From positions 1 to 48,456 of the forward strand of contig QCDL01000009.1 in assembly GCA_003280915.1 (NCBI GenBank): a DNA stretch of 48,456 nt, in the 5' to 3' direction. The position numbers were made by a program, and so were the translations under genes. The stretch comes from Prochlorococcus sp. AG-355-I04. Lineage in GTDB: Bacteria > Cyanobacteriota > Cyanobacteriia > PCC-6307 > Cyanobiaceae. Position 1 is the stretch's first letter; every line of letters begins with the position of its first letter. The notes under the pieces are model-generated. The model had not been told where the DNA came from and ran no database searches. It worked only from the letters and a program-made list of their open reading frames with translations. This document shows, one piece after another, positions 1 to 48,456 of this stretch.

Positions 1-1
1 T

Positions 2-1081
2 AAACGAATTGAGCCGGAATGGAACTTTTCATTTCATCCTTCAGTAGGAAATGCGCATTTAAAAAAGGATTTTATTAATTCTAAAAATATCAAAAATGCA
101 ACTTCTTTCAATGAATTATATTTAGTAAAAAATTATGAAAAAGAAAATAATAAAGATAAATTAACATTACTAGTTTTAGGAGGTTCTACAAGTGATCCTT
201 TGGGGGTACATTACTCAGGAATTAATAGTACATGGCCAGAAATATTTGCAAGTAATTTAGAAAATAAATTAAAAAAAAATATCAAATTGATTAATGCAGG
301 AGTAGGGGGTGCAACTTCATCTAACGAGTTACTTAGATTATTAACAATTAGTAATATTGAAAAAATAGATTATGCAATTTCACTAAATGGTATTAATGAA
401 ATGGATTTTATTGAGGAAGGTTTATTTGATAATAAAACTTACCTATATTCTCAAAAAATGGTATTACGTGGATTAAGAAATGACGAGCTTCACTTCAAAA
501 ATAAAATCTTTTCTTCAAGTTTTTTAAATAATTTAAAATTCAATATTAGAGATTTTATATACAATACAAATTCCTATAAGTTTTTCTATGTTATTAGAAA
601 AAATAAATTCTCTAATCCAAATAGCAAAGTTAATAATGGTGTAACTACTTTAGATAAAAATACTAAGTCTGAACTTAAAAATGCAGCAAAATATTGGCTT
701 GCAAACGTTAAATATATGAATGCAATATCAATAGCTAATAATTCAAAATATTATGTTTTTCTCCAACCTACCTTTGGTCTTGATTTGAATTTAATAAGTC
801 TAAAAAAACTTCTAAATAACTTTTATAAGTCTAATAATCAAGAGGAACATGTTGCAATAAAAGATTCTTTATCGTCAATTTACCTTTTAAAACTAAATTA
901 TATTTATTCCTTAATGCGAGAAGAATGTTCTAAATTAGAATTTTGTTTTGATATTTCAAATGATTTTTATTTAAACAATAATAATGATCTATATTATGAC
1001 TTTAGACATCATAATAATTTTGGCAATCAAATTATCTCAGATAAGATTTTGAATATAATTAAAAACGAAATTATTAAATAG
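2..1081 (+). CDS. SGNH/GDSL-type hydrolase, 5' end outside the window
   Basis: The reading frame is open from the first complete codon at base 2, so the gene starts upstream of the window. The TTG at 200 is internal, because it lies downstream of the catalytic block. SGNH family blocks are visible: LVLGGST near 170-190 (GDS-like nucleophile Ser), GVGGATSSNE (oxyanion Gly block), NGINE (block III, Asn) and DFRHHNNFGN near the C-terminus (catalytic Asp-x-x-His). Members often remove or transfer acyl groups on surface glycans or lipids; the substrate cannot be read here. The gene converges on the tRNA remnants and FkbM gene. Family assignment is fairly sure, substrate unknown. Confidence 0.75.
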   Translation, partial: KRIEPEWNFSFHPSVGNAHLKKDFINSKNIKNATSFNELYLVKNYEKENNKDKLTLLVLGGSTSDPLGVHYSGINSTWPEIFASNLENKLKKNIKLINAGVGGATSSNELLRLLTISNIEKIDYAISLNGINEMDFIEEGLFDNKTYLYSQKMVLRGLRNDELHFKNKIFSSSFLNNLKFNIRDFIYNTNSYKFFYVIRKNKFSNPNSKVNNGVTTLDKNTKSELKNAAKYWLANVKYMNAISIANNSKYYVFLQPTFGLDLNLISLKKLLNNFYKSNNQEEHVAIKDSLSSIYLLKLNYIYSLMREECSKLEFCFDISNDFYLNNNNDLYYDFRHHNNFGNQIISDKILNIIKNEIIK

Positions 1082-1248
1082 AACTATTAATTTATCAATT
1101 TGTATTTTACATTTTATGAAATAAATAAAAATCTTATAAGTGTATTTTAGGGTGCATAATTGCTTAAACAAGCTTGGACAAATACGTACAAAAATTATCT
1201 TATTACTAAACACCGTCTAAAAACTATTGGTATGAAAGCAAAATTAAG

Positions 1249-1325
1249 TGGAGGCAAGGAGACTCGAACTTCTGACCCCCTGCATGCCATGCAGATCACC
1301 ATTCAAGCTATTACTAGGTTTTGCA
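1249..1325 (-). pseudogene. Decayed tRNA-Ala copy A
   Basis: On the minus strand this aligns along its length to the intact tRNA-Ala at 2607-2679. The anticodon-arm core TGCATGCCATGCAG (plus strand) is unchanged. The T arm and acceptor carry several substitutions, and the D arm and 5' acceptor half are badly degraded, so no cloverleaf can form. Bases just beyond its 5' half (actaggttttgcaa) match those beyond copy B (actagtgtttgcaa), showing that both copies arose by the same type of event. Confidence 0.7.
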
Positions 1326-1340
1326 ACTTTTCGATGATTA

Positions 1341-1360
1341 GCTCGCAGACTAGCTCGCAG
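1341..1360. repeat. Paired 8-bp repeat, copy A (gctcgcag x2, 12-bp period)
   Basis: Two exact gctcgcag copies begin at 1341 and 1353. The same pair, as ggtcgcag, recurs at 1551/1563 and 2492/2504 with the same 12-bp period. Constant spacing next to tRNA copies suggests recombinase arm-type binding sites; a repeated LVA-type codon pattern at the end of a vanished gene is the alternative. Confidence 0.6.
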
Positions 1361-1456
1361 AGAGTGCATATTAATACATATTTAGACAATAAAATACATG
1401 ATGTATTCCTGTGTATTTTCGTTCAAACTAATTGGTATAACTGCTGAAAATCCTGA
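1361..1456. repeat. Spacer repeat between 8-bp pair and tRNA copy B
   Basis: This 96-bp segment is homologous to 2512-2606 (95 bp). Shared blocks include atatttagaca, an aaatacaycatgta-like block, and the block ttcaaactaattggtataact ending just before the tRNA 3' end. The module of paired repeat, about 95 bp of spacer and tRNA is therefore duplicated as a unit. Confidence 0.65.
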
Positions 1457-1525
1457 TGGAGCCAAGCGGACTCGAACCGCTGGCCCCCTGCATGCCATGT
1501 AGGTACTCAAGTAAGCTATGACTAG
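1457..1525 (-). pseudogene. Decayed tRNA-Ala copy B
   Basis: The first 43 bases (1457-1499) are identical to 2607-2649 of the intact tRNA-Ala, covering the 3' acceptor, T arm, variable loop and 3' side of the anticodon arm. Beyond the anticodon the D arm and 5' acceptor are altered (taggtactcaagtaagctatg against the intact caggtgctctaccagctgag), so it should not fold. An identical 3' half and diverged 5' half are typical of a displaced target left by integration at a tRNA. Confidence 0.75.
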
Positions 1526-1550
1526 TGTTTGCAAATGTTTTAGCTAAGTT

Positions 1551-1570
1551 GGTCGCAGGGCTGGTCGCAG
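1551..1570. repeat. Paired 8-bp repeat, copy B (ggtcgcag x2, 12-bp period)
   Basis: ggtcgcag starts at 1551 and 1563. This copy lies just past the 3' end of the FkbM gene, and copy C lies just past its 5' end, so the two pairs bracket the methyltransferase gene. Confidence 0.6.
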
Positions 1571-1607
1571 GGATAACAATATTATAATATCTGAAAAATA
1601 CTTCCTT

Positions 1608-2420
1608 TTATTCATTAAGAAAATAATCATTAGCAAAATATAAATTTTCATCATCTTCTACAAAAGCTTTGAAATTACAAGTATCAATTTTTTTGAATTT
1701 CAAAGAATTCATAAATTTTATTAAAGCTTCTTTTGTCCTTGGATTTTGCTCCATACAAACTAGTATTGGGGCGTTATGCATTAGAAAAGATTTAGCGCCA
1801 TTTAAAACATATAGCTCATGAGATTCAGTATCAATTTTAATTATTATTTTCTTATTCTTTTTTAAATGCAAATAATATTTATTTAAATTATCTAATGATG
1901 AAGCAAATACATTTAAAAAGTCATACTCTCTACAAATTTCATTATCTAAGATATGTGTTTTAACAACTTTATTAGTTTCTCCATATGGGACATTAGTTAT
2001 TTCAAGTAATGAGCATTTTTCAGACAATGCGATATTTAAAGGAACAATATTTTTAATATTATTCATTTCAATATTTCTGCATAGATTAATATAACTTGAG
2101 ATAACTGGCTCAAAACTATAAACCTTATCAACAAATCTGGAGATAATTAAAGATACTATTCCAATATTTGCTCCTATATCAATAAAAATACTATCCTTAG
2201 TAACTAATTTCTTTAAATTTACAATCGTAGGATCATTTTTGCTAAATTTTATAATTTGATAATTATATTCAAAATTAGAGAGAAAAGATAGATTACCTAT
2301 TTTTTTAATTCCGTTACTTTCAAGACAAGCAAATGAAATATATCTAATATATGAGGTTGTTTTAAATATAAATAATTGAAACCTATTTTTAATTTTTTTT
2401 AAAAGAGTAGTTGCTCTCAA
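1608..2420 (-). CDS. FkbM-family methyltransferase
   Basis: A 270-residue SAM-dependent methyltransferase of the FkbM (Methyltransf_21) type. The SAM-binding motif IDIGANIG is at about residues 80-87, the acidic ribose-binding FEPV near 109, and KIDTESHE in the second half is characteristic. FkbM enzymes usually O-methylate sugars or polyketides, so in this context a methylated surface sugar is likely. The gene stands alone on its strand, bracketed by the paired 8-bp repeats and by tRNA-Ala and its remnant, so it looks like cargo of an integrated element. No recombinase gene accompanies it. Family confident; substrate unknown. Confidence 0.85.
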   Translation of the reverse strand: MRATTLLKKIKNRFQLFIFKTTSYIRYISFACLESNGIKKIGNLSFLSNFEYNYQIIKFSKNDPTIVNLKKLVTKDSIFIDIGANIGIVSLIISRFVDKVYSFEPVISSYINLCRNIEMNNIKNIVPLNIALSEKCSLLEITNVPYGETNKVVKTHILDNEICREYDFLNVFASSLDNLNKYYLHLKKNKKIIIKIDTESHELYVLNGAKSFLMHNAPILVCMEQNPRTKEALIKFMNSLKFKKIDTCNFKAFVEDDENLYFANDYFLNE

Positions 2421-2491
2421 AATTTCTTCTATTTAGTTTTATTTTAACTATTTACAAAATTAAAAAGCTGTTTTACGAGATTATCAAATTT

Positions 2492-2511
2492 GGTCGCAGA
2501 GGTGGTCGCAG
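2492..2511. repeat. Paired 8-bp repeat, copy C (ggtcgcag x2, 12-bp period)
   Basis: ggtcgcag starts at 2492 and 2504, 95 bp from the 3' end of the intact tRNA-Ala. Its distance to the tRNA matches that of copy A to tRNA remnant B (96 bp). Confidence 0.6.
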
Positions 2512-2606
2512 AGAATATATATTTATAAATATTTAGACATGAAATACACCATGTAAAATGGCATAAAATCATTCAAACTAATTGGTATAACTTGTGAAAA
2601 TTCTGA
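2512..2606. repeat. Spacer repeat between 8-bp pair and tRNA-Ala
   Basis: Partner of 1361-1456. It is best conserved over the 30 bases next to the tRNA 3' end, including the block aactaattggtataact. Confidence 0.65.
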
Positions 2607-2679
2607 TGGAGCCAAGCGGACTCGAACCGCTGGCCCCCTGCATGCCATGCAGGTGCTCTACCAGCTGAGCTATGGCCCC
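2607..2679 (-). tRNA. tRNA-Ala(GGC)
   Basis: The minus strand folds into a complete 73-nt cloverleaf. The acceptor GGGGCCA pairs with TGGCTCC; the D arm is GCTC/GAGC; the anticodon stem CCTGC/GCAGG encloses loop ATGGCAT with anticodon GGC; the T arm is AGCGG-TTCGAGT-CCGCT; the discriminator is A. The 3' CCA is not encoded. It sits at the island edge and appears to be the live integration target whose displaced copies lie at 1457-1525 and 1249-1325. Confidence 0.95.
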
Positions 2680-3099
2680 ATATATTGAAACAACAGTTTT
2701 ATCGATTAATCTGAAGATTTATTTCGTAACTGTCGTTATTCTTATATTACTTTATAGCGTTTAACAATTGAAATTTGCACCTTAAAAACGAACTAGGAGA
2801 TTTGCAAGCTCTATTATGCTTTCTAGTACTTTTATAAAGAAAATTCTGCACCACTTAAAAGGTTAATTGGTCATGGGTGGTCTGTTGAAGATAGAAAAAG
2901 TTGAAGAAGATAAATTAATCAGATAAAAACTGTTAGGGATTTAGAGTTGATCTTTATATAAGTGAACCGCAGAGAAAGATATCTAAAAATAAAATTAGAT
3001 ATTAATAATTTATAAAAAAATTACTTCAAAATTCAAAATTATTATGATTAGTTAATTTTAAAAAATAGGATATATAATATTAAAATAAATTAGAAAAAA
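2680..3099. other. Intergenic stretch upstream of the cyclitol-type operon
   Basis: These 420 bp contain no open frame with recognisable similarity. Bases 2800-2970 are less AT-rich than typical spacer here and read like decayed coding sequence with several stops, possibly remains of a recombinase or small gene; I cannot identify it. The last 40 bases are A/T-rich and carry a good -10 candidate just before the operon. Confidence 0.4.
3073..3078 (+). promoter_or_regulatory. Candidate -10 box TATAAT
   Basis: A perfect TATAAT lies 21 bp before the ATG at 3100, which would give a leader of about 15 nt. No clear -35 is seen. In such an AT-rich sequence chance matches are common. Confidence 0.3.
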
Positions 3100-3858
3100 A
3101 TGACTTCGCTTATAATCACCGCCGCAGGTAAAGCGAGTAGATTTCATGATGTTGGTTATGATCAACCTAAATATCTTTTACCTTGGATAAATTCACAATC
3201 TATTTTAAGAAATATTATTGATGAACTAACAGTGTCAAAACTCATAGATTATGTACTGTTGATAGTGAATAAAAGAGAGCAATTTTTTGAAGATAAAATT
3301 AGAAATGAACTACCTAATGAAATAAATTCAGATATTTTATTTGTAAGAGATACCCTTGGTCAGGCGCATACAACTTTATTAGGTGTAGAAGAGATCATAA
3401 AAAAAGGGCGGGGCACTAACCATTGTATTATTCACAATAGTGATACAATTCTCAAAAATAGGGATATTCAAAAACTTACAAACTTTGCTAATGATGAAAA
3501 AATAATTGGTTTTGTTGATACTTTTCAATCAAATAACAAGGCATATTCCTATATTTTAGAGTCAGGTGGATTTTTAAAAAGATTTCTTGAAAAGGAAACT
3601 ATTTCTCCAATGGCCTCATCTGGATTAATTTCTTTTAGTTCTGCGAAGATTTTCCTAGAAATTTATAATAACTACATTAATAAAATTGATAATACCTCAG
3701 AAATATATATGTCAAAACTTATTGACTGTAGCCTCCAAAATGGAGATTTGTATAAAGTGAATTACAATCCTGAAACATCAAATACAATTGTGCTTGGAAC
3801 ACCTGAAGAATATTGCATTTCATACACAATAAACTCAACTGGAATTAAAGGTGGCTGA
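3100..3858 (+). CDS. Sugar- or cyclitol-phosphate nucleotidyltransferase
   Basis: A 252-residue single-domain NTP-transferase fold protein. The N-terminal AAGKASRF (residues 8-15) corresponds to the nucleotide-binding GxGxR loop, PKYLLP supplies the substrate-pocket Lys, and HNSDT near residue 110 carries the metal-binding Asp. Such enzymes join NTP and a sugar 1-phosphate into an NDP-sugar. It is the first gene of a four-gene operon with only 2 bp before the kinase-like gene and a cyclase two genes on. This parallels ValB/ValC/ValA and the Acb genes, where a C7-cyclitol phosphate is nucleotide-activated. Nucleotidyltransferase fold is well supported; the cyclitol substrate is inferred from context only. 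Confidence 0.8.
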   Translation: MTSLIITAAGKASRFHDVGYDQPKYLLPWINSQSILRNIIDELTVSKLIDYVLLIVNKREQFFEDKIRNELPNEINSDILFVRDTLGQAHTTLLGVEEIIKKGRGTNHCIIHNSDTILKNRDIQKLTNFANDEKIIGFVDTFQSNNKAYSYILESGGFLKRFLEKETISPMASSGLISFSSAKIFLEIYNNYINKIDNTSEIYMSKLIDCSLQNGDLYKVNYNPETSNTIVLGTPEEYCISYTINSTGIKGG

Positions 3859-3860
3859 AG

Positions 3861-4844
3861 ATGTCTGAAGATAAAATTGAAATTATTAAGGTTTTTAAAG
3901 GAGGTTCACTCTCCTCAACACAACTAATAAATCATCCTATATTTAATAAATGCATCTTAAAAAAAGTTTCTAACAGTTCAAATAGAGAATATGGATTTGT
4001 AAGATTTTGTTCTCAAATTAAAAGGCATTCACAACTGAGAAGTTGCGAACCTAAATTATTCCCCGAAATATTAGAAGTTGGAATTGATATCGAATCTAAA
4101 CAAGCATATTGCATATATAAATTTATGCAAGAATATATATCTATATTTGATTTTCTTAATGACGAACAAATTTCAGAAATTAAATTAAATAAAGCAGCAA
4201 CTAATCTTAAAGTCGCACTGCAGAAACTGCATAAACATGAATATAAGATTCCCCTTGTAGAAGGATCTTTAGATTTTTATTTTAAAGAGGAAATGATAAG
4301 ACCTCTTATTGAATATGAAAATTATTTAGACATAAACAATAAAACTTTTGAAGGTATTAAGGTGGAATCATGTCGTGCTACAGTTTCAAAAATTTATAAA
4401 TTTTTAAAAAAATTAGATAAAAAAGAGACCCAGAAATATTGCATGATTCATGGCAATGCAACTTTAGAGAATATTCTAATCAATAAAAGAACTCTAGAAA
4501 TATCTTTCATTGATGTGTATGATGAAACCTATTGTGATATTCCTTTAAGTGATTACTCGCAAATTCTTCAATGTAGTAAATATTACTATGGAGTTAGGAT
4601 GAGACAAAAAAAAATAAATGAATATGAATCCGAATATAAATTAATAGACGCAGGAAAAAATTTTAAAATTTTTAATGAAGTAATAGAGAAAAACTTAATT
4701 TCTAATAAAAACCAAGCTCTTCTCTTAAATTTATTAACAGCATCACAGTTTACAAGGCTTTTACCATTTAGGATTAAAAGTAATGATATGAAGAATGCTA
4801 ATTATTTTTATTCATTAGCTTCTTGGATACTTACGAGGAAATGA
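3861..4844 (+). CDS. APH-fold small-molecule kinase homologue with Asp-to-Asn change
   Basis: A 327-residue protein resembling aminoglycoside/choline-type phosphotransferases. The LKKV segment fits the ATP-binding lysine. The Brenner-type motif reads HGNATLEN (H197 to N204), and FIDVYDE about 20 residues later supplies the metal-binding Asp. Position 199, normally the catalytic Asp of HGD, is Asn (codon AAT at 4455-4457), so activity may be altered. Capsule clusters often pair such kinases with a nucleotidyltransferase, as here. It abuts the cyclase gene with no gap. A cyclitol or sugar kinase role is inferred; a non-catalytic or partner role is possible. Confidence 0.65.
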   Translation: MSEDKIEIIKVFKGGSLSSTQLINHPIFNKCILKKVSNSSNREYGFVRFCSQIKRHSQLRSCEPKLFPEILEVGIDIESKQAYCIYKFMQEYISIFDFLNDEQISEIKLNKAATNLKVALQKLHKHEYKIPLVEGSLDFYFKEEMIRPLIEYENYLDINNKTFEGIKVESCRATVSKIYKFLKKLDKKETQKYCMIHGNATLENILINKRTLEISFIDVYDETYCDIPLSDYSQILQCSKYYYGVRMRQKKINEYESEYKLIDAGKNFKIFNEVIEKNLISNKNQALLLNLLTASQFTRLLPFRIKSNDMKNANYFYSLASWILTRK

Positions 4845-5984
4845 ATGAATAGTTTAATTGTACAAAAACAAAAATATTGGGAAATTAATTCTGAGGATAA
4901 GGTTAATTTTCAAATTCTTTTCACACATTCAATCCTATCTCAATTTAAATTTGTAGAAAATCTATCTGAGACTAATAGAGTTTTTCTTTTGATCGATGAA
5001 AATATATGGAAAATATATAAAAATCAATTTGAAACTTTAATTAATAATTCTATTAAGGAATTTCACATCAAAAAAGTAAAACCTGATGAAGAAAATAAAA
5101 CTGTAGATTCAAGTATCGAAATTATTCGATTTTTGGATGATAAATCCTTAAGAAGGAAATCAGAACCTGTTATTGCTATTGGAGGAGGAGTAATTTTAGA
5201 TATTGCATCATTTGCAGCAAGTATTTATAGGAGAGGTGTTCCAATAATAAAAATACCCACTAATCTTTTGGCAATAGTTGATGCTTGTGTTGGAGTAAAA
5301 ACTGGAGTCAATTTAGGCATCAAAAGAAATAGAATTGGTACCTATTACCCACCTCAAAAAGTTCTTATTGATAAATCATTTCTAAAAACATGTCCTCAAA
5401 GACATATAACTAATGGTTTAGGTGAAATTTTTAAAATAGCTTTAATTAAGTCAAGTTCTCTTTTTAAACAATTAGAAGCATATACTGAAACCGTTGGTAT
5501 TGAAGAGAAGTTATGTATTGGAGCATTAGCCTCAAAAATAATAAATGACTCTATATCATTAATGTTAGAAGAACTTGAACCAAATCTTTGGGAAAAGAAT
5601 TTACAAAGATGTGTTGATTTTGGTCATTCCTTTAGTCCATATATTGAACTTAAGAATATTAATGAGCTTTTACATGGTGAGGCTGTAACTTTAGATTGCT
5701 TATTCTCAACATGCCTAGCTTTTAATTTAAATTTCATAAATAAAAATAAACTTTTAAGAATTTACCGACTTGCAAATTCATTAGGATTGCCTATATTTCA
5801 TAGGGATTTTACTAATAAAAAACTTATAGAAAAAAGCCTTAATGAAACAAAAGCTCATAGGAACGGGAATTTAAATTTGCCAATTCCATCTGATATTGGG
5901 GAATATATTTTTGTAAATCAACTTTCAGATGAAATTATTGATAAAACTATTGATTGTTATAAATTAATAAAAGAAGAATTATGA
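4845..5984 (+). CDS. Sedoheptulose-7-phosphate cyclase, EEVS/EVS type
   Basis: A 379-residue member of the sugar-phosphate cyclase superfamily (3-dehydroquinate synthase fold). NAD loop GGGVILD is at 113-119, then KIPTNLL and VDACVGVKTGVN with K152 and N156; metal ligands are E194, H261 and H277. It reads DFGHSFSPYIE where AroB has a GHxxGHA motif, and YRRGVP and LEPNLWE are also shared with 2-epi-5-epi-valiolone synthases rather than dehydroquinate synthases. The expected reaction is cyclisation of sedoheptulose 7-phosphate to a valiolone. Which epimer forms cannot be told. The operon context supports cyclitol synthesis rather than the shikimate pathway. The ATG follows the kinase-like stop directly. 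Confidence 0.82.
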   Translation: MNSLIVQKQKYWEINSEDKVNFQILFTHSILSQFKFVENLSETNRVFLLIDENIWKIYKNQFETLINNSIKEFHIKKVKPDEENKTVDSSIEIIRFLDDKSLRRKSEPVIAIGGGVILDIASFAASIYRRGVPIIKIPTNLLAIVDACVGVKTGVNLGIKRNRIGTYYPPQKVLIDKSFLKTCPQRHITNGLGEIFKIALIKSSSLFKQLEAYTETVGIEEKLCIGALASKIINDSISLMLEELEPNLWEKNLQRCVDFGHSFSPYIELKNINELLHGEAVTLDCLFSTCLAFNLNFINKNKLLRIYRLANSLGLPIFHRDFTNKKLIEKSLNETKAHRNGNLNLPIPSDIGEYIFVNQLSDEIIDKTIDCYKLIKEEL

Positions 5985-7060
5985 ATTTCCAAGACGATCC
6001 ATCAGATTATTTTTATCAAAAACAGAACCTTAACTCGAATAGACAATTAAATGGGGTATACAAAGATTTATCTAATACTTGCTGTTTTACCTCAATTATT
6101 ACAGCAGGTCTATGGAGACTTTTTGGAAACCATATTGCACTAAATGATTCAAAAAAGATTTTTTTTAGACTTATAGATTCAGGTGTTAATCACTTTGATT
6201 TAGGAAATAATTATGGAAGACCTCCAGGTTCAGCAGAAGAGTTTTTTGGTAAAGCTTTAAGTGAGATAAGAGAAATAAGAGATGAATTAATAATTTCTTC
6301 TAAGGCGGGCTATGAAATGTTTCCAGGCCCAAATGGTTCAGGTTCAAGCCTAAAACATTTAAGAAGCCAAGTAGAGGGCAGTCTTAAAAGATTAAATATT
6401 GATTACTTAGACATCTTTTATACCCATAGATTCGATCCTATGTGCGAGGTTGAAGTAGTGGCTGATAACTTAAAATTCTTATATGATTTAGGCTTGTATA
6501 ATTACGCTGGAATAAGTTCGTATCCAAAAGATAAGCTTATTGAACTTATAGAATTGCTCTTAGAGAGGAAAGTCCCCATTGCTTGTTTGCAATATAATAT
6601 TTCTCTAATTTCATTAGATAATTTCATGCTTTGTAAAGAATGTTTTGATAAATGGAAAATATCTACAATAGCTTTTAGTCCTTTGGCACAAGGCTTATTA
6701 ACTGACTCCTATTTCGACGAAACTAAAAAAATAGATTCTAGAGTCAATGAAAAGTCATCAACTGTCACTAAAGTTACCAGTGAAATGAAAGAAAGTTTAA
6801 ATTACATTAGGGACACTAGCAGAAAAAACAATGTAAGTGTTGAATTAATGAGTATGGTATGGTTGCTATCACAGGATTTTATTTCTTCCGCAGCTTATGG
6901 CCCAAGAAAAATAGATCAGCTTTTTAATATGTTAGAAATAAAGGATTTATCAAATAATTTAAACAACGCTTTTGATTTTAATCTACTTTTAGCAAACTCA
7001 ATTTCTGAAATTAATCAATGGAAAACCAGAAATCCAAGAAATAAGTTTATGATGATGTAG
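5981..7060 (+). CDS. Aldo/keto reductase
   Basis: A 359-residue NADPH-dependent reductase of the AKR fold. The catalytic tetrad is visible: D73 and Y78 in HFDLGNNYG, K108 in ISSKAG, and H149 in YTHRF. The overall pattern is like the KCNAB/YghZ branch. An ATGA overlap (5981-5984) couples it to the cyclase gene. In a C7-cyclitol pathway it could reduce the ring ketone of valiolone; this is inferred from position. The first 35 residues are an unusual polar extension. It is the last gene of the operon; 290 bp of A/T-rich spacer follows. Confidence 0.85.
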   Translation: MNFQDDPSDYFYQKQNLNSNRQLNGVYKDLSNTCCFTSIITAGLWRLFGNHIALNDSKKIFFRLIDSGVNHFDLGNNYGRPPGSAEEFFGKALSEIREIRDELIISSKAGYEMFPGPNGSGSSLKHLRSQVEGSLKRLNIDYLDIFYTHRFDPMCEVEVVADNLKFLYDLGLYNYAGISSYPKDKLIELIELLLERKVPIACLQYNISLISLDNFMLCKECFDKWKISTIAFSPLAQGLLTDSYFDETKKIDSRVNEKSSTVTKVTSEMKESLNYIRDTSRKNNVSVELMSMVWLLSQDFISSAAYGPRKIDQLFNMLEIKDLSNNLNNAFDFNLLLANSISEINQWKTRNPRNKFMMM

Positions 7061-7318
7061 TTTCATTGATTTAAAATTAACTATTAAATAATAAAAAATA
7101 AAATCTTTACACTCTAATTAAGATAGATAAAATTCAACATTTAATAAATTTAAATTTCATATTATTTTAATAAGATTTAATGATTTGAAATTCATTTAAC
7201 AAGAAACTCTTCAATAGATAAATTAAATATGAAAAATCATTTTTGTGGTAACAAGATAAAAAAAGATTAAATAATATATTCTATTTTTGAAATTAAGATA
7301 ACTATTTGTATCCCAATA

Positions 7319-7324
7319 TATAAT
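7319..7324 (+). promoter_or_regulatory. Candidate -10 box TATAAT
   Basis: TATAAT lies 27 bp before the ATG at 7351, inside an otherwise featureless 290-bp A/T-rich spacer (7061-7350). A second TATAAT at 7339-7344 is too close to the start for a normal leader. No clear -35. Confidence 0.25.
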
Positions 7325-7350
7325 CTAAAATACTCTCATATAATAAAATT

Positions 7351-8010
7351 ATGAATAAATACGTTACTTTAATACCTTTAAGGGGAGGATCTAAAGGCAT
7401 CCCAAAAAAAAATATTAAAGATATTAATGGAAATCCTCTATTTTACTATGTTGTTAAATCATCATTATTAGCTGGATTAAGAACAGTTATAAGTACTGAT
7501 GATTCAGAGATTAAAGAAAAAGCTTTAAAACTTTTCAAGAATTTAGAAGTTATTGATAGACCAGAAGTTTATGCTCAAGATAATTCAAGTACTGAAGATG
7601 TAATAGAACATTTTCTATCAATAGAAAAAAATGTTGAAAATGTAATTTTATTGCAGGCTACCTCTCCAATTACAAGTTTTCATGATATTCAAGAATCTAT
7701 AAAACTATTTGAGAAAAATAATTTTAACCCTTTGGTGTCTGTTGTAAATTGTCATTCTTTTATATGGGATAAGGAAGGAATACCACAAAATTATGAACCA
7801 ATAGCAAGGCCAAGAAGACAAGATTGGGATGGATATTATTTAGAGAATGGTGCTATTTATATATTTACAAGAAAACATTTTGAACAATTTAAATGTAGAT
7901 GTTCAAATAAAAGTACTCTTTATAAAATGCAAAAAAATTCAATGTTCGAAATTGATGATTTAGAAGATTGGGAAATTATTAGCTGCATTTTGAAATCTAG
8001 AAATATATAG
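7351..8010 (+). CDS. neuA: Acylneuraminate cytidylyltransferase-like protein
   Basis: A 219-residue CMP-sialate/nonulosonate synthetase family protein. The signature RGGSKGIPKKNI is at about 11-22, QATSP lies mid-protein, LENGAIYI follows, and EIDDLEDW near the C-terminus is the usual family tail. The expected reaction is CTP plus a nonulosonic acid giving the CMP-activated sugar. It stands alone between A/T-rich spacers, far from the two neuB-like genes at 22366-26264, and seems to be the only intact cytidylyltransferase, because its homologue at 19942 is interrupted. Sugar specificity (sialic, legionaminic, pseudaminic or other) cannot be read. Confidence 0.88.
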   Translation: MNKYVTLIPLRGGSKGIPKKNIKDINGNPLFYYVVKSSLLAGLRTVISTDDSEIKEKALKLFKNLEVIDRPEVYAQDNSSTEDVIEHFLSIEKNVENVILLQATSPITSFHDIQESIKLFEKNNFNPLVSVVNCHSFIWDKEGIPQNYEPIARPRRQDWDGYYLENGAIYIFTRKHFEQFKCRCSNKSTLYKMQKNSMFEIDDLEDWEIISCILKSRNI

Positions 8011-8126
8011 AAAGAATGAGATTTAAAATTTCATTAATTTAAAAATTTTTACTTTAATTTTTTAGATTAATATTGTTCTTTTAATTTTTAAATTAAATTT
8101 TTCTTTTAATATTATCTGCTTTTTTT

Positions 8127-9308
8127 TTAAATAAATTCATCTAAGATAGATTTTAACGATTTTTTAAAAAGAGATTGATTATATTTTGAGCAATTATTAT
8201 TAGTACAAATATTTTTATGAAGAGGACATCCTTTATTATCTAAGCAAATTATCCAATTATTCTTATTTGATCCTTTGTTGTATTGTCTTATCGTTTGAAT
8301 TTCGTTTTTTTCATTTTTAAATTTTTTCTTATAAACAAATTTATGCCAATAATGTACTCCCCAATGCATTGAAGGTGTATGGGAAAATAATGTTATTGAG
8401 TTAGTTACCAAAGAAGCAATATGCATGGGCCCACAATCATAGCCAATTACATATTTAGAGTTTTTAAAAAGAATAAAGAGTTCAGAAAAATTATTACATG
8501 ATTTGCTCTTAATACCAATTTTTTTTGCTAATTTTATTGTTTTTTCATTGAATCCTGGTTCTTCAAGTAAAATAGGTTTTAAAGATTTGTTTTTTGAGAA
8601 ATTTACTATTTCTTTAATATATTTATTAGTAAGCTTTCTAGCATTATCTAAGCCAAAGCCAACTACGATTATTATTAAATTTTCTTTTTTTAATTTTTTG
8701 ATATTTTTAATATGATTATTTAGTATTTTTAATCCTTTTATTGGATCCGAATCTATTTGGAGTAATTTAAAACAATTTTTTATAAAAAATGTTTGTGATT
8801 TGTTCTTTAAATAATTTGGAGAAAAAATCAAAGGGTAACCTCTTTTTGATAAAGGGTTTATGCCTAACTGCGTGAAGATAATACTGCTTTTAGATCTAAT
8901 TAATAATTCTTTAAAATTTAAAATTTTTGTAGTCGATAAGTTAGCAATAATTAAGTCACTTTTTTTATCTATATGAATAGATGATTTCCAATTGCATTTT
9001 ATATCTAGTTCATCAATTAACTTATCAAGGATTAAGGAAAAATAGAAATTTTGTTTTCCATTTTCATAACCATAAATAAAAGGTAGTGTCAATATGCAAT
9101 CACCAATTTTGTCATTTCTTATAATTACTTTTTTAATTTTACTCGATTTTGCTAATTTAAAATTCAAAAAAACAAGAACAATTAATTTTACAGGTAGAAA
9201 AAAAAAGTAAAATGTAAAATTAGATATTTTAAGTGCATCAAAAGATATTTTTCTGAAAGTTCTAGGATATCTGTTTCTAAAATTTATTAATGAATTTTTA
9301 AAAATCAA
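8127..9308 (-). CDS. GT9-like (heptosyltransferase-type) glycosyltransferase
   Basis: A 393-residue protein with the GT9 layout: a hydrophobic N-terminal segment, RNDKIGDCILTLPFI at about 63-77 (N-terminal Rossmann start), VVGFGLDNARK in the middle, and YDCGPMHIASL, the family donor-site block. It ends in an unusual Cys-rich tail (CLDNKGCPLHKNIC). Same length and same tail pattern as the gene at 20658-21839, so the two are paralogues. With an ADP-heptose operon in the window, heptosyl transfer is plausible but unproven. It faces the next gene, a further GT9-like protein, across 216 bp. Confidence 0.75.
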   Translation of the reverse strand: MIFKNSLINFRNRYPRTFRKISFDALKISNFTFYFFFLPVKLIVLVFLNFKLAKSSKIKKVIIRNDKIGDCILTLPFIYGYENGKQNFYFSLILDKLIDELDIKCNWKSSIHIDKKSDLIIANLSTTKILNFKELLIRSKSSIIFTQLGINPLSKRGYPLIFSPNYLKNKSQTFFIKNCFKLLQIDSDPIKGLKILNNHIKNIKKLKKENLIIIVVGFGLDNARKLTNKYIKEIVNFSKNKSLKPILLEEPGFNEKTIKLAKKIGIKSKSCNNFSELFILFKNSKYVIGYDCGPMHIASLVTNSITLFSHTPSMHWGVHYWHKFVYKKKFKNEKNEIQTIRQYNKGSNKNNWIICLDNKGCPLHKNICTNNNCSKYNQSLFKKSLKSILDEFI

Positions 9309-9524
9309 ATTAAAATCTTAAAACTCTATATTATCAATTATTCTTGAAAAAGTTTCTCACTATAACAAAATCAAAAAATTCTTCATATTTATAATTTATA
9401 TTTGCAATTAGTATATTTATCTAAGCTTAAATTTATGACATTATTTCTCAAAATATAAATAATAGGACTTCTTTAATTAGAATAATTTACCAACCTGGAC
9501 TAATTTATAAAAATAGAATAATCT

Positions 9525-10778
9525 ATGAACTATATATTTAAATTATTAGTATCTTTTACATTAGAGTTTTTTATATATATTTTTTATTTATTAAGTTTAC
9601 TTAAATCTTTTATATTTTTCTTTAAAACTAAAAAATGTAAATTAAGAAAAAATAATAAAAATATTGAAGTATTAATTTTTAAATCAGGAACTATGGGAGA
9701 TCATTTGATATGTATCGATTGTTTGGATAAAATATCTAAAATTGATAATTCAATAAAGAAAACTATAGTATGTAAAAATAGCTCAATTTTCCCAGACTTA
9801 AAAAAATTTTCTTCACTTAATAATGTTGAACTTATTCCCTATAAATTGTTAATTGATTACTTTTTTAAAAATATTTTTTCTGAGAAAATAAAACTTATTA
9901 TTGACACTGAGCCTTATTTTCGGTTGGGATTATTATTTGGACTTATTATGCCAAAATCCATTATTTCCTCAAATTATAGGATTCCTTATGATAATCATTT
10001 TGAAAAATTTTATCCTTATATTCATTTCAATCATTATGATGAAAATTTGCAAGAGGGTTTTTATATAATTAAGTTAATAAACAATAGTATCGATATATTT
10101 TTGAAGAAATTTGAAAAAAATAGTAGGCTTCGAAAAATAAAGGCTATTGAGTTCAAAAATAATTTCTTAGTTTTAGACAATCCTAATATTGATTTAAAAA
10201 AAGTAAAATTTCATGATTCTTTTATTAGTAGAACTAATTTAGAGAATCGAAAATTAGTTTACTTGTATTATGGATGCTCTGGTAAGGCAATGCATAGATT
10301 ACCTCCGGTAAATTGGTTGAAAAATTTCGTAAAATTGTTAATTGACCGATATTATATTTTTTATGTAGGAGGTCCTTCGGAGGTTAGATTGGAAAATCTT
10401 TTAGGTGAGGAAAAATTTTCTTCCTATTCTTTTATAAATAATTTTTCATTAACAGATTGGTCAATGATCTTAAATCATTCAAAGTATAGAATACCTCTTA
10501 TTTCTTTTGATGGAGGTTTTTCGCATCTTTTTGGTATTAATTCTCCTATGATATTTCAAGTATTTTGCAGTAGCAATAATTATAAATGGAGAAACAAGTC
10601 AGATCAATCTTTTGTATATTCTTGTCTAGATGGGGGTTCTCCAAACTATAAACCTTTTAAGTTTAGGGTTCCTCAAGAATGTCTTATTAGTCAAAATGCC
10701 TGGTTGAGTTCTAAAGAGATTGATCTTTTCCAAAAGTTTGATTCTTGGTTTGAAAATATTAAACAAAATAACCTATAA
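9525..10778 (+). CDS. Divergent GT9-like glycosyltransferase
   Basis: A 417-residue protein with a hydrophobic N-terminal stretch (residues 5-35), then IFKSGTMGDHLICID, equivalent to the KxGxIGD opening of heptosyltransferases. YYGCSGKAMHRLPPVNW mid-protein and ISFDGGFSHLFGI correspond to the C-terminal donor-binding block. It is more distant than the 8127 and 20658 genes and lacks their cysteine tail. It lies 33 bp upstream of sdhA on the same strand. Donor and acceptor unknown; GT-B fold inferred from the motifs. Confidence 0.6.
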   Translation: MNYIFKLLVSFTLEFFIYIFYLLSLLKSFIFFFKTKKCKLRKNNKNIEVLIFKSGTMGDHLICIDCLDKISKIDNSIKKTIVCKNSSIFPDLKKFSSLNNVELIPYKLLIDYFFKNIFSEKIKLIIDTEPYFRLGLLFGLIMPKSIISSNYRIPYDNHFEKFYPYIHFNHYDENLQEGFYIIKLINNSIDIFLKKFEKNSRLRKIKAIEFKNNFLVLDNPNIDLKKVKFHDSFISRTNLENRKLVYLYYGCSGKAMHRLPPVNWLKNFVKLLIDRYYIFYVGGPSEVRLENLLGEEKFSSYSFINNFSLTDWSMILNHSKYRIPLISFDGGFSHLFGINSPMIFQVFCSSNNYKWRNKSDQSFVYSCLDGGSPNYKPFKFRVPQECLISQNAWLSSKEIDLFQKFDSWFENIKQNNL

Positions 10779-10811
10779 TATAGTAATAGATAGCTTTAGA
10801 AATATTAATTT

Positions 10812-12563
10812 GTGCAGGAACGATACGAAACTCAAATTTCAAATATTCTAATTATTGGAAGCGGTGGGGCAGGTTTAAGAGCAGCAATAGAATGTAAAAA
10901 ATATGGAATGACTGTTAGTGTTGTTGGTAAGAGGAATAAGCTTGATGTCCATACAGTTCTAGCAGCTGGAGGCATTAATGCTGCTTTTGGTAATATTGAT
11001 AGAAAAGATAATTGGCAAAAGCACTTTGCGGATACATATATTGAAGGTTACGAAATAGGTGAACCTAAAACCATAGAAATAATGACTAAAGAGTCTCCTG
11101 AACTTGTAAAGGAGATTGATAGCTGGGGAGCTGATTTAGAAAAAAATGCAGAGGGATTAATTGATCAAAGATTCTTCGGGGCTCACTCATATAGAAGAAC
11201 TTGTTATTCAGGAGATCATACTGGTAGACAAATACTTAAAGCACTATTATTTAAAGCTAAATCAATGAAAATTAAAATAAATGATTCAATATATGTAACT
11301 GACCTACTTGTTAAAGAAAATGTATGTTTTGGAGCAACCTCATTTGATATTAATACTGGAGAAAAAATTCTACACTTATCTGATGCAGTAATCATTGCTG
11401 CTGGGGGTCATACAAGAATATGGAATAAAAGTTCTTCTAGGAAAGACGAAAATACTGGGGATGGTTTTTATTTGGGCTTAAATGCCGGCTGCGAGCTTAT
11501 GGATTTAGAGATGACACAATTTCACCCAACTGGAATGTTAATGCCAGAAGAATTGGCAGGTACTTTAGTAACAGAGGCTGTCAGAGGCGAAGGTGGAAAA
11601 CTATTTAATTCATTAGGTGAAAGGTTTATGGAGAAATATGATAAAAATAGAATGGAGCTTTCGACTAGAGATAGAGTCGCAATGGCAAATTATACTGAAA
11701 TTCAAGAGGGGAGAGGGACTGCCAACGGAGGGGTATTTCTTGATATTTCTCATAAAGATAAAGACTTCATCTTAAAAAAATTACCTTCAATTTATAAACA
11801 ATTTATAGATTTGCAAAAATTAGATATCTCAAAAAATCCTATGGAAGTCGCTCCGACTGCTCACTATTCAATGGGTGGAATTTTAGTTACACCTGATGAA
11901 CATAAAACAAGTGTTGAAGGATTATTTGCTTGTGGAGAAGTAGCAGGAGGACTACACGGTGCTAATAGACTAGGAGGCAACTCATTAGCTGAAATTTTGA
12001 TTTTTGGGAGAAGGGCAGGCAAATTTGCTTCTTTGTATTCCAATGAAATCAAATATCAACAAAGGTCAAAAAAAATTGTTCAAGAAAATTTCGATAAAAT
12101 TGATAATCGGATCAAAAATGGGAACGAGATGGGAAGGCTTATTGAGGACGAATTACAGAAAATCATGTGGAAACATTGTGGGGTTATTAGAAATGGTGAA
12201 AGTTTGAAAAAAGGTCTTGAAAAACTCCGAAATCTAAGAATTAGATTTAATGATCTTGATGTAAGGGTTGGTTCACATGGATTTTCTGATTTATCTTTGT
12301 CTTTTTCTTTGGATGCCTCTATCCTCACGGCAGAGGCAACCATAATATCTGCTCTTAAAAGAAAAGAAAGTAGGGGTTCTCATCAAAGATCAGATTATCC
12401 AATGCTTAAATTAGAGGAAAAATGTAATTATTTAGTTAAATTAAATGATAAAGGTAAAATAATAGTAAACAAAAAAGAAATTTCTCCTTTAAGTAACTCT
12501 CTCCAAAAAATTTTAAAGCAATCAAAAACTATTGATTGTTTTAAGAACAAGCTTCTAGAATGA
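10812..12563 (+). CDS. sdhA: Succinate dehydrogenase / fumarate reductase flavoprotein subunit
   Basis: A 583-residue FAD protein of normal SdhA/FrdA length. It has the dinucleotide motif GSGGAGLRA (16-24), the covalent-FAD histidine H47 in DVHTVLAAGG, the active-site segment QFHPTGM, VTEAVRGEGG and HGANRLGGNSLAE. It would oxidise succinate to fumarate at the membrane, passing electrons through an iron-sulfur subunit. No sdhB, sdhC or sdhD lies in the window, and its neighbours are glycan genes. The start is GTG at 10812. L-aspartate oxidase is related, but the length, His-linked FAD and C-terminal domain favour SdhA. Confidence 0.9.
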   Translation: MQERYETQISNILIIGSGGAGLRAAIECKKYGMTVSVVGKRNKLDVHTVLAAGGINAAFGNIDRKDNWQKHFADTYIEGYEIGEPKTIEIMTKESPELVKEIDSWGADLEKNAEGLIDQRFFGAHSYRRTCYSGDHTGRQILKALLFKAKSMKIKINDSIYVTDLLVKENVCFGATSFDINTGEKILHLSDAVIIAAGGHTRIWNKSSSRKDENTGDGFYLGLNAGCELMDLEMTQFHPTGMLMPEELAGTLVTEAVRGEGGKLFNSLGERFMEKYDKNRMELSTRDRVAMANYTEIQEGRGTANGGVFLDISHKDKDFILKKLPSIYKQFIDLQKLDISKNPMEVAPTAHYSMGGILVTPDEHKTSVEGLFACGEVAGGLHGANRLGGNSLAEILIFGRRAGKFASLYSNEIKYQQRSKKIVQENFDKIDNRIKNGNEMGRLIEDELQKIMWKHCGVIRNGESLKKGLEKLRNLRIRFNDLDVRVGSHGFSDLSLSFSLDASILTAEATIISALKRKESRGSHQRSDYPMLKLEEKCNYLVKLNDKGKIIVNKKEISPLSNSLQKILKQSKTIDCFKNKLLE

Positions 12564-12614
12564 TAGAATTCAGATTTAGTCTATCTAAAATAAAGAGTTT
12601 AAAATCTTATTTTA

Positions 12615-13505
12615 ATGAAGAAACTTAAAAATATTAGTATTGTTCAAAGAAGTCATATTGAATCTAAGAATATATTTTTTCTTTTGCATAATAAATTTTT
12701 TAATAATCTATCCAAGCAATTTGGATATAAGTTCTATTTTTTGTTTTTTATTAGTATCTTAATAAAATTGCCTGGAATTATATTGCATTTTATTAGGACA
12801 TCTTTGAATATTCAAAAGCCAAAAAATACTTTTTTTCAAAAAAAAGTTTTAAGAGAACTTAATGAATTCGGGTTTTCAATAATAAAAAATTCTTATTTTA
12901 GTTCTAATTTTTTAGATAAATTAAATAAATCATTTTATGAAAAATATTCAATTAAAAATATTTCTAAACTTTCTGAACCCATTATTTATGTACCATTATC
13001 AAAAACTAATTTAAAAAAGGTTTTAAGCATTATTGAAAAAAATTATATGTCTATGATATCAAAATATTTATTTATGCTTCCATATCTAAAAACAGTTACT
13101 TATATGTATTCAAAAAATGAAAGCAATTTTAAAAATAGTAGCCAACATTGGCATTTAGATAGGGTAGGACTAAGAACATTAAAATTATTTTTAGCATTAC
13201 ATGATCAAGAAGAAATAAATGGCCCTTTAACGTTTATTGATTCTAAAAGATCAGAATATCTTGTAAATCATTATAGATATAGTAAAACTAATCAATTTAA
13301 AAGAATATCAGATAAATTGATAGATAAAGAATTTGATAATTTAAAATTTAAACCATCAAGATTTATTGAAAAAAAAGGAAGTTTAGCATTTTTAGATACA
13401 GATAGATGTTTACATTATGGAAGTAGAAAGTCTCTTAATCCTAGATTGTTTTTATATATTGAATTTGGCTCATATTTAGATTTTAAAATTCCGTTTTTAT
13501 TTTAA
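12615..13505 (+). CDS. Phytanoyl-CoA-dioxygenase-like 2OG-Fe(II) oxygenase
   Basis: A 296-residue protein with the iron facial triad visible: H180-x-D182 in QHWHLDRVG and H267 in CLHYGSR, with R277 in NPRLF placed to bind 2-oxoglutarate. The pattern matches PhyH-type oxygenases, which hydroxylate lipids, amino acids or sugars. A hydrophobic segment at about 40-60 may anchor it to the membrane. It starts 52 bp after sdhA, and its 3' end overlaps the WavE-like gene tail-to-tail by 9 bp. These enzymes release succinate, the SdhA substrate, though functional linkage is only a guess. Confidence 0.78.
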   Translation: MKKLKNISIVQRSHIESKNIFFLLHNKFFNNLSKQFGYKFYFLFFISILIKLPGIILHFIRTSLNIQKPKNTFFQKKVLRELNEFGFSIIKNSYFSSNFLDKLNKSFYEKYSIKNISKLSEPIIYVPLSKTNLKKVLSIIEKNYMSMISKYLFMLPYLKTVTYMYSKNESNFKNSSQHWHLDRVGLRTLKLFLALHDQEEINGPLTFIDSKRSEYLVNHYRYSKTNQFKRISDKLIDKEFDNLKFKPSRFIEKKGSLAFLDTDRCLHYGSRKSLNPRLFLYIEFGSYLDFKIPFLF

Positions 13506-14510
13506 ATTTTGTTTATAAGCTGAAAATACCAATTCACTTTTTTTATTTTCTAAAATGAACTTTTTGTAATTATCTGTGCATTTCTTACCTCTCCAAACTA
13601 TAGAAGATTGAAATTTAAATGTCATAGGGATAATAAATAAATCGTATACTGCATGAAATAAAAAACTTTCATATAAAACATAAATTGAAAAAATTATTCT
13701 AGAAAGAGAATATATCATTCTAATAAAAAATCGTGATAATAAAATACTAATTTTTAGTAAAAAAGATTTAGGTTTATTATTTATTTTTAAAGGGTTACAA
13801 TAAATCATATTCAGAATCATATTTCTAGATAAAACTTTAGGAGCTTTTTCTTTGTATATTAAAAATCTTGGAAGATAAAGTGAAGCGATTGTTTTAATAA
13901 TATCTTGATGGACACTGTAAGCATAATCATTATCATTTAAGCAATTTTTATATAGCCTATTGTAAAGTTGAAACATCACTTCCAATTTACCTCCAAAAAT
14001 AAAATCGATGAACCATCTTGAGTTACTTTCCATCCAATATTGATTCATAATTTTCCCTTTAATTAGATCTTTAATATTTAAATCAACCAAATGTTTTAAT
14101 TGTTTAATATCAAACTTAATATCGGTTCTAGTTCTTATTAAGATATCTTCATCTCGAACAATATTATTTGAAATTAAATATGTTATTCCATAATTCATAG
14201 CATAATAATGGAAAAGTTTATTTTTCTGATTATAATTACTATTTAGTTTACCCCTAGGAAAATCTATATCTGGTATTGAGATAATTTTTGATTGGTCTAA
14301 AGCTTTAAAGAAAATATCATTTTTAAAATTTTTAACATCTTTTTCCCAAAACAAAAAATAACAAACAAAGTTTTTCTCTTCTAATTTTGATGATAGTTTT
14401 GAAATGTCCTCAAGAACACAATATTCTATATTCTTGGATGAATCCTGGCAACTTTCGAAAGTTCTACCCTTTGATAATATTGCACCTTGGAAAAGAATAA
14501 TTTTTCTCAT
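13497..14510 (-). CDS. WavE-like LPS-core glycosyltransferase
   Basis: A 337-residue protein with features of the WavE lipopolysaccharide-synthesis family: DEDILIRTRTDIKFD in the first half (an RTRTD/DxD-type nucleotide-sugar motif), then WFIDFIFGGKLEVMF. A hydrophobic region at about 255-295 precedes the C-terminus. WavE was described in Vibrio cholerae LPS core synthesis. It is 4 bp downstream of the ABC exporter gene on the same strand, so the two are probably cotranscribed and may act on the same heptose-bearing glycan. Confidence 0.7.
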   Translation of the reverse strand: MRKIILFQGAILSKGRTFESCQDSSKNIEYCVLEDISKLSSKLEEKNFVCYFLFWEKDVKNFKNDIFFKALDQSKIISIPDIDFPRGKLNSNYNQKNKLFHYYAMNYGITYLISNNIVRDEDILIRTRTDIKFDIKQLKHLVDLNIKDLIKGKIMNQYWMESNSRWFIDFIFGGKLEVMFQLYNRLYKNCLNDNDYAYSVHQDIIKTIASLYLPRFLIYKEKAPKVLSRNMILNMIYCNPLKINNKPKSFLLKISILLSRFFIRMIYSLSRIIFSIYVLYESFLFHAVYDLFIIPMTFKFQSSIVWRGKKCTDNYKKFILENKKSELVFSAYKQNLK

Positions 14511-14514
14511 TTCT

Positions 14515-16212
14515 TTAATTATATAAAGTGATTGTGTTAGACCATAAATCTAAATCTAAATCATTATGAGAAATATATATTACACAAGGAATATCTGAAA
14601 AATATATTTTTCTAGAAACTCTTTGAGCAACTTTGTTATTTAGGGAGCATAATCCCTCATCTACAAGCAAAAAATAAGGCTCTAAGTAAATTGATTGCGC
14701 TATTATTAAACGTTGCCTTTCCCCTCCTGAAATTCCTTTTCCATCAGGATTAATGTAAATTGATTCTAATTCTCTGATAATATCATTATTACTTTTGGGT
14801 TTGATAAATTCAGAAATTTCTAAAGCATTAATTAGTCTTTTAAAATTAATTTTTCTCTTATCATTATGAGTAAGTATATTAAATAAAGCAGATCCATTTA
14901 GTAATTGGGGTTCTTGAGGAATATAAATCATAGATTCAGTTATTTCAGAATAGTTTTTAAGTTTATTATTTTCTTTAATAAATGCAGTTACTTTATTAAT
15001 ATCGTTTTGACCAGCAATGCTTTTAAGAAGCGTAGATTTACCGACTCCCGATCTGCCTATTATAGAATATCTTTTCCCTGGTCTAATATCTAAATCTAGA
15101 ATCCTATTCAAATTATTGTTATTTTGATCTGTTTGAAAGTTTGTTTTGTATGAGATACTGTTTTTCCTGCTATTAAGATTTATCCTTAATATATTTTTTG
15201 ACTTACTGATTTTGATATTACGATTAGGCTGCCCTAATTTAAACTTGATAACTAACTCATATAAAGTGTTTATAACTTCTGAACTTGCATTAAATTTTCC
15301 TAAAGAATTAATAAAATTTTGAAGAACCGGAACAAATCTAATAGCTAATAATATCATTATTATTATTTCTGAATTAGAAACCTTAAATATGAATAATAAA
15401 GTAACTATCGTTATAAGCAAAATTAAATCTATTACTGACTTTGAATAAATTTGTATTAGAACTATTTCAGATATGCTTTTTCTAGTCTTTCTATCAGAAA
15501 ATGATATCTCATTAATTATGTTTTCCTTTAAGTTTTTCAAAAAATGTAGTTTGTCTAGAAGTCTTAAGTAAGTAAGAATTCCTGTCATTAATTCAGTTTG
15601 GCCATCTTTTATGGTTTTACCTATTTTTAATTGTTTAGGTTTTAAAATGGATAATACAAAAAAAGCAATTAATAAAAATAGTGATATTACAAAAATTATT
15701 TTTGGACCTATTAAATATATACTTCCTAATGCTAAAACAAAAAGATTTCCAATACTTTGAAAAAACATTCCAAAACTTGTGATCGCATTAAGATGAAAAA
15801 GATCAAAGGAAGGACCTAAATTAGAGGTAAAAGAAGCCTGATCAATCCCGAGTTTAATTTTTTGATCTAAATTATCAAATTTAGTTAAAATTCTACTTTT
15901 TGTATTAGAGGCTAGATTGTAATCAAGATAATAAACATATTTTTGCATAGCAAGATAAAAAGCAATATAAAATATCACTATTAAAATTAATAGATACGGA
16001 TTTATATTTTGTATAATTGACTGTGATTTTGATGATTGCGAATTTGGACTAATATAACCATAAATAATAGAAATAATAAAAATATAAAAAGAATCAAATA
16101 ATCCAGCTAAAAGCCTGCAGAAACTGTATTTTCTAAGTTCAAATATTCCCTTTTTTTCAATAATAAAAAAGAACTTTTTGAGATTATATATATTACTAAA
16201 ATTTCTAATCAT
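14515..16212 (-). CDS. ABC exporter, MsbA/PglK-like membrane-ATPase fusion
   Basis: A 565-residue half-transporter: about six membrane helices in the first 310 residues, then an ATPase domain with Walker A GRSGVGKST, Q-loop IPQEPQ, signature ISGGERQR, Walker B FLLVDE and switch His in YISHND. The D-loop region reads GLCSLN instead of the usual ATSALD, and the linker before the ATPase is long and polar. Likely flips a lipid-linked glycan or lipid as a homodimer. It is divergent from the heptose operon across a 63-bp gap, a probable shared promoter region. Confidence 0.88.
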   Translation of the reverse strand: MIRNFSNIYNLKKFFFIIEKKGIFELRKYSFCRLLAGLFDSFYIFIISIIYGYISPNSQSSKSQSIIQNINPYLLILIVIFYIAFYLAMQKYVYYLDYNLASNTKSRILTKFDNLDQKIKLGIDQASFTSNLGPSFDLFHLNAITSFGMFFQSIGNLFVLALGSIYLIGPKIIFVISLFLLIAFFVLSILKPKQLKIGKTIKDGQTELMTGILTYLRLLDKLHFLKNLKENIINEISFSDRKTRKSISEIVLIQIYSKSVIDLILLITIVTLLFIFKVSNSEIIIMILLAIRFVPVLQNFINSLGKFNASSEVINTLYELVIKFKLGQPNRNIKISKSKNILRINLNSRKNSISYKTNFQTDQNNNNLNRILDLDIRPGKRYSIIGRSGVGKSTLLKSIAGQNDINKVTAFIKENNKLKNYSEITESMIYIPQEPQLLNGSALFNILTHNDKRKINFKRLINALEISEFIKPKSNNDIIRELESIYINPDGKGISGGERQRLIIAQSIYLEPYFLLVDEGLCSLNNKVAQRVSRKIYFSDIPCVIYISHNDLDLDLWSNTITLYN

Positions 16213-16275
16213 AAAAATTTTCTTACTTTTAATCGTGATATTATATATTAAATAAGATTTCTAATCAATTTTAAA

Positions 16276-16500
16276 GTGCAGGCATACATAAGGAATTTAA
16301 AAAGAGAGCTAATAATAAAATTTGGGAGATTAATTCCTGATAATTTATCAATTCTTATTTATAAAAAAATCTTTGATTCAAAAAGGTTAATTAATACTAA
16401 AATAGCTAAATATATTTTAATTTCAATAGCTTGTAAAGGAATAAAAAAGGAAATTATAAGAACAATACAAGTATTTCTAATGATTAATTTACAATTTTGA
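16276..16500 (+). CDS. Small hypothetical protein coupled to gmhB
   Basis: A 74-codon frame starting at GTG 16276, whose TGA overlaps the TTG start of the next gene (TTGA, 16497-16500). The product is basic, with a weakly hydrophobic stretch near residues 45-70 and no motif I recognise. The four-base coupling and position right after the divergent promoter gap suggest a real leader gene of the heptose operon; it could also be a chance frame in the leader. Confidence 0.45.
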   Translation: MQAYIRNLKRELIIKFGRLIPDNLSILIYKKIFDSKRLINTKIAKYILISIACKGIKKEIIRTIQVFLMINLQF

Positions 16501-17048
16501 AAGCAATAGTTTTTGATAGGGATGGAACTTTAATAGAATTTGTTAATTTTCTATTTAAAGAAAAAGAAGTTGTTATTAATAAAGATATTGTAAAAACTTT
16601 GAAATTTTTAAATAATATTAATTCCGTAAAATATTTTATACATACTAATCAATCAGGGGTTTGTAGAGGAATGTTTGGTATGGAAGATGTCAATAAATGC
16701 AATAAGAAAATTCAAAAAATATTACATGAAGAATACCAACTTGATTTTTGTTTCGAAAGAATATTTGTAGCTCCAACGTTCGAATCAATTTATAGAAAGC
16801 CTACAAATAATGTAACTTTAGAAATAAAAAAAGATTTTAATATAGCTGAGAAGAATATTTTATATATTGGTGACACTATTGCCGATTATCAAACTGCTTT
16901 ATTATCAAAAACTGATTGTATAATTTATAGAGGTTATGCTGCAAAGCCAATAAAAGAAGATTTAATTATTGAAAAAAGGCTTGTAGTATATGATAGTTTA
17001 CAGTTGATGTATAAGGTACAAGAGTTTATTAATGAGAGTAATGACTAA
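16497..17048 (+). CDS. gmhB: D-glycero-D-manno-heptose-1,7-bisphosphate phosphatase-like HAD protein
   Basis: A 183-residue HAD phosphatase with nucleophile motif FDRDGT (D7, D9), motif II HTNQSGVCRG, RKP with motif III Lys, and IGDTIADYQTA as motif IV. This layout is that of GmhB and the related HisB N-domain. The cysteine zinc loop found in many GmhB proteins before the RKP block is missing (APTFESIYRKP). All other ADP-heptose steps follow in the same operon, so the 1,7-bisphosphate role is likely. TTG start, because motif I begins at residue 6 and there is no earlier ATG in frame. Confidence 0.82.
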   Translation: MKAIVFDRDGTLIEFVNFLFKEKEVVINKDIVKTLKFLNNINSVKYFIHTNQSGVCRGMFGMEDVNKCNKKIQKILHEEYQLDFCFERIFVAPTFESIYRKPTNNVTLEIKKDFNIAEKNILYIGDTIADYQTALLSKTDCIIYRGYAAKPIKEDLIIEKRLVVYDSLQLMYKVQEFINESND

Positions 17049-17445
17049 TGGCTGCTTTGATATTTTTCATTTAGGTCATCTACAAATGCTTACTTATGCT
17101 AGCTCTATTGGAGATCAATTATTTGTCGGAATAAATTCTGACGAATCTATAAAAAAATTAAAAGGTGAAAATAGACCAATTTTAAATGAAGACTATCGTT
17201 TGCAATTTATTGAAAGTCTACCTTTTGTAACCAAAGCAAAGATTTTTAATGAGCAAAGATGTATTAATTTAATTTATGAATGGTCGCCAGATATATATGT
17301 AAAATCAAATGATTATAATTTAGATAGTCTAGATAAATCTGAAAAAAAAGCATTAATAGAATTAGATTGTGAAATAAGGTTTATGGACATCAAAACTAAT
17401 ATTTCAACTTCATCTATAATTGAAAGAATTAAAGGAATTACTTAA
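17032..17445 (+). CDS. hldC: Heptose-1-phosphate nucleotidyltransferase (HldE C-terminal-domain type)
   Basis: A 137-residue cytidylyltransferase-fold protein with NGCFDIFHLGH (the GxFDxxHxGH motif) at residues 6-16 and the C-terminal TSSIIERI motif, ISTSST in many relatives. It matches the stand-alone adenylyltransferase half of HldE, forming ADP-heptose from heptose 1-phosphate. It overlaps gmhB by 17 bp. The partner kinase half is separate (18983-19945), so HldE is split in this organism. No other specificity is suggested by the neighbours. Confidence 0.87.
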   Translation: MRVMTNGCFDIFHLGHLQMLTYASSIGDQLFVGINSDESIKKLKGENRPILNEDYRLQFIESLPFVTKAKIFNEQRCINLIYEWSPDIYVKSNDYNLDSLDKSEKKALIELDCEIRFMDIKTNISTSSIIERIKGIT

Positions 17446-17451
17446 AAAAAT

Positions 17452-17457
17452 AAGGAG
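17452..17457 (+). promoter_or_regulatory. Strong Shine-Dalgarno AAGGAG before hldD
   Basis: AAGGAG lies 12 nt before the ATG at 17470. Most genes here lack a clear Shine-Dalgarno and rely on overlap with the previous gene; this one follows a 24-bp gap and has its own site. Confidence 0.5.
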
Positions 17458-17469
17458 CTATTTTAAAAG

Positions 17470-18480
17470 ATGCAAATAAAAAATATATTAGTAACAGGAG
17501 GTTTAGGTTTAATAGGTTCAACACTTATTCAACATTTAAATAAGTTAAATTTTAAAAACAAGATAATTTGTGTTGACACTTTTTCAAATAATCAAAAATG
17601 GAAATATCTTAGGGAAATAATCGTCGATGAATTAATAAGCTTAGAAGAATTCAATAATAATAAAGTGAATATAATTGAAAATGCAGATGAAATATTTCAT
17701 CTAGGTGCTTGTTCATCAACTACTGTAGAAGATTGGAAATATCTTTACAAGAGGAATTATAGATCGACTATAGAAATAGTTGATTTATTTATAAAAAGCA
17801 AACAAAAAAATTCAAATGTTGAGAAGAAGTTAGTCATTGCTTCAAGCGCATCTACCTATGGGGACGGATTAAATGGTTTTACGGATGATCTAGAAAACAT
17901 TGAAAGTCTAAGGCCATTGAATCCTTATGGGATGTCTAAGCATTTAGTAGATATTTATTTGAAAAGGAAAGAGTACTTTTCTGATATTTTGTCATTAAAA
18001 TTCTTTAATATATTCGGTCTTAATGAGTTTCATAAAGGCAGCATGCGTTCTATAGCTCATTGGGGTGTTGAGTCAATTATTCAAAATAATTTGATTAAAT
18101 TATTTAAAAGTGAAAATCCTCTATATGAAGATGGCCGTCAAGTAAGAGATTTTCTTGATGTTGACTCAGCAGTAGAAATTATGATTTATCTAGCTAAAAA
18201 TTGTACTGGAATTCATAATGTGGGTTGCGGTCAAGCCATTACATGGATTGAAATGGCTAATACAATTATTGAGTCAATAGGCAAAATAGATAAACAATAT
18301 AAAGTAGATTATATAAATATGCCAAAGCATTTAATAGATAAATATCAATACTTTACTTGTGCTCAAATGTCTAGAAAAATTTTACCTGAAAATTTATTAC
18401 CAAATAAAGAAAAAGTTTTAAAAAAACTTTCAGAATATTCGATTCAGTTATTTAATGAATACAAAGAAATTAATTTATGA
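17470..18480 (+). CDS. hldD: ADP-L-glycero-D-manno-heptose 6-epimerase
   Basis: A 336-residue extended SDR. NAD motif GGLGLIGS is near the N-terminus, followed by the HldD-specific stretch FHLGACSSTT, then ASSASTYGDG and the catalytic YGMSK. KFFNIFGLNEFHKGSM and DGRQVRDFLDV are typical family blocks. It converts ADP-D-glycero- to ADP-L-glycero-D-manno-heptose, the last activation step. The 3' end overlaps gmhA by ATGA. Its presence means the operon makes the L,D-heptose nucleotide rather than stopping at the D,D form. Confidence 0.92.
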   Translation: MQIKNILVTGGLGLIGSTLIQHLNKLNFKNKIICVDTFSNNQKWKYLREIIVDELISLEEFNNNKVNIIENADEIFHLGACSSTTVEDWKYLYKRNYRSTIEIVDLFIKSKQKNSNVEKKLVIASSASTYGDGLNGFTDDLENIESLRPLNPYGMSKHLVDIYLKRKEYFSDILSLKFFNIFGLNEFHKGSMRSIAHWGVESIIQNNLIKLFKSENPLYEDGRQVRDFLDVDSAVEIMIYLAKNCTGIHNVGCGQAITWIEMANTIIESIGKIDKQYKVDYINMPKHLIDKYQYFTCAQMSRKILPENLLPNKEKVLKKLSEYSIQLFNEYKEINL

Positions 18481-18977
18481 AAATTTCTAAAGAACAATTA
18501 TTTGAAAGTATTATTAATTCTTACAGAGCTGGGGGCGGTATTATTGCTTGCGGAAATGGCGGAAGTGCGACTCAATCTAATCATTTAGTTGAAGAATTAG
18601 TTGGAAGATATAAAAATGATAGGATACCAATTAAAGGTTTAAGTCTTTCTAGTGATAGCTCTATAATTACTTGTATTGGAAATGATTATGGATTTGAATA
18701 TATTTTTTCTAGACAAATTGAATGTTTGGCTTCTATAAATGACATTTTGTTATGCTTTAGTACTTCGGGTAAAAGTAAAAATATAATAAATGTCCTCCAA
18801 AAAGCAAAAACATTAAATATACAGGCTATTTTGATAACAGGTGATAATTACTTTGATGAAACAAATGATTTTGTTTATTACAGTGTAGGTGAGAAAGAAG
18901 GAAGAAGAATACAAGAAGAACATTTAGTTTTAATTCATGATATTATTGAAAACATTGAATTAAATCTAATAAAATAA
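18477..18977 (+). CDS. gmhA: Sedoheptulose-7-phosphate isomerase
   Basis: A 166-residue SIS-domain protein: ACGNGGSATQSNHLVEEL, LCFSTSGKSKN (phosphate-binding Ser/Thr loop) and a C-terminal QEEHLVLIHDIIE carrying the GmhA catalytic Glu/His region. It is about 25 residues shorter than E. coli GmhA, mostly at the N-terminus. It converts sedoheptulose 7-phosphate to D-glycero-D-manno-heptose 7-phosphate, the first committed step. ATGA overlap with hldD; 5-bp gap to hldA. It competes, in principle, with the cyclase at 4845 for the same substrate. Confidence 0.9.
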   Translation: MKISKEQLFESIINSYRAGGGIIACGNGGSATQSNHLVEELVGRYKNDRIPIKGLSLSSDSSIITCIGNDYGFEYIFSRQIECLASINDILLCFSTSGKSKNIINVLQKAKTLNIQAILITGDNYFDETNDFVYYSVGEKEGRRIQEEHLVLIHDIIENIELNLIK

Positions 18978-18982
18978 GCTCC

Positions 18983-19945
18983 GTGTTGTATAAGCAGAAG
19001 ATATTATTAATAGGAGATTCATGTGTCGATTATTTTGTTGAAGGTAAAGTAGCAAGAATATCACCTGAAGCACCAGTACCTGTATTTAGTTATTCTCATG
19101 AGTCTATTTATCTTGGATGTGCAGCAAATGTAGCAATATCACTTTCAAGGCTTGGGCTTGATGTTGATTTAATATCTTTTGTTTCAAATGATAAAAACGG
19201 TGATTTTCTAATAAATAAATTAAAAAAAGAAGGTGTAAATACAAATTACCTTATTAGTGCAAAAACTAACCAACAATTATTTACTTCAGAGAAAAAGAGA
19301 ATTGTTTCAAACTCGCATCATATTTGCAGAATTGATAGGGAGCCTAATCCTATTTACATAAAGGAGGAGATTAACAAATTCTTTGAAAAAAATATCAAAG
19401 AAGCTTTGTCTAAAAATACTTACACTTATACTGTTATTTCTGATTATGCTAAAGGGATTATTAATGTTGATAGTTATAAATTAATAAATAGATTAGTGAA
19501 AAATAAAATAATCCTTGATCCTAAACCCAAAAATAAAATCTTATATAAAAATTTATTTATCTTAAAACCAAATAAGAAGGAACTTATTGAATTAATGAAT
19601 CTTAACTATAATTTTGAATATGATAAATTAGAAAATTTCGAAAATAATATAAGAGATTTTATTTTAAAAAATAATATAATAAACCTTATAGTTACAGATG
19701 GCATGAATGGATCCTTTTTAATAACAAAAGATAAGTTTAGACATTTCCCTTCAAAAAAGGTAGAGGTTTTTGATGTCAGTGGAGCAGGAGATTCCTTTTT
19801 AGCGGCATTAATATACTATTGTACAAAAGGTCTAGGTTTATCTGAATGTATATCTTATGCAAATCAAGCAGCATCTACAACAGTAACTCATTCTGGAACA
19901 ACTCCATTGATTCCTAATGATTTTTCAGAATTTAGTCAAAATTGA
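18983..19945 (+). CDS. hldA: D-glycero-D-manno-heptose-7-phosphate kinase (HldE N-terminal-domain type)
   Basis: A 320-residue PfkB/ribokinase-fold kinase. RISPEAPVPVF and GCAANVAISLSRLG near the N-terminus are the HldA/RfaE1 substrate block; DVSGAGDSFLA near the C-terminus holds the catalytic Asp and anion hole. It phosphorylates heptose 7-phosphate at C1. Start GTG at 18983. The adenylyltransferase half is a separate gene (17032-17445). Its TGA overlaps the TTG of the following cytidylyltransferase gene (TTGA, 19942-19945). Confidence 0.9.
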   Translation: MLYKQKILLIGDSCVDYFVEGKVARISPEAPVPVFSYSHESIYLGCAANVAISLSRLGLDVDLISFVSNDKNGDFLINKLKKEGVNTNYLISAKTNQQLFTSEKKRIVSNSHHICRIDREPNPIYIKEEINKFFEKNIKEALSKNTYTYTVISDYAKGIINVDSYKLINRLVKNKIILDPKPKNKILYKNLFILKPNKKELIELMNLNYNFEYDKLENFENNIRDFILKNNIINLIVTDGMNGSFLITKDKFRHFPSKKVEVFDVSGAGDSFLAALIYYCTKGLGLSECISYANQAASTTVTHSGTTPLIPNDFSEFSQN

Positions 19946-20556
19946 AAACTCTATTTATCCTTCCTGTTAGGTCAGGATCTCAAAGAATAATAAATAAAAA
20001 TATTCAAAAGATTGGTGATAAAACATTAATTGAGATTGCGCTATTAAAATTGTCAAAAACTGATGAATATGATGTTTTAGTTTCTTCTGATTCTTTAAAA
20101 TATATTGAACATGCAAAAGATTTTAATAAAAAATATTGCCCTAAAAATACCATTTACTTTCATCAAAGATCAAAAAAGACATCATCTCATTCATCTACGT
20201 TGGAAGATTTGATAGATGAAATTTTTGAAAATAAAAATTTAATAAATAACTATAATGATATTTTTGTGCATCAATGTACATCTCCTTTTATTAGTAAAAA
20301 GACTATTAACAAAATTGTTCATTTATTTAGAGTAAAAAATTTAGATTCGATATTTACAACTATTTCTAGTCACCCATTTTATTGGAAAAAAAATAATCAA
20401 TCAGAGGAATACTTAGCATGCTTCAATAATACTATCCCAAGAATAAGGACCCAAAATGCTGAGAAAATTTTTATTGAAACTGGAGGTATTTATGGTTTTA
20501 AGAGAAATAAATATTTGATTAAAAAAACTAGAACTTTTCTTAATAAACTTCCTTAA
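19942..20556 (+). pseudogene. Acylneuraminate cytidylyltransferase-like gene with premature stop
   Basis: This 204-codon frame encodes PVRSGSQRIINKNI (nucleotide-binding signature), HQCTSPFIS and ETGGIYGFKRNKY, so it belongs to the CMP-nonulosonate synthetase family. A TAA at 20554-20556 ends the frame, but the same frame continues to 20655 with the typical family ending (ALDIDDKIDLDFARF). The truncated product lacks the last helix and the LDID segment that normally completes the substrate pocket, so the gene is probably inactive or newly broken. Translational coupling to hldA (TTGA) suggests it was the last gene of the heptose operon. Signature arginine context SGSQRI differs from the canonical GGSKGI. 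Confidence 0.8.
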
Positions 20557-20655
20557 AATCTGAATAAATTTGAGGCTCTGGATATTGATGATAAGATAGA
20601 CCTTGATTTCGCAAGATTTTTATATCCATACTTAGAAAAAAAAATATTTGAATAA
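20557..20655 (+). pseudogene. Detached C-terminal tail of the cytidylyltransferase
   Basis: Thirty-two sense codons in the same frame as 19942-20556, directly after its TAA. They include ALDIDDKIDLDFARFL, which matches the conserved C-terminus of this family. The frame ends at TAA 20653-20655, 2 bp from the convergent GT9-like gene. No start codon is needed if the upstream stop is a recent mutation or a sequencing error. Confidence 0.8.
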
Positions 20656-20657
20656 AA

Positions 20658-21839
20658 TTAAATATTCATTAATTCTAGAATTTTATCAATGTTATCTAAA
20701 TTTAAATTGCAGCAATTTTTCGATTCAATAATTTTCTTAAATCTTTTATCATTATGAATTGGACATCTAATATTTCTTTTGTAAAAAATCCAATTGAATT
20801 TTTTGCTGCCTAAATTGATATTTTTGATTAGTGTATATTCAATACTATTATAATTTAGTTTATTTAAATACAATTGTTTATTCCAAATATGATGGCCCCA
20901 TTGTTTTCTCGAGGTATGAGAAAACAATACTAAAGTTTGGGTACATAGACTTGCTAGATGCATAGGTCCGCAATCAAATCCAATTACTAATTTAGCTTTT
21001 CTAAAGATAAAAAATAATTCAGATATCTTTGTACTATTTATTAATTTAATATCATATTTTTTGCTAAAATCATTAAAAAATTTTTTAAAATTAGGCTCTT
21101 CCTGAATATAAAGTTTTAATTTATTTTTATTACAATAATCTCTTATTTTATAAATAGTATTTGTATCTATTTTTCTCCCTGGATCAAGACCAATTCCTAA
21201 AAAAACAATAATACTATTTTTGAATTTTGAATATTTATCTTTTGAAAGATTATCAATATTTCTATTTAAAACCTTAATTCCCTCTTCAACAGAGAAATTA
21301 ATTTTTAATATATCAAAGGCATTTTTTACATAGTTTGTTTGAGATTTCTTTGAGGCATAATTAGGCGAATATAATATTGGATAACCTTTTTTGGGCGAAT
21401 TTAGTAATCCTACTTGAGTAAATATAAAATATTGTTTAGAATCTTTTATTTCTTCAATACTTTCAAAATTATATCCACTTAAATTAGCACCTAAGTAGCA
21501 ATTTCTTGGTGGCATTTTTTTTAAATCAAACCAATTATCATCAAGTTTTAATTCTTTTAAAATCAATCTAATATAATCAGATTTTATGTAAAATTTTTCA
21601 TTGCTTTTAGATCCTAAGATAAATGGTAATGTTAATATTGAGTCTCCAAGTCTATCATTTCTGATAATAAATTTAATTGGCTTGTCTTTAAAAATTCTTT
21701 CTAATTTTATAAAAAATATTTTTTTGTTAATAAAAAGATTTGTTATATAAACGAACTCATAAATCAATCCTATAAGTAAATTTATGATTTCTGTAAAATT
21801 ATCAAGAAAAGAATTGCTAAAAAATTTTTTTAATGACAA
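20658..21839 (-). CDS. GT9-like (heptosyltransferase-type) glycosyltransferase
   Basis: A 393-residue paralogue of the 8127-9308 protein. It has RNDRLGDSILTLPFI near the start, GIGLDPGRKI mid-protein, FDCGPMHLASL as the donor block, and a matching Cys-containing tail (RCPIHN, then NCCN). The N-terminal 50 residues include a hydrophobic segment. It converges with the ADP-heptose operon with a 2-bp gap from its last frame. ADP-heptose is a reasonable donor given the location, but GT9 members may use other donors. Confidence 0.76.
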   Translation of the reverse strand: MSLKKFFSNSFLDNFTEIINLLIGLIYEFVYITNLFINKKIFFIKLERIFKDKPIKFIIRNDRLGDSILTLPFILGSKSNEKFYIKSDYIRLILKELKLDDNWFDLKKMPPRNCYLGANLSGYNFESIEEIKDSKQYFIFTQVGLLNSPKKGYPILYSPNYASKKSQTNYVKNAFDILKINFSVEEGIKVLNRNIDNLSKDKYSKFKNSIIVFLGIGLDPGRKIDTNTIYKIRDYCNKNKLKLYIQEEPNFKKFFNDFSKKYDIKLINSTKISELFFIFRKAKLVIGFDCGPMHLASLCTQTLVLFSHTSRKQWGHHIWNKQLYLNKLNYNSIEYTLIKNINLGSKKFNWIFYKRNIRCPIHNDKRFKKIIESKNCCNLNLDNIDKILELMNI

Positions 21840-21844
21840 TTATT

Positions 21845-22063
21845 TCACCTATTTATATTTTGAATTTCAGATAATATAATTGAAAAACTTAAATTATTTT
21901 TTTTACTATATTTATAAATTAGCATTTTTAAATATTCATTGATTTGGTTAAATCTTTGATTTGGATTCAATTGATAATTAGATTTTAAAGTAATAATTAA
22001 TCTGCAATTTGTTATTTGAAAAAAAAATATTTTTTGAAATATTTTTTTAACTTTTATGCGCAT
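21845..22063 (-). CDS. Small hypothetical protein
   Basis: A frame of 72 codons from the ATG at 22061-22063 (a longer reading from 22108 would overlap the HAD gene by 62 bp; the shorter start overlaps by 17 bp). The product is very basic and rich in Ile, Lys and Phe, with no recognised motif. It fills the gap between the HAD gene and the GT9-like gene, leaving 5 bp before the latter, so operon layout supports it more than its sequence does. It could be a gene remnant. Confidence 0.4.
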   Translation of the reverse strand: MRIKVKKIFQKIFFFQITNCRLIITLKSNYQLNPNQRFNQINEYLKMLIYKYSKKNNLSFSIILSEIQNINR

Positions 22064-22364
22064 TTCTTTCCCAATCCCAATCTTCATTATTATAAGCTTT
22101 GTCATCAATAAAATAATCAGCTTCAGGCTTGCCTGTTATAAGCTCATGATATTTAAGACCCCATTTATCTAACTGTCTTTTTGTAAAATCATACCAATCA
22201 ATATTTGTAGTAGTTCCTCTTGCTGTAAACATTTTTATAGTATGACCTTCCTCATAAAGTCTATTAATTGAATTTATTTGTTTTTTAAATGGTTTAGCTT
22301 CTTCATACTTACCAAAAGTATTAGTACAAATAGTTCCATCTATATCAAAAGCGAAAATACTCAA
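22047..22364 (-). CDS. Small HAD-superfamily phosphatase
   Basis: A 105-residue HAD protein with motif I FDIDGTICTNT (D7, D9), motif II FTARGT, Lys in ITGKPEAD and motif IV FIDDKA. This compact form, with GLKYHELITGKP, is common in capsule and LPS loci as a putative sugar phosphatase. It begins 1 bp after the neuB-like stop, so it may dephosphorylate a nonulosonate 9-phosphate or another sugar phosphate made next to it. Substrate is inferred from location only. Confidence 0.8.
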   Translation of the reverse strand: MSIFAFDIDGTICTNTFGKYEEAKPFKKQINSINRLYEEGHTIKMFTARGTTTNIDWYDFTKRQLDKWGLKYHELITGKPEADYFIDDKAYNNEDWDWERNAHKS

Positions 22365-22365
22365 A

Positions 22366-23226
22366 CTAATTTTCCCAGTACCTTAGTTTTTTAGCAATAA
22401 GCTTTTCTTTATGGTTGAATGTTTTTTCTCCATCTCCTAATATCTTAGGTATATTTCTTATAACATTTACAAGTTTCTTAAGTCCCTCCTCTTGTAAAGA
22501 GGCAGCTTGATCACTCCCATACATTGCTCGATCTAGAGTTATATGTCTCTCAATTACCGATGCCCCAATAGAAGCGGCGATTATGCTTGGTGATACAGAA
22601 GACTCGTGTCCGCTATATCCAATATTTAAATTATATTTCTCTCTCAAATTATTAATACATTTTAGATTTAAGTCTTCTAAGGAAGCGGGATAAGTACTTA
22701 CGGTGTGAAATAACATTAACTCACAATTATGATCTTTGAAAATTTTAATTGCATTTTCTATATCAATTAAATTTGTCATTCCAGTAGATAAAAAAGTAGG
22801 AATTTTCTCTTCAGCTACTGTCTTAAGAAATTCGATGTTAGTTGCCATAGCCGAAGCAACTTTATTAAATTTAAAATTAAATACTCTCATTTCTTTTTGG
22901 CTACGGCAATCCCAAGAAGAAACGAACCAATCGATATTTTTGCCTTTACAGTACTTATCTATTTCTTTATATTGTTCAAGGGTAAATTCCAATCCACGTT
23001 TTTGATCTCCTTGCGTAACCCCCCATGGACTTTCCCTTGGCGCTTTTAATACTTCTTCAGAATAAACTGTTTCTATAGTTCTTTTTTGGAATTTGACTGC
23101 ATCACATCCAGAGTCTGAGGCTATATCTATTAGTTTCTTAGCAATTTCTAAATCACCATTATGGTTAATTCCTATTTCTGCAATAAAATAAATATATTTA
23201 GAATTGGAGAATTGCTCAAATACCAC
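22366..23226 (-). CDS. neuB: NeuB-type nonulosonate synthase lacking the SAF domain
   Basis: A 286-residue protein equivalent to the TIM-barrel domain of N-acetylneuraminate synthase. AEIGINHNGD is at 16-25, VKFQKR at 44-49, STGMT at 147-151, GYSGHE with metal-ligand H207, and ERHITL with H228. The protein stops at LRYWEN right after the barrel; normal NeuB (about 345 residues) adds a C-terminal SAF (antifreeze-like) domain that completes the active site of its dimer partner. It condenses PEP with a sugar (phosphate). The following HAD gene is 1 bp away; the preceding spacer is 252 bp of A/T-rich sequence. Confidence 0.87.
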   Translation of the reverse strand: MVFEQFSNSKYIYFIAEIGINHNGDLEIAKKLIDIASDSGCDAVKFQKRTIETVYSEEVLKAPRESPWGVTQGDQKRGLEFTLEQYKEIDKYCKGKNIDWFVSSWDCRSQKEMRVFNFKFNKVASAMATNIEFLKTVAEEKIPTFLSTGMTNLIDIENAIKIFKDHNCELMLFHTVSTYPASLEDLNLKCINNLREKYNLNIGYSGHESSVSPSIIAASIGASVIERHITLDRAMYGSDQAASLQEEGLKKLVNVIRNIPKILGDGEKTFNHKEKLIAKKLRYWEN

Positions 23227-23478
23227 TTTTTACTTTATGTTTTAATTTAAAAATAGCATGTTAAATTAACTTAAATCAAAAAAAACTGTTACTAATTTAC
23301 ATTACAATTAAATTAAACTTACTTATTAAATTAAAAACTTTATATTTTAATTCATAAATTTAATTAAAAACATATTCTATCTTTATAAAAAAATATGTCA
23401 TTTAAATATTTATTAATTTGACTTTTTAAGTTAGATAATTTTAGTATTGATATTAGTAGATTTTCATTTATAAAACAT

Positions 23479-24372
23479 CTAATTAAATTCACTAAAACAC
23501 CATTTTTTTAAATTATACATATCACATTTTTTAGTAAGTATTAATTTCTTTATCCAAGAGCAAGTTTTTTCATCAATAAAAGGTATTTCTTCATCTTTGT
23601 AATTTATAAAACCAGATTTCTCACAATATATTTTTATATCTCTAAGATTAAATATATTTGCAGTGCATAATGCAAATTCCGTTAACGTTAAAGATTGGGA
23701 TATATCTTTATAGTTTACCTTATGATTTTCGCCTATTATTGCTTCTAGCAATATTTTCAAAAGATGAGGCGCCCAAGTCCATTCTCTTTTCACAGTTCCA
23801 TCTATAAGGTTAATTGTTAGATCATTATTATAAAAAATCCTTTTTTGAAAAATATTTATCAATTCGCGCATAAAAAATCTTTCATCCCTGAGGGGAGATT
23901 CATGATTAGGTAATTTAAAACAAATAGCATTAGGATTATTTGTTTTTAAAATATAATTTGTTGCTAGTTTTTTAGTATTTGTATATGTACAATTAGGCCT
24001 CTCTTGGTCTTCAAGTGAAGATCCTAAATGTATTAATTTATAAGTTTTATTTTTAGAGAAATTTGCTAATTTTTGTACAAAATTTGTATTGATCTCATAA
24101 GCTAATAAGGATTTGTTATTACATTCTTTTGTACTGGAAATGGCTGCTGTATTGATCACATAGTTTGGATTATAACTTGTAATAAATTCTTCTATAAATT
24201 TATAATTTTCTTCTTTTACGAAGCTTCCTATCTCTTTAACAGGTAAATAATAGTTTGTTAGGGTTGATTTTTTTTTATTTATTAAAATTTCGCCTTCTGC
24301 ACCATTTAATTTCGAGATTAAATAAGAAAAAATGATACCATCTTGACCTCCACCAATTATTATAAATTTCAT
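23479..24372 (-). CDS. GMD-like short-chain dehydrogenase/epimerase
   Basis: A 297-residue extended SDR. The nucleotide-binding loop is GGGQDGI, the conserved Ser region is HLGSSLEDQ, and the catalytic pair lies in YTNTKK (Tyr-x-x-x-Lys). The segment LPNHESPLRDERFFMREL mirrors the GMD block [15 protein letters not shown], and REWTWAPH mirrors the GMD RDWGHA block, so it is a divergent member of the GDP-mannose 4,6-dehydratase branch; true gmd is at 27731-28864. It overlaps the NeuB-TIM fusion by ATGA, pointing to a role in that nonulosonate-type branch. Substrate unknown. Confidence 0.7.
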   Translation of the reverse strand: MKFIIIGGGQDGIIFSYLISKLNGAEGEILINKKKSTLTNYYLPVKEIGSFVKEENYKFIEEFITSYNPNYVINTAAISSTKECNNKSLLAYEINTNFVQKLANFSKNKTYKLIHLGSSLEDQERPNCTYTNTKKLATNYILKTNNPNAICFKLPNHESPLRDERFFMRELINIFQKRIFYNNDLTINLIDGTVKREWTWAPHLLKILLEAIIGENHKVNYKDISQSLTLTEFALCTANIFNLRDIKIYCEKSGFINYKDEEIPFIDEKTCSWIKKLILTKKCDMYNLKKWCFSEFN

Positions 24373-26264
24373 TTAATTTTTAATTCATTAATTGTATTTA
24401 AAGCTATCTTGAAACCTTCTCCTAAATTATGATGTCCCTGCCAGATTTCAGGAATAAAGGATATTCCTCCTTTTTTTTTCATTGAGCTAACAATCAATTT
24501 TAAATCTAAATCCCCCTCTCCGAACAAAAGGCCTTCATCTGAATCCCCTTTAGCATCAACAAGATGAATATGGTCTGTAAATTGTAAAAGCTCATTAATC
24601 CAATAATTTGGATTTAAGGAATAATAATTAGAAGACATTATGGTATGAGCTGAATCAAGACATATTTTGAGTTTTGTTTTCTTGCAAAAATTGAGGATTT
24701 CTCTTGGATCTGCAAAAATATTTACTAGTCTCCTTCCTCCAAGATACCATGCATTTACCGGAAGAGTTTGAGGTAATATCTCTAGAGTAGGATATTTAAT
24801 TCTGAAATTTTTAATCAACTCCTCTAGTTCTTTATAAATATCATCTTTTTCTTTATCATTTAAGAATTCTTTTAAAGTAGCACTACTGAAACTTGTTATT
24901 ACTTTAACTTTTGCCTCTTTTTTATTTCCTAAAAGATCATTTATTCTAATAATATGATTTAGGAATTTTTCAAATTCAAAAATGCTTTCTTTTCTTATGT
25001 TTTCTTTTTTAGAGAATGGATCAAAAATTAAGTCATTTGAATAAAAATCTGGAGCATGAAATGTATTATTTAAATTTATTGGTATATCTTTTAAAAGATT
25101 TTTTATTTTATTGAATGGATAATCAATATCCCTATGAGACAAATGGAATTCAAGAAAATCAGGTTTGATTTCATCAAAGAGTATCGGAGCGTCATGATAT
25201 CTTACTGGGATTCCAAACTTACAATTTGGAATTGGTTTTTTACAGTATTTAAAGATTTTTTTATAGCCTGAAATATCACTTAATTCAATTATTTCTCCTG
25301 GATTTTTTTTATTAATTAATTTCTTATTTATGATACTTTTATATTTATCTGGAGATAAACCTTTACCGCCATAAGTAAAATCTAAATATTCTTTTTTTAG
25401 GATTGTTCCTTTCTTGAGAATCTTATTGACAGTTAAACTTTTCCCTAAACTTATTCTGTTAGCTTTTTCTCCCGGTTGGATTATTCTGTCATTATCATTA
25501 CCAAGACTCTTATGTGCTTCTTTTAACATTTTACATAAATCTCTCATTTGATCTGGATAAAGACTCACTACATGATCATTACCTTTTGCATTTTTGTTTA
25601 GAGTAAGATGTTTTTCAAATACTATTGCTCCATAACTTAAAGCAGATAAACAGACATAATATTCAAGTTCATGTCCAGAATAACCTAGTTGCACTTTAGG
25701 AAATAACTTCTTTAATTTTTTTATATACTTAAGATTTAGAGTATCTACCGGTGAGGGGTAAGCTGATTGACAATGCAATAAACATAAGTTCTTTTTGTTT
25801 TCAAGAAAATAAGAAACAGAGGTAATTATTTCCTTTTGATTTGACATGCCCGTTGACATAATAAAGTTATCAAAATATTCAAAAGCAGTTTCTATCATGA
25901 GTAAATTAGTTAAATCTGCCGAAGCAATTTTAAGAGTTTTTATTTTGTTTTTATGAGCAAATAAAAGAGAATCTATATCCCAACAACTAACTATTACATC
26001 AATTTTTAAATTTCTTGCGAATTCAATTAATTTTTCGTATTGATTAAAATTAAGAAAGGTTGATAATATATATTGATAAACATATTGCTGACCTATTTCC
26101 ATATTTTTGGGATCTGCCTTTAAGCATGCTTCAGATCTGATTTGAAATTTAACAGCATTGCAGTTTGCTTTTTTTGATTCTTCTATTAATTTATAAGCCT
26201 CCTCAATGGAACCATTGTGGTTCAGACCTATTTCACTGATAATATATGGTTCATGAAACCTCAT
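24369..26264 (-). CDS. NeuB-SAF synthase fused to a sugar-isomerase-like TIM barrel
   Basis: A 631-residue three-domain protein. Residues 1-265 are NeuB-like (SEIGLNHNGS, STGMS, GYSGHE with H198, EKHLTL with H219). Residues 272-330 are a SAF domain (GKSLTVNKILKKGTIL, then PGEIIELSD). Residues 345-631 are a xylose-isomerase/AP-endonuclease-2-type barrel with LDSAH, HIHLVDAKG, GEGDLD and PEIWQGH as probable metal-binding strands. Fusing synthase and isomerase suggests the barrel makes or edits the sugar substrate condensed with PEP. It starts 159 bp after the sugar-transferase gene and is coupled to the SDR gene. Domain calls are strong, reaction unknown. Confidence 0.85.
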   Translation of the reverse strand: MRFHEPYIISEIGLNHNGSIEEAYKLIEESKKANCNAVKFQIRSEACLKADPKNMEIGQQYVYQYILSTFLNFNQYEKLIEFARNLKIDVIVSCWDIDSLLFAHKNKIKTLKIASADLTNLLMIETAFEYFDNFIMSTGMSNQKEIITSVSYFLENKKNLCLLHCQSAYPSPVDTLNLKYIKKLKKLFPKVQLGYSGHELEYYVCLSALSYGAIVFEKHLTLNKNAKGNDHVVSLYPDQMRDLCKMLKEAHKSLGNDNDRIIQPGEKANRISLGKSLTVNKILKKGTILKKEYLDFTYGGKGLSPDKYKSIINKKLINKKNPGEIIELSDISGYKKIFKYCKKPIPNCKFGIPVRYHDAPILFDEIKPDFLEFHLSHRDIDYPFNKIKNLLKDIPINLNNTFHAPDFYSNDLIFDPFSKKENIRKESIFEFEKFLNHIIRINDLLGNKKEAKVKVITSFSSATLKEFLNDKEKDDIYKELEELIKNFRIKYPTLEILPQTLPVNAWYLGGRRLVNIFADPREILNFCKKTKLKICLDSAHTIMSSNYYSLNPNYWINELLQFTDHIHLVDAKGDSDEGLLFGEGDLDLKLIVSSMKKKGGISFIPEIWQGHHNLGEGFKIALNTINELKIK

Positions 26265-26423
26265 AATGAAAATTTATTTATGATTAAAAAATAAAATTAT
26301 TTTTCTCATATTAGGAAAATAATAAAACCTAAAATTTGATTATCTATATATTCTTTAAGTATAAAATCTAACATTTGGGGTGGGTTCATTTTTTTACTAT
26401 ATCACTTAAAATATTTTAAATTG

Positions 26424-27734
26424 TTATTGCTTTGCTTTAGGAATCGAACCTTCTGCATTTAAAACAAGTTTAATAGTCTTAAAAAATATAAGTAAATCAA
26501 GAAAAATAGTGAAGTTTTTTATGTAAAATAAATCATAGCTTAGCTTTGTTTTTGAATCATTTACTGAAGCTCCGTAGGGATAATTGACTTGAGCCCATCC
26601 ACTTAAGCCTGGTTTAGCTAAATATCTCAAACTGTAATTATTTATCTTTTTTAATAATTTCAAGTCGATCTCAGGTCGCTCAGGTCTTGGACCAATAAGG
26701 CTCATGTCTCCTTTAATAACTGTAATTAATTGCGGTAATTCATCTATTCTATATTTTCTTAAAAAACTACCTACTTTCGTTACTCTCTTATCATTTTGCG
26801 ATGACCACTGGGGACCATGTCTTTCGGAATTAATAAACATTGTCCTTAGTTTTATTATTTGAAAATTCTTTTTCATTAATCCACTTCTAGTTTGGTAATA
26901 AAAAATTGGACCTTTATCTTCCAAATAAATTAATAAAGCTGATACTATTAATACAGGAAGTAAAAATAATAATAATATTAATGAGAAAAAAATATCTCCT
27001 ATTCTTTTTAAACGAAACTGAAAAGAACCCACCCTAGATGAAAAATCAATTTTAATTAGATCTCCCGCAGAAATTAAGTCAGCAGGAATTCTCCCAAGAG
27101 TAATTTCACACCATTCGATTATATTAAGTATTGCATTACCTTCAATACTTTGATTTAGGAGAAATATCTGATCTTTATTATTAAGCAACTTAATATTTTC
27201 AATAATAAATCCAACGGATTTAATATCTTTCTTGAAGTTTTTTAAATGAGAAATTGTTATATTTAAGTTTTTTTCTTCTATTAAAAAACTTTTGAGTTTA
27301 TCAGCTATTATCTCTTCACCAATAAAATTCCATCTAGCTTTTTTTTTTGTATTTCTTCTAAAATAAGTTGAGTATATGTTTTGTAAAGTAAAAGAAAATA
27401 TATTTATCAACATAATATTTATAAAAATATTGAAAAAACTAGAATTAAGGAAATTGAAGAAACTTAAAAAATTAATAATAATAGAAATAATAAGTAAACT
27501 AATAAAAAATTTTTTTATGGTTATTTTTAATTTAGATCTAAAGTTAAACGAATTTTCTTTGTCATGGTAAAGACCTATTATGTAATTTGACAAGCACCAA
27601 CATAATGAAATAAAGATTGTTAAAAATATTGACTCATAATTACCAAAAAAGAGAATATAAATAAAAAAATCTGTTGATGAACGAAAAATTAATTTTTTTC
27701 TATTTTTTATCCATGGTATTCCTGAAATAATCAT
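26424..27734 (-). CDS. Undecaprenyl-phosphate sugar-1-phosphate transferase (priming enzyme)
   Basis: A 436-residue WcaJ/WbaP-type initiating transferase. Several N-terminal membrane helices and a soluble segment are followed by a helix at about 245-270 and the C-terminal sugar-transferase domain: [28 protein letters not shown] and [15 protein letters not shown]. It transfers hexose-1-phosphate from an NDP-sugar to undecaprenyl phosphate at the inner membrane, starting repeat-unit assembly. Its start overlaps the gmd stop by 4 bp, so the two are coexpressed. Confidence 0.93.
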
Positions 27735-28864
27735 TTTTTAATATTTGGCGGATTTTCAAAAGGAGAATTAACATTAAAACCTTTTTTTCTGAGATATGAT
27801 TCTTTCTTAGCCTCATTTGAGTCATTTTCTATCATCTCAGAAACTAAATCTTCTAATGTAATTTGTGGAGTCCAATTTAGAATGTTTTTTGCTTTTGTTG
27901 CATCTCCTAATAAACTTTCAACTTCAGTTGGTCTGAAATATCTTTTATCTATCCTTATAACAATTTGATTAGTATCAGCTCTTCTGCCTATCTCATTTAT
28001 TCCTTCCCCTTCCCAGACGATAGCGGGTTCATCAGGATTCTTACCCCAACCAATTTTTTTGGCACTTAACTCTATAAATTTTCTAACTGTTTCTTGCCTA
28101 CCTGTAGCTATAACAAAGTCTTCAGGATTATTTTGTTGCAACATTAACCATTGTATTTCCACGTATTCTTTGGCATGTCCCCAATCTCTTAAGGAATCTA
28201 GATTACCCATATGTAAACAATCATCCAGTCCTTCATTAATTCTTGTTAGGCCTCTTGTTATTTTTCTAGTGACAAATGTTTCTCCTCTTCTTGGACTTTC
28301 ATGATTAAAAAGTATTCCGTTACATGCAAAAATTCCATATGATTCACGATAATTTACAGTTATCCAATAAGCATATAACTTGGCAACAGCATATGGACTT
28401 CTTGGGTAAAAGGGAGTGGTTTCCTTTTGAGGGACCTCTTGCACAAGGCCATATAGTTCACTAGTGCTTGCTTGATAAACTTTAGTTTTTTTTGTAAGGC
28501 CTAACAATCTTACTGCTTCAAGGATTCTTAAAGTTCCTAATCCATCGCAATTGGCTGTATATTCAGGTTCTTCAAAGCTTACAGAAACATGACTTTGGGC
28601 CGCTAAATTGTAAATTTCATCAGGCTCAGTATTTTGAATAATTCTAATGATATTTGTACTATCAGTTAAGTCGCCATAATGGAGCTTGAATTTCACCTCT
28701 TTTTCATGCGGATCCTTGTAGAGGTGATCTATCCTTTGCGTATTAAAAGAACTAGATCTTCTTTTTAGGCCATGGACAATATATCCTTTTTTTAAAAGAA
28801 ATTCTGCTAAATAACTTCCGTCTTGGCCCGTTATTCCCGTTATTAAAGCAATTTTATTTGTCAT
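27731..28864 (-). CDS. gmd: GDP-mannose 4,6-dehydratase
   Basis: A 377-residue extended SDR of normal Gmd length: [15 protein letters not shown] at the N-terminus, [24 protein letters not shown], catalytic [21 protein letters not shown] and [10 protein letters not shown]. It makes GDP-4-keto-6-deoxymannose from GDP-mannose; Fcl (33727-34728) and ManC (32197-33636) supply the adjoining steps toward GDP-L-fucose. First gene of the minus-strand block; 374 bp of noncoding sequence precede it. Confidence 0.96.
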
Positions 28865-29238
28865 TTAATAATATTTTTTTTTTCAAAATGACTTAGGTTA
28901 AATATACCATTCACTATAAAAATGATTAAAAATCAATAAATTTATTATTTTTTTTGTAACTATTACAATAAATCTCTTAATGAAATTAATAAAAAATGGT
29001 TTTTTAAAATAAAAGATTTTTCATATAATTCTATTTAAATATCTCCAAAAATATTTACTAAATTAATACCTTTAATTTTTCAAATATTTCGAAAAGAGGT
29101 TTTAATTTTTTTAGGGAATTTTAATTATAAATTCTTTTTAAAATAGAGTTTTCATTGGTCAAATAATAATATATTATTTACAATTATGAAGGTTTAAATT
29201 TTTGATATTCCTTGAATTGTTCCAAAGACTTTTAAGTT
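28865..29238. other. Divergent intergenic region
   Basis: These 374 bp lie between gmd (minus) and a membrane-protein gene (plus). The sequence is over 75% A/T with long A and T runs and no open frame or repeat I can defend. It must hold promoters for both directions, but no single -10/-35 pair stands out. Confidence 0.5.
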
Positions 29239-29811
29239 ATGATAATTGATGTTTTATTATTTACTTTATTAATATATTTAGTTTCAGTATCACCTCTACC
29301 AGCACTACCACTAATAATCGCTAGTTATGCAAAGATTGGCTTTTACGGTGGATTTTTATCTATAATATTCGCTGCAAATTTAGCAATATTAACCCAATAC
29401 TATATAGGAACGAATATAAGAAAGAATAATTTTAAATGGGTAAGATTTGAAAAATTAGCAAAAAGATATTCTCAGAAAATAAAGAAACTATCAACATTAG
29501 ATTTGTTTTTGCTTAGGTTATCAAATATTTTTATTACGAAAATAATAAATTCACTATTAGGATTTTCAGGATATCCTCTAAAAAAATTATTTATAATAAA
29601 TAATATTGCTTTAGTTCCATGGCAATTCCTGAATTATTTTTTTGCTACAAAAGTAGATTTATTATCAAATATTTTATTAAAAATAAATATATCAGTTTCA
29701 ATTAGCAGAGTATTTTCGATAATTTCAATAACTTGTCTGGTTATCTTATCATCCCGCATTATTATATTTCTATTAAAGAAAATTACTCGAAATAAATATC
29801 CAAGCTTTTGA
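29239..29811 (+). CDS. Small membrane protein, possibly DedA/VTT-like
   Basis: A 190-residue protein with hydrophobic segments at about 3-25, 35-55, 90-130 and 150-180. Its pattern LRLSNIFITKIINSLLGFSGY followed by a reentrant-looking NIALVPWQF resembles the VTT (DedA/TVP38) core, where an Arg precedes a Pro/Gly-rich turn. DedA relatives have been implicated in flipping undecaprenyl phosphate or lipids, which would fit the setting. The stop overlaps the TTG start of the next gene (TTGA). The assignment is tentative. Confidence 0.5.
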   Translation: MIIDVLLFTLLIYLVSVSPLPALPLIIASYAKIGFYGGFLSIIFAANLAILTQYYIGTNIRKNNFKWVRFEKLAKRYSQKIKKLSTLDLFLLRLSNIFITKIINSLLGFSGYPLKKLFIINNIALVPWQFLNYFFATKVDLLSNILLKINISVSISRVFSIISITCLVILSSRIIIFLLKKITRNKYPSF

Positions 29812-31055
29812 TTCATATGCATAAATTAATCAAAACTCTAGTTATTTTTCTTTTTACATTTTGGATCTGGGGTGTTAACTGGGGCCAAAGAAATTTAGAC
29901 CCTGACTTAACAAAATTTCTAATCTCTAATCAGTATGCTTTGATTTTTAGAGCTTTAATAATTATATTCATAATAACTTTTGCAATTATTCGTTTTAAAA
30001 ATAATATAAATACCTATTTATTTACATCGATTTCAGGAATAATTGGGACAATATTTTTGATTTTTAGTACAAGTAAAGATTTAAATACAGTTATAAGTTT
30101 TTTATTTTCCACTACTATAATTATTTTTCTATCGCAAAACTATTTTGATAATCTAAGAAAAATTTCATTTGAAACAAACAATATTCTACTTATTACTGGT
30201 CTAATTTTTTTAATTCTCTTTGAATTCTCTTGTTTAACAAGATCCCAATGCGATGATTCCTTATTTACTACTATTGCGCCTGATTTAATGAGATTAACTA
30301 CTGTAAGTTTCCAAAGGTATTTTGGCTTTTTTGGAGGTCCAATAATTCTTTCTTCTATTTCAGCATTAATTTTTATTTATGCTTTAAAGGAGAATGTTGG
30401 TTCCATTTACTATAAATTTTCTACTCTAACTATTTCTTTTGTCTCAATATTTTTGAGTAATTCAATAGCTGGCTTTATTCTTTTATTTTTATATTATTTT
30501 TTATCGGTTGTTTCTGACTTTTTAGGAAATTATTCATTTAAATTACCAAGACTTACTACAAAAAATTTATTTTTATTTTTAGTATTTTTAGTTTTTATTT
30601 ATTTCTTATATCTAACTCAATCAGAAGCTATAAATTTATTTATAGGAAAAATATCTTATGTTTTTTTACTAATTTCTGGTAATAGCATAAATGCTGCAGA
30701 TCTATTGAGTTATGATCAATTCATAAGATCTTCAGGGAGCTTTCTGGGTAGATTATTAGACATAAAATATACTCTAGATGATATGAATTTATCTTCTTAT
30801 ATTTTCGGGTCTATCTTTAGCATTAATAGAAATAAATTGATAAGTGAGTCAGGCTTAATCACACTTGTTGCAATTTACGGAATTCCTATTACTGTACTTT
30901 ATTTATATTTATTACTTAGAAATCTTGGAATGAAGCTTTTCCTTGTTTTATTATTATTTAACATACCTTACAATATCTTTCTTATGCATCCTGTGTATTT
31001 ATTATTTCCTTTATTATTTAAGAAAAGTACACTTAAATTCAGAGGGTCTATATGA
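29808..31055 (+). CDS. Polytopic membrane protein, candidate O-antigen polymerase (Wzy)
   Basis: A 415-residue protein with roughly ten membrane helices and a long polar stretch around residues 275-330 (SYDQFIRSSGSFLGR), where Wzy and WaaL proteins carry their large periplasmic loop with key Arg residues. Wzy proteins have low sequence identity, so topology and the neighbourhood of sugar genes are the main evidence. No other polymerase candidate is visible in the window. TTG start at 29808 couples it to the preceding gene; ATG at 29817 is an alternative start. Confidence 0.5.
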   Translation: MIHMHKLIKTLVIFLFTFWIWGVNWGQRNLDPDLTKFLISNQYALIFRALIIIFIITFAIIRFKNNINTYLFTSISGIIGTIFLIFSTSKDLNTVISFLFSTTIIIFLSQNYFDNLRKISFETNNILLITGLIFLILFEFSCLTRSQCDDSLFTTIAPDLMRLTTVSFQRYFGFFGGPIILSSISALIFIYALKENVGSIYYKFSTLTISFVSIFLSNSIAGFILLFLYYFLSVVSDFLGNYSFKLPRLTTKNLFLFLVFLVFIYFLYLTQSEAINLFIGKISYVFLLISGNSINAADLLSYDQFIRSSGSFLGRLLDIKYTLDDMNLSSYIFGSIFSINRNKLISESGLITLVAIYGIPITVLYLYLLLRNLGMKLFLVLLLFNIPYNIFLMHPVYLLFPLLFKKSTLKFRGSI

Positions 31056-31149
31056 TAATTATACTTATAATTGCAAAACAATCTATTTTTGGGCCAGCTT
31101 TCCCTAATATAATTTCTAATTAAAATGTAAAAGAATAAGATTTAAAAAT

Positions 31150-32190
31150 ATGAATAATATATTAGTCACTGGAGGTGCTGGATTTATTGGTAGTCATACA
31201 TGTTTGCAATTAATGAATGAGGGTTTAAATGTATGCATAATTGATTCTTTGATTAATAGTTCAGAGAAAATAATTAATCAAATAAAACTTATTAACGAAA
31301 AAGAAGGTATCAAAAAAGGAAAACTATTTTTTAGACATGGCGATCTTAGAAATAATGATTTCATTAATAATGTATTTTTAGAATTTAAAAGAAAGAAATT
31401 ACCCTTTGATTCTGTTATACATTTCGCTGGACTAAAGGCAGTCGAAGAATCAATATTTAATCCTTTAGGCTATTGGGAAGTAAATATAATTTCAACAATT
31501 AATCTACTTATTACAATGGATAAATTTGATTGTAATAAATTGGTTTTTAGTAGTAGTGCAACAATATATGATCCAAGTAAAAAGATTAAATACGATGAAG
31601 AAAGTCCAAAAAGGCCAATAAATCCATATGGTAATACAAAACTAACAATTGAAATATTTTTACAAGATTTATTTTTAAGTAGTCAAAATAAATGGAAAAT
31701 TATAAATCTAAGATATTTTAATCCAGTTGGTGCTCATCCATCTGGTCTAATTGGTGAAAATCCAAAATGCACGCCTACAAATCTTTTTCCAATACTATTA
31801 AAAGTTGCCAATGGTAAGAAAAAAGAATTATCTATTTATGGAAATGATTGGCCAACCAAAGATGGTACATGTATAAGAGATTATATTCATGTGATGGATC
31901 TTGCAGATGCACATATAGCTGCTCTTGAATTTTTGAATAAAGCCTCTCCTCAAGCTAAAGCTATTAATATTGGAACAGGAAAAGGTACAAGTGTTTTAGA
32001 AATTATTAAGAGATTCAATAAAATAAATTCAGTAAATTTGCCCTTTAAATTTGTAAACAGAAGAAAGGGAGATTCGGCCATTGTTATAGCTGATAATAAA
32101 TTAGCTTTAGAATTGTTAAATTGGGTTCCAAAAAGAAATATAGATGATATTTGCCTTGACTCTTTTAAATGGTCAAAATATTCTCTATGA
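31150..32190 (+). CDS. galE: UDP-glucose 4-epimerase
   Basis: A 346-residue SDR: VTGGAGFIGSHTCLQL, HFAGLKAVEES, SSSATIYD, catalytic YGNTK, LRYFNPVGAHPSG, GTCIRDYIHVMDLA and NIGTGKGTSVLE are the standard GalE blocks. It interconverts UDP-glucose and UDP-galactose (or the GlcNAc/GalNAc pair). It ends 6 bp from the convergent manC. The 94-bp spacer before it has no clear promoter. Confidence 0.95.
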   Translation: MNNILVTGGAGFIGSHTCLQLMNEGLNVCIIDSLINSSEKIINQIKLINEKEGIKKGKLFFRHGDLRNNDFINNVFLEFKRKKLPFDSVIHFAGLKAVEESIFNPLGYWEVNIISTINLLITMDKFDCNKLVFSSSATIYDPSKKIKYDEESPKRPINPYGNTKLTIEIFLQDLFLSSQNKWKIINLRYFNPVGAHPSGLIGENPKCTPTNLFPILLKVANGKKKELSIYGNDWPTKDGTCIRDYIHVMDLADAHIAALEFLNKASPQAKAINIGTGKGTSVLEIIKRFNKINSVNLPFKFVNRRKGDSAIVIADNKLALELLNWVPKRNIDDICLDSFKWSKYSL

Positions 32191-32196
32191 AAAAAT

Positions 32197-33636
32197 TTAT
32201 TTTATTCTTCCATATTTATCTTCAAATCTAACAATATCATCTTCTCCTACATAAGAACCGCTTTGCACTTCAATCAGAATTAGACCTATCTTCCCAGGAT
32301 TGATTAATCTGTGTTTAGAACCCAATGGTATATAAATACTCTCATTTTCTGCAAGGATTTTTGTTGTATTATCTAATTCTACTTTCGCAGTTCCATCTAC
32401 CACAACCCAGTGCTCAGATCTATGATGATGCATCTGAAGAGATAATTTTTCCCCAGGTTTTACGTAAATTAATTTTACTTGCCATCTAGATCTATCAACT
32501 ATAGTTTGGTAGTGTCCCCAAGGCCTGAATATCTTACTATGTTTTTGTCCCTCATTTATATTTCTAGCTTTTAATGTTTTGACAACATTTTTTACCAATT
32601 GAGAATCATTTTTATTAGAAACTAGAATTGCGTCGTTTGTATCGACAACAATTAAATTATTAATTCCGATAGCCACAAGAAGTTTGTTCTCGCTTCTTAA
32701 ATAACAATTCTCCGTTTTTTCTGATATCACTTTACCTTTACAAAAATTACCATCCTCGTCTTTCTTTGAATTTTCCCATACTGTTTTCCAGCTCCCAATA
32801 TCATTCCAGCCACAGTTCAAAGGTAAAACAGTTCCTATATTAGTTTTTTCCATTACTGCAATATCAAAAGAAATATTTGGACAATTTTCAAATGCAAATT
32901 TATCTAATCTTTGAAAGTCTAAGTCTTTAATACTTTTGGATAGTGATTCTTTACAATGCTTATAAATATCCGGTTCAAACTTTTGTATCTCAGTTAATAA
33001 TGTTTTAGCTTTGAACATAAAAATTCCGCTATTCCAGGAATACCTTTTATCTTTCATTAATTTTTTTGCTTCATCAAGAGATGGTTTTTCTAAAAACTGT
33101 TCTATTTTTTCACCCTTAAAATTGGAATTAGATAATGGCTTTTTTGACTTAATGTAACCATATCCAGTTTCTGGTGAGGTTGGTAAAATGCCAAATGTTA
33201 CTAGCCTATTTTTAAGTGCGTAACTTATACCAACTTTAAGTGCTTTTAAAAATAATTGATCATCTTTTATTTCATGATCTGAAGCCATAACTAGCAAAAT
33301 TGGATCCTCTTCTTGATGTAAGGCTTTCATGGCGGCAACAGTTATGGCAGCGGCTGTATTCCTTCCTACGGGCTCTAAGAGAATGGAATAATTTTTAATA
33401 TTAATTTCTCTTATCTGCTCAGCTACTATAAATCTATGCTCTTCATTGCAAACTAAAATTGGGTTACTTACGTCATCTAAACTAGATATCCTTAATTGAG
33501 TATTTTGTAATAAAGAATTGCTTTGATCAGCACCAATTGATAAAAATTGTTTTGGAAAACTTTCTCTAGATAAAGGCCAAAGCCTTGTTCCAGAGCCTCC
33601 ACACATAATTATTGGGATAACTTTATTAGATTTCAT
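32197..33636 (-). CDS. manC: Mannose-1-phosphate guanylyltransferase / mannose-6-phosphate isomerase
   Basis: A 479-residue bifunctional ManC/XanB/AlgA-type protein. The nucleotidyltransferase half opens with MCGGSGTRLWPLSRESFPKQ and has FLEKP. A linker leads to the C-terminal cupin with FRPWGHYQTI, SLQMHHHRSEHW (metal-binding His cluster) and VELDNTTKI. It makes GDP-mannose for Gmd and Fcl. No phosphomannomutase is in the window, so that step is supplied elsewhere. 90 bp separate it from fcl, probably one transcript. Confidence 0.96.
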   Translation of the reverse strand: MKSNKVIPIIMCGGSGTRLWPLSRESFPKQFLSIGADQSNSLLQNTQLRISSLDDVSNPILVCNEEHRFIVAEQIREINIKNYSILLEPVGRNTAAAITVAAMKALHQEEDPILLVMASDHEIKDDQLFLKALKVGISYALKNRLVTFGILPTSPETGYGYIKSKKPLSNSNFKGEKIEQFLEKPSLDEAKKLMKDKRYSWNSGIFMFKAKTLLTEIQKFEPDIYKHCKESLSKSIKDLDFQRLDKFAFENCPNISFDIAVMEKTNIGTVLPLNCGWNDIGSWKTVWENSKKDEDGNFCKGKVISEKTENCYLRSENKLLVAIGINNLIVVDTNDAILVSNKNDSQLVKNVVKTLKARNINEGQKHSKIFRPWGHYQTIVDRSRWQVKLIYVKPGEKLSLQMHHHRSEHWVVVDGTAKVELDNTTKILAENESIYIPLGSKHRLINPGKIGLILIEVQSGSYVGEDDIVRFEDKYGRIK

Positions 33637-33726
33637 ATCGAATTTATTTAAATTAATGATTAATTTTCAACTATGTTTATAGTCAAAATTATACTCCTAT
33701 AAGTTTTAATTTTTTAATCAAATTAT

Positions 33727-34728
33727 TTAAAATAAATTTTCATTCTCTATAGATTTTAAAGTTCTAATAATTCCTTCTTCTAAAGAAATTTTTGCTTTCC
33801 AACCTAGTGATGTCATTTTATCAATATTTAATTTTTTTCTTGGAGTTCCATCTGGTTTGGTGGTGTCCCAAATAATTTTCCCTTTGAAATTTACTAAATT
33901 TGATATTTTATCAGCAAGATTTTTAATTTTTATATCTTCTCCCGTACCAACATTTAGAAAATATAAGGGTTTCCCATCTTTTTTCCTTGGTGCATTTGGT
34001 GAATTTGGATCCCAGTTTTCTAGCGCAAAAGTAACTGCATCTCCAAGATCCTCTACATGTAAGAATTCCCTAAAGGGAGAACCTGTCCCCCAGCATTCAA
34101 CAGTATCAATTGATTGCTTTTTGTTAATATAAAATTTTTTTATTAAAGAGGCCATCACATGGCCATTCTCTACATCATAGTTATCACCTTCCCCATAAAG
34201 ATTTGTTGGCATTAGAGAAATAGCGTCAAAACCATACTGCTCTCTTAATGCTTCACATAATTTTATCCCTGCAATTTTTGCAATAGCATAACACTCATTT
34301 GTTTTCTCAAGCTCTCCAGTTAAAAGTTCATCTTCTTGTATTGGTTGTTGTGCAAATTTAGGATAAATACAGCTACTCCCAAGAAATAATAGTCTTTTGA
34401 CTTTATACTTCCATGAAGTTTCAATGATATTATTTTGAATTTTTAAATTATCAAGAAGGAACTCTGAAGGAAAATAACTATTAGCTAAAATTCCTCCTAC
34501 TTTTGCTGCAGCAATAACAACTACGGTTGGTTTATTTTTGTAAAACCATTTTTCAACATCATTAATTTCAAGCAGGTTCAAATCTTTTCTTTTAGGAGTC
34601 AATAATATTCCATTATTTTTTATTGATCCATATCCTGCTTTCTTTAAACTTTTATATATTGCTTTACCCGCCATTCCATTAGATCCAGCTATAAATATAC
34701 GATCATCTAGTGAAATTTTTTTAGTCAT
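33727..34728 (-). CDS. fcl: GDP-L-fucose synthase
   Basis: A 333-residue SDR of the WcaG/Fcl branch: AGSNGMAGKAI, AAAKVGGILANS, GSSCIYPKFAQQP, YAIAKIAG with catalytic Tyr and Lys, PTNLYGEGDN, GTGSPFREFLHVEDL and the C-terminal DGTPRKKLN. It epimerises and reduces GDP-4-keto-6-deoxymannose to GDP-L-fucose. With gmd and manC in the window, the pathway from mannose 1-phosphate is complete, although split by a plus-strand block. Confidence 0.96.
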   Translation of the reverse strand: MTKKISLDDRIFIAGSNGMAGKAIYKSLKKAGYGSIKNNGILLTPKRKDLNLLEINDVEKWFYKNKPTVVVIAAAKVGGILANSYFPSEFLLDNLKIQNNIIETSWKYKVKRLLFLGSSCIYPKFAQQPIQEDELLTGELEKTNECYAIAKIAGIKLCEALREQYGFDAISLMPTNLYGEGDNYDVENGHVMASLIKKFYINKKQSIDTVECWGTGSPFREFLHVEDLGDAVTFALENWDPNSPNAPRKKDGKPLYFLNVGTGEDIKIKNLADKISNLVNFKGKIIWDTTKPDGTPRKKLNIDKMTSLGWKAKISLEEGIIRTLKSIENENLF

Positions 34729-34999
34729 AATAAAGTAGATTTTCTAATTCAAGTCACTAAATCCCTATCAAGATTTATAAAATAAAAATTGATATCATCA
34801 AATTAATCGACATAATAATTTTTCATTAATAATTTATACATTCAAAATACATTCTTTAAAATAATTTATCAATTTTTTGCAAGATTAATTTTAAAAGTTT
34901 TACTTAACTAATTTAATACAATAAATTGTTCAATACATCATTGTTAAGCTATAGTAAAAAAATGTCAATGAAATTATTGCATAAAAATATTTATTTAGT

Positions 35000-36055
35000 A
35001 TGAGTTTAAAAAATAAAAATATTCTTGTAACTGGAGCTGCAGGATTTATTGGGCATGCATTAATTGAAAGAATTTTAAAAGAAAAAGAGATTAATATTAT
35101 TGGGATAGATAATCTAAATTCTTACTATAATCCACTCTTAAAACAAAAAAGGATTGAGCTACTTCATCAGAAAAATATAGATAAAAGATGGAAATTTTTT
35201 AAAGTAGATTTAAAGGACAATTTTAAAGTTGATGAGATTTTCAAAAAATTTAATCCAGATATTGTTATTAATTTAGCTGCGCAGGCAGGAGTAAGGTATT
35301 CTCTTGAAAATCCGAAAACATACATTGAGAGTAATCTGGTTGGTTTTTTTAATATATTAGAGAGCTGTAGAAAATATGATATTGAACATTTAATTTATGC
35401 GTCAAGTAGCTCTGTTTACGGAGGTAATAAAATTATGCCTTTTAATGAAAATAATAGTGTTGATCATCCTTTGAGTTTATATGCAGCGACTAAAAAATCT
35501 AACGAAATGTTGGCACATTCTTATAGTCATCTTTTTCAGATACCTTCAACAGGATTAAGATTTTTCACAGTATATGGGCCTCTAGGAAGACCGGATATGG
35601 CCCCAATGATTTTTGCTGATTCAATTATTAATGGCAAACCAATCAATGTTTTTAATGATGGTAATATGTCAAGAGACTTTACATATATTTCAGATGCTGT
35701 TGAAGCTATTTTTAAATGCTGTTTAAAAAAACCTAGTCCAAATAAATCTTTTTATGAAAACCCACCCGATCCATCTACTTCTTTTGCTCCACATAGAATT
35801 TTTAACGTAGGAAGTAATAATCCAATAAATCTTTTGAAATTCATAGAAATGTTGGAATCTGAAATAGGATTAAAAGCAATAAAAAAAATGCAGCCTATGC
35901 AGCCAGGAGATGTAAAATCAACATATGCTGATATAAGTAAAATTAGAGGTTGGGCAAATTTTCAACCAAAAACTTCTTTTCAAAAAGGGATTCATCTTTT
36001 CGCTAATTGGTATAAAGATTATATTTCTTCTGACTACTATAGAAAAACAGAATAA
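35000..36055 (+). CDS. UDP-glucuronate 4-epimerase-like protein
   Basis: A 351-residue SDR of the CapI/GAE type: VTGAAGFIGHALIER, NSYYNPLLK (family-specific), AAQAGVRYSLENP, ASSSSVYGG, catalytic YAATK, TVYGPLGRPDM and NDGNMSRDFTYISD. It interconverts UDP-glucuronate and UDP-galacturonate at C4, giving acidic residues for the polymer. It starts a plus-strand run that continues with gtrA 4 bp later. The 271-bp spacer before it is A/T-rich with no obvious signal. Confidence 0.9.
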   Translation: MSLKNKNILVTGAAGFIGHALIERILKEKEINIIGIDNLNSYYNPLLKQKRIELLHQKNIDKRWKFFKVDLKDNFKVDEIFKKFNPDIVINLAAQAGVRYSLENPKTYIESNLVGFFNILESCRKYDIEHLIYASSSSVYGGNKIMPFNENNSVDHPLSLYAATKKSNEMLAHSYSHLFQIPSTGLRFFTVYGPLGRPDMAPMIFADSIINGKPINVFNDGNMSRDFTYISDAVEAIFKCCLKKPSPNKSFYENPPDPSTSFAPHRIFNVGSNNPINLLKFIEMLESEIGLKAIKKMQPMQPGDVKSTYADISKIRGWANFQPKTSFQKGIHLFANWYKDYISSDYYRKTE

Positions 36056-36059
36056 AAAA

Positions 36060-36431
36060 GTGTTATTTAAAACTGAAAGTAAATTTTTTATTTTTGGCTG
36101 CCTTAATTTTGTTATTACAAATATAATTTTGCAATGGCTATTAATTATAAGTACTGCTTATTTTGCGACTTTTGTTAGTCAAATAGTAAATTTCCTTATT
36201 GGGTATTTTCTTTATAGTAAATTTGTTTTTATTGTTAGGTTAAGAGAAAAATCATTTTTTTTTAGATATTTATTTTTAGCTATTTTAAGTTGGAATATTA
36301 ATTTTATTTCAATCAACTTTTTATCAATTCAATTCTCATTTAGTAAAAATTTAGCAGCATTGATTATGATACCTTTATTGACTATTTTTTCTTTCGTAGT
36401 CCAAAAATACTATGTATTTGCAAAAAAGTAA
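36060..36431 (+). CDS. gtrA: GtrA-family flippase-like membrane protein
   Basis: A 123-residue protein with four predicted membrane helices and the GtrA hallmarks: KFFIFGCLNFVITN in helix 1, QIVNFLIGYFLYSKFVF in helix 2, and a C-terminal FVVQKYYVF. GtrA proteins are thought to flip undecaprenyl-phosphate-sugar across the membrane for modification of surface glycans. GTG start; the last 20 bp overlap the GT-C-like gene. A GtrB-like GT2 is at 41331, so all three parts of a Gtr-type system are present. Confidence 0.85.
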   Translation: MLFKTESKFFIFGCLNFVITNIILQWLLIISTAYFATFVSQIVNFLIGYFLYSKFVFIVRLREKSFFFRYLFLAILSWNINFISINFLSIQFSFSKNLAALIMIPLLTIFSFVVQKYYVFAKK

Positions 36432-37533
36432 TTCTTTTTTTAATAAAAATGTATTCATAAATTCTTTTTTTATTTTCTTTTGCTCTAGAGCATTTATTGC
36501 AATTTTAATGTACTTTTTTCTTGATAAATATGATAGTAGATTCTTTTCTTTCACAGATCTTGATTACTACAATAGCGGTCAATTAAGTATTTTTAGTCCC
36601 AACTATTTTTATGCTAAATTAATTCAATTTATTGGATATAATAATGAGAGTATTCATGACTTGTTTTTTCTACTTTTATCCTCATTAATTTCGATAATTG
36701 TTGTTACCCCTTATATAAAGATTGCTTCGAAAATCTGTACAAAAAAACAATCTTATATTTTTTCTTTTTTACTTGGTTCACATCCGTATATAGTACTTTA
36801 TTCTTTAAAATTAGATTCCAGTTTGTTCCCGTTAATAGTCATAAGTTTTTTTAATTTTTATCTTTTTAATCAAAATAATAAAAATTACCTTTTTTTAATA
36901 TTTTTAAATACCTTCTGCCTAATTTTCAGAAACTCGCTTTTACCTTTTTCGATTTTGATTTATATATTTTTCTTCTTAAAAAGGAAAAGTTTTTCAAATT
37001 TTCAAAAATTTATTATTTACATAAGCCTTTTAGTGGTAAGTTTTATTTTTTTTTCACAGTTTGGTTATGGCCTAGAATATGTTAATCAAAACTTTGGATG
37101 CTTTTCTCAAAAAAGTATAGAAAATTTCCTAAGATCGATGTTTGGTCAAAATATTTCGAGTTACTTATCTTATATATTTACTCCTGTAGTTCATTTATTT
37201 CTCAATCTAGGAGCTAGAGAGGCAATATCAGCTTATTGCTTTAGTTTGCCGACTGAAATAGCCCCTAGTAATTTTATAAATATCCTAACTACATTTATTT
37301 TCTTTAGTTTGCATTTTTATCTGCTATTGAAAATAATATATTTGGTATTAAATAATTTTTCGTTAACTCAAATGTCAATTTTAATTCCATTTTCAATTTT
37401 GTTACCAACCCTTTATGGGTCTGCACATATGAGATATTTATTACCATTAATGCCAATGTTACTTTTATGGCAATTTATATCAAAAGAAACTATATTAAAT
37501 AACCCAAAAATACAAAAGCAAAATATGGAGTAA
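36412..37533 (+). CDS. Polytopic membrane glycosyltransferase (GT-C-like)
   Basis: A 373-residue protein with about nine to ten membrane helices. An acidic FTDLDYYN sits in the first external loop, where GT-C enzymes keep a DxD/DE catalytic motif, and AHMRYLLPLMPML in the last part matches the usual C-terminal end of such proteins. The 20-bp overlap with gtrA suggests it is the periplasmic transferase that uses the undecaprenyl-linked sugar. Sequence divergence makes the sugar unpredictable. Confidence 0.6.
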   Translation: MYLQKSNSFFNKNVFINSFFIFFCSRAFIAILMYFFLDKYDSRFFSFTDLDYYNSGQLSIFSPNYFYAKLIQFIGYNNESIHDLFFLLLSSLISIIVVTPYIKIASKICTKKQSYIFSFLLGSHPYIVLYSLKLDSSLFPLIVISFFNFYLFNQNNKNYLFLIFLNTFCLIFRNSLLPFSILIYIFFFLKRKSFSNFQKFIIYISLLVVSFIFFSQFGYGLEYVNQNFGCFSQKSIENFLRSMFGQNISSYLSYIFTPVVHLFLNLGAREAISAYCFSLPTEIAPSNFINILTTFIFFSLHFYLLLKIIYLVLNNFSLTQMSILIPFSILLPTLYGSAHMRYLLPLMPMLLLWQFISKETILNNPKIQKQNME

Positions 37534-38204
37534 TGATGGATATTAATAATTATTGGTCAAAATACAATAAGGATTTACTTGAATTAAATAATAAAATTCT
37601 TAATCATAATACAAAGCATAATTTTAATTATGTAGAGGATTCTTTTTATAACCATGTTAGAGATATTCTTTCATTGATTATTATTAAACTTTGTGATGGG
37701 AAAAAACCTTTAAAGATACTTGATTATGGTTCTAATATACTTACATGGTCTAATTTTAAAAATAAAATTAGCCTTGATAAAATTGAAGTATCATTATATG
37801 ATCCTTATTATTCGAAAGAATATGAAAAAATAGACGAAAATATAAAAATTTTTTCAAATTTTGATTTTATTAAAAAGTCATTTTTTGATTTAACTATTTT
37901 TGGCTCTTCTTCTCAATATATTGAAAACTTTTATAGTCTTTTAGAAAATAATAAGGAAATTTTTTCCCAAAATATTCTTTTTACACATACACCTTTTTCT
38001 TTAAAAGAAAATTTTATGTCTTCTCAATTTACGGGTTATAAAGGAAAACAACATGTAAGATCAGTTGATTCACTAAAAGAGTTTTTTATCAAAAGGAATT
38101 ATGAACTTGTTTTTAAATCAGTTATTAATAATAATTACGCTAGTGTCGAAGAAGCATATTTAAAACAGACGATATATGCAAATCTTTTCTTCTCAAAAGA
38201 TTAA
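37533..38204 (+). CDS. Methyltransferase-like protein
   Basis: A 223-residue protein with a weak class-I methyltransferase layout: KILDYGSNILTW at the SAM-loop position and SLYDPYYS at the next strand end; FGSSSQYIENFYSLL resembles a putative sugar-methyltransferase family seen in polysaccharide clusters. The glycine loop is degenerate (GSN rather than GxGxG). The ATG overlaps the stop of the membrane transferase gene by 1 bp, so it belongs to the same transcript. Confidence 0.5.
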   Translation: MMDINNYWSKYNKDLLELNNKILNHNTKHNFNYVEDSFYNHVRDILSLIIIKLCDGKKPLKILDYGSNILTWSNFKNKISLDKIEVSLYDPYYSKEYEKIDENIKIFSNFDFIKKSFFDLTIFGSSSQYIENFYSLLENNKEIFSQNILFTHTPFSLKENFMSSQFTGYKGKQHVRSVDSLKEFFIKRNYELVFKSVINNNYASVEEAYLKQTIYANLFFSKD

Positions 38205-38212
38205 TTCTGAAA

Positions 38213-39370
38213 TTACCAACCCTCATTTATGATTCTACATATTTTTAAACAATCAGAGATCTCTACTTTATGGTGCAAGGGTAAAACTAAATATTTATCT
38301 TCTAGTAAATCCATATTTGGTAGATCTTTTACTCGCCCTCCAAAAATTGAATACCTGTCGTTTCTATAATGAACTTGAGCACTTTCAACAGAAAATTTTC
38401 TTAATTTTTTCATCAGAGCAAATCTATTTTTTTTAACTATTAAAGTACATAACCATGGACAAACATAATAATCTGGATCATTATCTTTTTGGAGAACTTC
38501 TACGTCATCATGCTTAATATTTTCAACATATGTTTTAAGGAGATCTCGGCGTTTTTTAATTAAAATAGGAAGATGATTTAGGGCAGATAAACCTAAACAG
38601 GCAGCAAAATCTGTCATTTGATACTTATATCCTAATTCTTTAATATCATTTTCCCAATTTCCTTTTTGCTTAGAAGATCTATCAATTCCAAACCATCTGA
38701 GTCTTTTTGCCTTTTCTACTAAATTTGGATCTTTTATTGATAACATTCCTCCATCAGATGTGGTAATAGTTTTTATAGCTTGAAATGAATATGTTGTGAA
38801 ATCTGCATACTCACAAGCGCTCAAATTTTTATATTTGCTCCCAATGGACTGAGCACAATCCGCTATTAACTTTAAATTATATTTCTTACATATTTCTAAT
38901 AAATCATCATACTTTGCGGGGATTCCTCCATAGTCGACAGCAACTATTGCTTTTGTTTTTTTTGTAATACGATGTTCAATATCATTAAAGTTAATATTTA
39001 ATGTTTCAGGGTCAATATCTGTAAAAACTGGAGTAGCCCCCTCGTACAAAAGGGGAAGATTTGTGGCAGTACAAGTGAATACTGGTGTTATTACCTCATC
39101 GCCAGCTTTTATGCCTGCCAAGAGATATGCAAGATGCAGAGAGTCAGTTCCGCTTCCTGTGGCTATAAATTTATTTTTTGATCCTAAAATTTCTGAAAAT
39201 TTCTTTTCAAATAACTCAACTTTTGGTCCCTGTCCAATCCATCTAGAATTTAATGTATCTAGTAATTCTTCCTTAGCTTCTGGCGCTACAAAAGGATAAA
39301 ATAGTGGTAGACCTTCTTCTGGATCTAACAGCGCGAATTCATTCATCCCCTGTTCTGAATTTTTTGACAT
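38213..39370 (-). CDS. DegT/DnrJ/EryC1-family sugar aminotransferase
   Basis: A 385-residue PLP enzyme. ATGSGTDSLHLAY is the cofactor phosphate loop, DCAQSIGSKY supplies the ring-stacking/Asp region, and SFQAIKTITTSDGG holds the Schiff-base lysine K200. These enzymes transaminate nucleotide-linked keto-sugars. Two possible keto-sugar sources are nearby, the CapD-type dehydratase (43470) and RmlB (42410). The product may be a 4-amino-4,6-dideoxyhexose. Convergent with the methyltransferase-like gene, 8 bp apart. Confidence 0.9.
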   Translation of the reverse strand: MSKNSEQGMNEFALLDPEEGLPLFYPFVAPEAKEELLDTLNSRWIGQGPKVELFEKKFSEILGSKNKFIATGSGTDSLHLAYLLAGIKAGDEVITPVFTCTATNLPLLYEGATPVFTDIDPETLNINFNDIEHRITKKTKAIVAVDYGGIPAKYDDLLEICKKYNLKLIADCAQSIGSKYKNLSACEYADFTTYSFQAIKTITTSDGGMLSIKDPNLVEKAKRLRWFGIDRSSKQKGNWENDIKELGYKYQMTDFAACLGLSALNHLPILIKKRRDLLKTYVENIKHDDVEVLQKDNDPDYYVCPWLCTLIVKKNRFALMKKLRKFSVESAQVHYRNDRYSIFGGRVKDLPNMDLLEDKYLVLPLHHKVEISDCLKICRIINEGW

Positions 39371-39490
39371 AAAAACTAATATTAAATTTTAATTTTTTGA
39401 AAGAGAAAAATTCTTGTTTTTATTTTACTTTATTGATCTAGAAAGTTCTAAAAGTTTAAAAACCATGTTGCAAAATACAAATTATTTTTC

Positions 39491-41221
39491 TTATTTAATA
39501 TTAATTACCCTATCACAAAACTTTAAAGTATTTTTTCGATGAGAAACTATTAGTAAAGTATATTCTTCATCCAAGTTTTTTATAAATTCCATTATGGAAT
39601 CTTCTGTATAGATATCTAAAGCACTTGTCGCCTCATCAAGAATTAAAATTTTACCCCCTTTGTAAATTGCCCTAGCAATTCCAATTCTTTGCCTTTGACC
39701 TCCGCTTATTTGAATACCTCTTTCTCCAACATTTGCAAATAGTCCATTTTTAGAATTTTTAACAAGTTCATTTAATTGAGATATATTTATTGCCTCTTTT
39801 AATTTCTTTATATCTATATTCTTTTTATCAATTCCAAATGCAATATTTTCAGCTAAGGATTGATCTGAAAGAAAAATATTCTGAGGCACATGAGATATTT
39901 GTGTATACCATCCCTCAATTTTGAAATCACTTGCATGCATGTTTTTCCCGTCAACTAATATTTCGCCATCATAAGGTTTTGTTAAGCCCATCATTAAATC
40001 TAAAATAGTACTTTTACCAACTCCAGATTTACCAATAAGACCTAATTTTTCACCCTTTTTTATTGTTAGGTTAAAATCTTTCAAAATGTAATTTGAATTA
40101 GAATTATATTTAAAAAAAACTTTTTTAAATATAATTTCGTTTTCAAAATTCTCTTTATACTTTTTATTAATATATTTTTTTTTAATCTTTTCATTTTCTA
40201 GTAATGATAAAACATTAAAGGTTGAGTATTTATGAGTCTCAATGAATACATAAGAACCGTATATTTGTTGTAAGGGAGTCAGTAAACGTTGAATGCCAAA
40301 GGCAAATGTACCTAATATTGGAATTATCTCAATTGGATTATTTCGTGAATAAAATAATGCAGATATTATTAATATTGTAATTCCTATTACCTCTAAAAAG
40401 TATTTTGGTGATGACTCTAGAAAATTACTTTTAGCATCAATTAATCTTAGTTTTCTATCTTTACTTTTGAAATCATTTACAAATGTTTTTTGACATTTAT
40501 CCAAAATGATGTCTCTAATGAATCCCAAGCCTTCTTGTAAGGTTTTAGTTTGTTGCGTAACGAGTTTTGATTGTATCTTGGCAATATTGTCTATTCTTTT
40601 GTTGATAAATAAGATTAAAAGGCCATAAAAAACAATAAAAGAAAATGAAATAATAAAAGTAATTTCGAAATTTATTTTTATTAGACTTAAAAAGATTGAG
40701 AAAAATATAAAAATAGAACTAATAAATGTCATAAGATACCTTATAGTATCTGTTAATGAACTTGTCTTAGTCACTATTGTGGATATTATGTTACTTGTAT
40801 TTGTTCTGACATGAAATTCATATGGCTGGTACAAAGAATTTGAATATGCTGTACTACCTAATTCATTTCCAAGACTAGCTGCAAAGTGATTATTCAAATA
40901 TATTGTTAACAATCTAAAAAATGCAGAAGTTATTAAAAGAAAAATAAAGATAATAAAAAGAGATATTAAACTATCCTGATTACTCAAAAAATTTTTTGAA
41001 AATAGCGAATCAGCGTTATTTAGAATATTAATATTTTTATTTGATTCCTCAAGAGCAACGAGGAATGGCTGAATTGAAGAAAGTGTTAATATTTCAACAA
41101 CACTTGTTATTAAAATTAAAATACTTAAAAATCCTAATTGTCTTTTTCTTTTATATGATAAATTTCTAAATAACTTGCTTAAAATTTTGACTAAAGATAT
41201 ATTTTGAGAATTATTTATCAT
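39491..41221 (-). CDS. ABC exporter of the MsbA/PglK type
   Basis: A 576-residue half-transporter: six membrane helices in the first 320 residues, then Walker A GKSGVGKST, ISGGQRQRIGIARA signature, Walker B ILILDEATSALD and switch His in VSHRKN. Length and layout match MsbA and PglK. PglK flips lipid-linked oligosaccharides; no Wzx-type flippase is visible in the window, so this protein or the 14515 paralogue may take that role. Unlike that paralogue, its D-loop is canonical. 120 bp separate it from the aminotransferase start. Confidence 0.92.
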   Translation of the reverse strand: MINNSQNISLVKILSKLFRNLSYKRKRQLGFLSILILITSVVEILTLSSIQPFLVALEESNKNINILNNADSLFSKNFLSNQDSLISLFIIFIFLLITSAFFRLLTIYLNNHFAASLGNELGSTAYSNSLYQPYEFHVRTNTSNIISTIVTKTSSLTDTIRYLMTFISSIFIFFSIFLSLIKINFEITFIISFSFIVFYGLLILFINKRIDNIAKIQSKLVTQQTKTLQEGLGFIRDIILDKCQKTFVNDFKSKDRKLRLIDAKSNFLESSPKYFLEVIGITILIISALFYSRNNPIEIIPILGTFAFGIQRLLTPLQQIYGSYVFIETHKYSTFNVLSLLENEKIKKKYINKKYKENFENEIIFKKVFFKYNSNSNYILKDFNLTIKKGEKLGLIGKSGVGKSTILDLMMGLTKPYDGEILVDGKNMHASDFKIEGWYTQISHVPQNIFLSDQSLAENIAFGIDKKNIDIKKLKEAINISQLNELVKNSKNGLFANVGERGIQISGGQRQRIGIARAIYKGGKILILDEATSALDIYTEDSIMEFIKNLDEEYTLLIVSHRKNTLKFCDRVINIK

Positions 41222-41330
41222 TTATATAAATAATGCAACTTATTTCTTTTTTAATAATATATTCATTTATGTGTTTTAAACAAATATTTTAAAAATTTAA
41301 TTAAACTAACATCCTAATGTTCATCATTTT

Positions 41331-42341
41331 ATGAATTCAAGAATTGCCATAGTCATACCTTGCTTTAAAGCTAATAAACAAGTTGGTATTTTCACAAAGA
41401 AATTACTTGAGATATGTGATTTCTTTAAAAACAAATGCTTAATTAACATTTATATAGTAAATGATAGTTGCCCTTTGAATAGTTGGGAGCAAATTCAAAT
41501 GAGAGATAATATAAAAATAATTCATCATAAAAATAATCTTGGAGTTGGAGCTGCAACTTTAACTGGCTTTAAAAAGGCTTTAAATGATGGTAATGAATAC
41601 TTTATTAAAATGGATGCCGATGGTCAGCATCCTGCAGAATATCTCTTTGAATTAATTCCTTATTTATTATCACTACCCTCCAATCAATTAATTTTAGTTA
41701 AAGGTAGTAGATTTTCACTACCAACAAAAAAAGAAAAGATACCTTTTATAAGAAAATTGGGTTCATTTATCCTTGAACCTATTGCAAAAATTTCATTATC
41801 TTACAAGGGTCTTACTGATATCGCTAATGGTTTTATAACTTTAAATCAAGTTACTCTTGAATACATTATCTCTGAAAGATTTTTAAATCCACTAGAACCT
41901 AGATATTTATTTGAAAGTAGTATTCTTCAAGCATGCAGTAACTTAGGCGTTGAGATTCATGAGTTTAATATGCATTCAATATATGGAGCTCAGTGGACAA
42001 GTTCTATGAATTCTTATCAAATGATATTTCCATTGTTGTTTTTTTGGACTAAATCTCTTATTTCAAGTTTGTCCTCAAGATATTTTTATAGATTTAACTT
42101 TGGCTCTTTTTTGTTGATTACTTCTTTAGTCAATTTACTTATTTCTGCTTTAATTTTTTATTTTAAAGTAATTCCAATGATTTTTAAAGATATCTATGTA
42201 ACTCCTGGTAATGCATCAGCATTTACTTCTTTATTTATATTATCTGTCATTTTATTTTGCTTTTTTATAATCTATGATTTTTCAAACAGGGTTAATGTTA
42301 AACGTGTCTTTTTTAGAATATCTGCTAAGAAAATAATCTAA
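41331..42341 (+). CDS. DPM1/GtrB-like glycosyltransferase family 2
   Basis: A 336-residue GT2: AIVIPCFKANK opens the domain, NLGVGAATLTGFKKAL binds the nucleotide, DADGQHP carries the DxD metal motif, and KGSRFS follows. Two C-terminal hydrophobic segments (about 255-280 and 293-315) anchor it. The layout matches polyprenyl-phosphate glycosyltransferases such as GtrB and ArnC, which make undecaprenyl-phosphate-sugar on the cytoplasmic side. It would serve the GtrA and GT-C-like genes 3.8 kb upstream. Confidence 0.85.
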   Translation: MNSRIAIVIPCFKANKQVGIFTKKLLEICDFFKNKCLINIYIVNDSCPLNSWEQIQMRDNIKIIHHKNNLGVGAATLTGFKKALNDGNEYFIKMDADGQHPAEYLFELIPYLLSLPSNQLILVKGSRFSLPTKKEKIPFIRKLGSFILEPIAKISLSYKGLTDIANGFITLNQVTLEYIISERFLNPLEPRYLFESSILQACSNLGVEIHEFNMHSIYGAQWTSSMNSYQMIFPLLFFWTKSLISSLSSRYFYRFNFGSFLLITSLVNLLISALIFYFKVIPMIFKDIYVTPGNASAFTSLFILSVILFCFFIIYDFSNRVNVKRVFFRISAKKII

Positions 42342-42378
42342 TTTTTTTTAATAAATTATTATCTTAATTTTGATTACA

Positions 42379-42384
42379 TATAAT
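42379..42384 (+). promoter_or_regulatory. Candidate -10 box TATAAT
   Basis: TATAAT lies 26 bp before the TTG start of rmlB, giving a plausible leader of about 19 nt. No good -35. Chance occurrence is possible in such A/T-rich spacer. Confidence 0.3.
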
Positions 42385-42409
42385 ATAGTGATATGTGATT
42401 TAATTTAAT

Positions 42410-43438
42410 TTGCTTGTATCTTATAAAAGAGTCTTAATAACTGGTGGTTATGGTTTTATTGGAAGTGCTTTGGTAAGGAAGCTGCTCCATCAAACGAAAT
42501 TAAAAATATTAAATATCGATAAAATTGGTTATGCAAGCAACTTAAGTAGTGTTAACAAATTAATTGAATCTAATAAAAATTTTTATCAAGAAAGATATTC
42601 ATTTTTAAAGATTGACTTATTAAATAGTAATGATTTAAAAAATGCAATATTTGAATTTAAGCCTAATCTTGTATTTCATCTCGCCGCAGAAACTCATGTT
42701 GATAAATCAATAATAAATCCTAATAAATTTGTTACTAATAATATTATAGGGACTTCAAATTTGTTAGAGATATTAAATCAATATTTTAAAGGCTTATCGT
42801 TAAGTGAAAAAAATTTGTTTAAGTTTATTCATGTTAGTACTGACGAGGTTTTTGGATCGTTAGGTAAAAATGGAAAATTCTCTGAAATATCGCCTTATAA
42901 ACCAAATAGTCCTTATGCAGCATCTAAAGCAGGTAGTGATCATCTTGTTAAGGCTTGGTCAAAAACTTATGGATTTCCTGCCATCGTTACAAATTGTTCT
43001 AATAATTTTGGACCTTGGCAATTCCCAGAAAAACTTATTCCTTTAACCATTTCTAAATCTTTAAAAAAAGAAGCTATACCACTATATGGAAATGGTAAAA
43101 ATGTCCGTGACTGGATATATGTTGAAGATCATGTTAATGCATTAATAGAGTGTGCAAATAATGGGAAAATAAATTCCTCTTACTGTATTGGGGGTAATAA
43201 TGAAATTTCTAACATTAACTTAGTTAATCTTATATGTACTATTTTAGATGAAAAAAAACCTTGGGAAAAGTCCTATAAAACTTTAATTAAATTTGTTTTA
43301 GATAGAGCTGGTCATGACTATAGATATGCAATTGATAGCTCAAAAATTAAGAGCGAATTAGAATGGAAACCTACACATAATTTTGAGGAATCTTTATCTT
43401 TAACAATTGATTGGTATTTAAAAGAAAACGATCAATAA
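42410..43438 (+). CDS. rmlB: dTDP-glucose 4,6-dehydratase
   Basis: A 342-residue SDR with RmlB blocks: ITGGYGFIGSALV, AAETHVDKSI, HVSTDEVFGSLG (catalytic Asp-Glu pair), YAASKAGSDHL and SNNFGPWQFPEKLIPL. It makes dTDP-4-keto-6-deoxyglucose. RmlA, RmlC and RmlD are not in the window, so the product may go to an aminated or other deoxysugar rather than rhamnose, or those genes lie elsewhere. Only a TTG start (42410) fits; the first motif begins at residue 9. Confidence 0.94.
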   Translation: MLVSYKRVLITGGYGFIGSALVRKLLHQTKLKILNIDKIGYASNLSSVNKLIESNKNFYQERYSFLKIDLLNSNDLKNAIFEFKPNLVFHLAAETHVDKSIINPNKFVTNNIIGTSNLLEILNQYFKGLSLSEKNLFKFIHVSTDEVFGSLGKNGKFSEISPYKPNSPYAASKAGSDHLVKAWSKTYGFPAIVTNCSNNFGPWQFPEKLIPLTISKSLKKEAIPLYGNGKNVRDWIYVEDHVNALIECANNGKINSSYCIGGNNEISNINLVNLICTILDEKKPWEKSYKTLIKFVLDRAGHDYRYAIDSSKIKSELEWKPTHNFEESLSLTIDWYLKENDQ

Positions 43439-43469
43439 TTTAATAAATAAGTTAAAAATATTTTTAAAT

Positions 43470-45359
43470 TTAAACTTTTTTCCATTCAGGCACTAATTTA
43501 GAGAGCATATTTAATGACTTTTCCTTATCATTTTCGTCTAAATACTTTTTCAAGATTTCTAAGTTTTTCGATAGATCAGAGTAAGGAATTGAGTTTTCGA
43601 TTCCTTTAAAAATATATGGATGTGAAGTTGATCTTGCTTCGGCATTTATTAAAAGTTCTTCAAAAAGTTTTTCTCCTGGCCTTAAACCTGTCTCTATAAT
43701 TTCAATATCACCTTGAGGATTTTCTTGATTTTTAAGAGTTAAACCACTTAGTTTTATCATTTGTTCTGCTAATGAAGATATTTTTGTAGGCTCTCCCATA
43801 TCCAGTAAAAAAACATCACCACCTTCTGCCATTGAGGCCGAATTTAAAACTAATTGAACTGCTTCAGTTATAGTCATAAAATATCTCACGATGTCTTTAT
43901 GAGTTAGCGTGATTGGACCTCCATTGGCAATTTGTTTTTTAAAAAGAGGAACCACAGAACCTGAAGAAGCTAAAACATTTCCAAATCTTACCATTGAAAA
44001 TAATTTGATCACATAATTAGGGTCTTTAATTTTTTTTTCATCCTCTTGTTCCGAATATCCCTGTATTATCATTTCAGCTAATCTTTTAGATGCACCCATA
44101 ATATTTTCTGGTCTTACTGCTTTATCAGTGGAGATTAATATAACTTGTTCTAAATTAGAGGATATTGCTGCATCGCAAACTGCTTTGGTAGCGAAAACAT
44201 TATTTTTTATACCCGAAATAGGATTATTCTCTACAATTGGAACATGCTTGTAGGCTGCCGCGTGAAATAATAATTTTACATCATATTTCTTTAATATATT
44301 CTTTAAGAATAAGTCATCCAAAACTGATCCTAATGCAGTAATGACTTTTGTACCAGGAGGGATCTTATTAATCAGATCTTGTTGTGTTTGATAAAGACTA
44401 GGCTCATTATGATCTATTATTACTAAAAATTTTGGATTTAATTTGATAATCTGATTACACAATTCATGTCCTATTGATCCACAACCACCCGTAACACATA
44501 CAGATTTGTTATTTATTATTGGTTTAATTAAATTAAGATCTATTTTTATTGAATCTCTGCCTAATAAGTCTTCAATTGAAATTGGTTCCAAAGAGTCAAT
44601 TTTTGATTTGCCTGAAGTTAAGTCTTCTAAAGAGGGTATTTGCATTATTGAGATATTGTTATTCTGAGCTCTTTTAATTATTGACCTTCTTTTAGACTTG
44701 CTTAAGCTTGGTTTCGCTAATAAAATCTGTTCTATATTTTGTGAAATATTAAGAAACTTGTCTGATTTAATAGGAATATCCCAAATAGTCCTTCCCATAA
44801 GAGCGGGAATATCATCTATAAAGCATAATACTTTATTTCGCCCTGAAACTTTTAATGCAGCAGCTAGTTGAATAGCTGCTGATCCTGATCCATAAATAGC
44901 AACTTTTTTAGTTTTTTCTAATGATGAGTTATCAAAATTTATTAGTAAATCTCTTGCAGCAAATCTAAACAAAGTTGAAAGTAAAGATAATGTAATCCAA
45001 ATAAGTATCCAACTACTTTTTGATGGTCTTGGTAAACCAATTAATTCACTAATTAAAGCAATTAAGATAAGTAAAATTCCATTCCTACTTGCAAGGGCAT
45101 AAAAAGATTTTGCCCCAACATATCTTGTTAAACTTTGATATTGTTTACTAAACAAATAAAAAGGTAATCCTAAAAAAATTAAGGACGGTATTAACCACTT
45201 CCCAATATAAATAATTGGATAAGCTGATTCATTTTGGAGTATAAAAAAAACAATTAAAACAGAAGATATCATTAATATTGCATCTAGACATATTAAGATA
45301 CTCAGCCTTCCTCTTTTGCCAATAATTTTTGAATGAAGTAATTTCTTGATTCTTTTCAT
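43470..45359 (-). CDS. CapD/PglF/WbpM-type nucleotide-sugar 4,6-dehydratase
   Basis: A 629-residue membrane SDR. About four N-terminal helices and a first Rossmann-like region (AIYGSGSAAIQLA) precede the catalytic domain with VTGGCGSIGHELCNQ, STDKAVRPENIMGASKR and GLRPGEKLFEELL. As in WbpM and PglF, the usual SDR tyrosine is replaced by Met (NIMGASK), a family feature. It forms UDP-4-keto-6-deoxy-HexNAc at the membrane, a precursor of bacillosamine, legionaminic or other aminosugars; the DegT aminotransferase at 38213 is a likely partner. Confidence 0.92.
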   Translation of the reverse strand: MKRIKKLLHSKIIGKRGRLSILICLDAILMISSVLIVFFILQNESAYPIIYIGKWLIPSLIFLGLPFYLFSKQYQSLTRYVGAKSFYALASRNGILLILIALISELIGLPRPSKSSWILIWITLSLLSTLFRFAARDLLINFDNSSLEKTKKVAIYGSGSAAIQLAAALKVSGRNKVLCFIDDIPALMGRTIWDIPIKSDKFLNISQNIEQILLAKPSLSKSKRRSIIKRAQNNNISIMQIPSLEDLTSGKSKIDSLEPISIEDLLGRDSIKIDLNLIKPIINNKSVCVTGGCGSIGHELCNQIIKLNPKFLVIIDHNEPSLYQTQQDLINKIPPGTKVITALGSVLDDLFLKNILKKYDVKLLFHAAAYKHVPIVENNPISGIKNNVFATKAVCDAAISSNLEQVILISTDKAVRPENIMGASKRLAEMIIQGYSEQEDEKKIKDPNYVIKLFSMVRFGNVLASSGSVVPLFKKQIANGGPITLTHKDIVRYFMTITEAVQLVLNSASMAEGGDVFLLDMGEPTKISSLAEQMIKLSGLTLKNQENPQGDIEIIETGLRPGEKLFEELLINAEARSTSHPYIFKGIENSIPYSDLSKNLEILKKYLDENDKEKSLNMLSKLVPEWKKV

Positions 45360-45363
45360 ATAG

Positions 45364-46797
45364 TTAATTATTTAACAATGAAAGAAAATACTTTGTTTTT
45401 CTATAAACTTTTTCAAAAAAGTTATATTCAGATTTTTCTGGATAAAACCCATTTTTAGTCCCAATTTTGTAAGGATATTCTAATTCATCAAGAAGTGAGG
45501 CTATACATGATTTGTATTGCTTATTTTTAAGTTCTGAGGATAAGTTGAGAAAATTTTGCACAACCTCTATATCTAGGAATGGGTATCTCCCTTCTATACC
45601 AAATAGACCTGAAATCATTTCATCTTTTTTAAGATAACTTCTTTGAGTATCTCCATAAAATTTTTTCCAAGGGAAAAATCCTTCTAAATTTTCTGGGAAA
45701 AGACCTCCGAATTGTGAATGTTCATAAATTTTCTTACCATTAAACCCGTAATCAGAAATTATTTCATCAGCTCCGCTTCCCGAAAGAATTACATTCAAAC
45801 CATTTTGCGATATTTCTTTGCATAAACAAGCTAAACCTATCGCTCCGCCATCTTGATGGAGGGATATAGGTTGTTCATTTTTGCCATCTAAATGTTCATA
45901 TTTAATATCGCCAAGTTTATCTTTTATAAAATTAGAAATTTTCTTACTTGCCAATTTAGTTAAAGGTTTAATTTGTGTATGTTTAGTACATGAATAATTT
46001 TTATTGATTTTTATTCTCTTTTTAAGAATATATTTGTCTTCTGAATCTCCAACAGTTATTGTTTCGTAGGGGATATTAAGAATATTCAAAGCACAACAAA
46101 TAGCACCTGAATCATAACCTGAAGAAAGAGGTACGCAAATTTTTGAATTAAAATGTGTTGCTTTTTCTCTTACACTTTGTAAAAAAGATTTTTTCCAGAG
46201 TTCATAGCTATTTATATTTTGTCTAATATCAAGATCATAAATTTCTTGTTTTTCAATTCTGATGTTATCAAATTTTTCATAATTTAATTGTAAAAAAGTA
46301 TTAGGTTCAACCTCAAATTTTTTTTTAATATTAAATATATCTAAAGGAAATTCATAAGACGATATGCAGATAATATTTTCACTAAATCCATAGAATAAAG
46401 GTTTGGTGCCTATTAGATCTGAATATAAGCTTAATGTATTTTTTTTTAAATCCAAACTACAGATTGCGAATTCACCTCGTGATTCCTTTAGAAAGTTAAT
46501 GAGTAAATTCTTCTTAAATTTTTCATATAAGTTTAAAGTATCAGGGTAATTATTAGCAGTGGAATAAATTTCACCATTAAATAATAAGAGATGCCTTAAG
46601 TCTTTAAATAATGGTTGGACAATGCATGAGCCTGAGATGTCTAGTAAATTATGGATAGCATTAATTTTCTTTCCCTTATATTCAAAATTAACAATATTAG
46701 TGTGATTTGGGCCTCTACTTTTTATATAGTTATTAGACTTAATTACTTTCTCTTGACTAGGATCTTGAGCGGATATTGTAAGTAAAAAACTGCACAT
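45364..46797 (-). CDS. Asparagine-synthase-like glutamine amidotransferase
   Basis: A 477-residue protein with the two AsnB domains. The N-terminal Ntn glutaminase starts with Cys2 (MCSF) and has the FNGEIY block; the C-terminal synthetase has the ATP PP-loop PLSSGYDSG and SGSGADE. It is shorter than AsnB (about 550) and lies 4 bp from the CapD-type gene. In O-antigen loci such as that of Pseudomonas, AsnB-like proteins amidate uronic-acid sugars; with a UDP-uronate epimerase in this window that is a reasonable role, but ordinary asparagine synthesis is not excluded. Confidence 0.85.
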   Translation of the reverse strand: MCSFLLTISAQDPSQEKVIKSNNYIKSRGPNHTNIVNFEYKGKKINAIHNLLDISGSCIVQPLFKDLRHLLLFNGEIYSTANNYPDTLNLYEKFKKNLLINFLKESRGEFAICSLDLKKNTLSLYSDLIGTKPLFYGFSENIICISSYEFPLDIFNIKKKFEVEPNTFLQLNYEKFDNIRIEKQEIYDLDIRQNINSYELWKKSFLQSVREKATHFNSKICVPLSSGYDSGAICCALNILNIPYETITVGDSEDKYILKKRIKINKNYSCTKHTQIKPLTKLASKKISNFIKDKLGDIKYEHLDGKNEQPISLHQDGGAIGLACLCKEISQNGLNVILSGSGADEIISDYGFNGKKIYEHSQFGGLFPENLEGFFPWKKFYGDTQRSYLKKDEMISGLFGIEGRYPFLDIEVVQNFLNLSSELKNKQYKSCIASLLDELEYPYKIGTKNGFYPEKSEYNFFEKVYRKTKYFLSLLNN

Positions 46798-46803
46798 CTT
46801 ATA

Positions 46804-48048
46804 TTATTTTTTTGTGATTATCTTTTTTATAATGTTTTTTGGTATTCTAAGTAACCACTCTACAAAGTAAGTATAAAAAATACGATAAGAGGGATATTCA
46901 TTAATATATTTATTATTTTGATTCAAAAGTAAAATCCATTGATTAATAATATAGCTTTGTTTTGAAGAGAAATAGTTTGCAATTGTGTAACTCATATCTT
47001 TTAAGTAATTTCTTTCATCATCTTTCAAATTAATATAAAATTTTATTTTATCTTTTATTTCTTCAGGCTTGTTAATTATCAGAGAATAATTAAAACGCAT
47101 TGCATCATAACATCCATAGTTTGTTGAACTTATAACTGGAATTGCTAAACACATCCATTCTAAAATTGATGCAGGGAAAGCTTCTCCCCTTCCTGCAGGA
47201 TTTACTATTGCTAAATCACACTTTTTCATTAATTTATATCTTTCTTCATCTAATGTTCCATGAAAGAAAACTGTTTTATTTATTTCTCTTTTGAGAAAAT
47301 ACTCAATTTTATTTCCATAATTATAAGTGGTAGGTAATCTTGGATGATTTTCATCAAAACCATATAAGTTACTTCCACCAATAACTTCTAGTCTAGGCTT
47401 AAGGTTTTTAGACAAACAATATTTAACTATTTCAGCCCATTGTTTAGCTAGCTGATCAAATCCTTTGCTGGGAACCAATGCTCCCATATAACCTATTACA
47501 AATCTTTCCCTGAGGTTGTTTTTTTCATTAATCACATTATTAAAAGAGTAAGTTAATTTAGCACTTTTCCTTATTCTCTCAGCAGAAAAAAGATTATCTA
47601 TGTGATGATGCTTCCCCGCAATAAAATAATTTGATATGTATTGCGCTTTTCCTACTGAAACTATCTCTGAATTTAATCTCTTTGCTTTTTTTATTTTGTC
47701 GTAATCAAATGGGTGTCTTATCCAAGTAAGTAACCTTTTTGTGTTTATTTTTAATTTTTTATCTATAAGGATATCTATTATATCACCAGTAATTAAGAAA
47801 GTATCCGTGTAATATTTTTCTAAATTATCAATATTTATAAGCTCCATTCCTTTATAGGAATCACCCTTATTTTCTTTTGTAAGTAAAGAGACTTTAATAT
47901 TGCTTTTTGCAGATCTATATTCTTTGTTAAGTTCAAATGCAAGTCTTAGAGCCGTGTATGTAGTACCACCCATCCCAGGATTGACCTGGCAAGGAGATAT
48001 CATTTTTTCTAATATTTCCGATTGTTCTATATAAATTAGTAGTTTCAT
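46804..48048 (-). CDS. GT4-like glycosyltransferase
   Basis: A 414-residue GT-B protein. MGGTTYTALRLAFEL near the N-terminus is the acceptor-domain glycine loop, YMGALVPSKGFDQL is the donor-domain opening, and GRGEAFPASILEWMCLAIPVI holds the EX7E-like donor-binding site. It ends 6 bp before the amidotransferase gene start and follows the partial gene at 48057 by 8 bp, so all minus-strand genes from 48456 to 43470 are likely one operon. Donor sugar unknown. Confidence 0.88.
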   Translation of the reverse strand: MKLLIYIEQSEILEKMISPCQVNPGMGGTTYTALRLAFELNKEYRSAKSNIKVSLLTKENKGDSYKGMELINIDNLEKYYTDTFLITGDIIDILIDKKLKINTKRLLTWIRHPFDYDKIKKAKRLNSEIVSVGKAQYISNYFIAGKHHHIDNLFSAERIRKSAKLTYSFNNVINEKNNLRERFVIGYMGALVPSKGFDQLAKQWAEIVKYCLSKNLKPRLEVIGGSNLYGFDENHPRLPTTYNYGNKIEYFLKREINKTVFFHGTLDEERYKLMKKCDLAIVNPAGRGEAFPASILEWMCLAIPVISSTNYGCYDAMRFNYSLIINKPEEIKDKIKFYINLKDDERNYLKDMSYTIANYFSSKQSYIINQWILLLNQNNKYINEYPSYRIFYTYFVEWLLRIPKNIIKKIITKK

Positions 48049-48056
48049 TGAATTTC

Positions 48057-48456
48057 TTAAATTTGAATATTTTTAATTTTATTTACTTCATTTATTAAAA
48101 ATTCTACTCTTTTTTTTGATGTATGATTTTGATCTACTATGTATGATGCATTATTTCCAATTCTTCTGATTTTTGAAGGATTAAAAATAAGCTTTAAAAT
48201 TTCTATTATTAAAGAAAATCTATTCTCAAAAAAAATTATACTTTCATTATGATTAAAAATGCATTCAAGTTTTTTTTCTTTTGGTAATCTGTTGGTTATT
48301 ACACAACATCCACAAGCACTTGCCTCAAAAATTCTTCTTGTTATTTCAGACCACCTAGCATATTGGAAGGCTATTTTTGTATTATTATAGAAAATTGTGT
48401 TTTCTTCATCTTTTAAATTTTTATTTTGGAAATTTTTCTGAAATAAAATCTTTAAC
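48057..48456 (-). CDS. Glycosyltransferase C-terminal part, cut by window end
   Basis: On the minus strand a frame is open from the window end to the TAA at 48057-48059, 133 codons. It contains FQYARWSEITRRIFEASACG followed by CCVITNRLP, matching the C-terminal donor-binding half of CgeB-like/GT4-type transferases (Glyco_trans_1_2). NHNESIIFFEN and IGNNASYIVDQNHTSKKRVE close the domain. The N-terminal half lies beyond the window. It ends 8 bp before the next GT4-like gene in the same direction. Confidence 0.75.
   Translation of the reverse strand, partial: LKILFQKNFQNKNLKDEENTIFYNNTKIAFQYARWSEITRRIFEASACGCCVITNRLPKEKKLECIFNHNESIIFFENRFSLIIEILKLIFNPSKIRRIGNNASYIVDQNHTSKKRVEFLINEVNKIKNIQI

Follow-up and report, generated by a model that had tools for sequence, protein, structure and literature searches.

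The window analysed here is the whole of contig 9, a stretch of 48,456 nucleotides from a Prochlorococcus genome of 1.56 Mb in 52 contigs, and it carries an intact tRNA-Ala(GGC) gene beside partial copies of the same gene. This arrangement raises the question of whether integrative elements entered at this tRNA one after another, and, if so, from which side, in which order and by means of which recombinase.

Displaced copies of the tRNA-Ala(GGC) 3′ half

The original prediction placed an intact tRNA-Ala at 2607–2679, a copy from 1457 with 43 identical bases and an older copy at 1249, with identity ending in the anticodon arm. Each of these was borne out: the intact gene was called by both ARAGORN (2605–2680) and Rfam (2607–2679), the identical run starting at 1457 and 2607 was exactly 43 bases long and stopped in the anticodon arm, just past the anticodon, and a search of the genome with 1330–1620 as the query matched the region of copy 3 (1221–1326; 75%, E = 1.5e-12) as well as 2488–2658 (82%, E = 1.2e-42). 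The repeat ran about 115 bp past the tRNA 3′ end, with 1337–1508 pairing with 2488–2658, and each tRNA copy was situated in a unit of about 230 bp with pairs of direct repeats, 12 bp apart, in both flanks. A decayed 5′ half had also been predicted for the 1457 copy; this stretch is the P′ arm of an element and not a tRNA remnant. It resembled the sequence to the right of tRNA 3′-half copies in other genomes and terminated in a repeat pair.

As in tRNA-targeted elements, the two ends were marked by the intact tRNA and by a displaced fragment of it in the same orientation; this fragment had the tRNA 3′ end and stopped inside the gene. The T stem of copy 3 had a different allele (AGGAG/CTTCT versus AGCGG/CCGCT), and the tRNA's own 3′ half therefore seems to have been replaced; that of the intact gene would have come from the youngest element. 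In all 84 loci compared (see below), the T stem was paired at 5/5 positions despite five stem alleles. These results suggest that each insertion exchanges one half of an essential tRNA gene and preserves the pairing of its T stem.

Table 1. Features of the window around the tRNA-Ala(GGC) gene, in order of position
Feature	Position	Strand	Evidence or remark
Type B P arm of the oldest element	1106–1248	.	Repeat pair AGTGTATTTTAGGGTGCA at 1139–1156
Copy 3, oldest displaced tRNA-Ala 3′ half	1249–1293	-	Different T-stem allele
P′ arm of the second element, type A, subtype GCTCGCAG	1294–1360	.	Score of 65 to other type A P′ arms
Single repeat pair AGCTCGCAGACTAGCTCGCAG, common to P′ and P arms	1340–1360	.	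Putative cargo-deletion point of the second element
Remainder of the P arm of the second element	1361–1456	.	Homologous to 2512–2604
Copy 2, displaced tRNA-Ala 3′ half	1457–1499	-	43 bases identical to the intact gene
P′ arm of the youngest element	1500–1570	.	Repeat pair TGGTCGCAGGGCTGGTCGCAG at 1550–1570
FkbM-family methyltransferase, cargo of the youngest element	1608–2420	-	Pfam PF05050, E = 4.2e-8; TIGR01444, E = 1.5e-22
P arm of the youngest element	2491–2604	.	Repeat pair TGGTCGCAGAGGTGGTCGCAG at 2491–2511
Intact tRNA-Ala(GGC), integration target	2605–2680	-	ARAGORN; Rfam 2607–2679, 65.5 bits
Degenerate type D2 arm, tRNA 5′ side	2776–2794	.	10/14 motif positions
Probable relic of the N-terminus of a D2-type tyrosine recombinase	2845–2928	+	Two internal stops
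Surface-polysaccharide island, tRNA 5′ side	3100–48456	.	

Arm types at tRNA-Ala in related genomes

Among 147 genomes at least 80% complete, 118 contained the tRNA-Ala 3′-half pattern with no more than two mismatches. We compared 87 stretches from 86 genomes (the window, 6 motif genomes, 20 chosen for at least two matches and 60 others), from which L228, L260 and L283 were dropped for want of a tRNA-Ala(GGC) call; the remaining 84 loci are enriched for arrays and give no frequency for the genus. At least one extra 3′-half copy was present in 26 of the 84, with weak extra copies in L252 and L253 (11/42 and 10/42 mismatches, respectively). A comparison of the locus across genomes had been proposed, and it revealed one or more copies with different cargo; such variation of cargo at the same tRNA-Ala site is a further mark of tRNA-targeted elements.

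Arm types were set by eye from the sequences, and the counts were made afterwards. Three types occurred on the 3′ side, namely A (GGTCGCAG or GCTCGCAG), B (AGWGCA) and C (TTGCGA), and two on the 5′ side, D1 (TGCGCCA) and D2 (TGCACCT). All five had the 12-bp step and a near-constant distance from the tRNA: 102–125 bp from the tRNA end for A, 108–111 bp in 13 of 15 cases for B and 112–113 bp for C, and, measured from the other tRNA end, 89–98 bp for D1 and mostly 94–96 bp for D2. The counts of arms at the intact tRNA were far above expectation, as calculated from the remainder of the same 1.32 Mb, for A (14 vs 0.007), B (12 vs 0.066), C (2 vs 0.005), D1 (7 vs 0) and D2 (15 vs 0.007). Chance is therefore not a good account of the type A pairs, found in 14 of the 84 loci. 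No recognisable A, B or C pair was present at the intact tRNA in 52/84 loci. Across 266 genomes of the genus, the exact TGGTCGCAG pair was found in seven and the GCTCGCAG pair in eight, and the reversed control gave no match; the type A matches included Prochlorococcus AG-355-N18, AG-895-M21, AG-347-K10 and AG-347-I21. One locus (L022) had the GCTC subtype at one end and the GGTC subtype at the other.

Layers on the 3′ side of the tRNA

The arm to the left of copy 3 was identical to the type B arm of L219 in 128 of 145 alignment columns (score 201, compared with a maximum of 35 in 300 simple shuffles). To the right of copy 3, the P′ arm had the form seen in L311, L314 and L315. In the alignment frame, the single repeat pair within it was 94 bp from copy 3 on its left and 114 bp from copy 2 on its right; by eye, its left flank was like P′ arms (L315, L314) and its right flank like P arms (L309, L212). 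We infer that the cargo of this second element was deleted via recombination between its two identical repeat pairs. The TGGTCGCAGnnnTGGTCGCAG pairs flanking the cargo of the youngest element and the variant AGCTCGCAG pair of the second element, all with the 12-bp step, were the only three such pairs in the genome when one mismatch was allowed. Element distances were 1150 bp for the youngest element and 208 bp from copy 3 to copy 2. The FkbM frame starts with TTG and encodes 270 aa; counted from the first ATG it would be only 152 aa long, and a truncated start of the gene is therefore possible.

The window accordingly records at least three insertions on the 3′ side: B, then A with its cargo apparently deleted, then A with the FkbM methyltransferase. 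The at least two stacked integration events of the original prediction were supported and are raised to at least three on this side, together with a separate event on the 5′ side.

Agreement of arms under serial integration

Successive entry predicts that the arm following a displaced half on its right is of the same type as the arm to the left of the next copy, and that the arm to the left of a displaced half belongs to an older element. Among 27 elements in the 26 multi-copy loci, both end arms were of the same type in 19, one exhibited a mismatch (L216, in which a type C arm faces a type B arm) and seven fell into neither group. The outer flank differed in type from the inner arm in 8/26 loci, the window included, which is not what simple tandem duplication would give. 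Reference arms were taken from the same locus set with self-comparison excluded, at score thresholds of 60 for P arms, for which random pieces scored no higher than 37, and 46 for P′ arms, which two of at most 300 random pieces passed (the top three scoring 28, 48 and 148) and which L225 cleared with only 47. The random piece scoring 148 is perhaps a real P′ arm. The agreement of the arms supports serial site-specific integration at tRNA-Ala.

Recombinases beside the arms

The original prediction called for a search for recombinase genes associated with a matching core, and such genes were indeed present beside arms in some relatives. Members of one recombinase family were found in 13 of the 84 loci. 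In seven of these, full-length genes of about 430–440 aa started beside arms of type B (L213, L219), D1 (L020, L217, L220, L222) or D2 (L273); fragments were found in L021, L210 (beside C), L229, L247, L264 (beside B) and L288. The members have a common N-terminal region, and their catalytic domain is of the tyrosine recombinase type, with a weak match to Pfam PF00589 that lies below the cut-off. All three proteins submitted to PHROG matched the phrog_1 integrase (L020, E = 4e-20; L213, E = 1.3e-16; L273, E = 6.4e-13), and solved structures gave no match to the recombinase. The family lies below the Pfam cut-off, and its members were instead revealed by the frames beside the tRNA; among the PF00589 matches listed for the 147 genomes, none was within 20 kb of the tRNA-Ala places listed. 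The repeat pairs with the 12-bp step are most likely arm-type binding sites of this recombinase, in line with the concept of an arm-binding domain as given in the accessible part of PMC8138268.

For type A, only pieces of a recombinase were found at tRNA-Ala: an 82-aa N-terminal fragment beside an A arm in L020 and broken genes in L340 (beside an A pair) and L339 (beside a single A repeat). The fragment had relatives in G059, G113 and G094 (51–64% identity over about 80 residues), and in G059 and G113, which also have tRNA-Ala, these were open frames of 424 and 453 aa at another genomic place, with arms of the form TTGGTCACTCAG twice. Among the matches in 266 genomes, none was an intact type A recombinase beside an A-arm tRNA-Ala.

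In the window's own genome, searches with three family members yielded no full-length relative; two of the three were without any match, as was the type A fragment, although an empty result of such a search is by itself no proof of absence. PF00589 matched a single frame, on contig 3, whose length of 389 aa is frequent among such frames in the genus. The predicted loss of the recombinase therefore holds as far as full-length relatives in this genome are concerned, but a decayed stretch persists at 2845–2928.

The paired repeats were also sought more widely, in 26 listed recombinase loci, and perfect 7-base pairs with the 12-bp step lay between the recombinase and the tRNA in some of them. Eight of these loci were at tRNA-Thr(GGT) and one, L290, was at tRNA-Ser; in two more (L337 and L338) the neighbour was a tRNA-like 5′ half without an ARAGORN call. 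At another site (L347, L348, L349, L352, L353 and L355), no 12-bp-step pair was found between the recombinase and the tRNA, and five of the six had, by eye, a repeat at a step of about 10 bp. No perfect pair was found in L336, L339, L340 or L354, and among five loci without a called tRNA (L291, L293, L296, L297, L298) only L298 had a pair, which was A+T-rich. The 12-bp-pair rule is not universal in the wider recombinase family.

The 5′ side of the tRNA

The flank on the 5′ side of the window's tRNA aligned over about 215 bp with L273 (score 187, compared with a maximum of 29 in 200 simple shuffles), a locus with a D2 arm and an open recombinase frame. A genome-wide search with the L273 recombinase returned 2845–2928 at E = 0.0149 (28 residues, 46% identical), and the 389-aa frame on contig 3 came almost level with it (E = 0.0151). 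The protein score alone is insufficient, and it is the position and the DNA alignment that argue for a recombinase relic here.

We also located the neighbouring core gene, which was identified in 25/84 loci: 68–69 bp from the tRNA 5′ end in seven, 1.9–5.3 kb off that end in 12, and on the opposite side in inverted orientation in six. It was not found in the examined stretch of the other 59, and in the window the more than 45 kb beyond the tRNA 5′ end, which hold polysaccharide genes, had no match to the core proteins of L021.

A copy of the tRNA 5′ half that would close a 5′-side element was absent from the 48-kb window with up to 13/34 mismatches allowed. Three weak D2-like pairs (3/14 mismatches) occur in the window at 21474, 28680 and 31908. 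Elsewhere, 5′-half copies were present in L021 at +1929 (0/34 mismatches) and in L018 at +4947 (7/34), both adjoined, by eye, by D-type repeats. These copies support entry from the tRNA 5′ side, and the combined results for the two flanks suggest that tRNA-Ala(GGC) has been entered from both sides.

Cargo and element sizes

We listed the frames of 17 loci with a type A arm and searched 11 cargo proteins, one per locus, in Pfam (L211, L214, L217, L252 and L253 were left out of this search, and L263 had no frame of at least 70 aa). An FkbM methyltransferase was found in four of the 11 (the window, L022, L212 and L225), a sulfotransferase in L020 and an SGNH protein in L227; the other five had no Pfam family. 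Cross-matches among all the frames listed were remote (26–32% identity) and limited to three FkbM-like proteins, from the window, L214 and L225. Excluding the cargo-less one, type A elements measured 0.66–3.9 kb and mostly contained one or two frames of at least 70 aa. Type B elements were larger, at 6.8 kb in L213 and 13 kb in L219, with the recombinase adjoining the tRNA; L213 also carried an AAA_25 protein and an excisionase-like protein, and L219 carried TonB receptor, ABC, FecCD and ExbB-like genes.

A model of serial entry and its alternatives

Judging from these sequence comparisons, we consider it highly probable that tRNA-Ala(GGC) is an attachment site repeatedly entered by integrative elements that use the tyrosine-recombinase family described above. 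This reading is built on the copies, their arms and geometry, the agreement of the arms and the recombinase genes beside arms in some relatives. In each mobile element, two arms would enclose a core that copies the tRNA 3′ half, and the recombinase would bind the two repeats, 12 bp apart, of each arm. A crossover in the anticodon region would put the element on the 3′ side and give the tRNA a new 3′ half, with the old one ending up at the distal end of the element. As each newcomer would enter at the rebuilt tRNA, the youngest element would lie nearest to it. In the window, type B would have come first, followed by two type A elements, the first of which subsequently lost its cargo by deletion and the second of which carries a single FkbM methyltransferase gene. 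A separate family, D, would enter from the 5′ side and would have left the broken recombinase in the window.

A non-mobile tandem duplication of the tRNA region, followed by divergence, would likewise leave direct and closely spaced copies, and the 208-bp step from copy 3 to copy 2 lacks cargo, as such a duplication would. However, duplication needs one flank common to all three copies, and no such flank was seen: type B lies to the left of copy 3 and type A to the left of copies 2 and 1, and the scores of the B arm against the latter two flanks were only 27 (copy 2) and 25 (copy 1). Moreover, only the tRNA 3′ half is repeated in the window, and the cargo between the copies differs in other genomes, which makes this explanation extremely improbable. 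Cargo might instead have been swapped between the conserved arms by homologous recombination, following natural uptake or transduction, with no recent action of a recombinase. The arms are similar enough to provide the homology, the second element resembles a deletion between its two repeat pairs, and the window genome yielded no full-length family recombinase. Swapping of this type nevertheless leaves unexplained the new copies of the tRNA half, the heterotypic layers in 8/26 multi-copy loci and the recombinase genes abutting arms; we judge it very unlikely as a replacement for serial integration, and it could act as a second process.

Two further possibilities concern type A within the preferred reading of serial, recombinase-driven entry. 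Type A might be a dedicated class of non-autonomous elements that rely on a recombinase acting in trans from another locus, and not the product of mere decay. Its small elements with mostly one or two frames, the lack of an intact type A recombinase beside them and the related 424- and 453-aa frames elsewhere in two genomes with tRNA-Ala (G059 and G113) point in this direction, whereas the broken type A recombinases of L020, L339 and L340 fit ordinary decay equally well, and we regard a dedicated class as rather unlikely. A bolder and unlikely proposal is that type A elements are integron-like cassettes without a recombinase of their own, moved in trans, and that polysaccharide islands are brought to the 5′ flank of the same tRNA by a mirror-image family. 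Each cassette would be one surface-modification gene enclosed by two cognate arm pairs and a tRNA half; the cassettes would be added in order at tRNA-Ala and moved by the recombinases of related elements. Integron cassette arrays likewise grow by the ordered addition of one-gene units beside a fixed site. They differ from the present arrays in that here the core is a tRNA half brought by each unit, and no integron integrase was recognised in the window genome by the PF00589 search.

Relation to known systems

The array in the window is a tycheposon-like, tRNA-targeted system. The original description of tycheposons reportedly includes seven tRNA targets. As described in the accessible part of PMC10872708, tycheposons likewise target tRNAs in Prochlorococcus, use a tyrosine recombinase and carry cargo, and they range from 4 to 200 kbp. 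The type B elements of L213 and L219 resemble them in having the recombinase beside the tRNA (that of L219 being supported by Pfam and tblastn only). In contrast, the two type A elements of the window measure 0.2 and 1.15 kb, below that range, and contain no recombinase, the relic being on the other side of the tRNA only.

Other published systems share parts of this organisation, as far as the accessible portions of the respective accounts extend. The ssrA islands of Dehalococcoides are arranged in tandem at one RNA gene, each marked by a 3′-end repeat, and 15/31 lack an integration module (PMC3146451); these features are like those of the window, but the islands differ in their serine recombinase, tmRNA target and rdhA cargo, and 12-bp paired arms are not mentioned in the accessible portion of that account. 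Islander-type islands have ends marked by an intact tRNA and a displaced fragment, an attP of about 250 bp, known tandem arrays (only four of at least three islands) and 5′ fragments in 159/3919 cases (PMC4383910), and the ends, attP size, tandem arrays and 5′ fragments are again similar to ours. Since Islander rejects candidates shorter than 2 kb or without an integrase (PMC4383910), most type A elements would be missed, and gene flow through such small, integrase-less elements may be undercounted by at least this one island finder. In Prochlorococcus MIT9313, pseudo-tRNA-Met copies occur near the P-SS2 site (PMC2784084); these are also repeated partial tRNA copies in a Prochlorococcus island, but involve another tRNA, are 36 bp long, lie among degraded transposases and are linked to a siphovirus.

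Tandem islands at RNA genes, islands with 5′ fragments and partial tRNA copies in Prochlorococcus have thus been published (PMC3146451, PMC4383910, PMC11476347, PMC2784084, in their accessible parts). We found no description of such an arm code in the literature searched, most of which was open without subscription, and three features may be new: the paired arms, the one-gene elements without a recombinase and the entry from both sides. Should the arm pairs indeed have the role proposed for them, the type of an element, its order of arrival and its likely recombinase family could be read from short DNA, even after loss of the recombinase, and the assembly of the hypervariable surface-gene islands of Prochlorococcus would become testable.

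A scan of viral and genome collections for the type A pair yielded 36 viral stretches and at least 117 genome stretches, of which the 25 rows with the lowest G+C content in their flanks were viewed; those that proved informative were four Prochlorococcus contigs, which the search of the genus had already given, and a viral contig, L058. Beyond these, frames were viewed for L075, and tRNA calls for L075, L158, L060, L066 and L072. In L058 the motif lies between a tRNA-Gly and a recombinase gene. The similarity of this recombinase to the family is remote (E = 0.003) and confined to the catalytic part, and the motif that L058 has in common with type A is therefore possibly convergent.

T-stem alleles and repeat arms

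Across the 84 Prochlorococcus tRNA-Ala loci, a set enriched for arrays, five alleles of the T stem were found, each of which was fully paired. The allele AGCGG was present in all 14 loci whose direct-repeat arm, as defined by eye, was type A. TGCGG was found in five of the 84 loci, every one of which was called type B on the tRNA 3' side, although the call for one of them (L249) is weak.

In two loci, L222 and L223, a second copy of the tRNA-Ala 3' half lies 144-145 bp from tRNA-Ala, and a type C-like repeat pair is located between the two. Each of these loci carries a further layer without cargo. In the window, the surface-polysaccharide island contains genes for NeuB, a cytidylyltransferase, a sugar transferase, and GDP-mannose dehydratase-like and DHQ-synthase-like proteins.

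Recombinase frames and gene orientation

Recombinase frames were observed on both sides of tRNA-Ala in L220 (contig C25 of genome G106). The additional frame in L020 (contig C24 of genome G124) exhibited, as judged by eye, the N-terminal pattern of the tyrosine recombinase family seen at tRNA-Ala, and the arm-type comparison recognised no arm type beside it. In six loci (L287, L278, L249, L289, L231 and L259), the core neighbour gene is inverted and located on the tRNA 3' side, the arrangement that an inversion of the tRNA segment would give.

Recombinase frames and related features
Feature	Length	Position	Strand	Remark
L220, 3'-side recombinase frame	441 aa	match 10410-10637	minus	E 0.004
L220, 5'-side recombinase frame	447 aa	match 11000-11242	plus	
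L020, additional frame	429 aa	-2646 to -1357 from tRNA (oriented)		beside far tRNA fragment, opposite orientation
L058 (viral contig)		12314-13802		recombinase gene, three TGGTCGCAG-like repeats, tRNA-Gly
Window, surface-polysaccharide island		3100-48456		

Similar arrangements at other sites

Recombinases of the same family adjoin tRNA-Thr(GGT) in eight stretches (L341-L346, L350 and L351), where the recombinase gene and the tRNA are separated by 12-bp pairs of their own (TTAGTGCGAATA-, TTAGTGCAAATA- or TTAGAGCAGAAA-like). In the viral contig L058, recombinase gene, repeats and tRNA follow the same order as in the tRNA-Ala loci; however, its recombinase is only remotely similar. Extended runs of 12-bp repeats, with TGGTCGCAG or a related form, were also observed in L075 and L158, which belong to a viral contig and to a genome from outside Prochlorococcus.
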